DNA from: Mycobacteroides chelonae CCUG 47445
GTDB taxonomy: Bacteria; Actinomycetota; Actinomycetes; Mycobacteriales; Mycobacteriaceae
Length of the DNA stretch: 64,000 nt
Assembly: GCF_001632805.1 (NCBI RefSeq)
Contig: NZ_CP007220.1
Location: forward strand, 2,604,001 to 2,668,000
Reading direction: 5' to 3'
The notes beneath the pieces are model-generated. The model made no database searches, was not told the origin of the DNA, and worked only from the letters and a program-made list of their open reading frames with translations. The position numbers and the translations under genes were made by a program. Shown one piece after another: positions 1 to 64,000 of this stretch. How positions within the stretch are numbered: the first letter of the stretch is position 1; each line of letters starts with the position of its first letter.

Positions 1-2
1 AC

Positions 3-839
3 CGGGCGGCGCGTCGCGAAAGCGATGTCGTCTTCTGCTACGACGAACGCACCGGAGTGCCCGCGGCTTTTGCCGCAGCTATGCGGATGAGCCCACCGGT
101 GGTGACCGGAGTCGGATGGCTTACCGAGCCCACGGACTCTTCGCCGATTCATCGGCGACTCGCGCGCCATGCGCTGGCCCGCAGCGCCGCGGTGTTTTCG
201 CAGTCTCCCCCGCAGGTCGAACTGCTGTCGCGGGCCTGGGGCGTCGATGACGCCCGGCTGCATTTCGCGCCGGTGGGCATCGATACCGATTTCTATCGAG
301 TGCAACCGTGGGAGAGCGCGGGCGCTCCCCTGGTGGTCAGCGCGGGTGAGGATGTCCACCGCGATCACGCACTTCTTGTCGAGGCGGTTTTGATCGCCCG
401 CGAACAGTGTCCCGGCCTTGGGCTCGAGCTGGCCACAGCCCTGCCAATCACCGCGCCATCCGAGGTTGTCACGCTGCACACCGAGCGGCTGTACGGACGG
501 ATGCGTGATCTGTACCGGCGATCCACACTCGTGGCGATCGCGGTGCGGCCCAACGTAATCACGGGTTCTGGCCTGACCGTCGCTCTGGAGGCCATGGCCA
601 GCGGGCGCCCGGTGGTGATGACGGACAACCCGGGCATAGCGCATTACGTCCGCCACGATGTCGACGGTGTGTTGGTGCCACCCGGCGACCCCGATGCCTT
701 CGCCCGTGCGATCGCAGATTTGGCGCGCGATCCTGACCGCGCCCGCGCCCTGGGACAGGCTGGGGCGCGGCGTGCACGGGCGGAGTTCAGCTCCGAACGG
801 ATGTCTGAGCATTTCGCGAGCATTATCCATGGGGTTTAG
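3..839 (+). CDS. Glycosyltransferase family 4 protein (5' end missing)
   Basis: The reading frame is open from base 3, so the gene begins upstream of the window. The visible part is the C-terminal half of a GT-B fold transferase that moves a sugar from an activated donor to a lipid- or saccharide-linked acceptor in the cytoplasm. The donor-site signature is clear: GLTVALEAMASGRPVV with the EX7E-type acidic pair, then GDPDAFARAIADL, typical of GT4 C-termini. It converges with a WecG-type transferase and sits next to Wzz- and Wzy-like genes, which suggests a role in an exopolysaccharide repeat unit. Donor and acceptor cannot be read from sequence. Confidence 0.85.
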   Translation, partial: RAARRESDVVFCYDERTGVPAAFAAAMRMSPPVVTGVGWLTEPTDSSPIHRRLARHALARSAAVFSQSPPQVELLSRAWGVDDARLHFAPVGIDTDFYRVQPWESAGAPLVVSAGEDVHRDHALLVEAVLIAREQCPGLGLELATALPITAPSEVVTLHTERLYGRMRDLYRRSTLVAIAVRPNVITGSGLTVALEAMASGRPVVMTDNPGIAHYVRHDVDGVLVPPGDPDAFARAIADLARDPDRARALGQAGARRARAEFSSERMSEHFASIIHGV

Positions 840-842
840 CTA

Positions 843-1649
843 CTACGCGTGCCAAGGCAGTGCGGGCTCGACGGCTGCCTTTCGTAACCGCACCACCGCG
901 GCCGGTCCCTGTATCAGGTACCGGCGGGCCATGCGGCGGGGCTCCCGGCCCAACCGGTAGGACCACTCGAGTCCGTAGCGCTGCATCCATTCCGGAGCGC
1001 GCGTCGCCGCGCCGGCAAGGAAGTCTGCCGATGCGCCGAAGGCCAGCAGTACCGCCGCACCGGTGGTCAGGCCATCGCGTGCAATCCACAATTCCTGCAA
1101 AGGCTTTCCAAGCCCCACCACCAGGACATCGGTATCCGCGGCAGCAATGTCCCGCGCCAACGCATCGCTGCGATCCGAATCGGTGAGATCTGCGCGACCG
1201 GGTGCCCAGAGACCGGCCACCGCAAGACCCGGATAACGCTCATGCAGCACAGCACGAAGCCTGTCGTGCACCTGTGGCAGCCCGCCGAGGAATCCGACGC
1301 GGTGACCTGTGCGTGCCGCCTGTTCCAGAACCATCGGCAACAGGTCTGCTCCGGTAATCCGCGGCCAGTTCTGCCGAGTCTTGAGTCGGGCCCGGGCCAC
1401 GATCGGCGCCCCGTCGGCGAGCATCAACCAATCCAGCTCGGGACCCAGCGCTGCGCAATCAGGGTTCGCGCGACCAGATCCGAAATGATGGAAATGGTCC
1501 AAGTTCACCGAGCCGACCACAAGCGGCCGCGCATCACACGCTGAGGCACGTTGGGTCACCGCATCGAGCACATCACGCACCGAGCAAAGATCCACCGTGA
1601 CCTGCGAGATCGTCACCCTAATCGGCGGGCCCAGCTCATCTGTCGACAC
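843..1649 (-). CDS. WecG/TagA/CpsF-family glycosyltransferase (GT26)
   Basis: This family adds a second sugar (ManNAcA, ManNAc or glucose in known members) to an undecaprenyl-linked sugar during surface polysaccharide assembly. The protein shows the family's N-terminal SVNLDHFHHFG block, the LMLADGAPIV motif and the VGLGKPLQELWI motif. A longer frame opens at a TTG at 1712, but I prefer the GTG at 1649 (VSTDELG): a TAGGCT hexamer ends 7 nt before it, matching leaderless mycobacterial starts, and the resulting 268 residues fit the family. It is divergent from the Wzz-like gene and convergent with the GT4 gene. Confidence 0.88.
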   Translation of the reverse strand: MSTDELGPPIRVTISQVTVDLCSVRDVLDAVTQRASACDARPLVVGSVNLDHFHHFGSGRANPDCAALGPELDWLMLADGAPIVARARLKTRQNWPRITGADLLPMVLEQAARTGHRVGFLGGLPQVHDRLRAVLHERYPGLAVAGLWAPGRADLTDSDRSDALARDIAAADTDVLVVGLGKPLQELWIARDGLTTGAAVLLAFGASADFLAGAATRAPEWMQRYGLEWSYRLGREPRRMARRYLIQGPAAVVRLRKAAVEPALPWHA

Positions 1650-1656
1650 GGCGGAC

Positions 1657-1662
1657 AGCCTA
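1657..1662 (-). promoter_or_regulatory. Probable -10 hexamer of the WecG-type gene
   Basis: On the minus strand the hexamer reads TAGGCT and is followed by 7 nt and then GTG (1649). This is the TANNNT spacing seen at leaderless mycobacterial starts. No convincing -35 was found. Confidence 0.4.
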
Positions 1663-1779
1663 GCGCCGTCGATTCCGGACAGCGGGCAAGTGTGGGTTAT
1701 GCTCGTGACCAATAACGCTGGTTATGGGACGGCGCGCCTGCTGCGGATAGTCCGGACGATAGCGAGAGTCGGAGCGCCC

Positions 1780-2706
1780 GTGAACGTCAACGACCTGGTC
1801 AAGCGGATCTTGAACCGGCGAATTGCGCTACTTCTGGTGATCCTGCTGATGTGCGGCGCGGGCGCGTACGGATACACCACCGGCGTCACCGTCCGAGCAT
1901 CCACCGCGTCGGCCGTGGTGATACCGCCCCCCACGTATTCGTCGACCGGCGACACCCTCGGTGCCAACCCCATGTTGAACCTCTCGCCAGAGAAGGCGCA
2001 GCTCGCCGGCATCCTTGCCACGTCGATGTCCAGCCAGCCCGCACAGGCCGTGATCGCTGCCGCGGCACCGGGTGTTGACTACAAGGTCTCGAACACCATT
2101 GACCTGGGCCCGAGTAATCAACAGCCCTCACCGCAAGTGTCGATTCTGGTGCTGTGCAGCGCCACTTCCGACTGCCAGGCAGGTGCTTCGGCGTTGCTGG
2201 ACGTTGCCCGCGACAACCTGGTGAAACTCCAGGTGGGCGCCTCCGTCTCCCCCGAGAACTGGGCCAGCCTCACCGTGCTGCAGGAACCCACGGCACCGGT
2301 CGTGACGTCCTCCAGCGCCATGAAATCGGCGGGCTCCATGGCGGTCGCGGCGCTGCTGGCAGGCATCATCGGGCTGCTGGTGTACGACGCGCTTGCCGCC
2401 CGGCGCCGCAAAGAAAAGTCCACTGACGGTAGAACCAAGATCAAGGCCCGGGCGAAGACGAAATCCGCCGACAACGCGGACACGCGCCTCGCTGCTGCCG
2501 AACCCGTCACCGAACCAGCCCGGGCTGAAACGAACGGCAACGGCCAGAATGTGGCAAACCCTCCGAAGGCAACGATCATCGATGATGACTTGGACAACGT
2601 CGAGATCGATGACGAGGCGCTTGCCCAAGCGGTCTTGAACTGGACTCCGCCCCGACTCACCGATTTTCGTAGCTGGCGTGACGACAAGCCTTCCGCGGAC
2701 CGATAA
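1780..2706 (+). CDS. Wzz-like polysaccharide chain-length / co-polymerase membrane protein
   Basis: The 308-residue protein has a topology typical of polysaccharide co-polymerases: an N-terminal membrane segment (about residues 14-34), an extracytoplasmic domain of about 150 residues, a second membrane segment (about residues 183-205, AVAALLAGIIGLLVYDALAA) and a long charged cytoplasmic tail. The tail is Lys/Ala/Glu-rich and probably disordered. I chose the GTG at 1780 (VNVNDLVKRILN) because a longer frame from 1597 would run back through the divergent gene's promoter. The 3' end overlaps the Wzy-like gene by 29 nt. No tyrosine-kinase domain is fused. The family call rests on topology and neighbours more than on strong motifs. 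Confidence 0.7.
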   Translation: MNVNDLVKRILNRRIALLLVILLMCGAGAYGYTTGVTVRASTASAVVIPPPTYSSTGDTLGANPMLNLSPEKAQLAGILATSMSSQPAQAVIAAAAPGVDYKVSNTIDLGPSNQQPSPQVSILVLCSATSDCQAGASALLDVARDNLVKLQVGASVSPENWASLTVLQEPTAPVVTSSSAMKSAGSMAVAALLAGIIGLLVYDALAARRRKEKSTDGRTKIKARAKTKSADNADTRLAAAEPVTEPARAETNGNGQNVANPPKATIIDDDLDNVEIDDEALAQAVLNWTPPRLTDFRSWRDDKPSADR

Positions 2707-4021
2707 CCCGGCCACGGTGGTGTCCGGCCGCGGGCCGGACACCGTCACGTTCGTGGCGCTGGCATTGATCGTGCTCCTGAGCACCCGACAGGTGTACGCG
2801 GTCTACGCGTTGAAGGGACTGAGTCCCGCGCAGGTCGCGTTGATTCTCGTTGGCGCCCTGGGTGTCTATTGGGTGTTGTCGGGGCATCGGCTTGCCCTGG
2901 GCGCTCGCGGGCTCGCGATCGCGATCCTGGCCTCACTACTCACAACGGTGGTGTCCTTCAACGTCGTCACCACACACGTTCTTCCGCACGTGGCGTTGAT
3001 TCAGGCTGGGCAGGGCATTGCCGCGTTCGCGGTAACGGTGACCGCGCTCATAGGTTTCGTCTTTCTCTTCGCCGCCTACCCCGACAATTCCGCGCGCACT
3101 ATCGAGATGTTGTTGAAGGCACTCGTCATCGGTGGTGCGATCACCGCGGCCTTCGCCCTGGTGCAGTTCGGGACCGGTCTTGATATCGCGGCCATGATCC
3201 GGATTCCCGGCATTATGAAGTTCGGGGATACCGGTGTCGCACACGGAATTGTCCGTGAAGGTGTGGTTCGTGCACAGGGTGCCGCCGCCCATGCCCTCGA
3301 GCTGAGTGCGGTGCTGACCACAATTGCCCCTATCGGGGTGGCGCTGGTGTACAGCGCCAGGGCCGCGCGCCGTAAGGCCTGGCCGTGGGCGCTGCTGACC
3401 ATCGTGGTGATCGCGGGTTCGGTGGTGACGGTTTCGCGATCCGCCTTCATCGGATTGGCGGCAGCCATTCTGGTGATGTCGTGGCGCTGGCCGGTGCGGC
3501 GGCTCGCGGGATTGGTCGCGGCCGCCCTCGGTGCGGCGGCAGTGGCCGCGGTGAGCGGCCTGGGTGTCTTCGACGCGATCATCAGTACCTTTATGGGTAG
3601 CGCCGACGATCCTTCGCTGCAATCACGCGCCCGCGGAATCGATTACGTGATGTCCCATTGGACAGAGCATTTCTGGTTGGGACAGGGGGCGTTCACCTAT
3701 CCGCTTGGACCTGAGCAGCCGGTCCTCGACAACGAATACCTCAGCCGCCTCATCGAAGGTGGGATCTTGGGCTTGCTGACCCTGATCGTCCTGATGATCA
3801 CGGCCATCATGTACGCGGCCAGGGCGCGCAACCGTTGTGACGATGTGCCCACCACGGAGTTGATCAATGGTGTGCTCGGCGCGCTCGTCGCGCTCACCGT
3901 CGTCGCCTCGGTACTGGATGTATCTGCTTTCCAACAAATTTCGATGGTCCGATGGCTGCTGATCGTGCTCGCGGGTGCGGCATGGGCGCTGGTCAAACGC
4001 AATCAGAAAGTCCATACATGA
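2678..4021 (+). CDS. O-antigen ligase / Wzy-type polysaccharide polymerase
   Basis: A 447-residue polytopic membrane protein with roughly ten to twelve hydrophobic segments. The longest periplasmic-type loop lies late in the protein and contains the ligase-family pattern: LQSRARGIDYVMSHWTEHFWLGQG followed by LDNEYLSRLIEGGILGL (the G-x-G and DNxYL elements of PF04932). Such proteins polymerise undecaprenyl-linked repeat units or attach finished chains to an acceptor outside the membrane. It starts inside the end of the Wzz-like gene and its TGA overlaps the ATG of the downstream aminotransferase, so the three genes look co-translated. Confidence 0.82.
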   Translation: MTTSLPRTDNPATVVSGRGPDTVTFVALALIVLLSTRQVYAVYALKGLSPAQVALILVGALGVYWVLSGHRLALGARGLAIAILASLLTTVVSFNVVTTHVLPHVALIQAGQGIAAFAVTVTALIGFVFLFAAYPDNSARTIEMLLKALVIGGAITAAFALVQFGTGLDIAAMIRIPGIMKFGDTGVAHGIVREGVVRAQGAAAHALELSAVLTTIAPIGVALVYSARAARRKAWPWALLTIVVIAGSVVTVSRSAFIGLAAAILVMSWRWPVRRLAGLVAAALGAAAVAAVSGLGVFDAIISTFMGSADDPSLQSRARGIDYVMSHWTEHFWLGQGAFTYPLGPEQPVLDNEYLSRLIEGGILGLLTLIVLMITAIMYAARARNRCDDVPTTELINGVLGALVALTVVASVLDVSAFQQISMVRWLLIVLAGAAWALVKRNQKVHT

Positions 4022-5355
4022 CACACCGGGGATTCGATCAGTCGAACGCATGGCAGGCCCGGCTCCACGACGCGGTGCCGGGAGGCGCACATACCTACGC
4101 ACGCGGAGCCGACCAGTACCCGCTCGGCATGGCACCGGTGCTCACCCATGGGGCGGGTGCGCGGGTATGGGATGTCGATGGCAATTCGTATGTCGAATAC
4201 GGCATGGGGCTGCGCGCGATAACGCTCGGCCATGCGTACGGTCCCGTGGTCGAGGCGGTCCGCGAAACCCTGGCGCGGGGTGTGAGTTTCAGCCGACCCA
4301 CGGTGCTGGAAGCCGAAGCCGCCGAAGACTTTCTGCGCACCGTGCCGACGGCCGAAATGGTGAAGTTCGCCAAGAACGGGTCGGATGTGACCACCGCCGC
4401 CATCCGCCTGGCTCGCGCCGTCACCGGACGCACCATGGTGGCGGCGTGCCGACAGCCGTTCTTCTCGACCGACGATTGGTTCATTGGCACCACCGAGATG
4501 AGCGCGGGCATCCCCACGTCTGCGACCGACGACATCGCCAGATTCAGCTACAACGATTTCGATTCTTTGGCCACGCTTTTCGATCGTTTCCCGGGGGAAA
4601 TCGCTTGCGTCATCATGGAAGCGGCCAGCGCGGCGGCCGAGCCCGCACCCGGATTCCTGGAATCGGTGCGGTCGCTGTGCACCGACCACGGTGCGCTGCT
4701 GGTTTTCGACGAGATCATCACCGGGTTCCGGTGGTCGCGCCAGGGCGCCCAGGCGGTCTACGGGGTAACCCCGGACCTGTCGTGTTGGGGCAAGGCCATG
4801 GGCAATGGATTTGCGATCGCCGCACTCGCTGGAAAGCGTGACTACATGGAACGCGGCGGCCTACGGACCGATGTCCCCCGGACGTTTCTCCTGTCCACCA
4901 CCAATGGGCCAGAAGCTGTGGGGCTGGCTGCGTTTCGTGCCGTGGTGCAGTCCTATCGTGATGACGCCCCGGTTCACGCGATGGAGGCCGCGGGCCGCAG
5001 CCTTGCGTTAGGCGTGGCCGAGATCACCGCTGAACTTGGTGTGGACGAACATATTCAGACCGCGGGCCGGTCGTCATGCCTTACCTTCACGAGCCTCGAC
5101 CCGGACAGAAAGCCCTCACAGGCCTATCGGGCACTGTTGTTGCAAGAACTTCTGCGTCGCGGCGTGCTGGGGCAATCCTTTGTGATCTCCGCCGCACACA
5201 CGTCCGTCGACATCGAATTGACGCTTGAGGCGGTGCGCGGTGCCGCCGAGATCTACCGGCGCGCCCTCGATGCGGGCCGCACCGACGGATTCCTGGTGGG
5301 CCCGGCCGTGGCGCCGGCATTACGCTCACTCGCCGCGCCCCGACGGATCCCCTAG
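4018..5355 (+). CDS. Glutamate-1-semialdehyde aminotransferase-like PLP enzyme (class III)
   Basis: A 445-residue class III PLP aminotransferase. It begins with the GSA-family signature VPGGAHTYARGADQYP, has KNGSDVTTAAIRLARA near residue 120 for phosphate binding, FDEIITGFRW near residue 230, and CWGKAMGNGF with the PLP lysine near residue 257. The ATG overlaps the polymerase stop as ATGA. Because it ends a polysaccharide operon and has no haem genes beside it, I infer it modifies a sugar or small amino substituent rather than acting as HemL. Paralogues of this kind occur in surface-saccharide clusters. The real substrate is unknown. Confidence 0.8.
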   Translation: MTHRGFDQSNAWQARLHDAVPGGAHTYARGADQYPLGMAPVLTHGAGARVWDVDGNSYVEYGMGLRAITLGHAYGPVVEAVRETLARGVSFSRPTVLEAEAAEDFLRTVPTAEMVKFAKNGSDVTTAAIRLARAVTGRTMVAACRQPFFSTDDWFIGTTEMSAGIPTSATDDIARFSYNDFDSLATLFDRFPGEIACVIMEAASAAAEPAPGFLESVRSLCTDHGALLVFDEIITGFRWSRQGAQAVYGVTPDLSCWGKAMGNGFAIAALAGKRDYMERGGLRTDVPRTFLLSTTNGPEAVGLAAFRAVVQSYRDDAPVHAMEAAGRSLALGVAEITAELGVDEHIQTAGRSSCLTFTSLDPDRKPSQAYRALLLQELLRRGVLGQSFVISAAHTSVDIELTLEAVRGAAEIYRRALDAGRTDGFLVGPAVAPALRSLAAPRRIP

Positions 5356-5484
5356 CCGCGCCCATCTTGTGGGTTCATGCGTTTATCGCCCCGCGTTCGC
5401 CTCGTTGGCGTATTAGTAAATGTGGCCCGTATCGCGTTGATCTCGGATAGCAACTACTACTACGCTGCGTCGTAGGAGGTGGCG

Positions 5485-6939
5485 ATGAACGCCCTGGACG
5501 TATCCCGATGGCAGTTCGGCATCACCACCGTGTACCACTTCGTTTTGGTGCCATTGACCATTGGGCTCGCTCCGCTTCTGGCCATCATGCAAACCGCGTG
5601 GGTGGTCACCGGCAACAACTCCTGGTATCGGCTGACCCGCTTCTTCGGCAAGCTGTTTCTCATCAACTTCGCCCTGGGTGTGGCCACCGGGATCGTGCAG
5701 GAATTCCAGTTCGGAATGAATTGGAGCGAATACTCGCGCTTCGTCGGCGACGTATTCGGTGCTCCCCTTGCCCTCGAGGGGCTGGTGGCCTTCTTCTTGG
5801 AGTCAACCTTCCTGGGCTTATGGATATTTGGATGGACGCGGCTGCCCAAGCTGGTGCACCTGGCGTGTATCTGGATGGTGGCGATCGGCGTCAACGCTTC
5901 GGCGTTCTTCATCATTGCCGCCAACTCGTTCATGCAGCATCCGGTCGGTGCCGTCTACAACCCGGAGACCGGCCGTGCCGAACTGGTCAGCATCACCGAG
6001 CTCCTGACCAATAACACGGCGCTGGCCGCGTTCCCCCACACCGTCGCCGGATCCCTGCTCACCGCAAGCACCTTCGTCGCGGGAATCTGTGGTTGGTGGA
6101 TGGTCCGCTCCCACAAGGTCGGCACGCTCGACGATGCACGCACGATGTACCGGCCCGCCGCCATCGGCGCGTGCGCCGTGATGATCCTGTCCGGCGCTGC
6201 GCTGGCGGCCACCGGGGACGTCCAGGGCAAGCTGATGTTCCAGCAGCAGCCCATGAAAATGGCGTCGGCAGAATCCCTGTGTTACACCGAGAAAGACCCC
6301 AAGTTCTCGGTGTTGACGGTCGGTACGCACAACAACTGCGCCAGCGTGGCACACGCCATTTCGGTCCCGTATGTGCTGCCGTTCCTGGCCGAGGGCAAGT
6401 TCACCGACGTCACTCTCAAGGGTGTGGAAGACCTTCAGAAGGAATACGAGCAGAAGTTCGGACCGCGCAACTACCGGCCCAATCTCTTTGTCACCTACTG
6501 GTCCTTCCGCGCGATGATCGGGCTGGCTGCCGGATCCGCCCTACTGGCACTGGCAGGATTGTGGGTGACCCGTGGTGGGCGCATCCCGAGTCAGCGTTGG
6601 TTCGCCTGGCTCTCGATCCTGGCCATCCCCACCCCTTTCCTTGCCAACAGCGCCGGGTGGGTATTCACCGAGATGGGCCGGCAGCCGTGGGTGGTGGCAC
6701 CCAACCCGACTGGGGTGGAGCAGATCCGGCTCACCGTGGACCTGGCGGTCTCGCACCATTCCGCAGCCACGGTATGGCTATCCCTCATCACGTTCACCCT
6801 GCTGTACGGCGCACTGGGTGTGGTCTGGTTCTGGCTGATCCGCCGATACACCATCGAGGGGCCCCTCGAACACGACACCGAACCTGCTTCGCCCGTCACC
6901 GATGACGACAGCGTCAAACCGCTGTCTTTCGCCTACTAG
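5485..6939 (+). CDS. cydA: Cytochrome bd ubiquinol/menaquinol oxidase subunit I
   Basis: CydA carries the quinol site and the haems of the bd-type terminal oxidase, which reduces O2 to water at high affinity. The 484-residue protein starts MNALDVSRWQFG, contains YWSFRAMIG and the GWVFTEMGRQPWVV block that is diagnostic for CydA, and has about nine membrane segments. The start is set by AGGAGG at 5474-5479, 5 nt before the ATG; an in-frame GTG at 5479 overlaps that ribosome site and is unlikely. It heads a cydA-cydB-cydD-cydC operon with cydB 30 nt downstream. Confidence 0.97.
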   Translation: MNALDVSRWQFGITTVYHFVLVPLTIGLAPLLAIMQTAWVVTGNNSWYRLTRFFGKLFLINFALGVATGIVQEFQFGMNWSEYSRFVGDVFGAPLALEGLVAFFLESTFLGLWIFGWTRLPKLVHLACIWMVAIGVNASAFFIIAANSFMQHPVGAVYNPETGRAELVSITELLTNNTALAAFPHTVAGSLLTASTFVAGICGWWMVRSHKVGTLDDARTMYRPAAIGACAVMILSGAALAATGDVQGKLMFQQQPMKMASAESLCYTEKDPKFSVLTVGTHNNCASVAHAISVPYVLPFLAEGKFTDVTLKGVEDLQKEYEQKFGPRNYRPNLFVTYWSFRAMIGLAAGSALLALAGLWVTRGGRIPSQRWFAWLSILAIPTPFLANSAGWVFTEMGRQPWVVAPNPTGVEQIRLTVDLAVSHHSAATVWLSLITFTLLYGALGVVWFWLIRRYTIEGPLEHDTEPASPVTDDDSVKPLSFAY

Positions 6940-6969
6940 CCCAACCAGCCGCGTAAGGAGGGTCCGGAT

Positions 6970-7998
6970 ATGAATCCCACAGCATTGCAACAGTTCTGGT
7001 TCATCGTCGTGGCGGTGTTGTTCCTCGGCTTCCTCGTGCTCGAAGGGTTCGACTTCGGCGTCGGGATGCTCATGCATCCCCTCGGCCGCGGTGACGACCG
7101 ACGGCGACGGGCGGTGTTGAACACCATCGGGCCGGTATGGGACGGCAATGAGGTCTGGCTCATCACCGCGGGTGGCGCAATGTTCGCGGCCTTCCCACAC
7201 TGGTACGCAACGGTGTTCTCGGGCCTGTACCTTCCGCTGCTGCTCATCCTGGTGGCCATGATCGTCCGGATCGTCGCCATCGAATGGCGGGGAAAGATCG
7301 ATGACCCCCGTTGGCGTGCCCGCTGCGATCTCGGGATAGCGATCGGATCCTGGATTCCGGCGCTGCTGTGGGGCGTGGCGTTCTCGGCGATGCTCGCCGG
7401 GCTTCCGGTCGACAGTGCTAAGCAGCTCACCCTCACCATCGGCGACGTGCTCAGACCCTATGTGCTGCTGGGTGGCGTAGTTTTCGTGGGGCTCTTCGCC
7501 TTTCACGGCGCACTGTTCATATCGCTCAAGACCGCCGGCGCGGTGCGAGAGGACGCCGTCTCCACAGCACGCAAGCTGGCGATTCCCGTGATCGTCGCCG
7601 CCGGTGCATACGGATTGTGGACTCAGCTTGCCTACGGCAAGAGTTGGACATGGATCGCACTCGTGATTGCCGCGTTATCGCTGGTCGGCGCGGCAGCCTT
7701 TTCGCGAATCTCCCGTGACGGATGGGCTTTTGCCTGCACCTGCCTGACAGTGGTCGCGGTCGTCGCTTTGCTTTTCGGCTCCCTGTATCCGAATCTGATT
7801 GTCTCCAGCCTTGATCCGGCCTACAACCTGACAGTGACAAACGCATCGTCAAGCCCCTATACGCTCAGGGTGATGAGCTGGGCCGCCGCGGTCACCGCTC
7901 CCGTGGTGCTGATCTACCAGGGCTGGACATATTGGGTTTTCCGGCAGCGCATCTCGGCCGATCAGATTCCCGATCCGGTCGGGCTACCCGTGCGATGA
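6970..7998 (+). CDS. cydB: Cytochrome bd oxidase subunit II
   Basis: CydB is the partner of CydA in the bd oxidase. The protein has 342 residues, eight or so membrane helices, and the CydB signatures LEGFDFGVGML near the start and GPVWDGNEVWLITAGGAMFAAFP around residues 55-77. An AAGGAGGG ribosome site lies 8 nt before the ATG. The TGA overlaps the ATG of cydD (ATGA). Confidence 0.97.
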   Translation: MNPTALQQFWFIVVAVLFLGFLVLEGFDFGVGMLMHPLGRGDDRRRRAVLNTIGPVWDGNEVWLITAGGAMFAAFPHWYATVFSGLYLPLLLILVAMIVRIVAIEWRGKIDDPRWRARCDLGIAIGSWIPALLWGVAFSAMLAGLPVDSAKQLTLTIGDVLRPYVLLGGVVFVGLFAFHGALFISLKTAGAVREDAVSTARKLAIPVIVAAGAYGLWTQLAYGKSWTWIALVIAALSLVGAAAFSRISRDGWAFACTCLTVVAVVALLFGSLYPNLIVSSLDPAYNLTVTNASSSPYTLRVMSWAAAVTAPVVLIYQGWTYWVFRQRISADQIPDPVGLPVR

Positions 7999-9659
7999 CG
8001 ACCTCGCGCAGTGCCCCGGTCGATCCCCGACTGTGGCGCCGCAGCGCTCCTGCCCGCCGCTACCTGATCCTGACGGTGCTCTGCGAACTGGTGATGACGG
8101 CCTGCACCCTGACGAGCGCGGTGGTCCTGGCCCGTGCCCTCGCACTATTGATCACCGATCCGGCGAGCCGCGACATGGCCCATATGGGGCAGCCGATGAC
8201 CATCCTCGTTGTGCTCTGGATGCTTCGGGCGGCAGCTCAGGGTGTACAGGCCCGGTTCAGCGAACGCGGCGCGACCGGGGTGATCGCCGACCTCGACGAC
8301 CAGCTGTTGTCGACCATCGCCGAGGCACAGCCACGTGACCTAGAGCAGTTCCGGGATTCGGCCACGACGGTATTGACCCGGGGACTGGATGACCTGCGCC
8401 CGTACTTCGCCGGATATCTTCCCGCGGTGCTCAGTGCGGCGATCGTGACACCTGCCGCCGCATTGGTGATCGCACTGTCCGATATCCGATCCGCCGTCAT
8501 CGTCGCAATCACTCTGCCGCTGATTCCCATATTCATGGTTCTCATCGGCCTGCTCACCCGTGATCGAGCGGAGGCCGCACTGCAGGCATCGACCGCGGTC
8601 ACCGGTCAGATTCTCGACTTGATCGCGGGTATCCCGACGCTGCGCGCGCTCGGGCGCACCGCGACTCCGCTGCGCCGAATCACCGAACTCGGCAATTCTC
8701 AGCGCCGTTCGGTGATGGCCACGTTGCGGGTGGCGTTTCTGTCGGCGATGGTGCTCGAAATGATCGCGACCCTCAGTGTCGCGCTCATCGCGGTGGGGAT
8801 CGGCATGCGTTTGGTTTTCGGGCACCTCGACCTGACCACCGCGCTGACAGTCCTAATCCTGGCCCCCGAGGTGTACTGGCCGTTACGACGCGTCGGAATC
8901 CAGTTCCACAGCGCTGCCGATGGCACGGCTGCCGCGGACAAGGCCTTCGAACTCCTCGACGCCGTCGGACCCCCGGCTTCGACCGGTGGAACACAAGCTC
9001 CGAGCAGGAATCCGGTCATCGAACTCGACGCCATCAGCGTGACGGACCGAAGTGGTTACGCGCCATGGAAACTGACCGCAACAATCCGCCCCCGCGCCGT
9101 CACGGTTCTTACCGGGCACAATGGCGCCGGAAAGTCGACGGTACTGCACACCATCACCGGACTGACCACGCCCGCTCACGGCAGGGTTCTTGTGGACGGG
9201 GTACCACTGGAGCGGATTCAGCGCGACAGCTGGTGGTCAATGCTCGGATGGCTGCCGCAACGTCCAGTGCTGGTACCCGGCACCGTGCGCGAGAACCTCG
9301 AAATGTTCGGACCGTTGGACGATCTCGAATCCGCACTGATCGACAGCAGGTTCGACAGCACACTGGAGACGCTGCGAGACGGATTGGATACCCGCCTCGG
9401 TGCGGGCGGCACCGGACTTTCACTGGGTGAACGCCAACGGCTGTGCCTGGCCCGTGTGCTCGCCACCAACCGGTCGATCCTGCTGCTCGACGAGCCCACG
9501 GCGCACCTCGACGCCGATACCGAGGCCCACGTGCTCGCCGCATTGGTTTCCCGTGCCCGCAGGGGTGCGACGGTGGTGCTGGTGGGCCATCGGGCGCCTG
9601 TTCTGGCCGCCGCCGACAACGTGTTCACCGTGCAGGCTAGACATGTCGCGCACCTCTGA
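7995..9659 (+). CDS. cydD: CydD half of the CydDC ABC exporter
   Basis: CydDC is a heterodimeric ABC exporter needed for assembly of cytochrome bd; thiol export and haem handling have been proposed as its role. This 554-residue subunit has an N-terminal six-helix ABC membrane domain and a C-terminal ATPase with Walker A GHNGAGKST near residue 375, signature LSLGERQRL near 475 and Walker B LLLDEPTAHLD near 495. The ATG at 7995 overlaps the cydB stop; an upstream start inside cydB is unlikely. The cydC ATG overlaps its 3' end. Confidence 0.95.
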   Translation: MTTSRSAPVDPRLWRRSAPARRYLILTVLCELVMTACTLTSAVVLARALALLITDPASRDMAHMGQPMTILVVLWMLRAAAQGVQARFSERGATGVIADLDDQLLSTIAEAQPRDLEQFRDSATTVLTRGLDDLRPYFAGYLPAVLSAAIVTPAAALVIALSDIRSAVIVAITLPLIPIFMVLIGLLTRDRAEAALQASTAVTGQILDLIAGIPTLRALGRTATPLRRITELGNSQRRSVMATLRVAFLSAMVLEMIATLSVALIAVGIGMRLVFGHLDLTTALTVLILAPEVYWPLRRVGIQFHSAADGTAAADKAFELLDAVGPPASTGGTQAPSRNPVIELDAISVTDRSGYAPWKLTATIRPRAVTVLTGHNGAGKSTVLHTITGLTTPAHGRVLVDGVPLERIQRDSWWSMLGWLPQRPVLVPGTVRENLEMFGPLDDLESALIDSRFDSTLETLRDGLDTRLGAGGTGLSLGERQRLCLARVLATNRSILLLDEPTAHLDADTEAHVLAALVSRARRGATVVLVGHRAPVLAAADNVFTVQARHVAHL

Positions 9660-11295
9660 TCCGTTGCGGCACTGGCTGATCGCCCTGCGGGTGCGGCCGG
9701 TGCGACTGGCCATCGCCGTCACATGCGGTGTCTTGGCGCTGGGGAGTGCACTGGCGCTGGCGGGTTTGTCGGCATGGTTGATCACCAGGGCATGGCAGAT
9801 GCCTCCGGTACTCGATCTGTCCGTAGCCGTGGTTGCGGTACGCGCACTGGGGATTTCGCGAGGCATCTGGCGATATTGCGAACGGCTGGCCGGTCACGAT
9901 ATCGCGCTGCGAGGCGCGGCCACCGTCCGGGCACATGTGTACGCACGGCTGGTTGGCGGTGCGGCCGGTGAAGTCCGCAAGGGCGTGGTGCTGGACCGTA
10001 TCGGCACCGATATCGATGAGCTCGCCGAGACGGTGGTCCGCAGCGTCATACCCGTCGCGGTGGCCGGGGTGCTCGGAGTGGCGGCCACGGCGACACTTGC
10101 GCTCATATCGATACCTGCCGCCGCCATCTTGGCGTGTGCCTTGTTGGTCGCCGACGTGCTGGCACCCGCGTTGGCGTCGCGCGCAGCCAGCACACGAGAG
10201 ACGCGCGGCGCCCGGGCACGCGCGCTGCAGACCGAGGCGACGGTCGAGATCCTTGACCATGCACCGGAACTGCGAGTCAGAGGACTTCTGCCCCGTCAGC
10301 TCGAAGTGGCGCGCCAACGCCGCAGAGACTGGGCTGCGGCTCAGGACGCCGCCGCCGTTCCCGCCGCGTGGTCAGCGGCGGTTCCGACTCTCGCCGTGGG
10401 CGCCGCAGTCGTCGGGGCGTTCGCCGCAGCGGTCGAACTGGCCGGGCACATCGAACCCACGACGCTTGCCGTCTTGGTGCTGCTGCCGCTGGCCGCTTTC
10501 GAGGCCTCCGCCGCACTACCCGCCGCAGCCATCGGCATAGCCCGCTCGCGCGCATCGGCGCGGAATCTGCAAGAGCTCGTGACGGCAGGGTACGACACGT
10601 GCGCACCGGTCGATGTGATGCCTGCCAACGGTAGGGCCGGCGTCACGCTTGAATGCGTTGAACTGACGTGGCGGACCGGCCTTTCCGCGTCGGGTCCGTT
10701 GTCGTTTCGGCTGGCCGCAGGTGGGCGGATGGCGATCACCGGGTCCAGCGGTGTCGGCAAGACATCGCTGTTCACAACGCTTGCCGGCTTCGCGCCGCCG
10801 GTGTCCGGTGCCATCCGGTGCGACGGCACCGATATCACGGACCTACCCGCCACCGAGCTGCCCTCGCTCATCAGGTTTTTCGGCGAGGACGCACACATCT
10901 TCGCCACCACGGTGCGCGACAACCTGCTCGTCGCTCGCGGTGATGCGACCGATGGGGAGCTGTTGGACGTGCTGTCCGAAGTCGGCCTCGATTCCTGGGT
11001 CGAGGCACTTCCACACGCGCTGGACACGGTGTTGACCGCAGGCGCGGCCTCGGTCTCGGGCGGGCAACGCCGCAGGCTACTTCTCGCCCGGGCATTGCTC
11101 TCCGAAGTGCCGGTACTGCTGCTGGACGAACCCACCGAACATCTCGATGGGCAGGCCGCCGAGACTTTCCTACGAGAGCTACTGGACCCCGCGAGTCCAC
11201 TGCTGGCCGGCCGAACCGTCATAGTCGCAACCCACCATCTGCCCGATTCGGTGTCCTGCCCACATATCCGACTCGGCGATACAGTGCAGGTATGA
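9643..11295 (+). CDS. cydC: CydC half of the CydDC ABC exporter
   Basis: Partner of CydD, 550 residues. The membrane domain is followed by a nucleotide-binding domain with Walker A GSSGVGKTS near residue 366, signature VSGGQRRRL near 471 and Walker B LLLDEPTEHLDG near 492. The ATG at 9643 (MSRTSDPLRHW) lies 14 nt inside the end of cydD. A frame open from 9400 runs inside cydD's ATPase domain and is not real. The protein is shorter in the N-terminal helices than many ABC exporters but looks intact. Confidence 0.95.
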   Translation: MSRTSDPLRHWLIALRVRPVRLAIAVTCGVLALGSALALAGLSAWLITRAWQMPPVLDLSVAVVAVRALGISRGIWRYCERLAGHDIALRGAATVRAHVYARLVGGAAGEVRKGVVLDRIGTDIDELAETVVRSVIPVAVAGVLGVAATATLALISIPAAAILACALLVADVLAPALASRAASTRETRGARARALQTEATVEILDHAPELRVRGLLPRQLEVARQRRRDWAAAQDAAAVPAAWSAAVPTLAVGAAVVGAFAAAVELAGHIEPTTLAVLVLLPLAAFEASAALPAAAIGIARSRASARNLQELVTAGYDTCAPVDVMPANGRAGVTLECVELTWRTGLSASGPLSFRLAAGGRMAITGSSGVGKTSLFTTLAGFAPPVSGAIRCDGTDITDLPATELPSLIRFFGEDAHIFATTVRDNLLVARGDATDGELLDVLSEVGLDSWVEALPHALDTVLTAGAASVSGGQRRRLLLARALLSEVPVLLLDEPTEHLDGQAAETFLRELLDPASPLLAGRTVIVATHHLPDSVSCPHIRLGDTVQV

Positions 11296-11771
11296 CGGAA
11301 ACGCCGCCGCCACCACCCCCGCCGTACTACCCGTATCAGCCGCCCGGCGGCTACCCGCCTCCCTACCCGTACCCGTACGGTGCGCCGGTTCCCCCGCCCG
11401 CTCCCAAGAATGGCCTTGGCGTGGGGGCGCTGGTCGTGGGAATCATCGCCATTCTGTTCTCCTGCACAGTCTTTGGCGGGTTTATCGGCGGTCTTGTTGC
11501 GGTGATCCTCGGGATCGTGGGCGTGCGAAGGGTCACGCGCGGTGAGGCCAACAATCGCGGTGTGGCGATCTCCGGCATCGTCCTCGGAACCCTTGCCGTG
11601 CTGTTGTCCACGGTGATCCTGGTGTTCACGCTGGTTTTCATGAAGTCAGCAGGTTTGACCGACTTCATCACCTGCATCTCCAATGCCCAGGGTGATCAAG
11701 CCAAGGCAACCCAATGCCAGAACGATTTCGAGAAGCGGATGAATCAGAAGGCCGGTACTCCGGCGCCCTGA
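11292..11771 (+). CDS. DUF4190 domain membrane protein, proline/tyrosine-rich N-terminus
   Basis: A 159-residue protein with a Pro/Tyr-rich tail (PPPPPPYYPYQPPGGYPPPYPY) of about 35 residues, followed by two membrane segments in a DUF4190-type core (NGLGVGALVVGIIAILFSC, then a Gly-rich turn and GVAISGIVLGTLAVLLSTV) and a short polar tail with two cysteines. The ATG overlaps the cydC stop as ATGA, so it is translated with the oxidase operon. Function is unknown; an envelope role is possible. Confidence 0.8.
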   Translation: MTETPPPPPPPYYPYQPPGGYPPPYPYPYGAPVPPPAPKNGLGVGALVVGIIAILFSCTVFGGFIGGLVAVILGIVGVRRVTRGEANNRGVAISGIVLGTLAVLLSTVILVFTLVFMKSAGLTDFITCISNAQGDQAKATQCQNDFEKRMNQKAGTPAP

Positions 11772-11774
11772 GGT

Positions 11775-13469
11775 CTACCGAGCGGGCGGATCGGCGGGCA
11801 GCACATGCTCGCCGACACGATCGGTGGCCAGGCTCAGCGAGGAGATGTATTGCTTCTCACCGCCGGGACCGGGCTTGGCGGAGGCCAGCATATCGGGACG
11901 CTCGAACTCGATTCCGCTGACAGCACAACGAAGTAGCTCATCCGAGGGGTTCCCGTACTCGTCGTACATCGGCAGGTCGATACCGTCATCGGAGCGGCGC
12001 AGGTAGTACTTACCGCGTGTCGCGACGGCCAGAATGGGCGGCAACACGAAGGCGATCACGACGGCCACAATCGGCGAGTAGGGCCGTATCGCCTCGCCGA
12101 ATACCCCGAAGAAGACCAGGATCGAGATGCCCGCCGACAGCAGCATCGAGACGAAGCCGACCGGATTGACGTCGTAGAGCATGCCGCGCCGGAATTCCGG
12201 CTCGATGGGCGAGAGTTTCAGGACGTACTTGTTGATGGCAATATCGGTAGCCACCGTGACCACCCAGGCCATACCGCAGTTGGCGTAGAACCCGAGAATG
12301 GTATTGAGGAAGTCGAACATGTTGGCTTCCATCAGCACCAGTGCGATCACCAGGTTGAACAGAACGAAGACCAATCGGCCCGGGTAGTGCTTGGTGATGC
12401 GGGTGAATGAGTTTGTCCAGGCCAACGAGCCCGAGTAGGCGTTGGTGACATTGATCTTGATCTGGCTGATAACCACCAGAATCACGGCCAGCGTGATGGC
12501 GAGCCAGTGCGGCATCATGTTCTGGTAGATCTCCAGGAACTGGTGCACCGGCTGATTGGCCACGGCAGCACCGCCGGCCACATTGGCGATGAGATACACC
12601 GCCAGGAACAGCCCGATCACCTGTTTGATGGCGCCGAACAGTACCCAGCCCGGCCCCGCCAGGAGCATCGCAGTCCACCAGCGGCGACTGTTTTCGGGCG
12701 TCTTGGGCGGCATGAACCGCAGATAGTCGATCTGCTCGGCGATCTGGGCGATCAAGGACAGGCACACGCCCGCGGCGAGCATGATCGAGCCCAGGTTGAC
12801 GCCTTGCGCTTCCTTGCCGCCGTAGGCGAAGAAGGTTCCGATCGAATCCGGGTGGCGCACCACGAGATAGACGAACGGGATGACCATCATGACGAGCCAC
12901 AGCGGGGTGGTCCACACCTGCAGCACCGATAGCGCCTTCATTCCGTAGATGACCAGCGGAATAATGATGATGGTGGAGGCCGCATATCCGATCGGCAGCG
13001 GCACACCAAGCCCGAGCTTCAGGCCCTGGGCCATGATCGAGCCTTCGAGTGCGAAGAATATGAATGTGAACGTCGCGTAGATGATGTTCGTGACGATGCT
13101 GCCGTAGTAGCCGAATCCGCTTCCGCGCGTGATTAAGTCGAGATCGATGTTGTAACGGGCGGCGTAGTACGAGACCGGGATTCCGGTCAGGATGATGATG
13201 ACCGCGAACAACCCGATCCCCCACAGAGCATTTCCGGTGCCGTAGGAGATTCCGATGTTGGCGCCGATCGCGAAGTCGGCCAGGTAGGCGATGCCGCCCA
13301 GGGCGGTCACACCGACAACAGCCGGGCTCCACCGTCGAAATCGCCTGGGCGCAAATCGGAGGGTGTAGTCCTCCAAGGTCTCCCGCAGTGCCGCGCTTTC
13401 GGCGGCATCGTGGGTGGACGGAGCAGACGAAACGGGTGCGGATGCAGTCGTATCGAGAGTGTCGGTCAC
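11775..13469 (-). CDS. NCS1-family nucleobase/cytosine permease
   Basis: A 564-residue transporter of the nucleobase:cation symporter-1 family with about twelve membrane helices. After a polar Ser/Thr/Ala-rich start comes the typical TLEDYTLRFAPRRFRRWSP entry motif, then GGIAYLADFAIGANIGISYG and an RGSGFGYYGS segment. Substrates of relatives include cytosine, purines, allantoin and hydantoins; the exact one cannot be assigned here. GTG at 13469 (VTDTLDTT) is my choice; an in-frame start at 13493 is possible. It lies convergent to the cyd operon and 56 nt beyond the DUF2156 gene, and does not look functionally tied to either. Confidence 0.87.
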   Translation of the reverse strand: MTDTLDTTASAPVSSAPSTHDAAESAALRETLEDYTLRFAPRRFRRWSPAVVGVTALGGIAYLADFAIGANIGISYGTGNALWGIGLFAVIIILTGIPVSYYAARYNIDLDLITRGSGFGYYGSIVTNIIYATFTFIFFALEGSIMAQGLKLGLGVPLPIGYAASTIIIIPLVIYGMKALSVLQVWTTPLWLVMMVIPFVYLVVRHPDSIGTFFAYGGKEAQGVNLGSIMLAAGVCLSLIAQIAEQIDYLRFMPPKTPENSRRWWTAMLLAGPGWVLFGAIKQVIGLFLAVYLIANVAGGAAVANQPVHQFLEIYQNMMPHWLAITLAVILVVISQIKINVTNAYSGSLAWTNSFTRITKHYPGRLVFVLFNLVIALVLMEANMFDFLNTILGFYANCGMAWVVTVATDIAINKYVLKLSPIEPEFRRGMLYDVNPVGFVSMLLSAGISILVFFGVFGEAIRPYSPIVAVVIAFVLPPILAVATRGKYYLRRSDDGIDLPMYDEYGNPSDELLRCAVSGIEFERPDMLASAKPGPGGEKQYISSLSLATDRVGEHVLPADPPAR

Positions 13470-13525
13470 GCGGACAGCCTGTCGATCGCCCAAGTCGTAC
13501 GCGTTTTCCGGACGTTAATGTCCTG

Positions 13526-14935
13526 TTACGCAGGCGCTCCATCAGGTGTTTTCGGGCGCAATCGTGGGGTGAACTCCAGACTCAGCAAAGCGAATGCCAC
13601 CAGCGGCACTGTGGACATCTGCACAAGCACGTAGCGCCGGTCCCCCAGCGCGTGGAATTTGCGCAGGTAACGGTACAAAGATTCCAGGGCGATCAGCGGA
13701 TCGAGCACGTGAATCGCCGAGTAGCAGAGTTCCTGTACGCGAGTGCGGTCCTTCTCGGCGAAGATCTCCGGGAATGCCGCGAACGCCAGCGACAAGCGGC
13801 GGGCGCCCTCGGTCTTGGCGAGTGCGATCATGTCGATGGTCAGTCGTTCGTCGATTCCATTCGGCGCACCGGGGCGCCGCCACGGAACATCGAGAGAGAC
13901 ATCGGTGCCGCCCCCGGTGGTGGCGTAGCGGTGAAACCCTTGCACCACACCGCGATCATCCCGGGCGATGATCAGCCTGATACCGGGATAGCGCCCGAGT
14001 AGCGCACCGTCGAGGATCATCGAGAATCCACGCTCGAAGCGACCTCCATGCGAAAGTTCCATCACCTGTCGCAGTTCGGCGCGCAGCCCGCCATCGAGAC
14101 CGCGCTCGTCAACGATCTCGGTGGTGACGCCCGCGTTGTGGGTGCGCTGCATGCCTTGGCGCAGATTCCGATACTTGCGGCCCACCATGTCGAAGGCTTG
14201 CACATCCACCACGACGTCGCGACCCACCGCGATGGCGCGGAGTGGATGCCCCAGGGAACGCGGGTCACTCCACAGCGACAGGCGGTGTTCACTGCACCCC
14301 AATATCGCGATGCGCCAGCCATGCGAGCGACACATGGCCGCGAATTCCCGGACCAGGGACGGGAACCGGGATTCGTCACCTATCGGATCTCCGCCGACCA
14401 CCGCGAAACCGGCGCGCGTCCGGTATGCGATGGCTGCGGTGCGATCGGCGTTGAAGTAATAGGACTTGAGCGAGTGCATCGCGAAGGCCGCCAACTGGTC
14501 GTCACCGGTTCTGTCCACCAGTGCGCCGACCTCGGCCAACGCCTCGGGCTGCGCCGGCGCGGATGTCGGCCACATGAGGATGAGCCCGGCCGCGACCACC
14601 AACGCGTCGCCGGCGTGCTCGAACTGCAGGACGCCGGCCCCCAACGCGACCAGCACGGATACTCCCGCCCATGCCGCATGACCGTAGGTGACCGGCCGCC
14701 CCAGAAAGATTCCGCGAGCGATGAATCCGACGCACAGCAGAACCGTGAGCGGCCAGAGGATCTCATCGAAATCGGGTTGCTTCGGGTATCCGGAATGGGC
14801 GACCAACAGCACCAGCCATCCCGCGACAAGCAGCATCGCGGCCGCGCTTACCAACCGTGCAGGCCGCGAATCACTATGGACGGCAATGCGTTCGGCAATA
14901 CGCACGTGGGCGGTTGCGGCCGATGGTTCCAGCAT
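13526..14935 (-). CDS. MprF-like DUF2156 membrane protein (Rv1619-type)
   Basis: A 469-residue protein with five or six N-terminal membrane helices (to about residue 130) followed by a soluble domain of the LPG_synthase_C / DUF2156 type, a GNAT-related fold found in MprF and LysX. Visible elements are HSLKSYYFNADRTAAIAYR, GDPIGDESRFPSLVREF and FALLSLEFTPRLRPK at the end. MprF domains move an aminoacyl group from tRNA to a lipid, but no lysyl-tRNA synthetase domain is present here and the acceptor is unknown. The position near tesB and cyd matches M. tuberculosis Rv1619. Confidence 0.8.
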   Translation of the reverse strand: MLEPSAATAHVRIAERIAVHSDSRPARLVSAAAMLLVAGWLVLLVAHSGYPKQPDFDEILWPLTVLLCVGFIARGIFLGRPVTYGHAAWAGVSVLVALGAGVLQFEHAGDALVVAAGLILMWPTSAPAQPEALAEVGALVDRTGDDQLAAFAMHSLKSYYFNADRTAAIAYRTRAGFAVVGGDPIGDESRFPSLVREFAAMCRSHGWRIAILGCSEHRLSLWSDPRSLGHPLRAIAVGRDVVVDVQAFDMVGRKYRNLRQGMQRTHNAGVTTEIVDERGLDGGLRAELRQVMELSHGGRFERGFSMILDGALLGRYPGIRLIIARDDRGVVQGFHRYATTGGGTDVSLDVPWRRPGAPNGIDERLTIDMIALAKTEGARRLSLAFAAFPEIFAEKDRTRVQELCYSAIHVLDPLIALESLYRYLRKFHALGDRRYVLVQMSTVPLVAFALLSLEFTPRLRPKTPDGAPA

Positions 14936-14987
14936 TCAGCCACCTCCCACGGTCTCCCGATACCGACCTTTAAGGATACTCCCGCAG

Positions 14988-15173
14988 CTACCAGCGGTCG
15001 GAGGGATCGCTCTTTCCGATGGCAAACCAAAGGATGGGACCGAAGACCGGGAAGACGAGCACGATGATGGCCCAGGGCAGTTTCTCGCCATTGGGCTTGA
15101 CCGGGTCTTTGATGATGGAAATGATGGTGACGACAGTAAGAACGAGCACCAGCAGAGAGAGAATTCGAATCAT
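14988..15173 (-). CDS. PLDc_N-domain membrane peptide
   Basis: A 61-residue protein of two hydrophobic segments with the PLDc_N pattern (phospholipase D-nuclease N-terminal family): IKDPVKPNGEKLPWAIIVLVFPVFGPILWFAIGK, a linker and a second helix ending in a basic/acidic tail. The same module precedes the catalytic domain in cardiolipin synthases, but here it stands alone. Its ATG overlaps the tesB stop (ATGA), so it is translated with tesB. Function unknown. Confidence 0.82.
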   Translation of the reverse strand: MIRILSLLVLVLTVVTIISIIKDPVKPNGEKLPWAIIVLVFPVFGPILWFAIGKSDPSDRW

Positions 15174-16039
15174 GACCGCCCCGGGAAGTGTTTGATAATG
15201 CCTTCCTGGATAGTACTGGCCAGCAACGCCCCTTCGCGATCGAAATAGCGCCCCGCTCCCATTCCCCGACCCGCCGAGGCAACTGGCGACTCGGTTGCGT
15301 AGAGCACCCAGTCATCGAAGCGCACCGGGCGGTGAAACCAGACGCTGTGGTTGATAGTGGCGGCGAAAATCCGGTCGTAACCCCACGACAGGCCATGGGT
15401 GGTGATGATCGAATCCAGCACCGTGGTGTCCGATGCGTAAACCAGTGCCGCGCTGTGCAGAACCGGATCGTCGGGCAGCGCGGAGTGGGTCTTCATCCAC
15501 ACCCGATTATGTTCCAGCCGTTCGGATTTCGCTTTGAGAACCCAGGCGGGGTCGTTGTCGTAACGCCATTCGATCGGTTTGAGGGCGGCCACGAACATCG
15601 GCACCGTCTCCTCGTAGCCGACCAGGTGCTCGTCGATGGTCGGCAGCGTTTCCGGATCGGCCACCGTCGGTGGTTTCACCGCATGCTCCAGCCCCGGCGA
15701 GTCCTTCAGGTACGACACCAATGCGGAGGACAGCAACAGGTCGCCCTGGATCGCGTCGACGCGGCGATTCGCGAAATTACGCTCGTCCCGCAATCGCAGG
15801 ACCCGGAACTCGATGTCTTGTTCGGGGTCGCCACCGTTGATGAAATGGGTGGAGACAGCCGCCAGCGAGAGCTTCTCGGACACGGTGCGCCCAGCGGCGA
15901 CCACGGACTGCGCCATCAGCTGACCGCCGAAGGTACGGGGCGGATTGACCGTCGGGTGGCCGCCGACGAACAGATCGGTCTCGGGGTTCTTCAGCTCCAG
16001 CAGCGCGAGTAGCTGTGCGAAATCAGGTGCGTTGCTGAT
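15170..16039 (-). CDS. tesB: Acyl-CoA thioesterase II with non-canonical start
   Basis: TesB hydrolyses acyl-CoA to free fatty acid and CoA and has a double hotdog fold. Family blocks include NPPRTFGGQLMAQSVVAAGRT, FANRRVDAIQ, IEWRYDNDPAW and SIITTHGLSWGYDRIFAATINHSVWFHRPVR. The first ATG (15916) would give 248 residues and would cut off the conserved N-terminus. The frame stays open to the pykA stop and encodes a typical TesB start (DFAQLLALLELKNPETDLF), but has no ATG, GTG or TTG there. An ATC at 16039, 7-8 nt after ACGAGG, is the best-placed candidate and gives 289 residues. Identity is secure; the start is not. Confidence 0.88.
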   Translation of the reverse strand: MSNAPDFAQLLALLELKNPETDLFVGGHPTVNPPRTFGGQLMAQSVVAAGRTVSEKLSLAAVSTHFINGGDPEQDIEFRVLRLRDERNFANRRVDAIQGDLLLSSALVSYLKDSPGLEHAVKPPTVADPETLPTIDEHLVGYEETVPMFVAALKPIEWRYDNDPAWVLKAKSERLEHNRVWMKTHSALPDDPVLHSAALVYASDTTVLDSIITTHGLSWGYDRIFAATINHSVWFHRPVRFDDWVLYATESPVASAGRGMGAGRYFDREGALLASTIQEGIIKHFPGRS

Positions 16040-16054
16040 GCTCGAACCTCGTCT

Positions 16055-17473
16055 CTAGTGGTCGTCCTCGCCGATCCGGTGCACGTGGATCAGATTGGTC
16101 GAGCCTACTGTCCCTGGCGGAGCCCCCGCGACGATCACCACCAGATCTCCCCGTTGATAGCGCTCCATCTCCAGCAACGCCGTATCCACTTGTTGGATCA
16201 TGCCGTCGGTGGTGTCCATGACCGGGACGATGAAGGTTTCAGTTCCCCAGGTCAGCGCCAGCTGGCTACGTACCTCGGGCAACGGGGTGAAAGCCAGCAC
16301 CGGCAGCGGAGTGTGCAACCGGGCTAGCCGTCGCACCGTGTCGCCCGACTGCGTGAACGCCACCAGGGCCTTGGCGTTGAGCCGTTCGCCGATATCGCGC
16401 GCCGCATACGAGATGACACCGCGTTTGGTCCGCGGCACGTGAGTCAGCGGCGGCGCGCTCACCGAATGGCTCTCGACCGCGGACACGATGCGGGCCATTG
16501 TCCGCACTGCCTCCATGGGGTACTTGCCCACCGAGGTCTCCCCCGACAACATCACGGCATCTGCCCCGTCCAGGACCGCGTTGGCGACATCCGAAGCCTC
16601 GGCGCGTGTCGGGCGTGAGTTTTCGATCATCGACTCGAGCATCTGAGTCGCCACGATGACCGGACGCGCGTTCTCGCGCGCGATCTGGATGGCGCGCTTC
16701 TGCACAATCGGCACATCTTCGAGCGGAAGTTCGACGCCCAGATCGCCGCGGGCGACCATGATCGCGTCGAATGCCAGCACGATCGCCTCAAGGTTGGCGA
16801 CGGCCTCGGGCTTTTCCAGCTTGGCGATCACCGGCACCCGACGTCCGACGCGGTCCATGATGGCGTGCACCAGTTCGACATCGCCGGGTGACCGCACAAA
16901 TGACAGCGCGATGAGGTCCACCCCGAGTCGCAGTGCGAACTCCAGATCCGCGATGTCCTTTTCGGACAGGGCCGGCACCGAGACATTCATCCCCGGAAGT
17001 GAGAGACCCTTGTTGTTGCTGACCGGACCACCCTCGGTGACCCGGCAGACCACGTCATTGCCTTCGATGGCCTCGACGGTCAAGCCGACCTTGCCGTCAT
17101 CCACCAGAAGCCTGTCGCCAACAGCAGCATCGGTAGCCAACTGCTTGTACGTGGTGGAGACCCGGTCCGGGGTTCCCACGACATCCTCGACGGTGATCCT
17201 GACCTGTTCGCCCGTCGCCCAGTGGGTGGACCCGGTGGCGAACCGGCCCAGCCGGATCTTGGGGCCCTGCAGGTCCGCGAGTACGCCGACCGCGCGCCCG
17301 GTCTCGTCGGATGCCTTACGCACCCAGCGATAGTTCTGCTCATGGTCGGCGTGCTCGCCGTGGCTGAAGTTGAGTCGCGCGACGTCCATCCCGGATTCGA
17401 CAAGCTCACGTACAAGCTCGGCGGAACCGGTCGCAGGACCAAGGGTGCAAACAATCTTTCCGCGTCTCGTCAC
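16055..17473 (-). CDS. pykA: Pyruvate kinase
   Basis: Converts phosphoenolpyruvate and ADP to pyruvate and ATP. The 472-residue protein shows the expected order: TRRGKIVCTLGPATGS at the N-terminus, MDVARLNFSHG, the active-site block VPVIAKLEKPEAV near residues 215-227, MVARGDLGVELP, TQMLESMIENSRPTRAEASDVANAVLDGADAVMLSGETSVGKYP, and a C-terminal allosteric domain ending GTVGSTNLIHVHRIGEDD. It starts with GTG, and a TATGCT hexamer ends 8 nt upstream, so the mRNA is probably leaderless. tesB follows directly in the same frame. Confidence 0.97.
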   Translation of the reverse strand: MTRRGKIVCTLGPATGSAELVRELVESGMDVARLNFSHGEHADHEQNYRWVRKASDETGRAVGVLADLQGPKIRLGRFATGSTHWATGEQVRITVEDVVGTPDRVSTTYKQLATDAAVGDRLLVDDGKVGLTVEAIEGNDVVCRVTEGGPVSNNKGLSLPGMNVSVPALSEKDIADLEFALRLGVDLIALSFVRSPGDVELVHAIMDRVGRRVPVIAKLEKPEAVANLEAIVLAFDAIMVARGDLGVELPLEDVPIVQKRAIQIARENARPVIVATQMLESMIENSRPTRAEASDVANAVLDGADAVMLSGETSVGKYPMEAVRTMARIVSAVESHSVSAPPLTHVPRTKRGVISYAARDIGERLNAKALVAFTQSGDTVRRLARLHTPLPVLAFTPLPEVRSQLALTWGTETFIVPVMDTTDGMIQQVDTALLEMERYQRGDLVVIVAGAPPGTVGSTNLIHVHRIGEDDH

Positions 17474-17493
17474 GACTTTTGAGCATAGTCGTG
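17471..17493 (-). promoter_or_regulatory. pykA promoter: -10 TATGCT inside a perfect inverted repeat
   Basis: Arms CACGACT (17471-17477) and AGTCGTG (17487-17493) are perfectly complementary with a 9-nt spacer. On the minus strand the -10 hexamer TATGCT (17482-17487) lies inside, and the GTG start of pykA is the last three bases of the repeat. With the start only 8 nt after the hexamer, the transcript is probably leaderless, so the repeat is more likely a protein-binding site over -10/+1 than an RNA hairpin. Confidence 0.45.
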
Positions 17494-17560
17494 CAGATAC
17501 CTACTCACGAGTCAGCGCGGACACGATTCACCAAGCGGTTACCTTCACCGGTTTGCGTTG

Positions 17561-17875
17561 TCAGGAGGCCAATTTCAGACCGATGATGCCGGCAACGATC
17601 AACCCCAGGCTCAGTAGCCGCCAGACGTTGGCCGAATCGCCGAACAGCACGATGCCCAGGATTGCGGTACCGACAGCACCGACACCCACCCAGATCGCGT
17701 ACGCGGTGCCGACCGGCAGGCTTTTCATCGCAATACCCAGCATCGCGATGCTGATGATCATCGATCCGACAGTGCCGACGGTCGGCCACAGCCGAGTGAA
17801 TCCCTCGGTGTATTTCAGGCCGATAGCCCAGCCCACCTCGAGCAGACCCGCAAGAAGAAGGACCAGCCAAACCAT
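17561..17875 (-). CDS. sugE: SMR-family guanidinium exporter (Gdx/SugE)
   Basis: A 104-residue, four-helix small multidrug resistance protein that works as a dual-topology dimer. The sequence matches the Gdx/SugE branch: [17 protein letters not shown] with the central glutamate near residue 13, then [21 protein letters not shown] and [17 protein letters not shown] at the end. Gdx proteins export guanidinium by proton exchange. The ATG at 17875 is chosen because GTGGAGG at 17883-17889 is its ribosome site; an in-frame GTG at 17890 is part of that site. A guanidine-II type leader lies immediately upstream, which supports the Gdx call. Confidence 0.93.
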
Positions 17876-17898
17876 GAGAGATACCTCCACATTTCGGT

Positions 17899-17938
17899 GA
17901 GGCCGTCCCCTGGCGAAGAATTACCGGGTCGTCCCGGT
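17899..17938 (-). ncRNA. Guanidine-II (mini-ykkC) riboswitch candidate upstream of sugE
   Basis: On the minus strand two hairpins with ACGR tetraloops occur in tandem. The first (17938-17923) has a perfect 6-bp stem closed as CCGGG-ACGA-CCCGG. The second (17910-17899) has a 4-bp stem with one G-U pair, GGGG-ACGG-CCTC. They are 12 nt apart, and the sugE ribosome site begins 9 nt after the second. This is the architecture of the mini-ykkC/guanidine-II class, in which guanidinium docks the two loops and frees the ribosome site. The downstream gene is the expected one. Confidence 0.8.
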
Positions 17939-17958
17939 CATCTTCATTCTCTCACATG

Positions 17959-18315
17959 TCAATCGCGAAGCTGGCGACCTGCTTTATCGCTGACCTTGCC
18001 GCCGAAGATCAGGACCGCATCGACGACCGCCCAGATGACAGCGACGATTCCGAACGTCACCAGGCCGATCAGCAGCTGGACAACGCCGAGCAGCGTCTGT
18101 CCCAGATAGATCCGACCGAAGCCCAGAAATCCGACCAGGCCCAACAGTTGCAGCAGGCCGGCGATCAGCTTCGACTTATCTGAGTACGGCGCCCCGGTGG
18201 CTGGGTCACGCCCGTACGGGGCGGCGGGGTCCACATATGGGGGCGGATACGGGACGCCAGGCGATGGCGGCACCGGCGGAGGTGTTCCGAAAGGAGGCGG
18301 CGTGCTCTCGGTCAT
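17959..18315 (-). CDS. TM2-domain membrane protein
   Basis: A 118-residue protein with a Pro/Tyr-rich N-terminus (about 45 residues, PPPFGTPPPVPPSPG) and a TM2 domain: KSKLIAGLLQLLGLVGFLGFGRIYLGQ, then a second hydrophobic segment GVVQLLIGLVTFGIVAVIWAVVDAVLIF. TM2 proteins are widespread and functionally unassigned. The ATG overlaps the lgt stop by 4 nt, so it is the last cistron of the trp-lgt group. Rv1615/Rv1616-like proteins occupy this place in M. tuberculosis, but I am not certain of orthology. Confidence 0.82.
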   Translation of the reverse strand: MTESTPPPFGTPPPVPPSPGVPYPPPYVDPAAPYGRDPATGAPYSDKSKLIAGLLQLLGLVGFLGFGRIYLGQTLLGVVQLLIGLVTFGIVAVIWAVVDAVLIFGGKVSDKAGRQLRD

Positions 18316-19328
18316 TTCTCCACAATGCCAGAAGTCTCACCGGACTCGTCGGCCGATTCCTCGGCGGGGTCGTCCACCGGGTCTTTCGTGACGGCTTGCT
18401 CCCCCGCATCCGCGACATCTGCAGGGTCCGCAGCGTCCGTCGACTCGTCGGTCTGCGCAGGGGTGCCACCCAGGGTCGCCGGATCCTCACGTCCCTTGGG
18501 CGCCAGCAGGATGTAGGCGATCGCACCGAGGAACACCAGAGTCGAGGTGAAGGAGTTGACGCGAATGCCACCGAACTGTGTGGCCGGGTCCACCCGCATC
18601 AATTCGACCCAGAAGCGTCCCACGCAGTACGCCGCGACATACATCGCGAACAGACGTCCATGCCCGATCTTGAAGCGCCGGTCGACGAAGATCAGCAGCG
18701 CGAAAACAAGGACATTCCACAACAATTCGTAGAGAAAGGTCGGGTGGACGACTTGCGCGACCTCCCCGGTGGACACACCGTTGAGATTGAGAACGTCCAC
18801 CGTGCCGTCGGCCGAGCGGCGATAGAACAGCTCCAGACCCCACGGCAGCGTGGTCGGACCACCGGTGAGCTCCTGATTGAAGTAGTTGCCCAACCGGCCG
18901 ATCGCCTGGGCCAGCACGATGCCGGGAGCGATCGCGTCGGCGAAGGCGGGCAACGAAATACCTCGTCGACGGCAGGCGATCCAGGCGCCGACACCGCCGA
19001 GGGCAACTGCGCCCCAGATACCGAGGCCGCCCTCCCAGACCGCGATCGCCTTGCCCAGGCCCTTACCGTGCGGGCCGAAGTACGTCTGCCAGTCGGTCAT
19101 CACGTGATAGAGACGTCCGCCGACCAGGCCGAACGGCACCGCCCACAACGCGATGTCGTAGATGACACCGCGCTCGCCGCCACGCTGCTCCCATCGACGA
19201 TCGCCGATGACCAGCGCGACGATGATGCCCGCGATGATGCACAGTGCGTAGGCGCGGATCGGGATGGGCCCCAGATGCCAAACCCCTTGGGGCGGGCTGG
19301 GGATATATGCCAGATTCACGACTGTCAC
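18312..19328 (-). CDS. lgt: Prolipoprotein diacylglyceryl transferase
   Basis: Lgt transfers diacylglycerol from phosphatidylglycerol to the lipobox cysteine of prolipoproteins in the membrane. The 338-residue protein has seven or so helices and the Lgt signature GRLGNYFNQELTGGPTTLPWG near residues 143-163, plus GGRLYHVMTDW earlier. The last 60 residues form an acidic Asp/Glu/Ala/Thr-rich tail (from about residue 280) that is absent from E. coli Lgt but common in mycobacteria. The GTG start has GGGA 8 nt upstream. It lies 34 nt after trpA and overlaps the TM2 gene. Confidence 0.96.
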   Translation of the reverse strand: MTVVNLAYIPSPPQGVWHLGPIPIRAYALCIIAGIIVALVIGDRRWEQRGGERGVIYDIALWAVPFGLVGGRLYHVMTDWQTYFGPHGKGLGKAIAVWEGGLGIWGAVALGGVGAWIACRRRGISLPAFADAIAPGIVLAQAIGRLGNYFNQELTGGPTTLPWGLELFYRRSADGTVDVLNLNGVSTGEVAQVVHPTFLYELLWNVLVFALLIFVDRRFKIGHGRLFAMYVAAYCVGRFWVELMRVDPATQFGGIRVNSFTSTLVFLGAIAYILLAPKGREDPATLGGTPAQTDESTDAADPADVADAGEQAVTKDPVDDPAEESADESGETSGIVEK

Positions 19329-19362
19329 AGTGTTGTCCCTGCTTTTCCTGTCATCCCTGGGC

Positions 19363-20151
19363 TCAGGCCCTTCGGACTCCGGTAGCCAACTCTTCAGTCA
19401 GGGTACGCACGGCGGTCGCACCTTGCGGGGCGGCCGCCACCAACGCCGAGCCCACGATGACACCGTCGGCATACGCGGCGATCTCAGCCGCCTGGGCACC
19501 GGATCGCACGCCAAGACCGACTCCCACCGGGATATCGGAGACCTCGCGAACCCGGCTCACCAGCGCGGGGGCGGCATTCGACACCGCATCGCGAGCACCG
19601 GTGACACCCATGGTGGACGCCGCGTAGACGAATCCCCTGCATGCACCGATCGTCTTTTCGAGTCTTTCCGGCGTCGACGAGGGCGCGACCAGGAAGATGC
19701 GATCGAGGTCATGAGCATCGGAGGCCGCGATCCAGTCCTCGGCCTCGTCGGGGATCAGATCGGGTGTGATGATCCCGAGGCCTCCAGCCGCGGCGAGGTC
19801 ACGCGAGAACGCGTCAACCCCATACCGCAGCACCGGATTCCAGTACGACATCACGACCGCATGTCCGCCGGCATCGGTGATGGCGCGGACCGTCGTGAAA
19901 ACGTCAGCTACCCGCACCCCGTTGGTCAGCGCGGTTTCCGCAGCCGCGGCGATCATCGGGCCGTCCATCATCGGATCCGAGTAGGCGATACCGACCTCGA
20001 TGATGTCGCACCCGCCCTGCACCAGCGTGGTCATCAGTTCGATCGAGGTGTCCAGGTCCGGATACCCGTTGGGCAGATAACCGATCAGCGCGGCACGCCC
20101 CTCGGCACGGCACTTGTCGAAGACCTCGGTCAGGCGGCCTGACTGCGTCAT
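19363..20151 (-). CDS. trpA: Tryptophan synthase alpha chain
   Basis: TrpA cleaves indole-3-glycerol phosphate to indole, which passes to TrpB. The 262-residue protein has the family blocks [29 protein letters not shown] with the catalytic acidic residues, and [15 protein letters not shown] for phosphate binding. The ATG at 20151 (MTQSGRL) overlaps the trpB stop as ATGA; the frame extends upstream to 20202 but that part lies inside trpB. Confidence 0.97.
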
Positions 20152-21458
20152 GCCCCGGCCCCGTTCTGATCCGCGTCGTTCTTGTCCAAGAGGTCGAACC
20201 ACTTGGCCGCTGTCTCGACGTCCTTGTCGCCGCGGCCTGACAGGTTGACCACGATCACCGCGCCTTCGCCCAACTCGGCTCCGAGCTTGAGTGCGCCCGC
20301 GACGGCGTGTGCCGATTCGATGGCCGGGATGATGCCCTCGGCGCGAGAAAGCAGCAGGAAGGCGTCCATGGCCTCGCTGTCGGTCACCGGGCGGTAATCG
20401 GCGCGCCCGGTCTCACGCAGCCAGGCATGCTCGGGGCCTACCCCGGGGTAATCCAAACCCGCTGAGATTGAATGCGATTCGATGGTTTGACCATCTTCGT
20501 CCTGCAACAGATACGAGTAGGAGCCCTGGAAGGCGCCGGGAGTGCCACCGGTGAATGTGGCGGCGTGCCTTCCGGTTTCGACACCGTCGCCGGCGGCTTC
20601 GTATCCGACCAGCCGGACCTGCGGATCGTCGATGAACGCGTGGAAAATACCGATCGCGTTCGAGCCGCCACCGACACAGGCCACCACCGCGTCTGGCAAT
20701 CTGCCGACCTGATCTTGTACCTGAGCCCGCGCTTCCATGCCGATGATGCGCTGAAAATCGCGAACCATCACCGGGAAGGGGTGCGGGCCGGCAGCGGTAC
20801 CGAAGCAGTAGTAGGTGTTGTGCGCGTTGGTCACCCAGTCGCGCATGGCGTCGTTGATCGCGTCCTTGAGGGTCTTCGACCCCGATTCCACGGACACCAC
20901 GGTCGATCCCAACAGCCGCATCCGCGCGACATTGAGTGCCTGACGTGCGGTATCGACGGCGCCCATGTAGATGACGCACTCGAGCCCCAGAAGTGCACAC
21001 GCGGTGGCCGTGGCGACTCCGTGCTGTCCCGCACCGGTCTCCGCGATGACGCGTGTCTTGCCCATCCTCTTGGCCAGGAGGACCTGACCGAGGACGTTGT
21101 TGATCTTGTGGGAACCGGTGTGGTTCAGGTCTTCTCGCTTGAGCAGCAGACGTGCGCCGCCAGCGTGGGCACTGAGGCGTTCGGCCTCGTACAGCGGTGA
21201 CGGCCGGCCCACATAGTGCGTCTGCAACCGGTCGAGCTCGTCGAGGAAGGAACGGTCGGACCTGACCTTCTCGTATGCGGCGGTCACCTCTTCGATGACG
21301 GCCATCAGGGCCTCGGCCACATACCGGCCGCCGTATGGACCAAAGTGCCCGCGGCCATCGGGATCATGCGCGGTGCGCTCGGCGATCGCAGCACTCATCT
21401 GCGGGAGACCGGTGTTCTTCATGTTGGATGAACCGCGTGCGGAAAGACTGTCGGGCAT
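20148..21458 (-). CDS. trpB: Tryptophan synthase beta chain
   Basis: PLP enzyme that condenses indole with serine to give tryptophan. The protein shows [31 protein letters not shown] with the PLP lysine near residue 114, [12 protein letters not shown], and the phosphate-binding [12 protein letters not shown]. Length from the ATG is 436 residues; the first 20 or so are variable and the in-frame ATGs at residues 13 and 21 are alternatives. It lies 3 nt after trpC and overlaps trpA. Confidence 0.97.
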
Positions 21459-21461
21459 CGT

Positions 21462-22280
21462 CTAGCGAGCCGGTTTGGGGCAGGACGGATGCGTGCCCGC
21501 GGTCACCAAATCGGCGACGGCTCCGCGCGGATCGCCACTGGTAACCAATCCCTCACCGACCAGTACGGCGTCGGCACCCGCACCGGCATATGCCAGCAGG
21601 TCGGCCGTCCCGCGAATGCCGGACTCGGCAATACGGATGATGCCGCTGGGCAGCCCCGGCGCGATACGCGAGAAGCAATCCCGGTCGATTTCAAGAGTTT
21701 TCAGGTCGCGGGCATTGACGCCGATAACCGATGCACCGGCGGACAGCGCACGATCGGCTTCTTCCTCGGTGTGCACTTCCACCAGCGCGGTCATCCCGAG
21801 CGACTCGGTGCGATCGAGCAGCGAAACAAGTGCGGTCTGTTCCAGCGCCGCAACGATCAGCAGGATCAGGTCGGCACCATGTGCCCGCGCCTCGTGGATC
21901 TGATACGGACTGACGACAAAGTCTTTGCGCAACACGGGAACTGATACGGCAGCGCGCACCGAGTCCAGATCGTCGAGACTGCCGTGGAACCGCCGGCCCT
22001 CGGTGAGCACGCTGATAATCCGCGCTCCCCCATCTTCGTAAGCCTTGGCAAGCTCTGCCGGATCGCTGATATCGGCAAGCGCGCCACGCGACGGGCTGGC
22101 CCGCTTCACCTCGGCGATCACGGCGATTCCCGGCTCGCGCAGCGCGGCCATGACATCGAGTGGCTTGGGCGCTGCTTTGGCGGCCGCCTTCACGGTGACC
22201 AGATCAACAACGGCTTCACGAGCCGCGACATCAGCGCGCACGCCATCGAGGATCGAATCGAGTACGGTTCCCGAACTCAT
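21462..22280 (-). CDS. trpC: Indole-3-glycerol phosphate synthase
   Basis: TIM-barrel enzyme that ring-closes CdRP to indole-3-glycerol phosphate. Motifs are [17 protein letters not shown] (catalytic Lys and Glu region), [40 protein letters not shown] and [13 protein letters not shown]. It is 272 residues long and monofunctional; no TrpF domain is attached and no trpF gene lies nearby, as in other mycobacteria. An AAGGGA ribosome site precedes the ATG. Confidence 0.97.
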
Positions 22281-22374
22281 GACCTCGACGATTCCCTTCT
22301 TGCGACGCCCCCGCGCCTACACGCTCGAACTTCACAGAAGGGTAGCCGTTCGAGGCTCACACAAGAAAACCGGG

Positions 22375-23007
22375 TCAGGTAGGGCCCGACGAACGCTCGG
22401 GCGGACCGACGGTGGGGTCCTCTCCGTCGTCCAGGCTGTCCCACATCACCCGCTCGCTCTGCGTCTTTTCTCCCAGATCCGCACTGTCTGAGCGTCGCGC
22501 GGCCGGGGTCTGGTACTTCGTGTCCGCGACCCCCTGTGCGGCCCGCAGAAGCGTAATGGCGGCCAATACGACCACCACCGCGGCCACCACGGCGGTGGTG
22601 GCTCCGCCGGAGAGCCGGTCGGCCCCGATCAGGGTGGACACCGGGACGCTCTTGACGTCCGCGGCGCGAGGCCCGACATCACGAACGGCCCAGAGGCTGA
22701 CCCCCAGATAGGCCGCGCCCGCTCCGATCACCGCGACGAGGACCGCCAGGATCCGCAGGGCCCATCCGCGGATGGCCAGAGTCGCGATCGCTGCCGCGAC
22801 CAAGGCGACCGCCAACGGGACCAAGGCCGCCGACCAGTCGGCGCCGGAGACCAGAATCGTTCGCGGCTCACCCAAACCGTCGAAGGAACGCAGGCGCACC
22901 CAGGTGAACTTCGAGGCTCCCCACAGCCCACCCGCCGCGATCAGGAGCAATCCGGCGCCGGTGACCAGCCGCTTACGGCCCGACTGCGGCGGAGCCGGAT
23001 TAGACAT
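22375..23007 (-). CDS. Tryptophan-operon-associated membrane protein (Trp_oprn_chp)
   Basis: A 210-residue membrane protein between trpE and trpC, the position of M. tuberculosis Rv1610 and of the family of trp-associated membrane proteins in actinobacteria. It has four hydrophobic segments (starting at about residues 13, 60, 85 and 135) and a charged C-terminus ending ERSSGPT. The ATG at 23007 ([10 protein letters not shown]) overlaps trpE by 8 nt; the frame extends upstream but only as trpE antiframe. Function unknown; co-translation with trpE argues for a link to tryptophan metabolism or export. Confidence 0.85.
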
Positions 23008-24535
23008 CCGCGGCGCCCGTGAGGGTTTCGGCCGCGGCGATCGCATTGAGCACCGCGGTGGCCTTGTTCCTGGCCTCGTTGTACTCGTACTCGCCCGTGG
23101 AGTCGGCGACCACACCCCCACCGGCTTGCACGTAGGCACGCCCGTCTTTGAACAGCGCGGTTCGGATCGCAATGGCGAAATCGGCGTTTCCGGCGAAGTC
23201 CAGGTATCCCAGAACTCCCCCGTACAGCCCGCGGCGAGTCAGCTCGACTTCCTCGATGAGTTCCATGGCGCGTACCTTCGGCGCCCCGGACAGTGTTCCC
23301 GCGGGGAAACACGCGGTGATGGCGTCCAGCGCTGTCTTGCCGTCCGCCAGCGATCCCGACACTGTTGAGACCAGGTGCATGACGTGGCTATAGCGCTCGA
23401 TATGGCTGTAATCGCTGACCCGCACCGTGCCGGGCGTGCATACGCGTCCGAGATCGTTGCGGCCCAAATCAACCAGCATGAGGTGCTCGGAGAGCTCCTT
23501 CTCGTCGGCGAGTAGATCCTTGGCGAGCAAGGTGTCTTCGTCATCGGTTGCGCCGCGCCAGCGTGTTCCGGCGATCGGATGGGTGGTGGCCACTCCGTCC
23601 TTGACGGTGACGAGCGCCTCCGGACTCGATCCCACGATCGAAAAAGCCGTCCCGCCATCGGCATCCGGCGCATGCAGTAGATACATGTACGGGCTCGGGT
23701 TGGTGACCCGCAGTATGCGGTACACCTCCAGCGGGTCGACGTCGGTCTCCATTTCGAAGCGCATGCTCGGCACCACCTGAAATGCCTCGCCGGCTTCGAT
23801 CTCGCCGACGAGTTTGTCGACGATCGCGCTGTACTCCTCCACCGTGCGCTGGCTGCGATACGCCGGTGCCGGGCGCTCGAAATGCGCAACGGTCGAGGGC
23901 AACGGCTGGCCCAGCGCCGCCGTCATCACGTCGAGTCGCGCGACCGCGCCGTCATAGGCCTCGGCTACACGCTCCGGGGTGTCATCCCAGTTCACCGCGT
24001 TGGCGATGAGCGTGATGGTGCCTTCGTGGTGATCGACGGCCGCCATATCGGTGGCGAGCAGGAGCAGCAGATCCGGCAGCCCCAGATCATCGACTGTCTG
24101 CTCCGGAAGCCGCTCCAGCCGACGGACGATGTCATAGGACAGGAAACCGACCATGCCGCCGGACAGCGGCGGGAGGTCCGACAGCGCCTCGCCTGCCAGC
24201 AGGTCCATGGTGGCCCGCAACGCATCGAGCGGATCGCCCCCGCCGGGAGCCCCCTCCGGGGCGGCCCCGAGCCAGGTGGCGTGGCCGTCGCGCACCGTCA
24301 GGGCAGAGGGCGATCCCGCGCCGATAAAGGACCAGCGCGACCACGACCGCCCATTTTCCGCCGATTCAAGCAGAAAGGTGCCGGGCCGGTTGGCGCCCAG
24401 CTTGCGGTAGGCGGAGAGCGGCGTCTCGCTGTCTGCCAACACTTTTCGGGTCACCGGCACCACCCGATGCACCGCCGCCAGGGCGTTGAACTCTTCCCTG
24501 GTCGTGGTCGCGGCGCCACTGACGGTGCTATGCAT
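23000..24535 (-). CDS. trpE: Anthranilate synthase component I
   Basis: TrpE makes anthranilate from chorismate with ammonia from TrpG, which is not in this window. C-terminal chorismate-binding motifs are present: [69 protein letters not shown] and [12 protein letters not shown]. The N-terminus has [18 protein letters not shown] for feedback tryptophan binding. I place the start at ATG 24535 ([11 protein letters not shown], 511 residues): a TGG-GAGAAT element ends 7 nt upstream, as at a leaderless start. An ATG at 24544 adds three residues. Confidence 0.96.
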
Positions 24536-24539
24536 GCGT

Positions 24540-24553
24540 GCCATTCTCCCAGA
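24540..24553 (-). promoter_or_regulatory. 5'-end motif of trpE shared with hisD
   Basis: The 14-mer TCTGGGAGAATGGC (minus strand) stands at the same position relative to the preferred start as an identical 14-mer before hisD (36225-36238). It can be read as an extended -10 (TGG-GAGAAT) 7 nt before the start, or as a GGGAG ribosome site. Confidence 0.4.
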
Positions 24554-24602
24554 CCCCCGCCAACGGATTCGGCCATGCCACCAGCGTCAGCGGTATGCGG
24601 AC

Positions 24603-25097
24603 CTAACCTTCGTATGCCTTGAGGGTCGCGACGAGCCGCTCCAGGCCGGCGACGACCGAGGCCCGCTCGTCCCCAAGTCCGGCCAGAGCCTCGGCTTCGA
24701 TACGCAGCCTCTCGGGGAACAATTCGTCCACGACCGACCGCCCACTGTCCGTCATGCTGATGATGGCCGCACGGCGATCGTTGGCGTTTGCTTCCCGGCG
24801 TACGTATCCACGCTCTTCCAGCTTGCGCAGCATTCTGCTCACCCAGGCTTGCGATACACCGAGCTCCTCCGCGAGATGGCGCGCGATCACCGGGCCCTTG
24901 CGGTGCCGGAGCACTACCAGAACGTCGTGCTCGGGCTCAGCGATGGCCGCGGTCGCGTACAGAGGCTCGAGCAACCGGGCGAGCAATCCCGACGCGCGTT
25001 TGAGCGAGCCGATGACCTCCATCGGCGATGTGTCGAGCTCCGGCCTGTTCAGCGTCCAGTCACGGGTGGTGATCGAACTCTCGTGGACAGCCATCAT
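24603..25097 (-). CDS. MarR-family transcriptional regulator
   Basis: A 164-residue winged-helix repressor. The DNA-recognition helix and wing are clear: AEELGVSQAWVSRMLRKLEERGYVRREANANDRRAAIISMTDSGR, preceded by HDVLVVLRHRKGPVIARH and followed by a dimerisation helix. It is divergent from mmpS-mmpL across a 377-bp gap, a layout that predicts control of that efflux/lipid-transport pair. On its own strand trpE follows 58 nt downstream, so read-through into trpE is possible. It is comparable in arrangement to Rv0678, though I do not claim orthology. Confidence 0.9.
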   Translation of the reverse strand: MMAVHESSITTRDWTLNRPELDTSPMEVIGSLKRASGLLARLLEPLYATAAIAEPEHDVLVVLRHRKGPVIARHLAEELGVSQAWVSRMLRKLEERGYVRREANANDRRAAIISMTDSGRSVVDELFPERLRIEAEALAGLGDERASVVAGLERLVATLKAYEG

Positions 25098-25267
25098 GCC
25101 TCTCGGTCCAGGTGTGCCAGATAAACGCGGATCGGGCCCAGGCTATCGAAATCGGGGCATCACCATTGGCGAGCTCGGCAACATACGCCCGTGGTGCGGC
25201 CATTTTATTCCTCAATCACTCGCACCAGCTGCTGAGACAAGGATCTCATCAGCGAGATCCACACCTA

Positions 25268-25285
25268 ATACATAACTTGTATAGT
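25268..25285 (+). promoter_or_regulatory. Candidate MarR operator overlapping a -10 for mmpS
   Basis: ATACA-TAACT-TGTAT is a perfect inverted repeat (25268-25282). The hexamer TATAGT (25280-25285) overlaps its right arm and is a good -10 for transcription toward mmpS, about 180 nt upstream of its ATG. A repressor bound here would block the promoter. Confidence 0.5.
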
Positions 25286-25296
25286 ATCTGTCACGC

Positions 25297-25377
25297 ATGA
25301 GCGCGTTTTCCCACTCTGACCATCCGCCACATGGCCGAGACGAATCGATCGCGAGGCTCATCGGCCGTCACTCGTGA
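25297..25377 (+). CDS. Possible 26-codon leader ORF before mmpS
   Basis: ATG 25297 to TGA 25377 encodes MSAFSHSDHPPHGRDESIAR and six further residues. It begins only about 5 nt after the start point predicted from the TATAGT hexamer, so it could be translated from a nearly leaderless mRNA. No homologue is recognised and no attenuation structure is evident. It may be chance. Confidence 0.2.
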   Translation: MSAFSHSDHPPHGRDESIARLIGRHS

Positions 25378-25474
25378 CGACCACGTTCCACCCCGCACGG
25401 CACGCAATGAGGCAAGCCGATGCCCCCCGGATGTTGCGGATCCCCGCTGGTCTTGATCCTCGAAAGGTGCAGCC

Positions 25475-25918
25475 ATGAGCGTTTCCAGAAGCCGTCGTGT
25501 GATCAGCAAGATCTGGTTACCCGCAGTAGCGATCGTCATACTTCTCATCGCCGGGCTGGCCATCAAGTTCGCGCACGGGGTGTTCGGCTCGCAGGACCGA
25601 ACCCGCAGCCCCGGGGGCAATTTCGCCGTTGTCCAGTTCAATCCCAAGAACATCGTTTATGAGGTGTACGGCGATTACGGCGGCTGGGCACGGGTGAGCT
25701 ATTGGGATACCGACAACAGGCCCGTCGATATCGAACTCACCGGATTGCCCTGGACACACACCGAAACGACCGTCTTGACGACCGCGACCGGAGACATTAC
25801 AGCGCAGGTGGCTGGGCGAAATGTGGGCTGCCGCATCACCGTTGACGGATTGGTGCGCTCGGAACACACCGCGACCGGTGAGCACGCCGGTGTCTGGTGC
25901 CAGGTGCTTTCCGCATGA
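25475..25918 (+). CDS. mmpS: MmpS-family membrane protein
   Basis: MmpS proteins are small single-span partners of MmpL transporters. This 147-residue example has an N-terminal membrane segment (IWLPAVAIVILLIAGLAIKF, about residues 11-30) and a periplasmic beta-rich domain with the family features VYEVYGDYGGWARVSYWD and GRNVGCRITVDGLVRSEHTATGEHAGVWC, including the pair of cysteines. A GAAAGG ribosome site precedes the ATG. Its TGA overlaps the mmpL ATG. MmpS5-like proteins export siderophores or drugs; the substrate here is not known. Confidence 0.93.
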   Translation: MSVSRSRRVISKIWLPAVAIVILLIAGLAIKFAHGVFGSQDRTRSPGGNFAVVQFNPKNIVYEVYGDYGGWARVSYWDTDNRPVDIELTGLPWTHTETTVLTTATGDITAQVAGRNVGCRITVDGLVRSEHTATGEHAGVWCQVLSA

Positions 25919-28734
25919 GCGCACACTCCGCCCAGAAACCGCGCTTCGCCAAGGCAATTCGTAAGTACTCGATACTGGTCGTGCTCGCGTGGGTGGCATT
26001 CACCATCGTGATCAATACCGTAGTGCCGCAGCTCGAACCGGTAACCGACGCGAATCAGGGCCCGTTGGTGCCGCTCGATGCCCCGTCCTCCAAAGCCTTG
26101 ATTCACATCGGGGAATCGTTCAAGGAATCCGACAGCAACAGCCTGGCGATGGTCATCCTGGAGGGTGATCACAAGCTGGATGACGCCGACCACAAGTTCT
26201 ACGACGTGCTGGCAAGCAAGCTGGAAAACGACAAAAAGCACGTCCAGTACGTCATGAATCTGTGGGGCCAGGGCACCACTGCCGCGGGCGTGCAGAGTGC
26301 CGACGGCCAGGCTGCGTACACACTCGTGCGCGTCGCAGGTGATCAAGGTTCGACAGTCTCGGACGAGTCGATCCGTGCGGTCCGCGAGCTGGTCGCCGAA
26401 GTCCAGCCCCCCGATGGGGTCAAGGTCTATGTCTCCGGGTCGGCCCCGTTGTCCACGGACATGCTCCAGGTGGGCAACCAAAGCATGATCCGCCTGATGT
26501 ACGTGACCATTGTCATCATCACGGTGATGTTGCTCATCGTCTATCGTTCTGTCGCAACGGCTTTGCTGACGCTACTGATCGTGATGGTGGAACTGTCCTG
26601 CGGGCGAGGCGTTGTCGCTTTCCTCGCCTATCACAAGCTGATCGGCATCTCGGTGTTCGCATCGAACATCCTGGTCTCGCTGATTCTGGGCGCCGGAACC
26701 GACTATGCAATCTTCCTGATCGGTAGGTACCAGGAGGCGCGTCACGCCGGCGAGGATCGGGAAACCGCGTATTACTCCGCGGTCAGAGGCGTCTCCCACG
26801 TCATCCTGGGCTCGGGCCTGGCCATTGCCGGCGCGACATTCTGCCTGCAGTTCACCCGCCTCAATTACTTCAACACGATGGGCCTGCCGTGCGCGGCCGC
26901 GACTCTCGTGGCGGTCGCGGCATCCCTTACCTTCGGGCCCGCGGTGCTGGCACTCGGCAGTCGCTTTGGCATCTTTGACCCGAAAAGGAAAGCGGACTCG
27001 GGTATTTGGCGCAAGGTGGGCACCGTCACCGTGCGGTGGCCCGGACGTATTCTCGTGGTGAGCAGTGTCGTGGTGATGATCGGTTCGATCACGCTTCCGA
27101 CGTATCGGCCCAACTACAACGACCGCATCTACATAGCCGACGACGTGCCGGCGAACCAGGGATATGCGGCCGCCGACCGGCATTTCCCGGTGAGCAAGCT
27201 CAACAGCGACATGCTCATGATCGAATCCGACCACGATATGCGCAATTCGACGGACATGATCGCCTTGGACAAGGTGGCACGAGAGGTGTTCCACACGCCA
27301 GGGGTCGCGATGATCCAGAGCGTCACCAGGCCATTGGGCACCCCACTGGAACATTCGTCCTTCACGTACACGATGGGGACGATGGGAACCAAGATCAACG
27401 AGTTGATCCCGTTCCTTACCGATCTCACCGATCGGTTTACCCAGATGGCAGACATCACCGATCGCATGGCCGCCCTGATGCGCCAGCAGCAGGAACTGAC
27501 TGGGCAGCAGGCTGATTCGGCGCATATCTCACTCAAGGGCGCACAGGAGTTGAAGGATGTCACCGTCAACATGCGGGACACTCTGGCCAACTTCGACGAC
27601 CAGTTCAGGCCGCTGCGGAACTACTTCTACTGGGAACCGCATTGTGCCGACATCCCCATGTGCTGGGCGATGAGATCGCTGTTCGACATGACCGACCAGG
27701 TCGATTCGATGACCGATGCGGTCGATGACAGCCTCAAGGCCGCGATGATTCAGGACGCCGTCACACCTCAGCTGGTCCAAGTCATCGGCAAGAGCGCCGC
27801 CGAACTGGACAACATGCGCAAGGTGGTGCTTACCGAGCAGAGCACCATGCGGCCGATGCTGACCCAGTTGAACGAGCTGGGACGCCAGATGATGGATCTC
27901 GGGCACGCCTTCGACAGCTCCAAGAACGACGAGTTCTTCTACCTACCGCCCGAAGCCTTCGACAATCCGTACTTCCAGATCGATCTGAAGTACTTCGTGT
28001 CGCCGGACGGGAAGTCCGCGCGCTACATGATCTATCACGACGGTGAGGCACTGAGCGAGGAAGGCATCGACCACGCACAGGCCTACCTGCCGGCAGCCAA
28101 GGAAGCGCTCAAGGGGACGACGCTGGCCGGTTCGCGGGTCTATCTGGGGGGCGCGGCCGCAACCTACTGGGATATCCAGGACGCCACCAAGACCGATCTT
28201 CTGATCGCGGCGATCGCTGCATTCGCCCTGATCTTCCTGGTGATGTTGTTGATCACCCGCAGTGTGGTCGCGGCACTGGTCATCATCGGCACGGTGGCGT
28301 TCTCGTACTCGGGTGCCTTCGGCCTTTCGGTGCTGGTCTGGCAGCACTTCCTGGGCATACCGCTGAGCTGGTTGAACCTGCCGATCACCTTCATCATCCT
28401 GGTGGCCGTGGGATCGGACTACAACCTGCTACTTATCGCCCGCTACCTGGAGGAAAGCAAAGCCGGGTTGAACACCGGTTTGATCAGAGCGGTGGCCAAC
28501 TCGGGCAAGGTGGTCACCACCGCGGGCATCGTGTTCGCAACGACGATGATGGCCATGCTCTCCAGCGACCTGCTGTCGGTCGGCCAGCTGGGGTCCATTA
28601 TCGGGCTTGGCCTGCTGCTGGACACGCTCATCGTGCGATCGTTCATCACCCCGGCGATCGCCCGGCTCCTCGGTCCGCTGTTCTGGTGGCCGCGCATCAT
28701 TCGTGCGCGTCCAGCACCTGCTAGGTATAGATGA
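25915..28734 (+). CDS. mmpL: MmpL-family RND transporter
   Basis: A 939-residue RND transporter with two sets of helices, each preceded by a large periplasmic domain. Visible are the start FAKAIRKYSILVVLAWVAFT, the first helix block with LGAGTDYAIFLIGRYQEARHAGEDR near residue 260 (the conserved GTDY), and the second with VAVGSDYNLLLIARYLEESK near residue 835. MmpL proteins export lipids, siderophores or drugs using the proton gradient. The ATG overlaps the mmpS stop (ATGA). The MmpS/MmpL/MarR layout suggests inducible export. Confidence 0.94.
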   Translation: MSAHSAQKPRFAKAIRKYSILVVLAWVAFTIVINTVVPQLEPVTDANQGPLVPLDAPSSKALIHIGESFKESDSNSLAMVILEGDHKLDDADHKFYDVLASKLENDKKHVQYVMNLWGQGTTAAGVQSADGQAAYTLVRVAGDQGSTVSDESIRAVRELVAEVQPPDGVKVYVSGSAPLSTDMLQVGNQSMIRLMYVTIVIITVMLLIVYRSVATALLTLLIVMVELSCGRGVVAFLAYHKLIGISVFASNILVSLILGAGTDYAIFLIGRYQEARHAGEDRETAYYSAVRGVSHVILGSGLAIAGATFCLQFTRLNYFNTMGLPCAAATLVAVAASLTFGPAVLALGSRFGIFDPKRKADSGIWRKVGTVTVRWPGRILVVSSVVVMIGSITLPTYRPNYNDRIYIADDVPANQGYAAADRHFPVSKLNSDMLMIESDHDMRNSTDMIALDKVAREVFHTPGVAMIQSVTRPLGTPLEHSSFTYTMGTMGTKINELIPFLTDLTDRFTQMADITDRMAALMRQQQELTGQQADSAHISLKGAQELKDVTVNMRDTLANFDDQFRPLRNYFYWEPHCADIPMCWAMRSLFDMTDQVDSMTDAVDDSLKAAMIQDAVTPQLVQVIGKSAAELDNMRKVVLTEQSTMRPMLTQLNELGRQMMDLGHAFDSSKNDEFFYLPPEAFDNPYFQIDLKYFVSPDGKSARYMIYHDGEALSEEGIDHAQAYLPAAKEALKGTTLAGSRVYLGGAAATYWDIQDATKTDLLIAAIAAFALIFLVMLLITRSVVAALVIIGTVAFSYSGAFGLSVLVWQHFLGIPLSWLNLPITFIILVAVGSDYNLLLIARYLEESKAGLNTGLIRAVANSGKVVTTAGIVFATTMMAMLSSDLLSVGQLGSIIGLGLLLDTLIVRSFITPAIARLLGPLFWWPRIIRARPAPARYR

Positions 28735-28922
28735 GCGGCGGTGTCCACTCATCGATCTGGCCCGCCGACACACGTTCCAGCTAATCTCCCACACCACACC
28801 ACCGGGCAGGAACACCGTTACATTCTTCGATGGCATGCCGCACCTCATCACGTCGAAGGCATCCAGACCACTCGACGGTATCGAACATACATTCGATACG
28901 TCAACGCCTTTAGCCTGAGGCG
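28735..28922. other. Intergenic region between mmpL and the HIT gene
   Basis: The 188 bp hold the promoter of the HIT gene at the right end (see the separate entry). No convincing terminator follows mmpL. A frame running 28607-28918 is an out-of-frame shadow of mmpL. Confidence 0.4.
28881..28916 (+). promoter_or_regulatory. SOS-like palindrome and -10 upstream of the HIT gene
   Basis: TCGAAC-ATAC-ATTCGA at 28881-28896 differs at one base from the mycobacterial LexA box TCGAAC-N4-GTTCGA. It lies where a -35 would be. TAGCCT (28911-28916) is followed by 6 nt and the GTG start at 28923, so the mRNA is probably leaderless. Confidence 0.45.
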
Positions 28923-29351
28923 GTGGCCGATGAATGCTTGTTCTGCGGAATCGTCTCCGGCGTAGTTCCTGGTGTGCGGGTGGCAGAGGATGCCGACACA
29001 TACGCCTTCATGGATATCAATCCGGGCTCGGACGGCCATCTGCTGGTCGTTCCGAAGCGGCACAGTAAGGATCTGCTCGAGATCCCGGCCGAGGACCTGA
29101 GTGCTGTCGCGGTAGCGGCCCAGCGGATAGCCAAAGCGGTCGTTTCCGAGCTCGGCGCCGACGGGGTGAATCTGCTGAATTGCTGCGGCGCCCCTGCATG
29201 GCAGACGGAGTTCCATTTCCATCTGCACGTCATTCCTCGATACGTCGACAAGTCCAGGGACAGGCTTGGGCTGCCATGGGCACCGGGTATCCGCGGTGAC
29301 ACCTCGACGATCTCTGCCCTGGGAAACCGACTGTCCAAAGCGCTGGCGTAG
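28923..29351 (+). CDS. HIT-family nucleotide hydrolase/transferase
   Basis: A 142-residue histidine-triad protein. It begins ECLFCGIVSGVVPGVRV, the usual HIT start with a CxxC pair, continues with MDINPGSDGHLLVVPKRH, and ends with the catalytic triad HFHLHVIPR near residues 100-108. HIT proteins cleave AMP-linked phosphoramidates or dinucleoside polyphosphates. It starts with GTG 6 nt after a TAGCCT hexamer. The bcp promoter probably overlaps its stop codon. Confidence 0.93.
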   Translation: MADECLFCGIVSGVVPGVRVAEDADTYAFMDINPGSDGHLLVVPKRHSKDLLEIPAEDLSAVAVAAQRIAKAVVSELGADGVNLLNCCGAPAWQTEFHFHLHVIPRYVDKSRDRLGLPWAPGIRGDTSTISALGNRLSKALA

Positions 29352-29361
29352 CGTTCGAGTC

Positions 29362-29820
29362 ATGAAACCTGGTGATCGCGTCGCCGACTTCGAACTTCCG
29401 GACCAGACCGGCACAACCCGCAGCCTCTCCGCGCTCCTGGCCGACGGGCCCGTCGTGCTGTTCTTCTATCCCGCTGCCAATACCCCCGGCTGCACCGCCG
29501 AGGCGTGCCACTTCCGCGATCTGGCAAGCGAATTCAAGGAAGTCGGCGCCTCACGCGTCGGCATCAGCGTGGACTCGGTAGATAAGCAGGCCGACTTCGC
29601 CGACAAGCGCAAGTTCGACTACCCGTTGCTCTCGGACACCGGCGGCAAGGTCTCGTCAGCCTTCGGCGTCAAGCGCGGCCTGTTAGGAAAGCTGGCTCCG
29701 GTCAAGCGGACCACGTTCATCATCGGCACCGACAAGACGATCCTCGAAGTCTTCGCGAGCGAGCTCAACATGAACGCGCACGCCGACAAGGCTCTAGAGT
29801 TCCTCCGCGCCCGCAAGTAA
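29362..29820 (+). CDS. bcpB: Thiol peroxidase / peroxiredoxin BcpB
   Basis: A 152-residue AhpC/TSA-family peroxiredoxin of the BCP/PrxQ type that reduces hydroperoxides. The peroxidatic cysteine lies in [20 protein letters not shown], with the second cysteine five residues later, which allows an intramolecular disulfide as in PrxQ. The ATG at 29362 is preceded by TAGCGT (29349-29354) and 7 nt, so it likely has its own leaderless transcript starting over the HIT stop codon. Its end overlaps the end of hisI by 27 nt on the opposite strand. Position matches M. tuberculosis Rv1608c. Confidence 0.94.
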
Positions 29821-30150
29821 CACGTCGGCGTCAAAGCAGCTGTGCGCGCCGGTGTGGCACGCCGGCCCGGTCTGGTCGACTTCCAGCACCAGAGTGTCAC
29901 CGTCGCAGTCCAGCCGCACCGCATGCACGTACTGGGTGTGGCCGGATGTCTCACCCTTGACCCATAGACGCTGCCGGGATCGCGAGAAGTATGTCCCACG
30001 CCGCGTCGCAAGGGTCTGCGCCAACGCCTCGTCGTTCATCCACGCCACCATCAGCACCGTGCCGGTGCCGCGCTCTTGCACCACCGCGGTGATCAGGCCG
30101 GCCGCGTCGCGCTTGAGGCGACTGGCGATCCCGGGATCCAGCTCGCTCAT
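29794..30150 (-). CDS. hisI: Phosphoribosyl-AMP cyclohydrolase
   Basis: Third step of histidine synthesis: opens the adenine ring of PR-AMP. The 118-residue protein has [42 protein letters not shown] and the zinc-site segment [26 protein letters not shown]. It is monofunctional (no HisE domain). The ATG overlaps the hisF stop by 4 nt. It is the last cistron of the his operon here, and its 3' end overlaps bcpB on the other strand. Confidence 0.96.
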
Positions 30151-30920
30151 CGCACCGTGATCCCTTCCGCGGCCATCGCCGCCTTCACCTCAGCGATAGT
30201 CAGTTCCCGAAAGTGGAAGACACTGGCTGCCAGCACCGCATCGGCGCCCGCCTTGACCGCGGGCGAGAAGTGCTCAACAGCACCGGCTCCGCCGCTGGCG
30301 ATCACGGGTACGTCCACCGCTGTACGCGCGGCGGCGATCATCGGAAGATCGAACCCCGCCTTGGTGCCGTCCGCGTCCATGGAATTGAGCAGGATCTCCC
30401 CCACACCCAATTCAGCTCCCCGCCTGGTCCATTCGATGGCATCGATCCCGGTGCCCTTGCGGCCGCCATGGGTCGTGACCTCCCACCCGGACGGCGTCGG
30501 CGCGTCACCCGCACGGACCCGGCGTGCATCCACGCTCAGCACGATGCACTGTGAGCCGAATCGCTGTGCCAGCTCGGCCAACAACTCCGGACGTGCGATC
30601 GCCGCCGTATTGACGCCGACTTTGTCCGCGCCCGCTCGCAGCAGCACATTGACGTCTTCCACCGATCGCACACCGCCACCCACGGTCAACGGAATGAACA
30701 CCTGCTCGGCCGTGCGTCGCACCACGTCCAACATGGTCGCCCGACCCGCCGACGATGCCGTGACATCGAGGAACGTCAGTTCATCGACACCCTCGGCGTC
30801 ATATGCCGCCGCGAGCTCGACAGGATCGCCTGCGTCACGGAGGTTTTCGAAGTTAACACCCTTGACTACGCGACCATCATCGACGTCAAGGCAGGCGATG
30901 ACGCGGGTAGCAACACTCAT
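30147..30920 (-). CDS. hisF: Imidazole glycerol phosphate synthase, cyclase subunit
   Basis: HisF pairs with HisH to turn PRFAR plus ammonia into imidazole glycerol phosphate and AICAR. The 257-residue beta-barrel starts [18 protein letters not shown] (catalytic Asp near residue 12), with [11 protein letters not shown], the second catalytic region [15 protein letters not shown] (Asp near 130) and [13 protein letters not shown]. It overlaps impC and hisI by 4 nt on each side. Confidence 0.97.
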
Positions 30921-31723
30921 CGGTAGTCCTCCGGATCCCCGACCTCAGCCAGCACTTCCAGGATCTGTTCGTGCACACCGGGCGCGGCCACCAGTACCGA
31001 TGGCGATTCGGGGGTCCAAGGATTGCCGCGCAGATCCGTCGCGTGACCGCCCGCGGCCTCAACCAGTGCGATACCCGCGGCGTGATCCCACACATGCGCG
31101 CCGAAACTCACTGCGCCGCCGAGTATCCCGCCTGCTGTGAACGCCAAATCGATACCGGTGCTGCCGTGCATCCGCAGACGAGAAGTGGTGCGGCTCAGCT
31201 TCTCCACCACCGCCAGGCGGTAGCGACCCGGTACCCGCCCCTTCCAGTCAACGTTGAACGTGCCCAGTCCCACCGCAACATCTGCGAGATCGGCGCGTGG
31301 CAACGGCGGCATCGCGACACCGTTGCGCACTAACGGACCACCTGCGACACCGGTGTACCGGTCCCCCATGAACGGCAGCCAGGTCAATCCGGCCACCGGC
31401 ACCCCATCGGAGAGCAGCCCCAGCAGAATCGCCGCCATCGGAGAACCCGCCGCGTAGTTGACGGTGCCGTCAATGGGATCCACCACCCAGACCAGACCAG
31501 AATCCACTGCCGGACCACCGAATTCCTCGCCGTGCACACCGATTCCGGTGCGGTCGGTAAGCGCTTCCACCACCATCCGCTCGATGGCCAGGTCCTCTTC
31601 GGTAGCGAAGTCCTTGCCACCCTTGAATACGACACCATCGGCACCGTGTCCGGCCACGAAGCGCCGCGCCGCCACGTCCAGAATCAAGGACGCCTCGGCT
31701 ACTAGCGCATTCAGATCAGGCAT
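30917..31723 (-). CDS. impC: Inositol monophosphatase family phosphatase (ImpC type)
   Basis: Mg-dependent sugar phosphatase of the IMPase family. The metal-site motifs are present: GEEFGG near residue 66, the hallmark [14 protein letters not shown] near residue 83, and [15 protein letters not shown] near residue 207. ImpC in M. tuberculosis (Rv1604) has the same place between hisA and hisF. A role as histidinol-phosphate phosphatase has been proposed for such his-linked members, since the operon otherwise lacks one; that is inference here. I place the start at ATG 31723 (MPDLNAL), 1 nt after the hisA stop, giving 268 residues. Confidence 0.93.
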
Positions 31724-31724
31724 G

Positions 31725-32456
31725 TCAGGAGACGGCAGCCAGTGCATCCGGCAGGGTGAAACGGCCCGCGTAGAGGGCCTTTCCGACGATCGCGCCCTCG
31801 ATACCGGCCCCGGTCAGCTCCGCGATGGCCCGCAGGTCATCCAGGCTCGACACCCCGCCCGAGGCGATCACAGGTGCGTTCGCCACACCCGCGACCTGGG
31901 CAAGCAACTCGAGGTTCGGACCGGTCAAAGTGCCATCCTTCGTCACGTCGGTGACGACGTAGCGCGAACACCCCTGACCACGCAGACGTTCCAGTACCTC
32001 CCAGAGATCGCCGCCGTCGCTGACCCAGCCGCGGCCACGTAGCCGGTGCTCACCGTCCACGATCTGCACGTCGAGCCCCACAGCCACACGCTCGCCGTGG
32101 CGCGCGATCGCGGAGGCACACCACTGCGGATCCTCCAGTGCTGCGGTACCGAGATTGACTCGGGCGCAGCCGGTTGCCAGGGCTGCCGTCAAGGACTCGT
32201 CATCGCGGATGCCACCCGAGAGCTCTACTTTCACATCGAGCTCGCCTACCACCTGTGCCAGCAGCTCGCGATTGGAACCACGGCCGAAGGCCGCATCCAG
32301 GTCCACCAGATGCACCCACTCGGCACCATCGTTCTGCCACGCCAAAGCCGCATCGCGGGGTGAACCGTAGGTGGTTTCGCTGCCCGCCTTGCCCTGTACG
32401 AGGCGCACTGCCTGACCGTCGGCGACATCAACCGCCGGTAATAGAACGAGACTCAA
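31725..32456 (-). CDS. hisA: ProFAR isomerase / PriA-type phosphoribosyl isomerase (TTG start)
   Basis: Beta-barrel isomerase of histidine synthesis. In actinobacteria it usually also does the TrpF reaction (PriA), which fits the absence of trpF here. Motifs are [27 protein letters not shown] with the catalytic Asp near residue 10, [36 protein letters not shown] with the second catalytic Asp and [10 protein letters not shown]. The frame is open back to 32783 inside hisH, but 243 residues from TTG 32456 match the family. That TTG overlaps the hisH stop (TTGA) and has GAAGGGA upstream. Confidence 0.93.
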
Positions 32457-33099
32457 GAGATTCCCTTCACCCAATTGCTCAACAACACGGCTCCCGCATC
32501 GCCACTCTTCTCCGGATGGAACTGAGTGGCAGCAAGTGCCCCATTCTCCACTGCCGCGACAAATGGCACGTGATGGGTCGCCCAGGTCACCAGCGGCTTC
32601 GCGATCGGTGAGTCGACGGGCGTTTCCAGCTCCCATTTCTGTACGGCGTAGGAGTGCACGAAGTAAAAACGCGTGTCGGCGTCCAGACCTGCGAACAGAT
32701 CCGATTCGGCCGGCGCATCGACGGTGTTCCATCCCATATGCGGGATCACCGGTGCATCCAGGCGGCTGACCACGCCGGGCCACTGACCGCAGCCCTCGGC
32801 GTCGACACCGAATTCGATGCCGTGGCTGAACAGGATCTGCATACCGACGCAGATGCCCAGCACAGGGCGGCCCCCGGACAGCCGCACGTCGATGATCCGC
32901 TCACCGTCGATACCGCGCAGTCCCTCCATGCAGGCCGCGAAGGCGCCTACTCCGGGCACGACAAGACCGTCGGCGTTGAGCGCCGCGTTGGCATCGGCGG
33001 TCACCGTGACATCGGCACCGACCCGTTCCAGCGCGCGCTGTGCGGATCTAAGATTTCCCGAACCGTAGTCGAGGACAACGACTTTGGGTCCAGCACCGG

Positions 33100-33103
<4 letters not shown>
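32453..33103 (-). CDS. hisH: Imidazole glycerol phosphate synthase, glutaminase subunit
   Basis: Class I glutamine amidotransferase that feeds ammonia to HisF. The catalytic cysteine lies in [13 protein letters not shown] near residue 84, with the His-Glu pair in [11 protein letters not shown] near residue 197. The N-terminus has [18 protein letters not shown]. Length is 216 residues; it starts with GTG overlapping the hisB stop and its own stop overlaps the hisA TTG. Confidence 0.97.
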
Positions 33104-36220
<3,117 letters not shown>

Positions 36221-36224
36221 ATCC

Positions 36225-36238
36225 GCCATTCTCCCAGA
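36225..36238 (-). promoter_or_regulatory. 5'-end motif of hisD shared with trpE
   Basis: The 14-mer TCTGGGAGAATGGC is identical to the one at 24540-24553. In both genes a start codon (GTG here, ATG in trpE) lies exactly 7 nt after GAGAAT. It may be an extended -10 element or a GGGAG ribosome site. Confidence 0.4.
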
Positions 36239-36271
36239 GCTGCTCAACACCATTTACCACGCAGTCACCGG

Positions 36272-36299
36272 TTGTGTGTGACGCACGTCTAACTAGACT
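36272..36299 (+). promoter_or_regulatory. Candidate sigma-A-like promoter for the deazaflavin reductase gene
   Basis: TTGTGT (36272-36277) and TAGACT (36294-36299) are 16 nt apart and point toward the ATG at 36343. The predicted start point leaves a leader of about 37 nt. Confidence 0.4.
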
Positions 36300-36342
36300 C
36301 GTCCACGAAAAGCCGCACCGACCCACAACGATCGGATCATCG

Positions 36343-36747
36343 ATGTCAGCAAATCATCAGCCCGGCGTGCCCATGCTTCTGCCTGACTGGCTTGAGCGAG
36401 CTCAGATCAAGTTCATAAACCCGCTCATGGCCCCTATCGCACGCTTTCTGCCTTCATTCGCCACCGTTACGCACTTCGGCCGCACCTCGGGCGCCAAGTA
36501 CGAGACCACCGTGAATGCATTCCGCAAAGGCAATGTCCTCTCTATCGGACTGATTCACGGCAAGACCAACTGGACCAAGAACGTGATCGCCGCCGGCGGT
36601 GCCGACATCACGCTCTTCCGCGGCAAGCAGATTCATGTGATCAACCCGCGCATCGTGGAGCAGGGCCAAGGGGATCCGGGACTGACCCGGGCGACCCGCC
36701 AGGTGAATAAGCGCGCGGGGGTTTTCGTCGCCGATATCGCCCACTAA
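36343..36747 (+). CDS. F420-dependent (deazaflavin) nitroreductase-family protein
   Basis: A 134-residue protein of the DUF385/PF04075 family, whose members bind the deazaflavin F420 (Ddn is the best known). Recognisable elements are THFGRTSGAKYETTVNAFRKGN and LIHGKTNWTKNVIAAGGADITLFRGKQ, which form the split-barrel F420 site. The start at 36343 (MSANHQPG) is supported by the promoter above; the frame extends back into hisD but that part is not real. Substrate unknown. Position agrees with Rv1598c in M. tuberculosis. Confidence 0.87.
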   Translation: MSANHQPGVPMLLPDWLERAQIKFINPLMAPIARFLPSFATVTHFGRTSGAKYETTVNAFRKGNVLSIGLIHGKTNWTKNVIAAGGADITLFRGKQIHVINPRIVEQGQGDPGLTRATRQVNKRAGVFVADIAH

Positions 36748-36795
36748 ATATTCATCGGCTGTTGAATTTCTGGTGGATCGTGCCCATACTGAGGC

Positions 36796-37443
36796 GTGCC
36801 TGATTTCGAACAGCTGGTCCGTGACCGGTCCTCGATCCGTGATTTCCTGTCGACACCTGTCCCCCGCGATGTCCTGGTGGGCGCCCTGGAGACGGCACAG
36901 CACGCGCCATCGAACTCGAACATCCAGCCGTGGCGCGTCGTCATCGCGGAAGGCGCGATACGCGAGCGTCTGAGCGAGTCGTTGGTGGCCTGCGTACGCA
37001 CCAACGGACTGGGCCGCATGGAGCTGCCCGACGAGTACAACGCCCGGCGGTTCGCGGTCGGAGTCCAGGTCTACGGGGCACTCGGCGTCCAGCGCGACGA
37101 TGCCGAGGCACGTTTCGAGGCCGGACTGCGGAACTTCAGGTTCTTCGGAGCACCCACCGCCGCCATTGTCGGCGTGGACTCACGCCTGGGCCTGGCCGAT
37201 ATCGCCGGAGTCGGCATGTACTTGCAGACGCTTGCCCTGGCCCTGCAGTCGCGCGGTGTCAGTTCATGCATGCAGGTCGCTCCTGCCATGTTTCCCGAAG
37301 CGATTCGCCCGGTGCTCAAGCTGCCCGAATGCCTGAATCTGATCTGCGCGGTGTCCATTGGCTATGCGAATCCCGATGCACCGGTGAATTCTGTACGCGC
37401 CCCGCGCGACCCGGTCGGCGCCAATGTCACGTTCCTGGAATGA
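36796..37443 (+). CDS. FMN-dependent nitroreductase
   Basis: A 215-residue NfsA/NfnB-type flavoprotein that reduces nitro groups or quinones with NAD(P)H. Motifs: VRDRSSIRDFLSTPVPRDVL at the start, TAQHAPSNSNIQPWRVVI (FMN phosphate site), and ADIAGVGMYLQTLALALQSRGVSSCMQV near residue 140. The GTG start is preceded by CATACT and 5 nt, so it may be leaderless. Its last 17 nt overlap the response regulator on the opposite strand. Confidence 0.9.
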   Translation: MPDFEQLVRDRSSIRDFLSTPVPRDVLVGALETAQHAPSNSNIQPWRVVIAEGAIRERLSESLVACVRTNGLGRMELPDEYNARRFAVGVQVYGALGVQRDDAEARFEAGLRNFRFFGAPTAAIVGVDSRLGLADIAGVGMYLQTLALALQSRGVSSCMQVAPAMFPEAIRPVLKLPECLNLICAVSIGYANPDAPVNSVRAPRDPVGANVTFLE

Positions 37444-38095
37444 GGAACTCCTGTTCAGGACGGCCGGTGGTGCCGTACCGCAGCCGCATCTGCAACTCTG
37501 AACTTCCCACCAGCGAGGCCAGGTAGCGCTGCGCGGTCGCACGTGAGATCCCCACCTCCACGGCGACTTCCGCAGACGACATGGGCGAGCGCGCATCCCG
37601 AATCGCGTGTAGGACGATCTGTTTGGTCGGCGACGCCGCGGCCGCGGCGCGCGGCATGCCGACACTCGGCCGCAGGGACTCCAACGCGGCATCCACCTCG
37701 GCGCCGCTGAGCTCGTCACTGTGCAGAATCTTGCGGTAACGGGCGTATGCGGTCAGCCGCGCCACCAGCGAGGCATTGGCGAATGGCTTCACCAGATAGC
37801 TCACGGCACCGGCGATCAGTGCCTGCCGGATCGTGACGCCGTCGGCCGCCGCCGACAGGACCATCGCATCACAGCGCAATTCGCGCACGAAATCGATCCC
37901 GGAACCGTCTGGAAGGTACACATCGACCAGCGCCAGATCTATCGTGCTCGACCTCGTCACATCGTGAGCGGCGCCGATGCTGTTGACCGTGGCCACAACA
38001 GTGAATCCCGGTACTGCACCGACAATCCCGGCATGCAAGTTGGCCACCCGGAAGTCATCGTCGACGATCAGCACCTTGATCGTGGTTTCGGTCAT
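37427..38095 (-). CDS. CitB/DpiA-type response regulator
   Basis: A 222-residue regulator. The receiver domain begins VLIVDDDFRVANLHAGIV (acidic pocket) with the phospho-acceptor Asp in LALVDVYLPDGSGIDFV near residue 57 and the conserved Lys in YLVKPFANASL near residue 107. The C-terminus is a helix-turn-helix: SSAEVAVEVGISRATAQRYLASLVGSSELQMRLRYGTTGRPEQEF. This layout is typical of the DcuR/CitB family that answers carboxylate-sensing kinases. The ATG overlaps the kinase stop (ATGA). Confidence 0.92.
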   Translation of the reverse strand: MTETTIKVLIVDDDFRVANLHAGIVGAVPGFTVVATVNSIGAAHDVTRSSTIDLALVDVYLPDGSGIDFVRELRCDAMVLSAAADGVTIRQALIAGAVSYLVKPFANASLVARLTAYARYRKILHSDELSGAEVDAALESLRPSVGMPRAAAAASPTKQIVLHAIRDARSPMSSAEVAVEVGISRATAQRYLASLVGSSELQMRLRYGTTGRPEQEFLIPGT

Positions 38096-39774
38096 CCCGG
38101 GTCCTTCCCGTCGGTCTCGGCCATCACCGATGGCATTCGTGCGCTGAATTCCGCACCCGCAAGCCCGGGGCCTGCCCCCGCTGCCGCTGCCAGCCACACA
38201 TCGCCGCCCAGCCCCCGGGCGATCTGACGCGACAACGCCAGGCCCACTCCGCGGCCACCCGGCACTTCGGCATGCGCCTTGGTCGAGATCCCTTCTGCGA
38301 AAAGATCATCCGCTACGCATTCGGCAACGCCGTCGCCGCTGTCGGCGACACTGATGTGCAGCGTCGAACCATCCTGAACCACACCGACCTCGACCCGATG
38401 TTGCGAGTCGGCCCCGGTGCGTGCGGCATCGATCGCATTGTCGATCAAATTGCCCAGCACAGTCGTGACATCAACGGGATGTACGAGAGTGCCGGATACC
38501 CACGTGTTGTCGGCCAGTGTCAGAGTGACGCCCGCCTCGCGGGCGTTCGCGGTCTTGGCCGCCACAAAGGCCTGAAGATAGGGATCGCCCAACGTCTCGA
38601 TATCCGGAAGAGCCGCACCCAGCGGTCCGGTACCGAGCAACTCGTCCAGGAACCGGGCAGCCTCCTGCGTCCGATTTCCATGCACCAGCCCGCTCAGCAG
38701 GTGCAAGCGGTTCGCGAACTCATGTCGCTGCGCCCGCAGTACGGTGCTCATCGACTGCACCGCATCCAACTGCCGAGTCAAGGATTCGACATCCGTTCGA
38801 TCGCGCACGGTGAGCACCGCACCAAGCTCACGGCCCGCCCGGGTCACGCGCCGTGCGGTCACCACCACAACCCAGTCGCCCACCGTCGCCAGAACCGGCG
38901 TCGCCGATTTTTCCCGAAGTACCCCGAGAATCCTTGGCGTCAAGCCGATATCGCCAGCCTGCCGCCCCGTCACATCATCCAGCCCCAGCAGACGTTTCGC
39001 TTCATCGTTGACAACCGTCGTGCGCCCGTCGACGTCCACGGCGAGAACCCCCTCGCCAATGCCGTGCAAGACCGCCGCTTGTTCTCTGACCAGCTCGGCC
39101 AACTCGGCGGGCTCCAGGCCCAGAGTGAGACTTCGCCACCGGCGAGCCAACAACACCGAGCCACCGATTCCGAACAGAAATGCCACACCGACAATGCATC
39201 CCGCGATCCTCAGATCCGACAACAATCTTTCGCGCACAGCGGTGGTCGATACTCCGACACTGACCTCCCCCACCACGGTCGACGAACCAGGCTGCCGGAC
39301 GGGCACTTTGGCCCGTACGGAGCCTCCCAGTGTCCCCGTCTCCTCGACGACCACATCTCGTCCGGCAAGAGCGCCCGACGGGTCGGTGCTGACAGGGTGG
39401 CCCAATCGCTCCTGCGTGGGATGCGCCAGCCGGAGCCCATGCTCATCGGTGATCACCACGAACAGCGCATCACTGCGCTCCAGCACCGCGGCCGCGATGT
39501 GTTGCAGCGGCCCATCGGAGAGCTCGTCGGTGAGGCCCGGTCCCGGAGTGAGCGTGCCCTGCGCGTACTCGGCAACCCGCGCCCGCACCTCCGGCATGGC
39601 CGCCACCGTTCCCGCAATCGCCAGCGCCCGCTGGCCATACTCGGAGGAAAGCCGCCGATCGCCCACCGCGGCGAGCACCGCGAACGCCAGCCCCAACGCG
39701 AGAAAGATGACGGCGACCTGAAGGAGAAGCACCTGCGTACGCAATCGCAGCACGGTGCGCTTCCCGGAACCCAT
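38092..39774 (-). CDS. CitA/DcuS-type sensor histidine kinase
   Basis: A 560-residue membrane kinase. A membrane segment at about residues 14-34 and another near 185-205 enclose a periplasmic sensor region (about 40-180) of the single-Cache/CitA type. It is followed by a PAS domain (about 220-310), a dimerisation segment with the phospho-accepting His in LRAQRHEFANRLHLLSGLVHG near residue 351, and an ATPase with NLIDNAIDAARTG near 445 and VPGGRGVGLALSRQIARGLGGDVWL. Relatives sense citrate or C4-dicarboxylates. ATG 39774 (MGSGKRTV) is preferred over the extended frame to 39876, which crosses the divergent regulatory repeats. Confidence 0.92.
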   Translation of the reverse strand: MGSGKRTVLRLRTQVLLLQVAVIFLALGLAFAVLAAVGDRRLSSEYGQRALAIAGTVAAMPEVRARVAEYAQGTLTPGPGLTDELSDGPLQHIAAAVLERSDALFVVITDEHGLRLAHPTQERLGHPVSTDPSGALAGRDVVVEETGTLGGSVRAKVPVRQPGSSTVVGEVSVGVSTTAVRERLLSDLRIAGCIVGVAFLFGIGGSVLLARRWRSLTLGLEPAELAELVREQAAVLHGIGEGVLAVDVDGRTTVVNDEAKRLLGLDDVTGRQAGDIGLTPRILGVLREKSATPVLATVGDWVVVVTARRVTRAGRELGAVLTVRDRTDVESLTRQLDAVQSMSTVLRAQRHEFANRLHLLSGLVHGNRTQEAARFLDELLGTGPLGAALPDIETLGDPYLQAFVAAKTANAREAGVTLTLADNTWVSGTLVHPVDVTTVLGNLIDNAIDAARTGADSQHRVEVGVVQDGSTLHISVADSGDGVAECVADDLFAEGISTKAHAEVPGGRGVGLALSRQIARGLGGDVWLAAAAGAGPGLAGAEFSARMPSVMAETDGKDPG

Positions 39775-39796
39775 GTGCCCGAGCGTAGGCAGGCCA

Positions 39797-39849
39797 TGCG
39801 CAGAATGCGCAAAACTGACGAAATCCGCGATTTGCGCGGGTAGTGCGCA
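39797..39849. promoter_or_regulatory. Cluster of TGCGCA repeats between kinase and ABC genes
   Basis: TGCGCA occurs exactly at 39797-39802, 39806-39811 and 39844-39849, and a near copy at 39832-39837. GCGCAAA (39807-39813) and TTTGCGC (39831-39837) also form a perfect inverted repeat with 17 nt between. This is a good candidate for the response regulator's binding sites. Confidence 0.5.
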
Positions 39850-39914
39850 CAAGCAGGAATCTGTGACGCCCACCACTTATGTTCAGTCTCCGTCGGCTAG
39901 CGAAGGAGAAGGCA

Positions 39915-40724
39915 ATGACGCTTCCACTCATCGAACTTCAGGGCGCAACCAAACGGTTCCCCTCCAATCGGGGTGACGGTATCCACACCGCGGTCCGAGA
40001 CCTGAACATCGACATCGGCGCCGGGGAATTTGTCGCGGTCGTCGGCCCCACAGGATGCGGTAAGTCGACCACCTTGTCCCTCGTGTCCGGCCTTGAACCG
40101 CCATCGGCCGGCCGTGTCCTGGTACGCGGCGAGGACGTATCCGATATCCCCGCGGGGGTGGGCTATATGTTCCAGCAGGACGCGGTCCTGCCGTGGAAGA
40201 ACGTCATCGACAACGTCGCCCTGGGTCCGATCTATCGGGGCGCAAGCAAAGACGCGGCCCGCGAGAAGGCGGCGACCTGGGTCCGGACCGTCGGCCTGGC
40301 CGGGTTCGAGAAGTACTACCCGCATCAGCTCTCGGGCGGGATGCGCAAGCGTGTGGCGCTGGCCCAGACCCTGGTCAACGAACCCGAGATTCTGCTCATG
40401 GATGAGCCATTCAGCGCCCTCGATGTGCAGACCCGCCAGCTCATGCAGGACGAACTGTTGCGGGTGTGGTCAGGCACCGGAGCGGCGGTCATCTTCGTCA
40501 CCCACGACCTCGAGGAGGCGATCGTGCTGGCCGACCGGGTGGTGGTGATGACCGCAAGCCCCGCCACCGTCTGTGGCGACTTTCCCGTCACCCTCCCGCG
40601 TCCCCGCGATGTCGAAGAGGTGAGACTCACCGACGAATTCCGGACCATCTACCGCGAAATCTGGGAAACACTGCGCGATCAGGTCGAGGCCGCGCGCGCG
40701 AAGGGAGAGTCTCGTGTCGCATAG
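39915..40724 (+). CDS. ABC transporter ATP-binding protein (NitT/TauT type)
   Basis: A 269-residue ATPase of the nitrate/sulfonate/taurine importer group. Walker A GPTGCGKSTT near residue 44, Q-loop FQQDAVLPWKNVIDNVALGP, signature LSGGMRKRVALAQTL near residue 139 and Walker B LLMDEPFSALD near residue 160 are all intact. The start at ATG 39915 has GAAGGAGAAGG upstream. It is the first gene of an ATPase-permease-binding protein operon divergent from a CitA/CitB-type two-component system. Confidence 0.94.
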   Translation: MTLPLIELQGATKRFPSNRGDGIHTAVRDLNIDIGAGEFVAVVGPTGCGKSTTLSLVSGLEPPSAGRVLVRGEDVSDIPAGVGYMFQQDAVLPWKNVIDNVALGPIYRGASKDAAREKAATWVRTVGLAGFEKYYPHQLSGGMRKRVALAQTLVNEPEILLMDEPFSALDVQTRQLMQDELLRVWSGTGAAVIFVTHDLEEAIVLADRVVVMTASPATVCGDFPVTLPRPRDVEEVRLTDEFRTIYREIWETLRDQVEAARAKGESRVA

Positions 40725-41580
40725 TCTGCTCATTCGTCCGGTGTCCGAAAGCGACGAGGACATCCTCGCGCGCGCCCGACACAACAAGCGCCGCAGCCAG
40801 ATTCGCGTATGGGGGTTGCGAACCCTGCTGGTGGTGGTGTGGCTGGCCTCGTGGGAGTTGGCTGCCACGCTGTGGCTGGATCCCTTCTTCTATTCGAAAC
40901 CCTCACTGATCTGGGGCCGACTGATTGAGTGGTTCACCGTCGGCACCCAGTTCGGCTCGATATGGCTGCAGATCTTCACCACTGTGCAAGAGGCCGTCCT
41001 GGGGTTCCTGATCGGCACCGTCGCGGGAGTGACATTGGGTGTGCTGCTGGGCCGCAGCCGCTATTGGTCGGAGGTGTTGGCCCCGTTCATCAAGGCGCTC
41101 AACGCGGTTCCGCGCATCGTATTGGCATCGCTGTTCATCATCTGGTTTGGTCTGGGACTGAGCTCCAAAGTGGCCACCGTGGTGGTTCTGGTGTTCTTCG
41201 CGGTGTTCTTCAACGCGTTCACCGGTGCCCGCGAGGTAGATGGAAACGTGATCAACAATGCCCGGATTCTCGGTGCCAGCCCCACCCGCATTCTTACCTC
41301 GATCGTGCTGCCCAGCGCGACAAGCTGGATTCTGTCGAGCCTGCACACCGCATTCGGATTCGCCCTGATCGGCGCCGTCGTCGGTGAATACGCAGGCGCT
41401 AGCAAGGGGTTGGGCCTGTTGATCAGCAACGCCCAGGGCACATTCGACTCCGCGGGTATCTACGCCGGCATGATCATCATCACGGTCGTCGCCCTGCTCG
41501 CCGAATGGCTCATCGGTATCGCCGAATCCCGGCTACTCAAATGGCGTCCCACGCAGTCCAGTTCGGGTCATGGGGTGTAG
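40714..41580 (+). CDS. ABC transporter permease (SsuC/TauC type)
   Basis: A 288-residue permease with a charged N-terminus, six predicted helices and the BPD_transp_1 EAA loop: GASPTRILTSIVLPSATSWILSSLHTAFGFALIGAVVGEYAGASKG near residues 185-230. It belongs with the ATPase and the lipoprotein. It starts with GTG, 11 nt inside the ATPase gene. Confidence 0.93.
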   Translation: MSHSLLIRPVSESDEDILARARHNKRRSQIRVWGLRTLLVVVWLASWELAATLWLDPFFYSKPSLIWGRLIEWFTVGTQFGSIWLQIFTTVQEAVLGFLIGTVAGVTLGVLLGRSRYWSEVLAPFIKALNAVPRIVLASLFIIWFGLGLSSKVATVVVLVFFAVFFNAFTGAREVDGNVINNARILGASPTRILTSIVLPSATSWILSSLHTAFGFALIGAVVGEYAGASKGLGLLISNAQGTFDSAGIYAGMIIITVVALLAEWLIGIAESRLLKWRPTQSSSGHGV

Positions 41581-41582
41581 TG

Positions 41583-42617
41583 ATGAGAAGACTCGTACTC
41601 GCCCTTGTTCTCATCAGCGCTGTGCTACTGGCCGCTGGATGCCGCGACTCCCGGCACATCCCGATGGCCAACGGCAGACCACAGGTCACCATCATGGTGG
41701 GCGGCCTGGAGAAGATCATCTATCTACCGGCGATGCTCACCCAGCAGCTCGGCCACTTCACGAACAACGACATCGACGTGACACTGCTCAGCGAACAGTC
41801 CGGTGCCACCGCGGAGACCGCGCTGCTCACCGGCGATGTTCAGGCGGTTGTCGGGTTCTACGACCACACCATCGACCTCCAGGCCAAGGAGCAATGCATT
41901 ACCTCGGTGGTCCAGATGGCAGACGTTCCCGGCGAGGTGGAGCTGGTATCCGCCAGGGACACCGCGACCGTCTCCTCTCCTGCCGACTTCCGTGGCAAGA
42001 ACCTCGGAGTCACCTCGCTGGGGTCATCCACAGACTTCCTGACGCAGGCCCTGGCAGGTCAGGCTGGGCTGAACACCGCCGACTACAACCGGGTCAAGGT
42101 CGGTGCGGGACAGACATTCATCGCCGGAATGAACCATGACGGCATCGATGCCGGTATGACCACGGATCCGACGGTGGCGCAGATGGTGAACGCGGGCCAG
42201 GCCAAGGTCCTCGTCGACATGCGCACCGAGGCCGGAACACGCCAGGCTCTCGGCGGTCTGTATCCGTCGACCTCGCTCTACATGCGGTGCGACACGGTGA
42301 AGGCGCATCCCGAGATCGTGCAAAAGCTCGTCACGGCATTCGTCCAGACGCTGCGCTGGATCAAAGAGCACTCTCCCGCACAGATCGCGGACAAGATGCC
42401 ACCCCAATATGCGGGCGGAAACAAGGACCTGTACCTGCAGTCGATCGCCGATTCCATCGGAATGTTCAACGGTGACGGGTTGATGAAACCCGAAGGCGCA
42501 CAGAATGCCTTACGCATCCTCGGGATGTATTCCAAGAATGTGGCGCCCGTGAAGCAGCGTATCGACATCACCGCCACCTACACGACCGAGTTCGCACGGG
42601 CCGCACTTCGGGATTGA
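41583..42617 (+). CDS. ABC transporter substrate-binding lipoprotein (NMT1/THI5-like)
   Basis: A 344-residue periplasmic-type binding protein. The signal peptide ends in a lipobox LLAAGC with the lipid-bearing Cys near residue 19. The mature part is of the NMT1/SsuA type: MVGGLEKIIYLPAMLTQQLGHFTNNDIDVTLLSEQSGATAETALLTGDVQAVVGFYDH. Family members bind sulfonates, nitrate or pyrimidine precursors; the ligand here is unknown. It begins 2 nt after the permease stop. The aliphatic-carboxylate type sensor opposite may report the same ligand. Confidence 0.93.
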   Translation: MRRLVLALVLISAVLLAAGCRDSRHIPMANGRPQVTIMVGGLEKIIYLPAMLTQQLGHFTNNDIDVTLLSEQSGATAETALLTGDVQAVVGFYDHTIDLQAKEQCITSVVQMADVPGEVELVSARDTATVSSPADFRGKNLGVTSLGSSTDFLTQALAGQAGLNTADYNRVKVGAGQTFIAGMNHDGIDAGMTTDPTVAQMVNAGQAKVLVDMRTEAGTRQALGGLYPSTSLYMRCDTVKAHPEIVQKLVTAFVQTLRWIKEHSPAQIADKMPPQYAGGNKDLYLQSIADSIGMFNGDGLMKPEGAQNALRILGMYSKNVAPVKQRIDITATYTTEFARAALRD

Positions 42618-42619
42618 CG

Positions 42620-43486
42620 CTACATATCCAAACCGATGTCGAGCACTCGGGCGGAGTGCGTCAACGCACCCACCGCAAGATAGTCGACACCCGTCTTGGC
42701 GTACGCGGCCGCCGTTTCCAGCGAAAGCCCCCCGGAGGACTCCAGCTTGAGTTGCGGAGCGCGTGCATCACGACGCTGCGCGGCCACCTGGGTCTGCCAG
42801 ACAGGAAAGTTGTCGAGAAGGACTAGTTCTGCCCCCTCGGCGATGACCTCATCGAGCTGTTCGAGCGAGTCGACTTCGACCTCACACTCGATGTTCGGAG
42901 CGGCCGCGCGAACCGCCCGCAACGCGGCCACCACCGAGCCGGCCGCCACCACATGATTGTCTTTGATGAGTGCGGCATCACCGAGGCCGAGGCGGTGGTT
43001 CACACCGCCCCCGGCACGCACCGCGTATTTCTGCAGGAGTCGCAGTCCCGGAAGGGTTTTGCGGGTATCGCGGATCTGCGCTCCGGTTCCGTCGACAGCA
43101 TCCACCCAGGCAGCGGTGGTCGTCGCGATTCCCGAGAGGTGACATACCAAATTCAGCATGGTGCGCTCGGCAGTAAGCAGATCGCGAGTGGGGGCGGTGA
43201 CGGTGAGCAGCGGCGTTCCGGTGCCCACGCGCGCGCCGTCGGTAAGGCGATTCTTTACGCGATAATTCCCTACGCCGACAACCTCGTCGAGAACGATGAG
43301 GGCAATGTCAATGCCGGCTACGACTCCCCCCGAACGTGTCACCATCGAGGCGCTGCACTCCGCGTCGGCGGGCACAGTCGCTTGGCTCGTGATGTCGGGG
43401 CCATAGCGGAGGTCTTCTTCAAGAGCACGCTTAACTGCCGAACGTGCCTCGGCGAGTTCGGTTTCCGTCAATGTTTCGGTCAGCAT
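42620..43486 (-). CDS. nadC: Nicotinate-nucleotide pyrophosphorylase (quinolinate PRTase)
   Basis: Converts quinolinate and PRPP to nicotinate mononucleotide. The 288-residue protein has LEEDLRYGPDITSQATVPAD, TRKTLPGLRLLQKYAVRAGGG (active-site Arg/Lys cluster), ALIKDNHV and VEVDSLEQLDEVIAEGAELVLLDNF. The ATG at 43486 overlaps the nadB end by 7 nt; the frame continues to 43576 but that is inside nadB. Confidence 0.96.
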   Translation of the reverse strand: MLTETLTETELAEARSAVKRALEEDLRYGPDITSQATVPADAECSASMVTRSGGVVAGIDIALIVLDEVVGVGNYRVKNRLTDGARVGTGTPLLTVTAPTRDLLTAERTMLNLVCHLSGIATTTAAWVDAVDGTGAQIRDTRKTLPGLRLLQKYAVRAGGGVNHRLGLGDAALIKDNHVVAAGSVVAALRAVRAAAPNIECEVEVDSLEQLDEVIAEGAELVLLDNFPVWQTQVAAQRRDARAPQLKLESSGGLSLETAAAYAKTGVDYLAVGALTHSARVLDIGLDM

Positions 43487-45051
43487 GGCACCCCCGACGG
43501 TAGCGCAACTTCGCATCCGTCGGCGTCGCGGCGCACCGGAAGGCTCACCGCGAACTCGGGATCGGTGTCGGGCCAATCCGAGCGGGCATGGCAGCCCCGG
43601 GACTCGGCGCGGGCAGCGGCCGCACTGACCACAGCGGCGGCGGTCAGGGTGAGCGCGGCGTCCTCCACTTCACGTGGATTCATGCCGCCGGAATCGGACG
43701 ATGTTGGGACGCATGAGCGCAACTCCTCGTCAAGTAGCTTGAGGCCGTTCGCATCACGTAGCACCGATGCCCAGCGAGTCATTGCCGCCTGAAGTCGTCG
43801 ACGTTCGAGGCGTGACTGCACACGATCACGATCTGCGGCAATGGCCGACCGGCCGAATACCCGGGCGGCGGCCTCCCCCGCACGCCTACCCACCACGAGG
43901 CCTTCCAACAAGCTGTTGGAGGCCAGCCTGTTTGCACCATGCATTCCGGTACGAGCGACCTCGCCGGCGGCGAACAATCCGGCAATCTCCGTCTGGCCGT
44001 AGGGATCGGTGACAACGCCGCCGCAGCTGTAATGCGCCCCCGGAACCACGGGGATGAGCTGGATTGCGGGATCGATGCCTGCCGCGACGCATGCAGCGGT
44101 GATGGTCGGGAATCGGCCCGCGAAGTTGCCGATCGCGCGTGCGTCGAGGTAGACGCATGGATCTCCGGTCTCGCGCAGCCGCCGGGCGATGGCCCCGGCC
44201 ACCACATCGCGTGGCGCCAGATCGCCCATCGGATGCACCCCGGCGGTCACCGAATCTCCATGTTTATCAACAAGAACAGCACCTTCGCCGCGGACTGCCT
44301 CGCTGATGAGAGGACGGCAGCCGGTGGCCCCGGGGCTATGCAGCATGGTCGGGTGAAACTGGATGAACTCGACATCGGCCACCGGAACACCCGCACGCAG
44401 GGCCAGTGCGATCCCGTCGCCGGTGGAGCCCGCTGGATTGGTGGTCGCAGAGTACAGGTGTCCAAGACCGCCGGTGGCAAGAATCACGGCCCCGGTGCGA
44501 ATCACGCCCAAACCGTCGCCGTTCTTGACGAGTACACCGCCCACACCGTCGGGCCCGGTGAGAACGTCATGCACCACGTGACTGCGTCGGATGTCTAGCG
44601 TCGCCGCGGCGTGATCGAGTGCCCGCTGTACCTCGGCACCGGTGGCGTCGCCGCCCGCATGAATGATCCGACGGGTGCTGTGTCCGCCTTCACGCGTCAA
44701 CGCCCATTGCCCGGAACGTGTTTCGTCGAATCGGGCACCGTCTGCCACCAGATCGCGCACCGCGCGGTAACCATCGGACACGATGGAGCGCACCGCGTCG
44801 ACGTCACACAGACCGGCCCCGGCGGTCAGCGTGTCCTGGACGTGCGCCTGGACCGAATCATCCGCATCAGGTAGTACCACCGCGATACCGCCCTGGGCGA
44901 AATGCGTCGCGGTGGCTCCGACCTTGCTGAGCACCACGACCTTTCGGCCGAGGCGGTGTGCTGCGAGTGCCGCCGCCAATCCGGCCACACCCGCGCCGAC
45001 GACAACCACATCGGCGTCGGCCGCCCAGGTGGTCCCCGCCGGTAGCGTCAT
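43480..45051 (-). CDS. nadB: L-aspartate oxidase
   Basis: FAD enzyme that makes iminoaspartate from aspartate for quinolinate synthesis. The 523-residue protein begins with the Rossmann motif [22 protein letters not shown], has [21 protein letters not shown], the active-site segments [18 protein letters not shown] and [30 protein letters not shown], and [35 protein letters not shown]. It overlaps nadA by 4 nt. Confidence 0.96.
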
Positions 45052-46076
45052 TCTCCGCCGCCGGGCTGCCCGATCTCGATCATCCGCTGCACACTGCGCC
45101 GAGCCAGCCGCGCGGTGTCCAGGTCCACATGCACCTCATCGCGGCCCTCGACGAGGCAGCGCAACATGGCCGCGGGGGTGATCATCTTCATGTACGTGCA
45201 CGAGGCACGGTCGTTGACCGCCAGGAAGTTCACGTCGGGAGCCGCTTTGCGCAGCTGGTGCAACATGCCGACTTCGGTGGCCACCAATACCTCTCGCGCC
45301 CGGGTCTCACGGGCCGCGTCGAGCATGCCGCCCGTGGACAGGATCTTCACCCGGTCGTCGGGGACGGCACCTTCACCCGCCAGATAGAGAGCCGATGTCG
45401 CGCATCCGCATTCGGGATGCACGAACAGCTCGGCATCCGGGTGTGAACGCGCCTGCCCGGCAAGTTCGTCGCCGTTGATTCCGGCGTGCACATGGCACTC
45501 GCCCGCCCAGATCTGCATGTTCTGACGGCCTGTCACCCGCTTGACGTGTGCGCCGAGGAACTGGTCAGGGCAAAACAACACCTCGCGGTCCGGGTCGATC
45601 GACGCGACAACGTCGACAGCGTTCGAGGACGTGCAGCAGATGTCGGTGAGCGCCTTCACGGCCGCGGTGGTGTTGACGTACGAGACCACCACGGCGTCGG
45701 GAAACTCGGCCTTCCAGTCGCGCAGTTCCTCAGCGGTGATGGAATCGGCCAGTGAGCAGCCGGCCCGCTGATCCGGGATGAGCACCGTCTTGTCCGGACT
45801 GAGAATCTTGGCCGTCTCGGCCATGAAGTGAACACCGCAGAACACAATGGTGTCCTCGGGGGCCTCCGCGGCGATACGGGAGAGCGCCAGGGAGTCGCCG
45901 ACATGGTCCGCGACGTCCTGGATGGCAGGAAGCTGGTAATTATGCGCGAGCAATGTGGCACCGCGCTGCTTGGCCAGCCGACGCACTTGCTCGGCCCAAC
46001 GGGCATCGCCCTCCACCCCGGTGTATCCACCGGGGCCGTCGATCACGCCGTCAAGTACGACGTCAGCTGCCGTCAT
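45048..46076 (-). CDS. nadA: Quinolinate synthase
   Basis: [4Fe-4S] enzyme that condenses iminoaspartate with dihydroxyacetone phosphate. The 342-residue protein has [70 protein letters not shown] and [18 protein letters not shown], with cysteines for the cluster in the CxHxxxxE, GCS and PECGC areas. AGGAGG precedes the ATG. It heads nadA-nadB-nadC, divergent from nrtR, with the palindrome at 46137-46159 in between. Confidence 0.97.
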
Positions 46077-46136
46077 GGCCGCCTCCTCGCGCCCCTGGGT
46101 CTCGGTCAGCCTTCGGGCTGGGTTTGGTCGACCGAG

Positions 46137-46159
46137 GTTTTCGACTTATGATCGAAAAC
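46137..46159. promoter_or_regulatory. NrtR operator palindrome with nrtR -10
   Basis: Perfect arms GTTTTCGA (46137-46144) and TCGAAAAC (46152-46159) flank the spacer CTTATGA. TATGAT (46147-46152) inside it is a good -10 for nrtR, 7 nt before ATG 46160. Bound NrtR would therefore block its own promoter, and probably that of nadABC 60 nt away. Confidence 0.82.
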
Positions 46160-46879
46160 ATGGTCCATACTAGCACCGAGCACGAGGTGTTAGCCGTGGT
46201 GTTCCAAGTACGTCACTTCGAAGACACCGCAACCAGCGCGGATGCGCCGACATCCACTCCAGAACTCGCCGTGTTGCTCTGGCAGCGCGCGCTCGAACCG
46301 CACCGCGGCGCGTGGGCACTGCCGGGCGGCCAGGTCCGCACCGACGAGGATCTCCCCTCCTCCATCCGCCGACAGCTCGCCGAAAAGGTGGATGTGCGTG
46401 AGTTGGCACACCTCGAACAGCTGGCCGTGTTTTCTGCACCGGGGCGTGTTCCCGGTCCGCGCACCATCGCCTCGACCTTCCTCGGCCTCGTCCCCTTCCC
46501 CGCCACCCCCGAGCTCCCCGCCGACACCCAGTGGCACCGGGTGAGCACGTTGCCCGCGATGGCCTTCGACCATCAGGTGATGGTCGCCCACGCGCATGCC
46601 CGCCTGATAGCCAAGATGTCTTATACCAACATCGGATTCGCCTTGGCGCCACAGCAATTCACGCTCTCGACGCTCCGCGACATCTACTGTGCGACGCTGG
46701 GATATCCCGTTGACGCGACCAATCTGCAACGCGTGCTGGTGCGGCGTGGTGTGCTCACCCCGACCGGGACCACCGTGCGATCGGGCCGCAGCGGCGGCCG
46801 GCCGGCGGCGCTCTACCGATTCACCGACGACCGGTACCGGGTCACCGATGAATTTGCCGCGCTACGCCCTCCCGGCTGA
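46160..46879 (+). CDS. nrtR: NrtR-family NAD biosynthesis regulator
   Basis: A 239-residue protein joining a Nudix domain to a winged helix. The Nudix box is degenerate: GQVRTDEDLPSSIRRQLAEK has R-Q in place of the catalytic R-E and E-K in place of E-E. This fits a sensor of ADP-ribose or NAD products rather than a hydrolase. The C-terminal half (LAPQQFTLSTLRDIYCATLGYPVDATNLQRVLVRRGVLTPT) is the NrtR winged helix. I place the start at ATG 46160, 7 nt after TATGAT; an ATG at 46148 lies inside the operator. It corresponds to Rv1593c. Confidence 0.94.
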   Translation: MVHTSTEHEVLAVVFQVRHFEDTATSADAPTSTPELAVLLWQRALEPHRGAWALPGGQVRTDEDLPSSIRRQLAEKVDVRELAHLEQLAVFSAPGRVPGPRTIASTFLGLVPFPATPELPADTQWHRVSTLPAMAFDHQVMVAHAHARLIAKMSYTNIGFALAPQQFTLSTLRDIYCATLGYPVDATNLQRVLVRRGVLTPTGTTVRSGRSGGRPAALYRFTDDRYRVTDEFAALRPPG

Positions 46880-46943
46880 CGGGACTAGCCTCTTAGAGTC
46901 TTCTTAGGGTATGAATGCCGGGGACCTTGAAGGGAGCTCAGGC

Positions 46944-48266
46944 ATGGCACCCCACGACCTGGCGATATCCGGTGACGTCAAGTGGATCGGCGAACCGCCT
47001 CATCAGGAGCTCGAGCGCGGCGCGCGCCCGCTGCTGCCCACCGAGGATCCGTTCTACCTGCCGCCCCGCGGATTCGAACACGCCCTGCCCGGCACCGTGC
47101 TGCGCACCCGCGATGTCGAGATCGGGTTCCTGGGCGTGATCCCGCAGCGATTCACCGCGACGCAGCTGCTGTACCGCAGCAATGACCTCAATCGCCGCCC
47201 TGATGCGGCGGTGACCACCGTTCTCACGCCCACCGGCACAGACCCGGCGGCATCGGTTCCGATCATCTCCTACCAATGTGCCATCGACGCCGTCACCGAC
47301 CGGTGCTTCCCCTCCTATGCCTTGCGCCGCGGCGCCCATGCGCTCGGCTCCTTCACACAGCTCGAACTGCTCCTGATCGCGGCGCTCCTCGCCCAGGGCT
47401 GGGCCGTCTCCATACCCGATCACGAGGGCGTCGACGGGACCTGGGGCGCGCCGGAGGAGCCCGGGTATCGAACGCTCGACGGAATTCGGGCGGCTCTGGA
47501 CTGTGAGCGCCTCGGACTGTCCCGGGGTGCGCCCATCGGACTGTGGGGGTACTCGGGCGGAGGACTTGCCACCGCCTGGGCGGCGGAGGTCAGTGCCGAG
47601 TACGCACCCGAGCTCGATATTGCCGGTGCGGTGCTCGGCTCTCCCGTGGGCGACCTGGGACATACCTTCCGTCGCCTCAACGGCGGGCTATTCGCCGCGC
47701 TGCCCGGGCTCGTCGTCGCAGCCCTCTCGCATGTGTATCCCGGCCTTGAACGGGTGATCGAGGAGCATGCGACACCCCAGGGCAAGGAGTTCCTCGGGCG
47801 GCTCGAAGACATGCCAACCTTGCGGGCGATCGTCGCCATGGCCTTCAAAGACATGGACGATCTGGTGGACCAGCCACTGGATCAACTCCTCGAGACCCCT
47901 GAGGTGCAACACGTCTTCGAGAGCATCAAGCTCGGAAAGACCGTCCCCACTCCTCCGGTCCTCATCGTCCAGGCCGTGCACGACCAGATCATTTCGACGT
48001 CCTGCATCGACGAACTCGCCGATACCTATCGCGGCGGTGGTGCCCACGTCGCCTACCACCGCGACCTGCTCAACGAGCACCTGCTGCTGCACCCGATGTC
48101 CGCACCCATGTCGATGGCGTGGCTACGCGCACGATTCGACGGCGACAGCCTGGGAACGGAGCCGCGCCGTACGAGCTGGCCGCTGGCGTTGAAGCCCTCG
48201 ACCTACCTGGGCCTGTTCAAGCTCGGCTGGGTGAGCGCCAAGGTGCTCGGCGGCCGTCCCCTGTAG
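46944..48266 (+). CDS. Secretory-lipase-family (LIP, PF03583) hydrolase
   Basis: A 440-residue alpha/beta hydrolase. The nucleophile elbow is [16 protein letters not shown] near residue 207, preceded by [32 protein letters not shown], and the Asp/His part is near [21 protein letters not shown] and [10 protein letters not shown]. The family includes fungal LIP1-type lipases and mycobacterial lipases such as Rv1592c, which sits in the same place. No clear signal peptide is seen, so location is open. I chose ATG 46944 because GAAGGGAG lies 7 nt upstream; an ATG at 46911 is in frame. Confidence 0.9.
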
Positions 48267-48273
48267 AGAAGGG

Positions 48274-48810
48274 TCAGCTGTTCAACGCGGCAAGGGCGGC
48301 GTCCACGGCAGTCTTCTTGACCTGTGTGCGTGTTCGGCCCGCGTACTCGATGGTGCAGTCCGACAATCCGCCGAGGGCCACCGTCGCCCGAATCATCTGT
48401 ACCGGTGAGGGTTTGGCGCCCGCCAGAAGTCTGATCAGCGTGCGTCGCCATTCGATCATCCACTCGCCCAGTTCGAGCTGTCCTAGTGCGGCCAGGTCGC
48501 GCACGATGATGCCCATCACCACGCGATGCGCCCACAGCACGTCGAAGTAGTCCTCCAACAGTTGACGCGCGTCCCGTGATCCACCAGTGGCCAAGAACGC
48601 CTCCAGATCGTCCACCATCGGCTGCACGATGCTCCGAACCAGATCGTCCCGCGACGAAAAATGGTAGTAGAGAGCGGGCTTGGTGATATCCAGCCGGGCC
48701 GCGATGTCCCGCAGGCTGGTGTTACGCAGCCCCTGCTCGGCGAAGAGATCTCGCGCGACCGCTTGGATGCGCTCCCTGGTGTTGATCGTTACGGGCGCTT
48801 CGGGGGCCAT
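48274..48810 (-). CDS. TetR-family transcriptional regulator
   Basis: A 178-residue repressor with an N-terminal helix-turn-helix: RERIQAVARDLFAEQGLRNTSLRDIAARLDITKPALYYHFSSRDDLVRSIV. The C-terminal ligand domain is unassigned. It is divergent from an FAD monooxygenase, and a strong palindrome lies between them, so it likely represses that gene and perhaps itself. The natural inducer may be the monooxygenase substrate. Confidence 0.92.
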   Translation of the reverse strand: MAPEAPVTINTRERIQAVARDLFAEQGLRNTSLRDIAARLDITKPALYYHFSSRDDLVRSIVQPMVDDLEAFLATGGSRDARQLLEDYFDVLWAHRVVMGIIVRDLAALGQLELGEWMIEWRRTLIRLLAGAKPSPVQMIRATVALGGLSDCTIEYAGRTRTQVKKTAVDAALAALNS

Positions 48811-48859
48811 CTTTCGATAATAGTCCCTGACTTTCCGGGCGGTAAGCAGTATGCTCGAT

Positions 48860-48881
48860 TTACTTACCGATCGTTAAGTAA
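48860..48881. promoter_or_regulatory. Candidate TetR operator
   Basis: Arms TTACTTA (48860-48866) and TAAGTAA (48875-48881) are perfectly complementary with an 8-nt spacer whose middle six bases, CGATCG, are also self-complementary. It ends at the monooxygenase ribosome site (AAGGAGG) and starts 50 nt from the tetR start. Confidence 0.8.
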
Positions 48882-48891
48882 GGAGGCGGAC

Positions 48892-50115
48892 ATGCGGGTT
48901 CTCATTTCTGGCGCGAGCGTCGCCGGGCCCACGCTGGCTTACTGGCTGGCGCACTATGGGTTTGACGTCACAGTGGTCGAACGCTCGCCTGCTCCGCGCA
49001 AATCCGGGGGCCATGCCGTCGATTTGTTCAAACCCGCGATGGACATCGTGGAGAAGATGGGTGCTCTCGAGAGGATCGAGGCCCGTAAGGTCGGCACCGA
49101 CCTGTTATCCATCCATCGCGAGGGCAAGCCTGACCTGGTGGATCTTCCCGAGGCCCTCATCTTCTCGGCCGTCTCGCAGCGCCACGTCGAGATCATGCGC
49201 GACGATCTCAGCGAGATCCTGTATGACACCAGCTCCTCCACCGCCGAGTACATCTTCGGCGACTCGATCGCCGCGCTCACCGATGACGGCACCGGCGTTC
49301 ACGTCACTTTCGAGACAGGCCCCGAACGCCGCTTCGAACTCGTCATCGGCGCGGACGGATTGCACTCGAATGTTCGCAACCTGGTGTTCGGCCCCGAGGC
49401 CGGCTATGCGCATTGGCTGGGCGAGTATCTCGCGGTCGCATCGATACCCAATTACCTCGAGCTAGACGACCGCGCCCTGATGTTCCCGCGGGTGGACCGG
49501 ATGGCGGGCATCTACAGCGCCGCGCTACTCCCGGATGCGCGCGCGTTCTTCCTTTTCCGCCCGCCGGCGCCACTGGAGTACCACCACCGGGATGTACCAC
49601 GGCAGAAGGAGCTATTGCGCGAGGCGTTCGCAGACTTCGGCTGGGAAGTGCCACGGATGCTGGCGCAGGTGGACGAGACCGACACGTTCTACATGGACTC
49701 CATCACCCAGCTGCGGATGGACACCTGGTCAAAGGGCCGGATCACGCTCGTCGGTGACGCCGGATACTGCCCGGGTCCAGCCGTCGGCGGAAGCACCAGC
49801 CTGGCAGTGGTCGGGGCATATGTGCTCGCCGGGGAAATCGCGGCCGCGGCAGGCGATCACACTCGGGCCTACCCTGCCTGCGAAGCAGCCCTGGGCGAGT
49901 ATGTGCGCCGGAGCCGTCAGCTGGCCCTGACCGCGTCGGACACCTTGGTACCCCGGAACCGTGTCGGACTGTGGACTCTTGTTCACGGCGCACGAATCCT
50001 TGGTCATTTGCCGCCGTCATTGGCGCGCGTCGCCTCCCGGCTTGTCGCGGCACGCGCGCTGAACATCCACGATACCTTCGCCATCCGCGACTACCAGGGA
50101 ATGGTTCGCCCGTAG
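48892..50115 (+). CDS. FAD-dependent monooxygenase (PHBH / TetX-like)
   Basis: A 407-residue class A flavin monooxygenase. The dinucleotide fold MRVLISGASVAGPTLAYWLAHYGFDVTVVER starts it, followed by the second FAD motif LVIGADGLHSNVR near residue 150 and the GD motif RITLVGDAGYCPGPAVGGSTSLAVVGAYVLAGEI near residue 285. Relatives hydroxylate aromatics or antibiotics such as tetracyclines and rifamycins; the substrate here is unknown. AAGGAGG lies 6 nt before the ATG. The divergent TetR and the operator imply induction by a small molecule. Confidence 0.92.
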   Translation: MRVLISGASVAGPTLAYWLAHYGFDVTVVERSPAPRKSGGHAVDLFKPAMDIVEKMGALERIEARKVGTDLLSIHREGKPDLVDLPEALIFSAVSQRHVEIMRDDLSEILYDTSSSTAEYIFGDSIAALTDDGTGVHVTFETGPERRFELVIGADGLHSNVRNLVFGPEAGYAHWLGEYLAVASIPNYLELDDRALMFPRVDRMAGIYSAALLPDARAFFLFRPPAPLEYHHRDVPRQKELLREAFADFGWEVPRMLAQVDETDTFYMDSITQLRMDTWSKGRITLVGDAGYCPGPAVGGSTSLAVVGAYVLAGEIAAAAGDHTRAYPACEAALGEYVRRSRQLALTASDTLVPRNRVGLWTLVHGARILGHLPPSLARVASRLVAARALNIHDTFAIRDYQGMVRP

Positions 50116-50273
50116 CACATCGACAACGGTCCGGATCAGGAAGCGCCAGAACGTCATTGGCGATAGTGATGGCCGCGTTGCTAGCCGACACCACCTCATT
50201 GCGGTGGCCAATTCACACGTCGGCACCCCGTACGCTGACATCCGGGTCGCTTCGAACCAGACAGAGGAGTGAG

Positions 50274-51923
50274 ATGGACCGGACCGCCAATCCCTTGTTC
50301 AAGGCGGGTATGGCCGCTATCACCGCAACCGCCTTGGTTGTCGCGCCAACGGCCGTTCCGCGCACGCCGCAAGCAATCTCCCTCCCCGACGTCCGATCCG
50401 CCGCAGTTCGTCTGAGCTCATTCGCATTCACACCACAAGCCGACAACGCCCCGCTGAGCGCGCTGACCGCGCTGAAGTTCCCGCTGCCGTCGAGCGCACC
50501 CGGGGCATCCGACGCGCCGGCCGGGCCGCTCCCACTCGCTCCGATCACCAGTGCCAGTCTCCTGGCGCAGCCGCGTACGGCGGCCGCCCCGCCTGTCACC
50601 CCCTCCATCACGCCGTCTCGGTCTAGTGCTCCCGTGGCCGCCGCTGCAGGTCCCACCGTCGCAAACTCCATCACCAATGGCATCGATCAGGCCTATCAGT
50701 TCATCCAGTACTGGGTGGATTACGGCGTAGACCTGGCGCAGTGGGGTGCAGGGTTTGTTCCCGTCATCGGCGGCCTCGTCAGCGCGCAGATCGGCATCGT
50801 CTACGACAATCTTGTTCGGCCCATCGCCAACAGCTTTGTCTACAACCTCGTCGACCCGATCATCAACGACCCCAGCTTCTCCAACATCGTCAACTCGTTC
50901 GGACGATTCGGCAGTGACATCGTCAACTCCGTCATCAATTTCGCATGGGCAGAGGCACGCTACTTCCTGCCACCACTGCCGCCGCTGCCCGGATTGGCCC
51001 TGCAAGCGACGGCGGATTCGGTCGGTGCGACGCCCACCTCCATGCACGAGGCATTGGCGCCGTTCACCAAGGCCTTCAAGGATGCCCAGGCGCATTTCGC
51101 AGAGACTCTGGGCCTCACAAAAGCCGATCAGAAACTCGCAGGCCTCGAAAAGACCGGCACCACAGCGGAAACCACCACGGAAACGATCAACGGCACCGCT
51201 AAGGAAGACGGCAAGGACGCGGCCGCAACCACCGCGGCCGTTGACAGCAAGGACCGTGCCGAGACCAAGGCGCCCGACAAGGACAAGGCCGCCATCACGG
51301 CCATCGGCAAGGACACAAAGACGGACGTGAAGGCAATCTCCGACACCAAGGAGACGGCGTCCGACGGCACCAAGCAGGCCCCCAAGGATGCTCCCAAAGA
51401 TGCCACGCCCGGCAGTGCGGCGGCCGGTACCCAGGGAGCTTCCGGCGAGACGCTCACGGGTATTAAGCCAGCCAAAGATGTCGAGAATCCCAAGGATTCG
51501 ACGAAGGAAGATAAGGCACTCACCGCTGCGGTGATCAAGGACAACACCGACAAGCCGGCCAAACCGAAGGTTCCCACCGCCAGCACCACCGAGCATGGCA
51601 CCGTCAGCGCACAGGGCACCGTCCGCGGACCCATCTCGCAGTCGACTACCGGACACCCTGCGGCGTCCGCGTCGGGCTCCCAGAACCCGGCAGGCAAGAC
51701 GCCCGATGCCCAGACGCAGGGTGCGGAGCCGAAATCTTCCGAGACCAAGACCTCGGAAACCAAGGCGTCGGTCACCAAGCCATCCGAGTCCAAGAGCTCG
51801 GGATCTAAGCCGCCGAGTGCGTCCACGGCGCACGACTCGGCGAGTAAGTCCACCGGATCGGCAAGCGGCTCTTCCAAGTCAGGTGGTGACGGGTCGAAGT
51901 CGAGCGGTGGCGGCCACGACTAA
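50274..51923 (+). CDS. Secreted, Lys/Ser/Thr-rich mycobacterial protein, function unknown
   Basis: A 549-residue protein with a signal peptide (MDRTANPLFKAGMAAITATA, cleavage probably near residue 34). Residues about 40-130 are Ala/Pro/Ser-rich. A central domain near 130-250 holds NSITNGIDQAYQFIQYWVDYG, GFVPVIGGLVSAQIGIVYDNLV and ends WAEARYFLPPLPPLPGL, a segment I associate with mycobacterial surface proteins. Residues 270-549 are low complexity, rich in Lys, Thr, Ser, Asp and Ala, with repeated TK/SK units, and almost certainly disordered. No enzyme motif is seen. GAGGAG precedes the ATG. Its stop overlaps the end of the LysR gene on the other strand. Confidence 0.75.
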   Translation: MDRTANPLFKAGMAAITATALVVAPTAVPRTPQAISLPDVRSAAVRLSSFAFTPQADNAPLSALTALKFPLPSSAPGASDAPAGPLPLAPITSASLLAQPRTAAAPPVTPSITPSRSSAPVAAAAGPTVANSITNGIDQAYQFIQYWVDYGVDLAQWGAGFVPVIGGLVSAQIGIVYDNLVRPIANSFVYNLVDPIINDPSFSNIVNSFGRFGSDIVNSVINFAWAEARYFLPPLPPLPGLALQATADSVGATPTSMHEALAPFTKAFKDAQAHFAETLGLTKADQKLAGLEKTGTTAETTTETINGTAKEDGKDAAATTAAVDSKDRAETKAPDKDKAAITAIGKDTKTDVKAISDTKETASDGTKQAPKDAPKDATPGSAAAGTQGASGETLTGIKPAKDVENPKDSTKEDKALTAAVIKDNTDKPAKPKVPTASTTEHGTVSAQGTVRGPISQSTTGHPAASASGSQNPAGKTPDAQTQGAEPKSSETKTSETKASVTKPSESKSSGSKPPSASTAHDSASKSTGSASGSSKSGGDGSKSSGGGHD

Positions 51924-52834
51924 GCGGTCTCCGCGCTGTTGACGGCCGCCGGCGAGAAACGCTGCAGCAGAAAATCGTTCAGGCGCTGAGTGGATGCCGC
52001 GCGGGTGGAGGTGCCCCACGCCAGCGCAATGGATCGGTGGTAACCATCGCCGACCAGCGGTATCTCGCGGATACCTGGTGGTGTGCGGTCGTCATGCGGA
52101 AGCAGTGCGATACCAAGCCCCCGACTGATGAGTTCACGGATCGTGCCGAACTCGGTGACTTCGATGGCAATGTTCGGGACGTAACCCGCTGCACGACACC
52201 ATGTCTCGGTGAGCTGCCGAAGGTTGTAGCTGGGCGGATTGGCGATGAATGTCTCGCCGGTCAGCTGGTCCATGCGTAGCGCGGTCTCCCCGGCAAGCCG
52301 GTGATCCACGGGGACCGCGACCTGAATCCGCTGAGCGCCGATCGTGGTGTGGTGCAGGCGCTCCGGTGCGGGTATCACGACGGCGAGGTCGAGATTGCCG
52401 GTCATCAACTCTGCACCGAGTTCTGTTCCGTGCGCCTGTTTGAGCAGCACCCGGATACCCGGGTGTCGATGACGGAAGGCGGCGAGCAGATCCGGGATAT
52501 GCCCCGATCCCATGGTGAGCGGGAACCCGAAACGCACCGTGCCGTGCTCTGGATCCGCATCTCCGGTGAGCTCGCCAAGGGTGCGATCGAGTTCGGCCAG
52601 GGGTTCACGTGCCCGGGCCGCGAGGCGACGCGCCACAGGGGTTAGCCGAACCGTCCTTCCGTCATGAATGAGCAGTGGCACCCCCAGCGCCGCTTGCAGC
52701 GAGTGGATTCGCCGGCTCATCGATGACTGCGGAATATCCAGCGCCAGTGCTGCCTGCGTCATATGCCCGTCATGTGCGGACAACTCCACAAGTGCCCGCA
52801 GTTGGGGAGCGAGTTGGGATGTCCATTGATCCAT
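51920..52834 (-). CDS. LysR-family transcriptional regulator
   Basis: A 304-residue LysR regulator with the N-terminal helix-turn-helix LRALVELSAHDGHMTQAALALDIPQSSMSRRIHSLQAALGVPLLIHDGRTVRLTPVA and a periplasmic-binding-like effector domain. It is divergent from mqo with a 20-bp palindrome in the gap, so it is a likely regulator of mqo. Its effector is unknown; malate or another organic acid would make sense but is inference. Confidence 0.92.
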   Translation of the reverse strand: MDQWTSQLAPQLRALVELSAHDGHMTQAALALDIPQSSMSRRIHSLQAALGVPLLIHDGRTVRLTPVARRLAARAREPLAELDRTLGELTGDADPEHGTVRFGFPLTMGSGHIPDLLAAFRHRHPGIRVLLKQAHGTELGAELMTGNLDLAVVIPAPERLHHTTIGAQRIQVAVPVDHRLAGETALRMDQLTGETFIANPPSYNLRQLTETWCRAAGYVPNIAIEVTEFGTIRELISRGLGIALLPHDDRTPPGIREIPLVGDGYHRSIALAWGTSTRAASTQRLNDFLLQRFSPAAVNSAETA

Positions 52835-52857
52835 TATCGGATGATACGTGCCCGATC

Positions 52858-52877
52858 ATTCATTGGACGGAATGAAT
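52858..52877. promoter_or_regulatory. Palindrome between lysR and mqo
   Basis: Arms ATTCATT (52858-52864) and AATGAAT (52871-52877) are perfectly complementary with the spacer GGACGG. GAATAT (52874-52879) overlaps the right arm and stands 9 nt before ATG 52889, so it may be the mqo -10. Confidence 0.55.
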
Positions 52878-52888
52878 ATCGGCGGCGG

Positions 52889-54394
52889 ATGGTGGATGCC
52901 ATGACGAACGTCCCACGTATCTACGGTCCCCATGACGATGCCGATGTGGTGTTGATCGGTGGCGGCATTATGTCTGCAACCTTGGGTTCGATGCTGTCGA
53001 TCCTGGCGCCCGAATGGCGAATTGTGCTGCTGGAACGCGCCGACGCGCTCGCCACCGAGAGCAGCGGCCCCTGGAACAACGCCGGCACCGGGCACAGCGG
53101 ATTCTGCGAACTCAACTACATGCCCGATCCCGCGGACGGCGCGAAAGCCACCGGGATAGCCCAGCAGTTCCATCTCAGCCGCCAGTGGTGGTCCTACCTC
53201 GCCGAGAACGGTCTACTCGAGCCTGATGCATTCATTCACCCGGCAGCACACATGGACGTGGTGTTCGGACAGCGGGATATCGACTATCTGCGGCGGCGAT
53301 ACGAAACACTCTCTGCCGAGCCGATGTTCACCGGAATACGGTTCAGTGATTGCCCCACCACCATCGAGGACTGGGCGCCGCTGGTGATGCGTGGCCGCGC
53401 ACCCGATGAGCCCGTCGCCGCCACCCTGCATCCCGACGGTACCGATATCGATTTTGGCGCCCTCACTCGTGCGCTGACACAGATGATCACCGATCGCGGA
53501 GCACAGGTGCGTCTGGAACATGAAGTGCGCGTACTGACCCAGGGGCGCGACGGCTCATGGATGGCGAATGGGGTGAACCCCCATGGCGACTTCACCATAC
53601 GAGCCCGCAGCGTGTTCGTTGGCGCCGGCGGGCACGCACTGAGGATCCTGCAACGCGCCCGGCTTCCCGAGGTGCGTGGTTACGCCGTCCTGCCCGTTGG
53701 TGCCGCATTCCTGCGGTGCGGGAATCCTGCCGTGGCGAACCGACACTCGACCAAGGTGTATGGCCAGGCACCCGTGGGCGCACCACCGATGTCGGTACCG
53801 CACTTGGACAAACGCCTGGTTGACGGGCGGCCGTACCTGATGTTCGGCCCCTACGCGACATTCAGCACCAGGCTGCTCAAACACGGCCGATGGATCGATT
53901 TCTTCACCACACTGCGCTGGCACAACATGCATGTGATCGCAGCCGCGCTCGTCCAAAATCTTTCACTGATTGGATACCTGATCAAGCAGCTGGTGGCGGG
54001 CCCCCGCCAACGATTCGCTCAGTTGCGCCGCTACTACCCCACCGCCGAACCTGGTGATTGGGAACTTGTCCCGGCAGGTCAACGGGCACAACTCATCAGA
54101 CCTGATCGCCGGCGCATGGGCGTACTCCAGCAGGGCACCGAACTGGTGGTCAGCGCTGACCACACCATCTCCGGATTACTTGGCGCCTCCCCCGGCGCCT
54201 CCACGGCGGTTCCGATCATGCTCGACGCCCTCCAACGCTGCTTCCCCGAGCAATGGCACACCTCCTGGCGTACAACGATGTTCGGCGCGATCCCGGGTGC
54301 CGCAGACCGCACCTGGGATGCGGCAGCCGTCACCGAATCCGTACGGGTCACCGCACGCGCGCTGGGCCTCGACGAAACTAAGCCGTCGAGTTGA
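52889..54394 (+). CDS. mqo: Malate:quinone oxidoreductase
   Basis: Membrane-associated FAD enzyme that oxidises malate and passes electrons to the quinone pool, bypassing soluble malate dehydrogenase. The 501-residue protein has the Mqo start DADVVLIGGGIMSATLGSMLSIL and the block NNAGTGHSGFCELNYMPDP, with GASPGASTAVPIMLDALQRCFPEQW near the C-terminus. The start is ATG 52889 (9 nt after GAATAT) or ATG 52901 (MTNVPRI); I prefer the former but cannot decide. The neighbouring cyd operon and this gene both serve the menaquinone pool. Confidence 0.95.
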   Translation: MVDAMTNVPRIYGPHDDADVVLIGGGIMSATLGSMLSILAPEWRIVLLERADALATESSGPWNNAGTGHSGFCELNYMPDPADGAKATGIAQQFHLSRQWWSYLAENGLLEPDAFIHPAAHMDVVFGQRDIDYLRRRYETLSAEPMFTGIRFSDCPTTIEDWAPLVMRGRAPDEPVAATLHPDGTDIDFGALTRALTQMITDRGAQVRLEHEVRVLTQGRDGSWMANGVNPHGDFTIRARSVFVGAGGHALRILQRARLPEVRGYAVLPVGAAFLRCGNPAVANRHSTKVYGQAPVGAPPMSVPHLDKRLVDGRPYLMFGPYATFSTRLLKHGRWIDFFTTLRWHNMHVIAAALVQNLSLIGYLIKQLVAGPRQRFAQLRRYYPTAEPGDWELVPAGQRAQLIRPDRRRMGVLQQGTELVVSADHTISGLLGASPGASTAVPIMLDALQRCFPEQWHTSWRTTMFGAIPGAADRTWDAAAVTESVRVTARALGLDETKPSS

Positions 54395-55097
54395 CGCCGT
54401 CGACCGGCGGGGCGGTCACGGGCACCCGGTACAGCGGGCCAGTTACCGGCGGCCAGGCGTCGAGATCATCACGCACACAAGCCACTACACAGAACATGTA
54501 CGTGACCGCCGCCAAACACGGAGCCAGCGCCAGGGTGACTGCGATCTGAGCGGGCGTGTGACCGTAGAAGACAGCCGGAGCCTCGACGACGTACTTGATC
54601 CGATGTCCCTCGTCCAGCTGAGCACCGGCGATATCCAGTGCCCCGTAACGCAACCGGACCAGTGCGGCTCCCACACCGGCCGCGAGCGCCGAGCCTGCCA
54701 GGGCCCCCAGGGCGACCCCGCCTAGCATCACCGGGCCCCGGTGCGCCCGCCACTGCCAGGCCGCGGCGGATACGACCACCGCAACCACGGCCGCCATCCC
54801 CGTCAGCAGCGTGGTCGCGATGAAGAAGTTGTCGGCCTGACTACCCAGATGAACAAACACGCGGCCGTTGTCACGAGTATCGGCGATGGCACCGTGCACA
54901 CCCGGTGCGATAACGCTCCATAGTGCCCCCACCAACACCCCTGCAACGCTCAGGACACCGAAAACCACCGTTGCCGCCTTGGCGTGTGAAAAACGCGGCG
55001 CGACAGCCTGATCGACGACCGCCGAGGTGACAGTCACGGGCGCCGAGGGCGCTTCGCCGGCGCTCATCGCTACCTGCGGCTCTTCGCCGGCGCTCAT
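54378..55097 (-). CDS. DUF2567 membrane protein (Rv1591-type)
   Basis: A 239-residue membrane protein with four predicted helices and a final polar tail ending [14 protein letters not shown]. Clear segments are [50 protein letters not shown] and [19 protein letters not shown] 55097 overlaps the bsaP stop (ATGA). A 30-bp tandem duplication repeats the start region, so a second ATG at 55067 is equally placed in frame. It is translated with bioB-bsaP; a link to biotin is possible but unproven. Its 3' end overlaps mqo by 17 nt. Confidence 0.8.
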
Positions 55098-55101
55098 CGC
55101 T
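55052..55101. repeat. Tandem direct repeat at the DUF2567 start
   Basis: The 20-mer CTTCGCCGGCGCTCATCGCT occurs at 55052-55071 and 55082-55101, period 30 nt (10 codons). It duplicates the start codon region and encodes MSAGEE / MSAGEA on the minus strand. The upstream copy covers the bsaP stop codon. Confidence 0.9.
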
Positions 55102-55342
55102 GCTCGAGCTGCTTGGAGTCCGCCTCGCCATGCCGCGAACACTTCGCGTGCCAACCATCCGGGCGCACCTGCACGATCATCCGCCGCCCGCACGCCGCGC
55201 AGAACCGCGGCGGCTCCAAGCCAAGCTGTGCCGCCGTGGGCATGACCAGACCAGTCAACCCGTCCATTGATTCGCCGGTATACACGTTGTACTTACCGGC
55301 GGCCACCGGTTCTGTACCCATCACGTACAGGCTATTGGTCAC
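55094..55342 (-). CDS. bsaP: Biotin synthase auxiliary protein BsaP
   Basis: An 82-residue protein immediately after bioB, matching M. tuberculosis Rv1590. Published work, as I recall it, showed that mycobacterial BioB needs this small iron-sulfur partner to turn dethiobiotin into biotin. The features seen are KYNVYTGE and the cysteine motif [25 protein letters not shown], a CxxC plus a third Cys near residue 68. The ATG overlaps the bioB stop (ATGA), and its own stop overlaps the DUF2567 start, so the three are translated together. Confidence 0.9.
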
Positions 55343-56373
55343 AGGCTGCTGTTGAGTGCCTTGATCGGCATCTGCAGATCGACGAGCAGTTCCAGGTCGG
55401 CCTCGGCCGGACGGCCCAGTGTCGTCAGATAGTTGCCGACGATGACGGCGTTGATACCGCCCAGAATGCCCTGCTTGGCCCCCAGATCACCCAGGGTGAT
55501 CTCGCGACCACCGGCGAAACGCAGCATGGTGCGCGGCAGTGCGAGACGGAACGCGGCAACAGCGCGCAGCGCGTCAGCGGCCGGGAGTACCTCGAGATCG
55601 CCGAACGGCGTTCCGGGGCGCGGGTTCAGGAAGTTCAACGGAACCTCATCGGGTTCCAGCTCGGCCAGGTTGGCGGCGAACTCAGCGCGCTGCTCGAGCG
55701 TCTCACCCATACCGAGGATGCCGCCGCAGCAGACCTCCATGCCCGCCTCGCGAACCATCCGAAGGGTGTCCCAACGCTCCTCCCAGCTGTGCGTGGTGAC
55801 CACGTTCGGGAAATGCGATTTGGCTGTTTCGAGATTGTGGTTGTAGCGGTGCACACCCATTGCCGAGAGGCGATCCACCTGCTCCTGGGTCAGCATGCCC
55901 AGCGAGCACGCGATCTGGATGTCGACCTCATTGCGAATGGCCTCGATACCGGCAGCGACCTGCGCCAGCAAGCGCTCGTCGGGGCCACGAACCGCGGCCA
56001 CGATGCAGAACTCGGTGGCGCCGGACTTCGCGGTCTGCTTTGCGGCCTCGACCAGGCTCGGGATATCGAGCCACGCACTACGCACCGGAGAAGCAAAGAG
56101 ACCGGATTGCGAGCAGAAATGGCAGTCCTCAGGGCAGCCACCCGTCTTGAGGCTGATGATGCCCTCTACCTCGACCTCGGGGCCACACCACTGCATCCGG
56201 ACCTCATGCGCGAGTGCGAGCAGCTCCTCAAGGCGATCGTCGGGAAGCTGGAGCACGCGCAGGACCTGATCCTGGGTCAGTCCCACGCCCTGCTCGAGCA
56301 CCTGCTCACGGGCGGTAGCCAGTATGTCGCGATCCGTATCGCCCGCGGTGGTTGCTTCGGCTGCCTGAGTCAC
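55339..56373 (-). CDS. bioB: Biotin synthase
   Basis: Radical-SAM enzyme that inserts sulfur into dethiobiotin. The 344-residue protein has the radical-SAM triad [17 protein letters not shown] (CxxxCxxC) near residues 71-81, YNHNLETA, and [13 protein letters not shown]. The frame opens at 56409, but GTG 56373 ([12 protein letters not shown]) has GAGGAG upstream and fits the family length. A BioQ box at 56411-56427 and a TAACCT hexamer lie just upstream. Confidence 0.96.
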
Positions 56374-56410
56374 GCAGCGCTCCTCACTAGGTCCAAACCT
56401 GATACTCAAT

Positions 56411-56430
56411 CCTGAACGGTGTTCAGGTTA
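56411..56430. promoter_or_regulatory. BioQ box and -10 between bioB and bioQ
   Basis: Arms CCTGAAC (56411-56417) and GTTCAGG (56421-56427) are perfect with spacer GGT. On the minus strand TAACCT overlaps the box and may be the bioB -10. The same 20 nt (TAACCTGAACACCGTTCAGG on the minus strand) recurs before bioF. Confidence 0.9.
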
Positions 56431-56434
56431 GAGT

Positions 56435-57076
56435 ATGGCCATCACCGAGCCAAACAAGGGGCGCGCCGCCCCGCTGAACCGATACGACCTGGTGCGCCGG
56501 GCCACCGCGATTCTCGACGACTACGGGATCGCGGACCTCACGATGCGCCGGCTGGCTCGTGAACTCGATATCGCGCCGAGCGCGCTGTACTGGCACTTCG
56601 CGAACAAGCAGCAGCTACTCGGCGCGGTTGCCGATCACGTGCTGGCGCCCTTGGCCGAATCCGATTGTCGCGATGTGCCCTGGCAGCAGCGCATCGAATT
56701 CCTGTGCGCCGCCCTGCGTGACGCTCTGTTATCCCACAAGGACGGAGCGGAGTTGGTGTCGGCGAGCTTCGCCTCCGGCCAGACCTCCCACATGATCACG
56801 GTGGTGAACCGCTTGGCCGAGGCCGCGGTGACCTCCGGACTGGGCGCGGTACCCGCCGCCCTCGCCGCCCGCAGCATCGTCTACTACGTCTTGGGTTATG
56901 TCGCCGACGAACAGTCTCGGCTGCAGTGGGATTCGGCCGGTGCACTGCAACACGGCCAGTCCTTCCTCGCTGACGGTGCGGGCCTGACGGACCCGACCGC
57001 GCAGTTCGGTTTTGGCGTGCGCCTTCTTGTGGATGGCATCGGCCAGTTGGCCCGCCAGTCCAGCCCGATCAGTTAG
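56435..57076 (+). CDS. bioQ: TetR-family biotin repressor BioQ
   Basis: A 213-residue TetR protein with an N-terminal helix-turn-helix: [49 protein letters not shown]. It is divergent from bioB, and a palindrome of the BioQ type (TGAAC-N3-GTTCA) sits in the 60-nt gap and again before bioF. BioQ represses biotin genes in corynebacteria and mycobacteria without the BirA-style enzyme domain. The call rests on place and operators. Its end meets bioD on the opposite strand with a short overlap. Confidence 0.9.
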
Positions 57077-57752
57077 AGGCCACCAGGCCCTTGACCCACT
57101 GGGGGTCGAAGAGCGCGACGCTCATCTCGGCGAAGACCGCGGGCATCAGCCGTCCGGCGCCCTCTGGAATCACCGCACGCACCGGCGTCTGGAACTGGTT
57201 CGCCAGGTCCTCACGGTTAAGCCGCTGCACCAGGTCCGGCTCTGCCGGGAAACTCCCCACCACCAGGCCGGCGCACGGCACTGACTGCGCCGCCAGTGCT
57301 TCCAGCGTGAGAGCGGTGTGGTTGAGCGTGCCCAGGTCAGCGGTGGTCACCACCAGCACCGGCGCGTCCAGAACAATCGCCAGATCGCGCAGGGTCTTCC
57401 CCCCGGCGGCCAACTCCACTAGCAGGCCGCCCGCGCCTTCGACCAGCGTCAGTGCGTCGGGCCGGTCGAGGGCGAATATCGCCGTGGCCATCTGCACGTG
57501 GTCCAGCAGCCGAAGGCCCGCCCGCGATGCCGCCGCCACCGGAGCCAACGGTTCGGGATAGCGCGCCAAGGTCTCGACTCGCGTGACGCCGGACAGCCGG
57601 GCAACCTCGTCGGCGTCACGGTCCTCCCCGGTTTGCACCGGCTTGCACACCGTCACTTCAATGCCCTGGCTCACCGCGGCCGCGGCCAGGGCCGCGGTGG
57701 CCACCGTCTTCCCCACTCCGGTCGATGTTCCGGTGACCAGGAGAACCGTCAT
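57069..57752 (-). CDS. bioD: Dethiobiotin synthetase
   Basis: Forms the ureido ring of dethiobiotin from DAPA, CO2 and ATP. The 227-residue protein has the P-loop [17 protein letters not shown] near residues 6-22, [18 protein letters not shown], and [19 protein letters not shown]. The ATG overlaps the bioF stop by 4 nt. Its 3' end overlaps bioQ by 8 nt. Confidence 0.96.
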
Positions 57753-58894
57753 CGGCGGGCCAGCGCCAATACTCCGGAGAGCACTTCACGCACCCGATCC
57801 ATGTCGGCATCGGTAAGGGAGGCGCGCGCCGTCAGGCGCAGCAGTGACTGTCCTTCGGGGACCGAAGGTGGACGGAAGCAGCCCACCCGGACACCCTGTT
57901 CCAGGCATGCTTTGGCGGCGTTGAACGCGACCGTGGGGTCTCCCAACACCACCGGCACCACCGCAGACTCAGGTCTATCCGCCAAGCCGCACCACTGACC
58001 GAGCGTGGCCGCATGGTCAAGGACGGCGCGAACCCGTTCCGATTCGACAGCCATCAGGCGCAGCGCCGCCAGCGCCGACCCGACCGCGGCCGGAGCCAGA
58101 CCAGTGTCGAAGATAAACGGCCGCGCGGCGTCGACCAGATGTGCGCGAACAGCTTCCGAGCCCAACACCGCCCCACCCTGGCTACCCAGGGCCTTGGAAA
58201 GCGTGACGGTAACGACGAGGTCCTCACGCCCGGCAAGCCCGACTTCGGAAACCAGTCCGCGACCACCGGCTCCGCGTACACCCAGCCCGTGTGCCTCGTC
58301 GACCAACAGCACCGCTCCGTGACTGCGGCAGACCGCATACAGGTCGGTCAGTGGGGCGAGCGCGCCATCGGCACTGAAAACCGCATCGGTAAGGACAAGT
58401 GCGCGTTCCTCGGGGCGTTGTGCCAGGGCCGCGGCCACCGCCTGCGTATCGCGATAGGGCGTCACCACAACGCGCGCCCTCGACAGGCGGCAAGCATCGA
58501 TCAGCGAGGCGTGCGTGCGCGCATCGGAGACAATGAGCGTTCCCGGGCCGGAAAGTGCCACCACCGCACCGAGATTGGCGGTATAGCCCGAGGAGAAAAC
58601 CAGTGCCGACTGTGTGCCCATGAAGTCGGCGAGCTCCCGCTCAAGCTCTTCATGCAGTTCGGTGTTGCCGGTGACAAGGCGCGAACCGGTGGAGCCCGCA
58701 CCCCACACCCGCAGGGCTTCGACGCCGGCCTCGATCACCTCCGGGTGTCGCGCCAGGCCCAAGTAGTCGTTGGACGCCAGGTCGATCTCGGGCTCGGCGG
58801 CACTGCGGGTACGTAGCCGCCGACGCAGTCCGGCGGCTTCCCGTTGACGCTCTACCTCACCCAACCAGGCAAGCGGTGATGATGCCTCGACCAC
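57749..58894 (-). CDS. bioF: 8-amino-7-oxononanoate synthase
   Basis: PLP enzyme joining pimeloyl thioester and alanine. The 381-residue protein has [60 protein letters not shown] and the PLP lysine in [17 protein letters not shown] near residue 235. It starts with GTG after GAGAGGAGG, and the BioQ box lies just upstream. It overlaps bioD. Confidence 0.96.
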
Positions 58895-58907
58895 CGACGC
58901 CTCCTCT

Positions 58908-58927
58908 CCTGAACGGTGTTCAGGTTA
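58908..58927. promoter_or_regulatory. BioQ box and -10 before bioF-bioD
   Basis: CCTGAAC (58908-58914) and GTTCAGG (58918-58924) with spacer GGT, with TAACCT overlapping on the minus strand. The same 20 nt as at 56411-56430. It lies between bioA and bioF, so bioFD can be transcribed independently of bioA. Confidence 0.9.
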
Positions 58928-58948
58928 GCGCACACGTGGAAGCTCCCG

Positions 58949-60286
58949 TCACGGCGTTCGGCCTGGCGACGCGGCCCCCAACGCCGCCGCCGCACGCACC
59001 ATCGCATCGGCAATCCGCTGTATCTCGTCCTCGCTGCAGATGTACGGCGGCATCGTGTAGATCAAGGTCCGGAACGGCCGCAGCCACACCCCGGCGTCGA
59101 GCGCCGCATCGGTGGCGATGCGCATGCCCTGCTGCCCCAAGGGCAGCTGCATGTCAATCACCCCGATGGCGCCGCACACCCGCACATCGGCAACTCCATC
59201 GAGATCAGCAGCGGGCGCCAGGCCGCTGCGCAGGCCCTCGGAGATCGCCGCAACCCGCGATTTCCAATCCCCTGACTGCAGCAGTTCTATCGAAGCGACC
59301 GCTACCGCGCAGGCCAACGGGTTGGCCATGAAGGTAGGGCCGTGCATGAGGGCGCCCGCCGCACCGTCACTGATGGTGCGCGCGATTTTCGCGGTACACA
59401 GCGTGGCGGCCAGGGTCAGATAGCCACCGGTCATCGCCTTACCCACACACATGATGTCGGGGCTGACCCCGGCATGGTCGGCTGCGAACAGCTCACCGGT
59501 GCGCCCGAAGCCCGTCGCGATCTCGTCGAAGATCAGCAGCACACCGTGCCGATCGCACATGGCGCGCAGCTCTGCCAAATAGCGCGGATCGTGGAACCGC
59601 ATTCCGCCGGCACCCTGAACCACCGGCTCGACGATGACCGCCGCCAGTTCGGCGGCATGCTCGGTCAGCTCCGCCTCAAAACGCCGCGTGTAGTCGTCGT
59701 CGTAGGCGTGGGGAACCTTCTCGGCGAAGACCTGCTCGACCAGCACATCTGTCCACAGCGAGTGCATGCCGCCTTCCGGATCGCACACGCTCATCGGGGC
59801 GAAGGTGTCGCCGTGATACCCCCCGCGCCAAGTCATCAGACGATGTTTGGCCGGCAGCCCCAGGCTGCGCCAGTACTGCAGCGCCATCTTGATCGCCACT
59901 TCCACCGATACCGATCCGGAGTCACAGAAGAACACCGTTTCCAGACCGGCCGGAGTCAGCTCCACCAGCAGCTGGGCGAGGCGCGCGGCAGGTTCGTGGG
60001 TGAGCCCACCGAACATGACATGGCTCATCGAGGCCAACTGTTCGGTCACCGCACGGTCCAGCGCGGGATGGCCGTGGCCGTGGATGCACGACCACCATGA
60101 GCTCATCGCGTCGAGCACCTCGACCGATCGGCCATCACGCACCACTGTGATGTTCGGACCGCTCGCACTGGTCACCACCAGCGGCCGTTGAGCGGCATCG
60201 GGATCACCGATCCCGCTGTACGGATGCCACAGATGCGCAGCATCGACGGATCCGACTTCATCGGGTGTCAACCTCGGCACAATCAT
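58949..60286 (-). CDS. bioA: Adenosylmethionine-8-amino-7-oxononanoate transaminase
   Basis: Class III PLP aminotransferase that makes DAPA from KAPA with SAM as amino donor. The 445-residue protein has [84 protein letters not shown] and the PLP lysine in [14 protein letters not shown] near residue 282. ATG 60286 ([11 protein letters not shown]) is the likely start; the frame runs back to 60469 but that overlaps the divergent acyltransferase. No BioQ box is visible at its own start. Confidence 0.95.
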
Positions 60287-60393
60287 CGAGCCTGTCACAA
60301 ACCCTCGGCACGGAGCCATTCGCCTCGTGCGCACACGCCGTTGGCGCGCACCTGCGGAGACTCTCGGCAACCATGGGTACATTGGGGGCGAAA

Positions 60394-62574
60394 ATGTTCT
60401 TCGTCTCAGCAACCAAACCCGTGACCGATCCCGAGGTGCCTCCCACCGCGGCGATGGACGCCACCCCAAAGCCTAAGAGCAGCAAGGGGTTTTATCGGTA
60501 CGACCTCGACGGATTGCGCGGAATCGCGATTTTTCTGGTCGCGGTGTTTCACGTGTGGTTCGGCAGGGTGTCGGGTGGAGTTGACGTCTTCTTAACCCTT
60601 TCGGGCTTTTTCTACGGCAGCAAGCTACTTCGCACAGCGACCACACAGGGAGCGTCGCTCAACCCGGTACCGGTGTTGAAGCGACTGGTCCGGCGCTTGC
60701 TCCCCGCGCTGGTTCTGGTGCTGGCGGCCTGTGCCGTACTCACCGTCTTAGTGCAACCCGAGACCCGGTGGGAGACGTTCGCCGAGCAGAGTCTGGCCAG
60801 CCTCGGGTACTACCAGAACTGGGAGCTGGCCAACACCGCCGCCGACTATCTGGCAGCCAGCGAGTCGGTCAGCCCACTCCAGCACCTCTGGTCGATGTCG
60901 GTTCAGGGCCAGTTCTACGTCGGTTTCCTGGCGTTGGTGTATCTGCTGGCGGTTCTGCTGCGCAAACCACTCGGCCGGCACATCCGCACTGTCCTGGTGG
61001 CCGTGATCGCAAGCCTGACCGCCGCATCGTTCGGCTACGCGATCTACGCCCATCTCGACTTCCAGTCGATTGCCTACTACAACACGTTCGCGCGGGCTTG
61101 GGAGTTGCTACTCGGAGTGCTGGTAGGGGCGTTGGTGGCGGGAACCCGCTGGCCGATGTGGCTTCGCCAGGTCCTGAGCATCGCGGCCTTGGCGACGATC
61201 CTGTCCTGCGGCGCGCTCATCAACGGCGTGCGGGAGTTCCCGGGTCCGCTGGCCCTCGTGCCCGTCATCGCCACACTCGTCCTCATCTTGTCGGCGGCGA
61301 ATCTGCCCACCGACACCCCACAACCGGCGGCGAACCGGTTCCTGGCCACCAGACCCCTGGTCGAGCTGGGTTCACTGGCGTACTCCCTCTATCTGTGGCA
61401 CTGGCCGCTGCTGGTCTACTGGCTGGTCTACAGCGGTCAGCCCAAGGTCTCCTTGTGGGAAGGTGCCGCCATCCTCGGGATATCCCTGGCGTTGGCCTAC
61501 TTGACCAACAAATACGTCGAGACTCCCCTGCGGTACCCCCGGCCGGTCGCCAAGCCCTCCACGCTGTGGACCAGGCTGCGGCGCCCCACCTTGGCGCTCG
61601 GAACCTCGATCGTCTTGATGGCGGTCGCGCTGACCGCTACCTCGTTCACCTGGCTCGAACATGTCACGGTGCAGCGGTCCAATGGCAAGGAGCTCTCCGG
61701 CCTGCGTCCACGGGACTACCCGGGCGCCGGAGCCCTGCTCTACGGCGACCGCGTACCCGACCTACCGATGCGGCCCACCACCCTGGAGGCCTCTGACGAC
61801 CTGCCCATCACCACCGAGCAGGACTGCATCAGCGACTTCCGCAATCGCGCGGTGATCACCTGTACCTACGGCAATCCGCACGCCACACGAACCATCGCGC
61901 TGGCCGGCGGATCACATGCCGAGCACTGGATCACCGCCCTCGACATCCTGGGGCGCCAACACAACTTCAAAATCACCACCTATCTGAAGATGGGTTGCCC
62001 GCTCAGCACCGAAGAGGTCCCTCGCATCGCCGGGTCCAACGACCCATACCCCGATTGCAAGAAATGGGTCGACGAGGTGATGGCGCGGTTGATCAAGGAA
62101 CACCCCGACTACGTCTTCACCACAACCACCCGCCCTCGCTCCGCGTTCGGCACCGGCGATGTGATGCCCGATAGCTACCTGGGCATCTGGTCGGCGTTCG
62201 ACGAGGCGGGAATTCCTGTTCTCGGAATGCGCGACACGCCCTGGCTGATCGACAAGGACGGCACCACCTACACCGCCGCCGACTGCATTTCGGCGGGTGG
62301 AAACTCCGATTCGTGCGCCATGGATCGCAACCGCGCGCTCGATGACGTGAATCCCACGTTCGCCATCGCGAACCAGTTCCCACTACTCAAGATCCTCGAT
62401 ATGACCAAGGCCGTGTGCCGCTCCGACAAGTGCCGTGTAGTTGAGGGAAACGTGTTGGTGTATCACGATTCTCACCACATCTCGGCAACCTACATGCGCA
62501 CTATGGCCAAGGAGCTGGGGCGCCAGATCGCCCTCGCGACCGGTTGGTGGCGAACGACCCCGCCGGGCAAGTGA
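60394..62574 (+). CDS. Acyltransferase-3 / SGNH-domain membrane protein (OafA type)
   Basis: A 726-residue protein in two parts. Residues about 30-420 form an acyltransferase-3 domain with ten or so helices; it begins [42 protein letters not shown] with the key His. Residues about 480-720 form an SGNH domain with [11 protein letters not shown] and the catalytic pair in [13 protein letters not shown]. Such proteins O-acylate sugars or peptidoglycan at the membrane. The serine motif reads GGSHA rather than the usual GDSH. Start ATG 60394 has GGGGGC upstream; ATG 60373 is an alternative. The target is unknown. Confidence 0.9.
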
Positions 62575-62591
62575 GGCGCGCGATCCCGGTG

Positions 62592-62608
62592 TAGACCGAT
62601 AGGGTCTA
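62592..62608. promoter_or_regulatory. glgX promoter: -10 inside a small inverted repeat
   Basis: TAGACC (62592-62597) and GGTCTA (62603-62608) are perfect 6-bp arms with spacer GATAG. TAGGGT (62600-62605) is a -10 candidate, 8 nt before ATG 62614, so the mRNA may be leaderless. The repeat could be an operator or a weak terminator of the acyltransferase gene. Confidence 0.4.
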
Positions 62609-62613
62609 TCACT

Positions 62614-64000
62614 ATGACCCTGCCACCACTTCAGGTATGGCCGGGTAACCCGTATCCGCTGGGCGCCACCTATGACGGAGCCGGCACCAACTTCTCGTTG
62701 TTCTCCGAGGTCGCCACGGCCGTCGAACTGTGCCTGATCGCCAAGGACGGCACAGAAACCCGAGTGCCACTCGATGAGGTCGACGGGTACGTGTGGCACT
62801 GCTATCTGCCAACCATCTCCCCCGGCCAGCGTTACGGATTCCGGGTACACGGGCCCTGGGAACCTGAGGCCGGGCACCGCTGCGACCCGAACAAGCTGCT
62901 GCTCGACCCGTATGGCAAGGCCTTTCACGGCGAGTTCGGCTATACCCCCGAGGCGGATCCGCCCCTGCTCTCCTACCAGACCGACCCACTGGATACCGAG
63001 ACACTCGTCGCGCGCGACTCGCTCGGCCACACCATGACCTCTGTGGTCATCAACCCCTACTTCGACTGGGGTTCGGATCGTGGCCCACGCACTCCGTACC
63101 ACGAGACGGTCATCTACGAGGCTCATGTCAAGGGCATGACGCAGACACATCCCGGAATACCCGAGGAGCTCCGGGGCACCTACGCCGGTCTGGCGCATCC
63201 AGTCGTCATCGAGCACCTGCGTTCTCTCGGAGTTACCGCCATTGAACTGATGCCCGTGCACCAGTTCTTCCATGACAGCCGGCTGATCACCCTTGGATTG
63301 CGAAACTACTGGGGGTACAACACCTTCGGTTTCTTGGCTCCGCATGCTGGGTACGCATCATCACCGCACGCAGGCGGCGCCGTCGCCGAATTCAAGGCAA
63401 TGGTTCGCGCACTGCACGAGGCAGGTATCGAGGTCATCCTCGACGTCGTCTACAACCACACGGCCGAGGGCGATCACATCGGCCCGACCCTGAGTTTCCG
63501 CGGCATCGACAATCGCGCCTACTACAAACTCAACGACGACAACCTCGCGCGGTACACCGACTACACCGGGACGGGCAACAGTCTCAACGCTCGCCACCCA
63601 CACACGTTGCAGCTCATCATGGACTCACTGCGCTACTGGGTCACCGAAATGCATGTCGACGGATTCCGGTTCGACCTGGCCTCGACCCTGGCCCGCGAGT
63701 TGCATGACGTCGATCGCCTGTCCGCCTTTTTCGACCTGGTGCAGCAAGACCCGATCGTCAGTCAGGTCAAACTGATCGCCGAACCCTGGGATATCGGCGA
63801 AGGCGGATACCAGGTGGGCAACTTCCCCGGCCTGTGGACCGAATGGAACGGCAAGTTCCGCGACACCGTCCGCGATTACTGGCGCGGAGAGCCCGCCACC
63901 CTCGGCGAATTCGCCTCCCGTCTCACCGGCTCCTCAGATCTCTACGAGGCGACCGGGCGCCGCCCCAGCGCAAGTATCAACTTCGTCACCGCACATGACG
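62614..64000 (+). CDS. glgX: Glycogen debranching enzyme (3' end missing)
   Basis: The first 462 codons of a GH13 isoamylase-type debranching enzyme that cleaves alpha-1,6 branches in limit dextrins. The N-terminal CBM48 domain starts [25 protein letters not shown], followed by YEAHVKGMT, the barrel motifs [41 protein letters not shown] and [15 protein letters not shown] (nucleophile Asp), then [19 protein letters not shown] (acid/base Glu). The frame is open at the window edge, where the third acidic motif NFVTAHD has just begun. It matches M. tuberculosis treX (Rv1564c) in place; treZ/treY probably follow but are not seen. Confidence 0.94.

Follow-up and report, generated by a model that had tools for sequence, protein, structure and literature searches.

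The leader of the guanidinium exporter gene gdx (synonym sugE) of Mycobacteroides chelonae CCUG 47445 very probably acts as a riboswitch of the guanidine-II (mini-ykkC) class, switching gdx translation on as guanidinium accumulates; here we infer ligand binding, the direction of switching and the donor lineage. The gene was studied in a 64,000-nucleotide stretch of contig NZ_CP007220.1 (hereafter, the window). Judging from its sequence, the short RNA ahead of gdx most likely senses guanidine, and the mycobacterial leader is a further member of the known guanidine-II class.

The features of the window described here lie on its minus strand. The leader is bounded by the stop codon of the upstream open reading frame (17959) and the gdx ATG (17875-17873). 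The first hairpin, P1 (17923-17938), reads ACCGGG-ACGA-CCCGGT, and both the sequence and the RF01068 alignment give it six base pairs and an ACGA loop (17932-17929). A 12-nt linker, AATTCTTCGCCA (17911-17922), placed by the sequence and the alignment of relatives, leads to the second hairpin, P2 (17899-17910), which reads GGGG-ACGG-CCTC and has an ACGG loop (17906-17903) on four pairs, one of them G-U. The original prediction, made from the letters alone, had claimed two such hairpins with these loops and a 12-nt linker, and the sequence bears it out. It had also placed a ribosome site 9 nt further on: a GGAGG Shine-Dalgarno (SD) sequence (17884-17888) is indeed present after P2, invariant in nine aligned leaders, but the spacing is 10 nt. 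From the SD it is 8 nt to the ATG, and from P2 to the ATG 23 nt, SD included. The first mechanical start of the gdx frame is an in-frame GTG at 17890, within the leader; we prefer the ATG because GGAGG precedes it and the family models start there.

The gene itself (17561-17875, 104 aa, PF00893) belongs to the SMR family. Its product scores 147.9 bits against the NCBIfam SugE equivalog model NF008512 (cut-off 126), which upholds the predicted sugE/gdx target; the other 20 listed models stay under their cut-offs, and the protein passes the SugE model and not the Qac, EmrE or Mdt models. By these family models the product is a predicted SugE/Gdx guanidinium exporter. SugE-type proteins have been renamed Gdx as guanidinium exporters according to a passage of PMC9574504, and a passage of PMC10499228 lists sugE in environmental mycobacteria. 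The upstream neighbour encodes a TM2-domain membrane protein (17959-18315, PF05154) and the downstream neighbour, pykA, pyruvate kinase (16055-17473, PF00224 and PF02887). A possible extended -10 promoter element, TGTGAGAGAATG (17945-17956), was picked out by eye from the leaders just before P1; a consensus scan of the minus strand from 17450 to 18050 lists no sigma-70 promoter and no terminator. To the eye, a TGTGAGA-type string before P1 in the mycobacterial leaders resembles one before P1 in Luteimonas gilva (L043), and is perhaps a promoter element carried along with the cassette.

The covariance model for guanidine-II, RF01068, matches 17940-17899(-) with 33.3 bits against a cut-off of 32 (E 0.0071 for 64 kb), so that the Rfam search proposed with the original prediction was passed by a margin of 1.3 bits. 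No other Rfam family exceeds its cut-off anywhere in the window, and this one does so once. Searching the whole genome (5,029,817 bases) yielded 12 RF01068 matches at E 10 or better and no second one over the cut-off, the next best reaching 22.4 bits. A scan for pairs of ACGR hairpins, each of at least 4 bp and joined by a linker of 7-40 nt, found this pair only on either strand of the window, where single such hairpins number 7 on the plus and 21 on the minus strand. The tetraloops of the class are given as ACGR in a passage of PMC5486947 and its linker range as 7-40 nt in one of PMC7544219. The leader thus scores above the gathering score, has two GC-rich ACGR hairpins with a linker in range, and immediately precedes the ribosome site of a guanidine-export gene, the SugE/Gdx equivalog.

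How much is an RF01068 score worth in these organisms? We counted the genomes with an RF01068 match over cut-off in samples that each include the window's own genome: for the GTDB genus the count is 7/297, for the order 9/298 and for the class 17/394. We fetched 31 of the over-cut-off places as loci, two further places having no locus, and looked for gdx and chaA by tblastn within about 1.5 kb: gdx follows six of the places and a ChaA-type gene four, while the other 21 show no sign of either. When inspection was extended to all 52 places of at least 28.8 bits, eight preceded gdx, six a ChaA-type gene and 38 neither in the fetched flanks. Several of the matches that lack both genes look, by eye, like GC-rich repeats such as GAGGACGACCTCG (L014, L150, L160, L177); the match in L014 (G095:C1:3755731-3755777) sits in a GC-rich repeat away from gdx and chaA. 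The RF01068 cut-off is permissive in actinomycetes and needs gene context, and we rejected the covariance score alone as proof because of the 21 of 31 fetched places without gdx or chaA nearby. What lifts the present case above chance is its position before gdx and its conservation in all nine orthologous leaders.

That conservation, and not the score, is the decisive evidence for a real switch. Although SMR genes (E 1e-8 or better) occur in 214 of the 297 genus genomes, only eight hold the gdx ortholog, at 93-100% identity, with the next best match at 54%. Together with Mycobacteroides sp. LB1 (L039) these eight genomes supply nine leaders, eight of them distinct in sequence; a second named record, L038, appears identical to the contig of genome G189. 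Both ACGR loops, a linker of 12-13 nt and the SD are present in 9/9 leaders, so that the loss of the loops in close relatives, which the original prediction had named as its refutation, was not found. Across the nine leaders the SD never changes, nor does the ACG of either loop, any of the six inner pairs of P1 or any pair of P2; counted over the eight distinct sequences, six P1 pairs and four P2 pairs are invariant and a seventh P1 pair occurs in four. Variation is confined to the R of the loops, the base of P1, the linker, the P2-SD interval and one spacer base. We also fetched the mycobacterial SMR loci that rank next (22 loci, L126-L147), and none of them has the ACGR loops within 160 nt. 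The leader is common to a mycobacterial clade. No two-sided pair change occurs among the eight distinct, very similar leaders and every shuffle equals the observed values; the covariation test is powerless within the clade because its leaders are so alike.

By analogy with the class, the leader would work as a translational ON switch; action of this kind at the ribosome site has been published for guanidine-II (passages of PMC9561414, PMC12186494, PMC5486947 and PMC9300104). Without ligand, P1 would most likely stay formed while the weak 4-bp P2 opens, and the opened P2 strands would pair with the SD and with the TCTCT spacer, keeping ribosomes from their site. Binding of two guanidiniums between the loops, ACGA on one side and ACGG on the other, would hold P1 and P2 together, and P2 formation would free the SD, allowing the exporter to be translated. 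Strand exchange by P2 is the likeliest, though tentative, switching detail in the folding models. The minimum-free-energy fold of 17942-17873(-) keeps P1 and opens P2, with GGGGA of the P2 5' side paired to TCTCT and the P2 3' side paired to the SD in a predicted OFF hairpin (17876-17910(-)) that is exclusive with P2. The fold is about as stable as those of shuffled sequences, the 70-nt stretch giving z -0.56 (53/200 shuffles as good) and a 39-nt stretch z -1.22 (25/200).

Across the eight distinct leaders, pairing amounts to 95.8% for the P1/P2 state and to 95.1% for a hairpin that differs slightly from the OFF hairpin; slid, the latter falls to 44-62%, and its four extra pair types are all one-sided. 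We computed predicted ligand-free ensembles for 49 two-loop leaders, the set being restricted to leaders that have a start codon and in which precisely two loops fall within 100 nt. In all nine mycobacterial leaders P1 is kept, P2 is closed with a probability of at most 0.03, and pairing between the SD and P2 runs at 0.71-0.79. Among the other 40, the SD pairs chiefly with the linker in 14, with P2 in 9 and with the sequence that follows P2 in 8, and has no main partner in the remaining 9. When the flanks beyond P2 were shuffled, SD-P2 pairing reached or exceeded the observed value in 1147 of 2000 cases. The predicted OFF state accordingly rests on P2 and the SD alone, since shuffled flanks pair equally well, and a flank specially evolved for the OFF fold found no support in this control. 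When P1 and P2 are forced and 12 coding bases are added, predicted SD accessibility rises in five of nine leaders (e.g. from 0.06 to 0.51) and stays at 0.22 in four, the window's included.

Two rival readings deny that the leader works as a switch. On one, the genome, being rich in GC, has produced two GC-rich hairpins that match the model by chance, a suspicion fed by the many actinomycete matches over the cut-off that have neither gdx nor chaA nearby. We consider it exceedingly improbable: no other double ACGR hairpin of this type occurs in the 64 kb, P2 sits at a short distance from the ATG of SugE/Gdx itself, and recurrence before the same ortholog in all nine leaders already contradicts chance. 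On the other, the leader is a degenerate, non-working relic of an imported riboswitch, gdx being constitutive or expressed with the trp-lgt-TM2 genes while the leader drifts. A P2 of just 4 bp with a G-U pair would fit such decay; so would the two of eight genus-genome leaders that fall under the RF01068 cut-off (30.2 bits), and the four leaders in which forcing P1 and P2 leaves the SD hidden. A drifting leader is nonetheless hard to reconcile with loop ACGs, inner P1 pairs, P2 pairs and an SD that are invariant in nine leaders while variation falls elsewhere, and we regard a relic as very unlikely, though less so than chance. The preferred reading is still that of a working guanidine-II switch.

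Several guanidine riboswitches described elsewhere bear on this reading. As described in a passage of PMC13064478, the sugE/gdx switch of Escherichia coli likewise has ACGA in P1 and ACGG in P2, followed by GGAG and then gdx; there, however, the proposed partner of the SD is linker L1/2 (a passage of PMC9300104), whereas here the predicted anti-SD consists of the P2 strands. The logic here matches that of the switch of Gloeobacter violaceus, for which the part of PMC5486947 concerned proposes a stem-loop that overlaps P2 and the ribosome site and is exclusive with the folded switch; it differs in host phylum and in having ACGA in both loops. Since a P2-overlapping OFF stem has already been proposed for G. 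violaceus, the platform is not new. For the Pseudomonas aeruginosa switch of the same class, guanidine-dependent translation initiation has been shown with ribosomes in vitro, but the proposal there is that the 5' and 3' flanks form a P0 helix in which the SD is hidden (passages of PMC9561414). Guanidine-III (ykkC-III) is also found beside SMR exporters, is translational and occurs mainly in Actinobacteria (a passage of PMC12186494), yet it is a pseudoknot and structurally unrelated; the window has no guanidine-III match over the Rfam cut-off. In some Actinobacteria guanidine-III is reported near arr genes, in a passage of PMC8492726 that names Mycolicibacterium.

The original prediction took guanidine-II to be mostly proteobacterial, which agrees with a passage of PMC12186494. 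RF01068 is listed in Corynebacterium glutamicum at 33.52 bits with the transcript 'not observed' (a passage of PMC3890552), so actinobacterial annotations exist. Among the papers listed in our literature search, which covered CC-licensed PMC papers, none reports a mycobacterial guanidine-II riboswitch, and none reports guanidine-II before chaA.

We come to the origin of the unit. The switch and the exporter were probably acquired horizontally together, from a proteobacterium. In this scenario the ancestor of the Mycobacteroides clade, whose name we take from relative L039, would have acquired switch and gene, inserted between the TM2 gene and pykA. Among the best 80 of at least 574 gdx relatives in the genome-contig search, two are mycobacterial records (97 and 94% identity) and 78 are not (L040-L117; 65-81%); of these 78, 76 are labelled Pseudomonadota, one Planctomycetaceae and one Sumerlaeota, and 42 have two GGACGRCC loops within 160 nt upstream. 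Identity to other mycobacterial SMR matches is at most 54%, or 54.9% by tblastn (L126-L147). The gene lies between TM2 and pyk at 10/10 gdx loci checked (nine genomes), with a TM2-pyk gap of 489-513 nt. Around 29 TM2 relatives (L197-L225) gdx is absent from the fetched stretch in every case; six of these stretches hold pyk, and in two the gdx-less junction is short (101 nt in L212, 91 nt in L215). In L200, L208 and L214 the TM2-pyk gap measures 499-569 nt without gdx, and therefore other DNA occupies the same junction.

In a quick tree of 109 rows, built on few columns and leaving most forks open, Mycobacteroides forms a clade with support 96 that falls among Pseudomonadota. We rejected this nested tree as proof of transfer. 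In a 64-row subset of the 109 rows, from which L076-L117 and L145-L147 were left out, we tested a tree in which a single branch separates all mycobacterial rows from the rest. It was not rejected (p-AU 0.847), and its score exceeded that of the free search by 13.85 log units; for both reasons the tree does not prove transfer. These results lend some weight to the alternative of an ancestral mycobacterial gdx with losses elsewhere, in place of an arrival from proteobacteria, a history that would leave the switch reading unaffected. So does base composition, which is slightly odd at most, with a GC of 0.606 for the gene against 0.643 for the window. We still find ancestry unlikely: it sits badly with a gene carried by so few genus genomes at such high identity, followed by a gap to 54%, with the lack of any actinomycete other than the two mycobacterial records in the best 80 of at least 574 relatives, and with the two short TM2-pyk sites without gdx. 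Transfer is likeliest on account of the distribution, the identities and the gdx-less sites, not of the tree. Among the matches listed in a plasmid search returning at least 5000 records, the best has 78% identity over 84% of the query, and none of the 15 listed is from a mycobacterium. Riboswitch-linked gdx on plasmids of Gram-negative bacilli has already been published (a passage of PMC12186494, and a title cited in PMC9574504).

During the survey of actinomycetes we also observed double ACGR hairpins ahead of genes for ChaA-type cation/proton antiporters, in eight of the nine actinomycete genomes in which we encountered the gene. The naming follows a PF01699 match for one gene, and the remaining antiporter genes of these loci we take to be ChaA-type as well. 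The hairpins lie ca 10-65 nt before the gene (L015, L169, L170, L171, L173/L231, L186/L234, L227, L232/L233); one locus belongs to the window's GTDB genus, and two of the eight (G656 and G966) came from protein searches independent of the RNA. Five of the eight leaders exceed the RF01068 cut-off. Their outer stem pairs vary: the sixth P1 pair is made by four pair types and is paired in 8/8, but the fifth is paired in 3/8. We saw no loops in the ninth genome (G1001), whose match starts at residue 94. The ChaA-type gene is rare: at E 1e-40 a single genome out of 198 from the genus has it, and at E 1e-60 four out of 246 from the class. We can offer only tentatively, as a somewhat doubtful proposal, that guanidine-II reached actinomycetes in two independent settings, as a proteobacterial cassette in Mycobacteroides and in ChaA-type leaders of scattered actinomycetes. 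If the latter setting is real, ChaA-type proteins would be an unrecognised kind of guanidinium/proton exporter, and the leaders point to a possible new guanidinium exporter family.

Elsewhere in the M. chelonae genome, a cluster (L244:2825-8721; G000:C1:4194824-4200720) encodes a TetR-like regulator, a urea-carboxylase-system permease, UAAP1, UAAP2 and a urea-carboxylase-like protein. UAAP1, UAAP2 and the permease each exceed their own cut-offs, and the TetR-like regulator has matches below cut-offs only. The urea-carboxylase-like protein, of 664 aa, has a match under the cut-off that covers urea carboxylase from position 448 to 1112, the biotin carboxylase part being absent. We take UAAP1 and UAAP2 to be those proteins annotated for urea metabolism that are carboxyguanidine deiminases. 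In the 18-kb stretch with the UAAP and urea-carboxylase-like genes, nothing scores above an Rfam cut-off. An allophanate hydrolase that passes its NCBIfam cut-off is encoded far from the other urea/guanidine-type genes (L246; G000:C1:1678945-1680525). The finding that proteins annotated for urea metabolism are carboxyguanidine deiminases is reported in a title cited in PMC9574504. It is possible that the L244 gene set serves guanidine or urea use.

A riboswitch class reported mostly from proteobacteria is thus extended to a clade of mycobacteria. The cell may meet or make guanidine, and the leader opens a testable question, namely whether these mycobacteria face guanidine. The probable joint transfer suggests, further, that an RNA sensor and the exporter it controls can move between phyla as one small unit.
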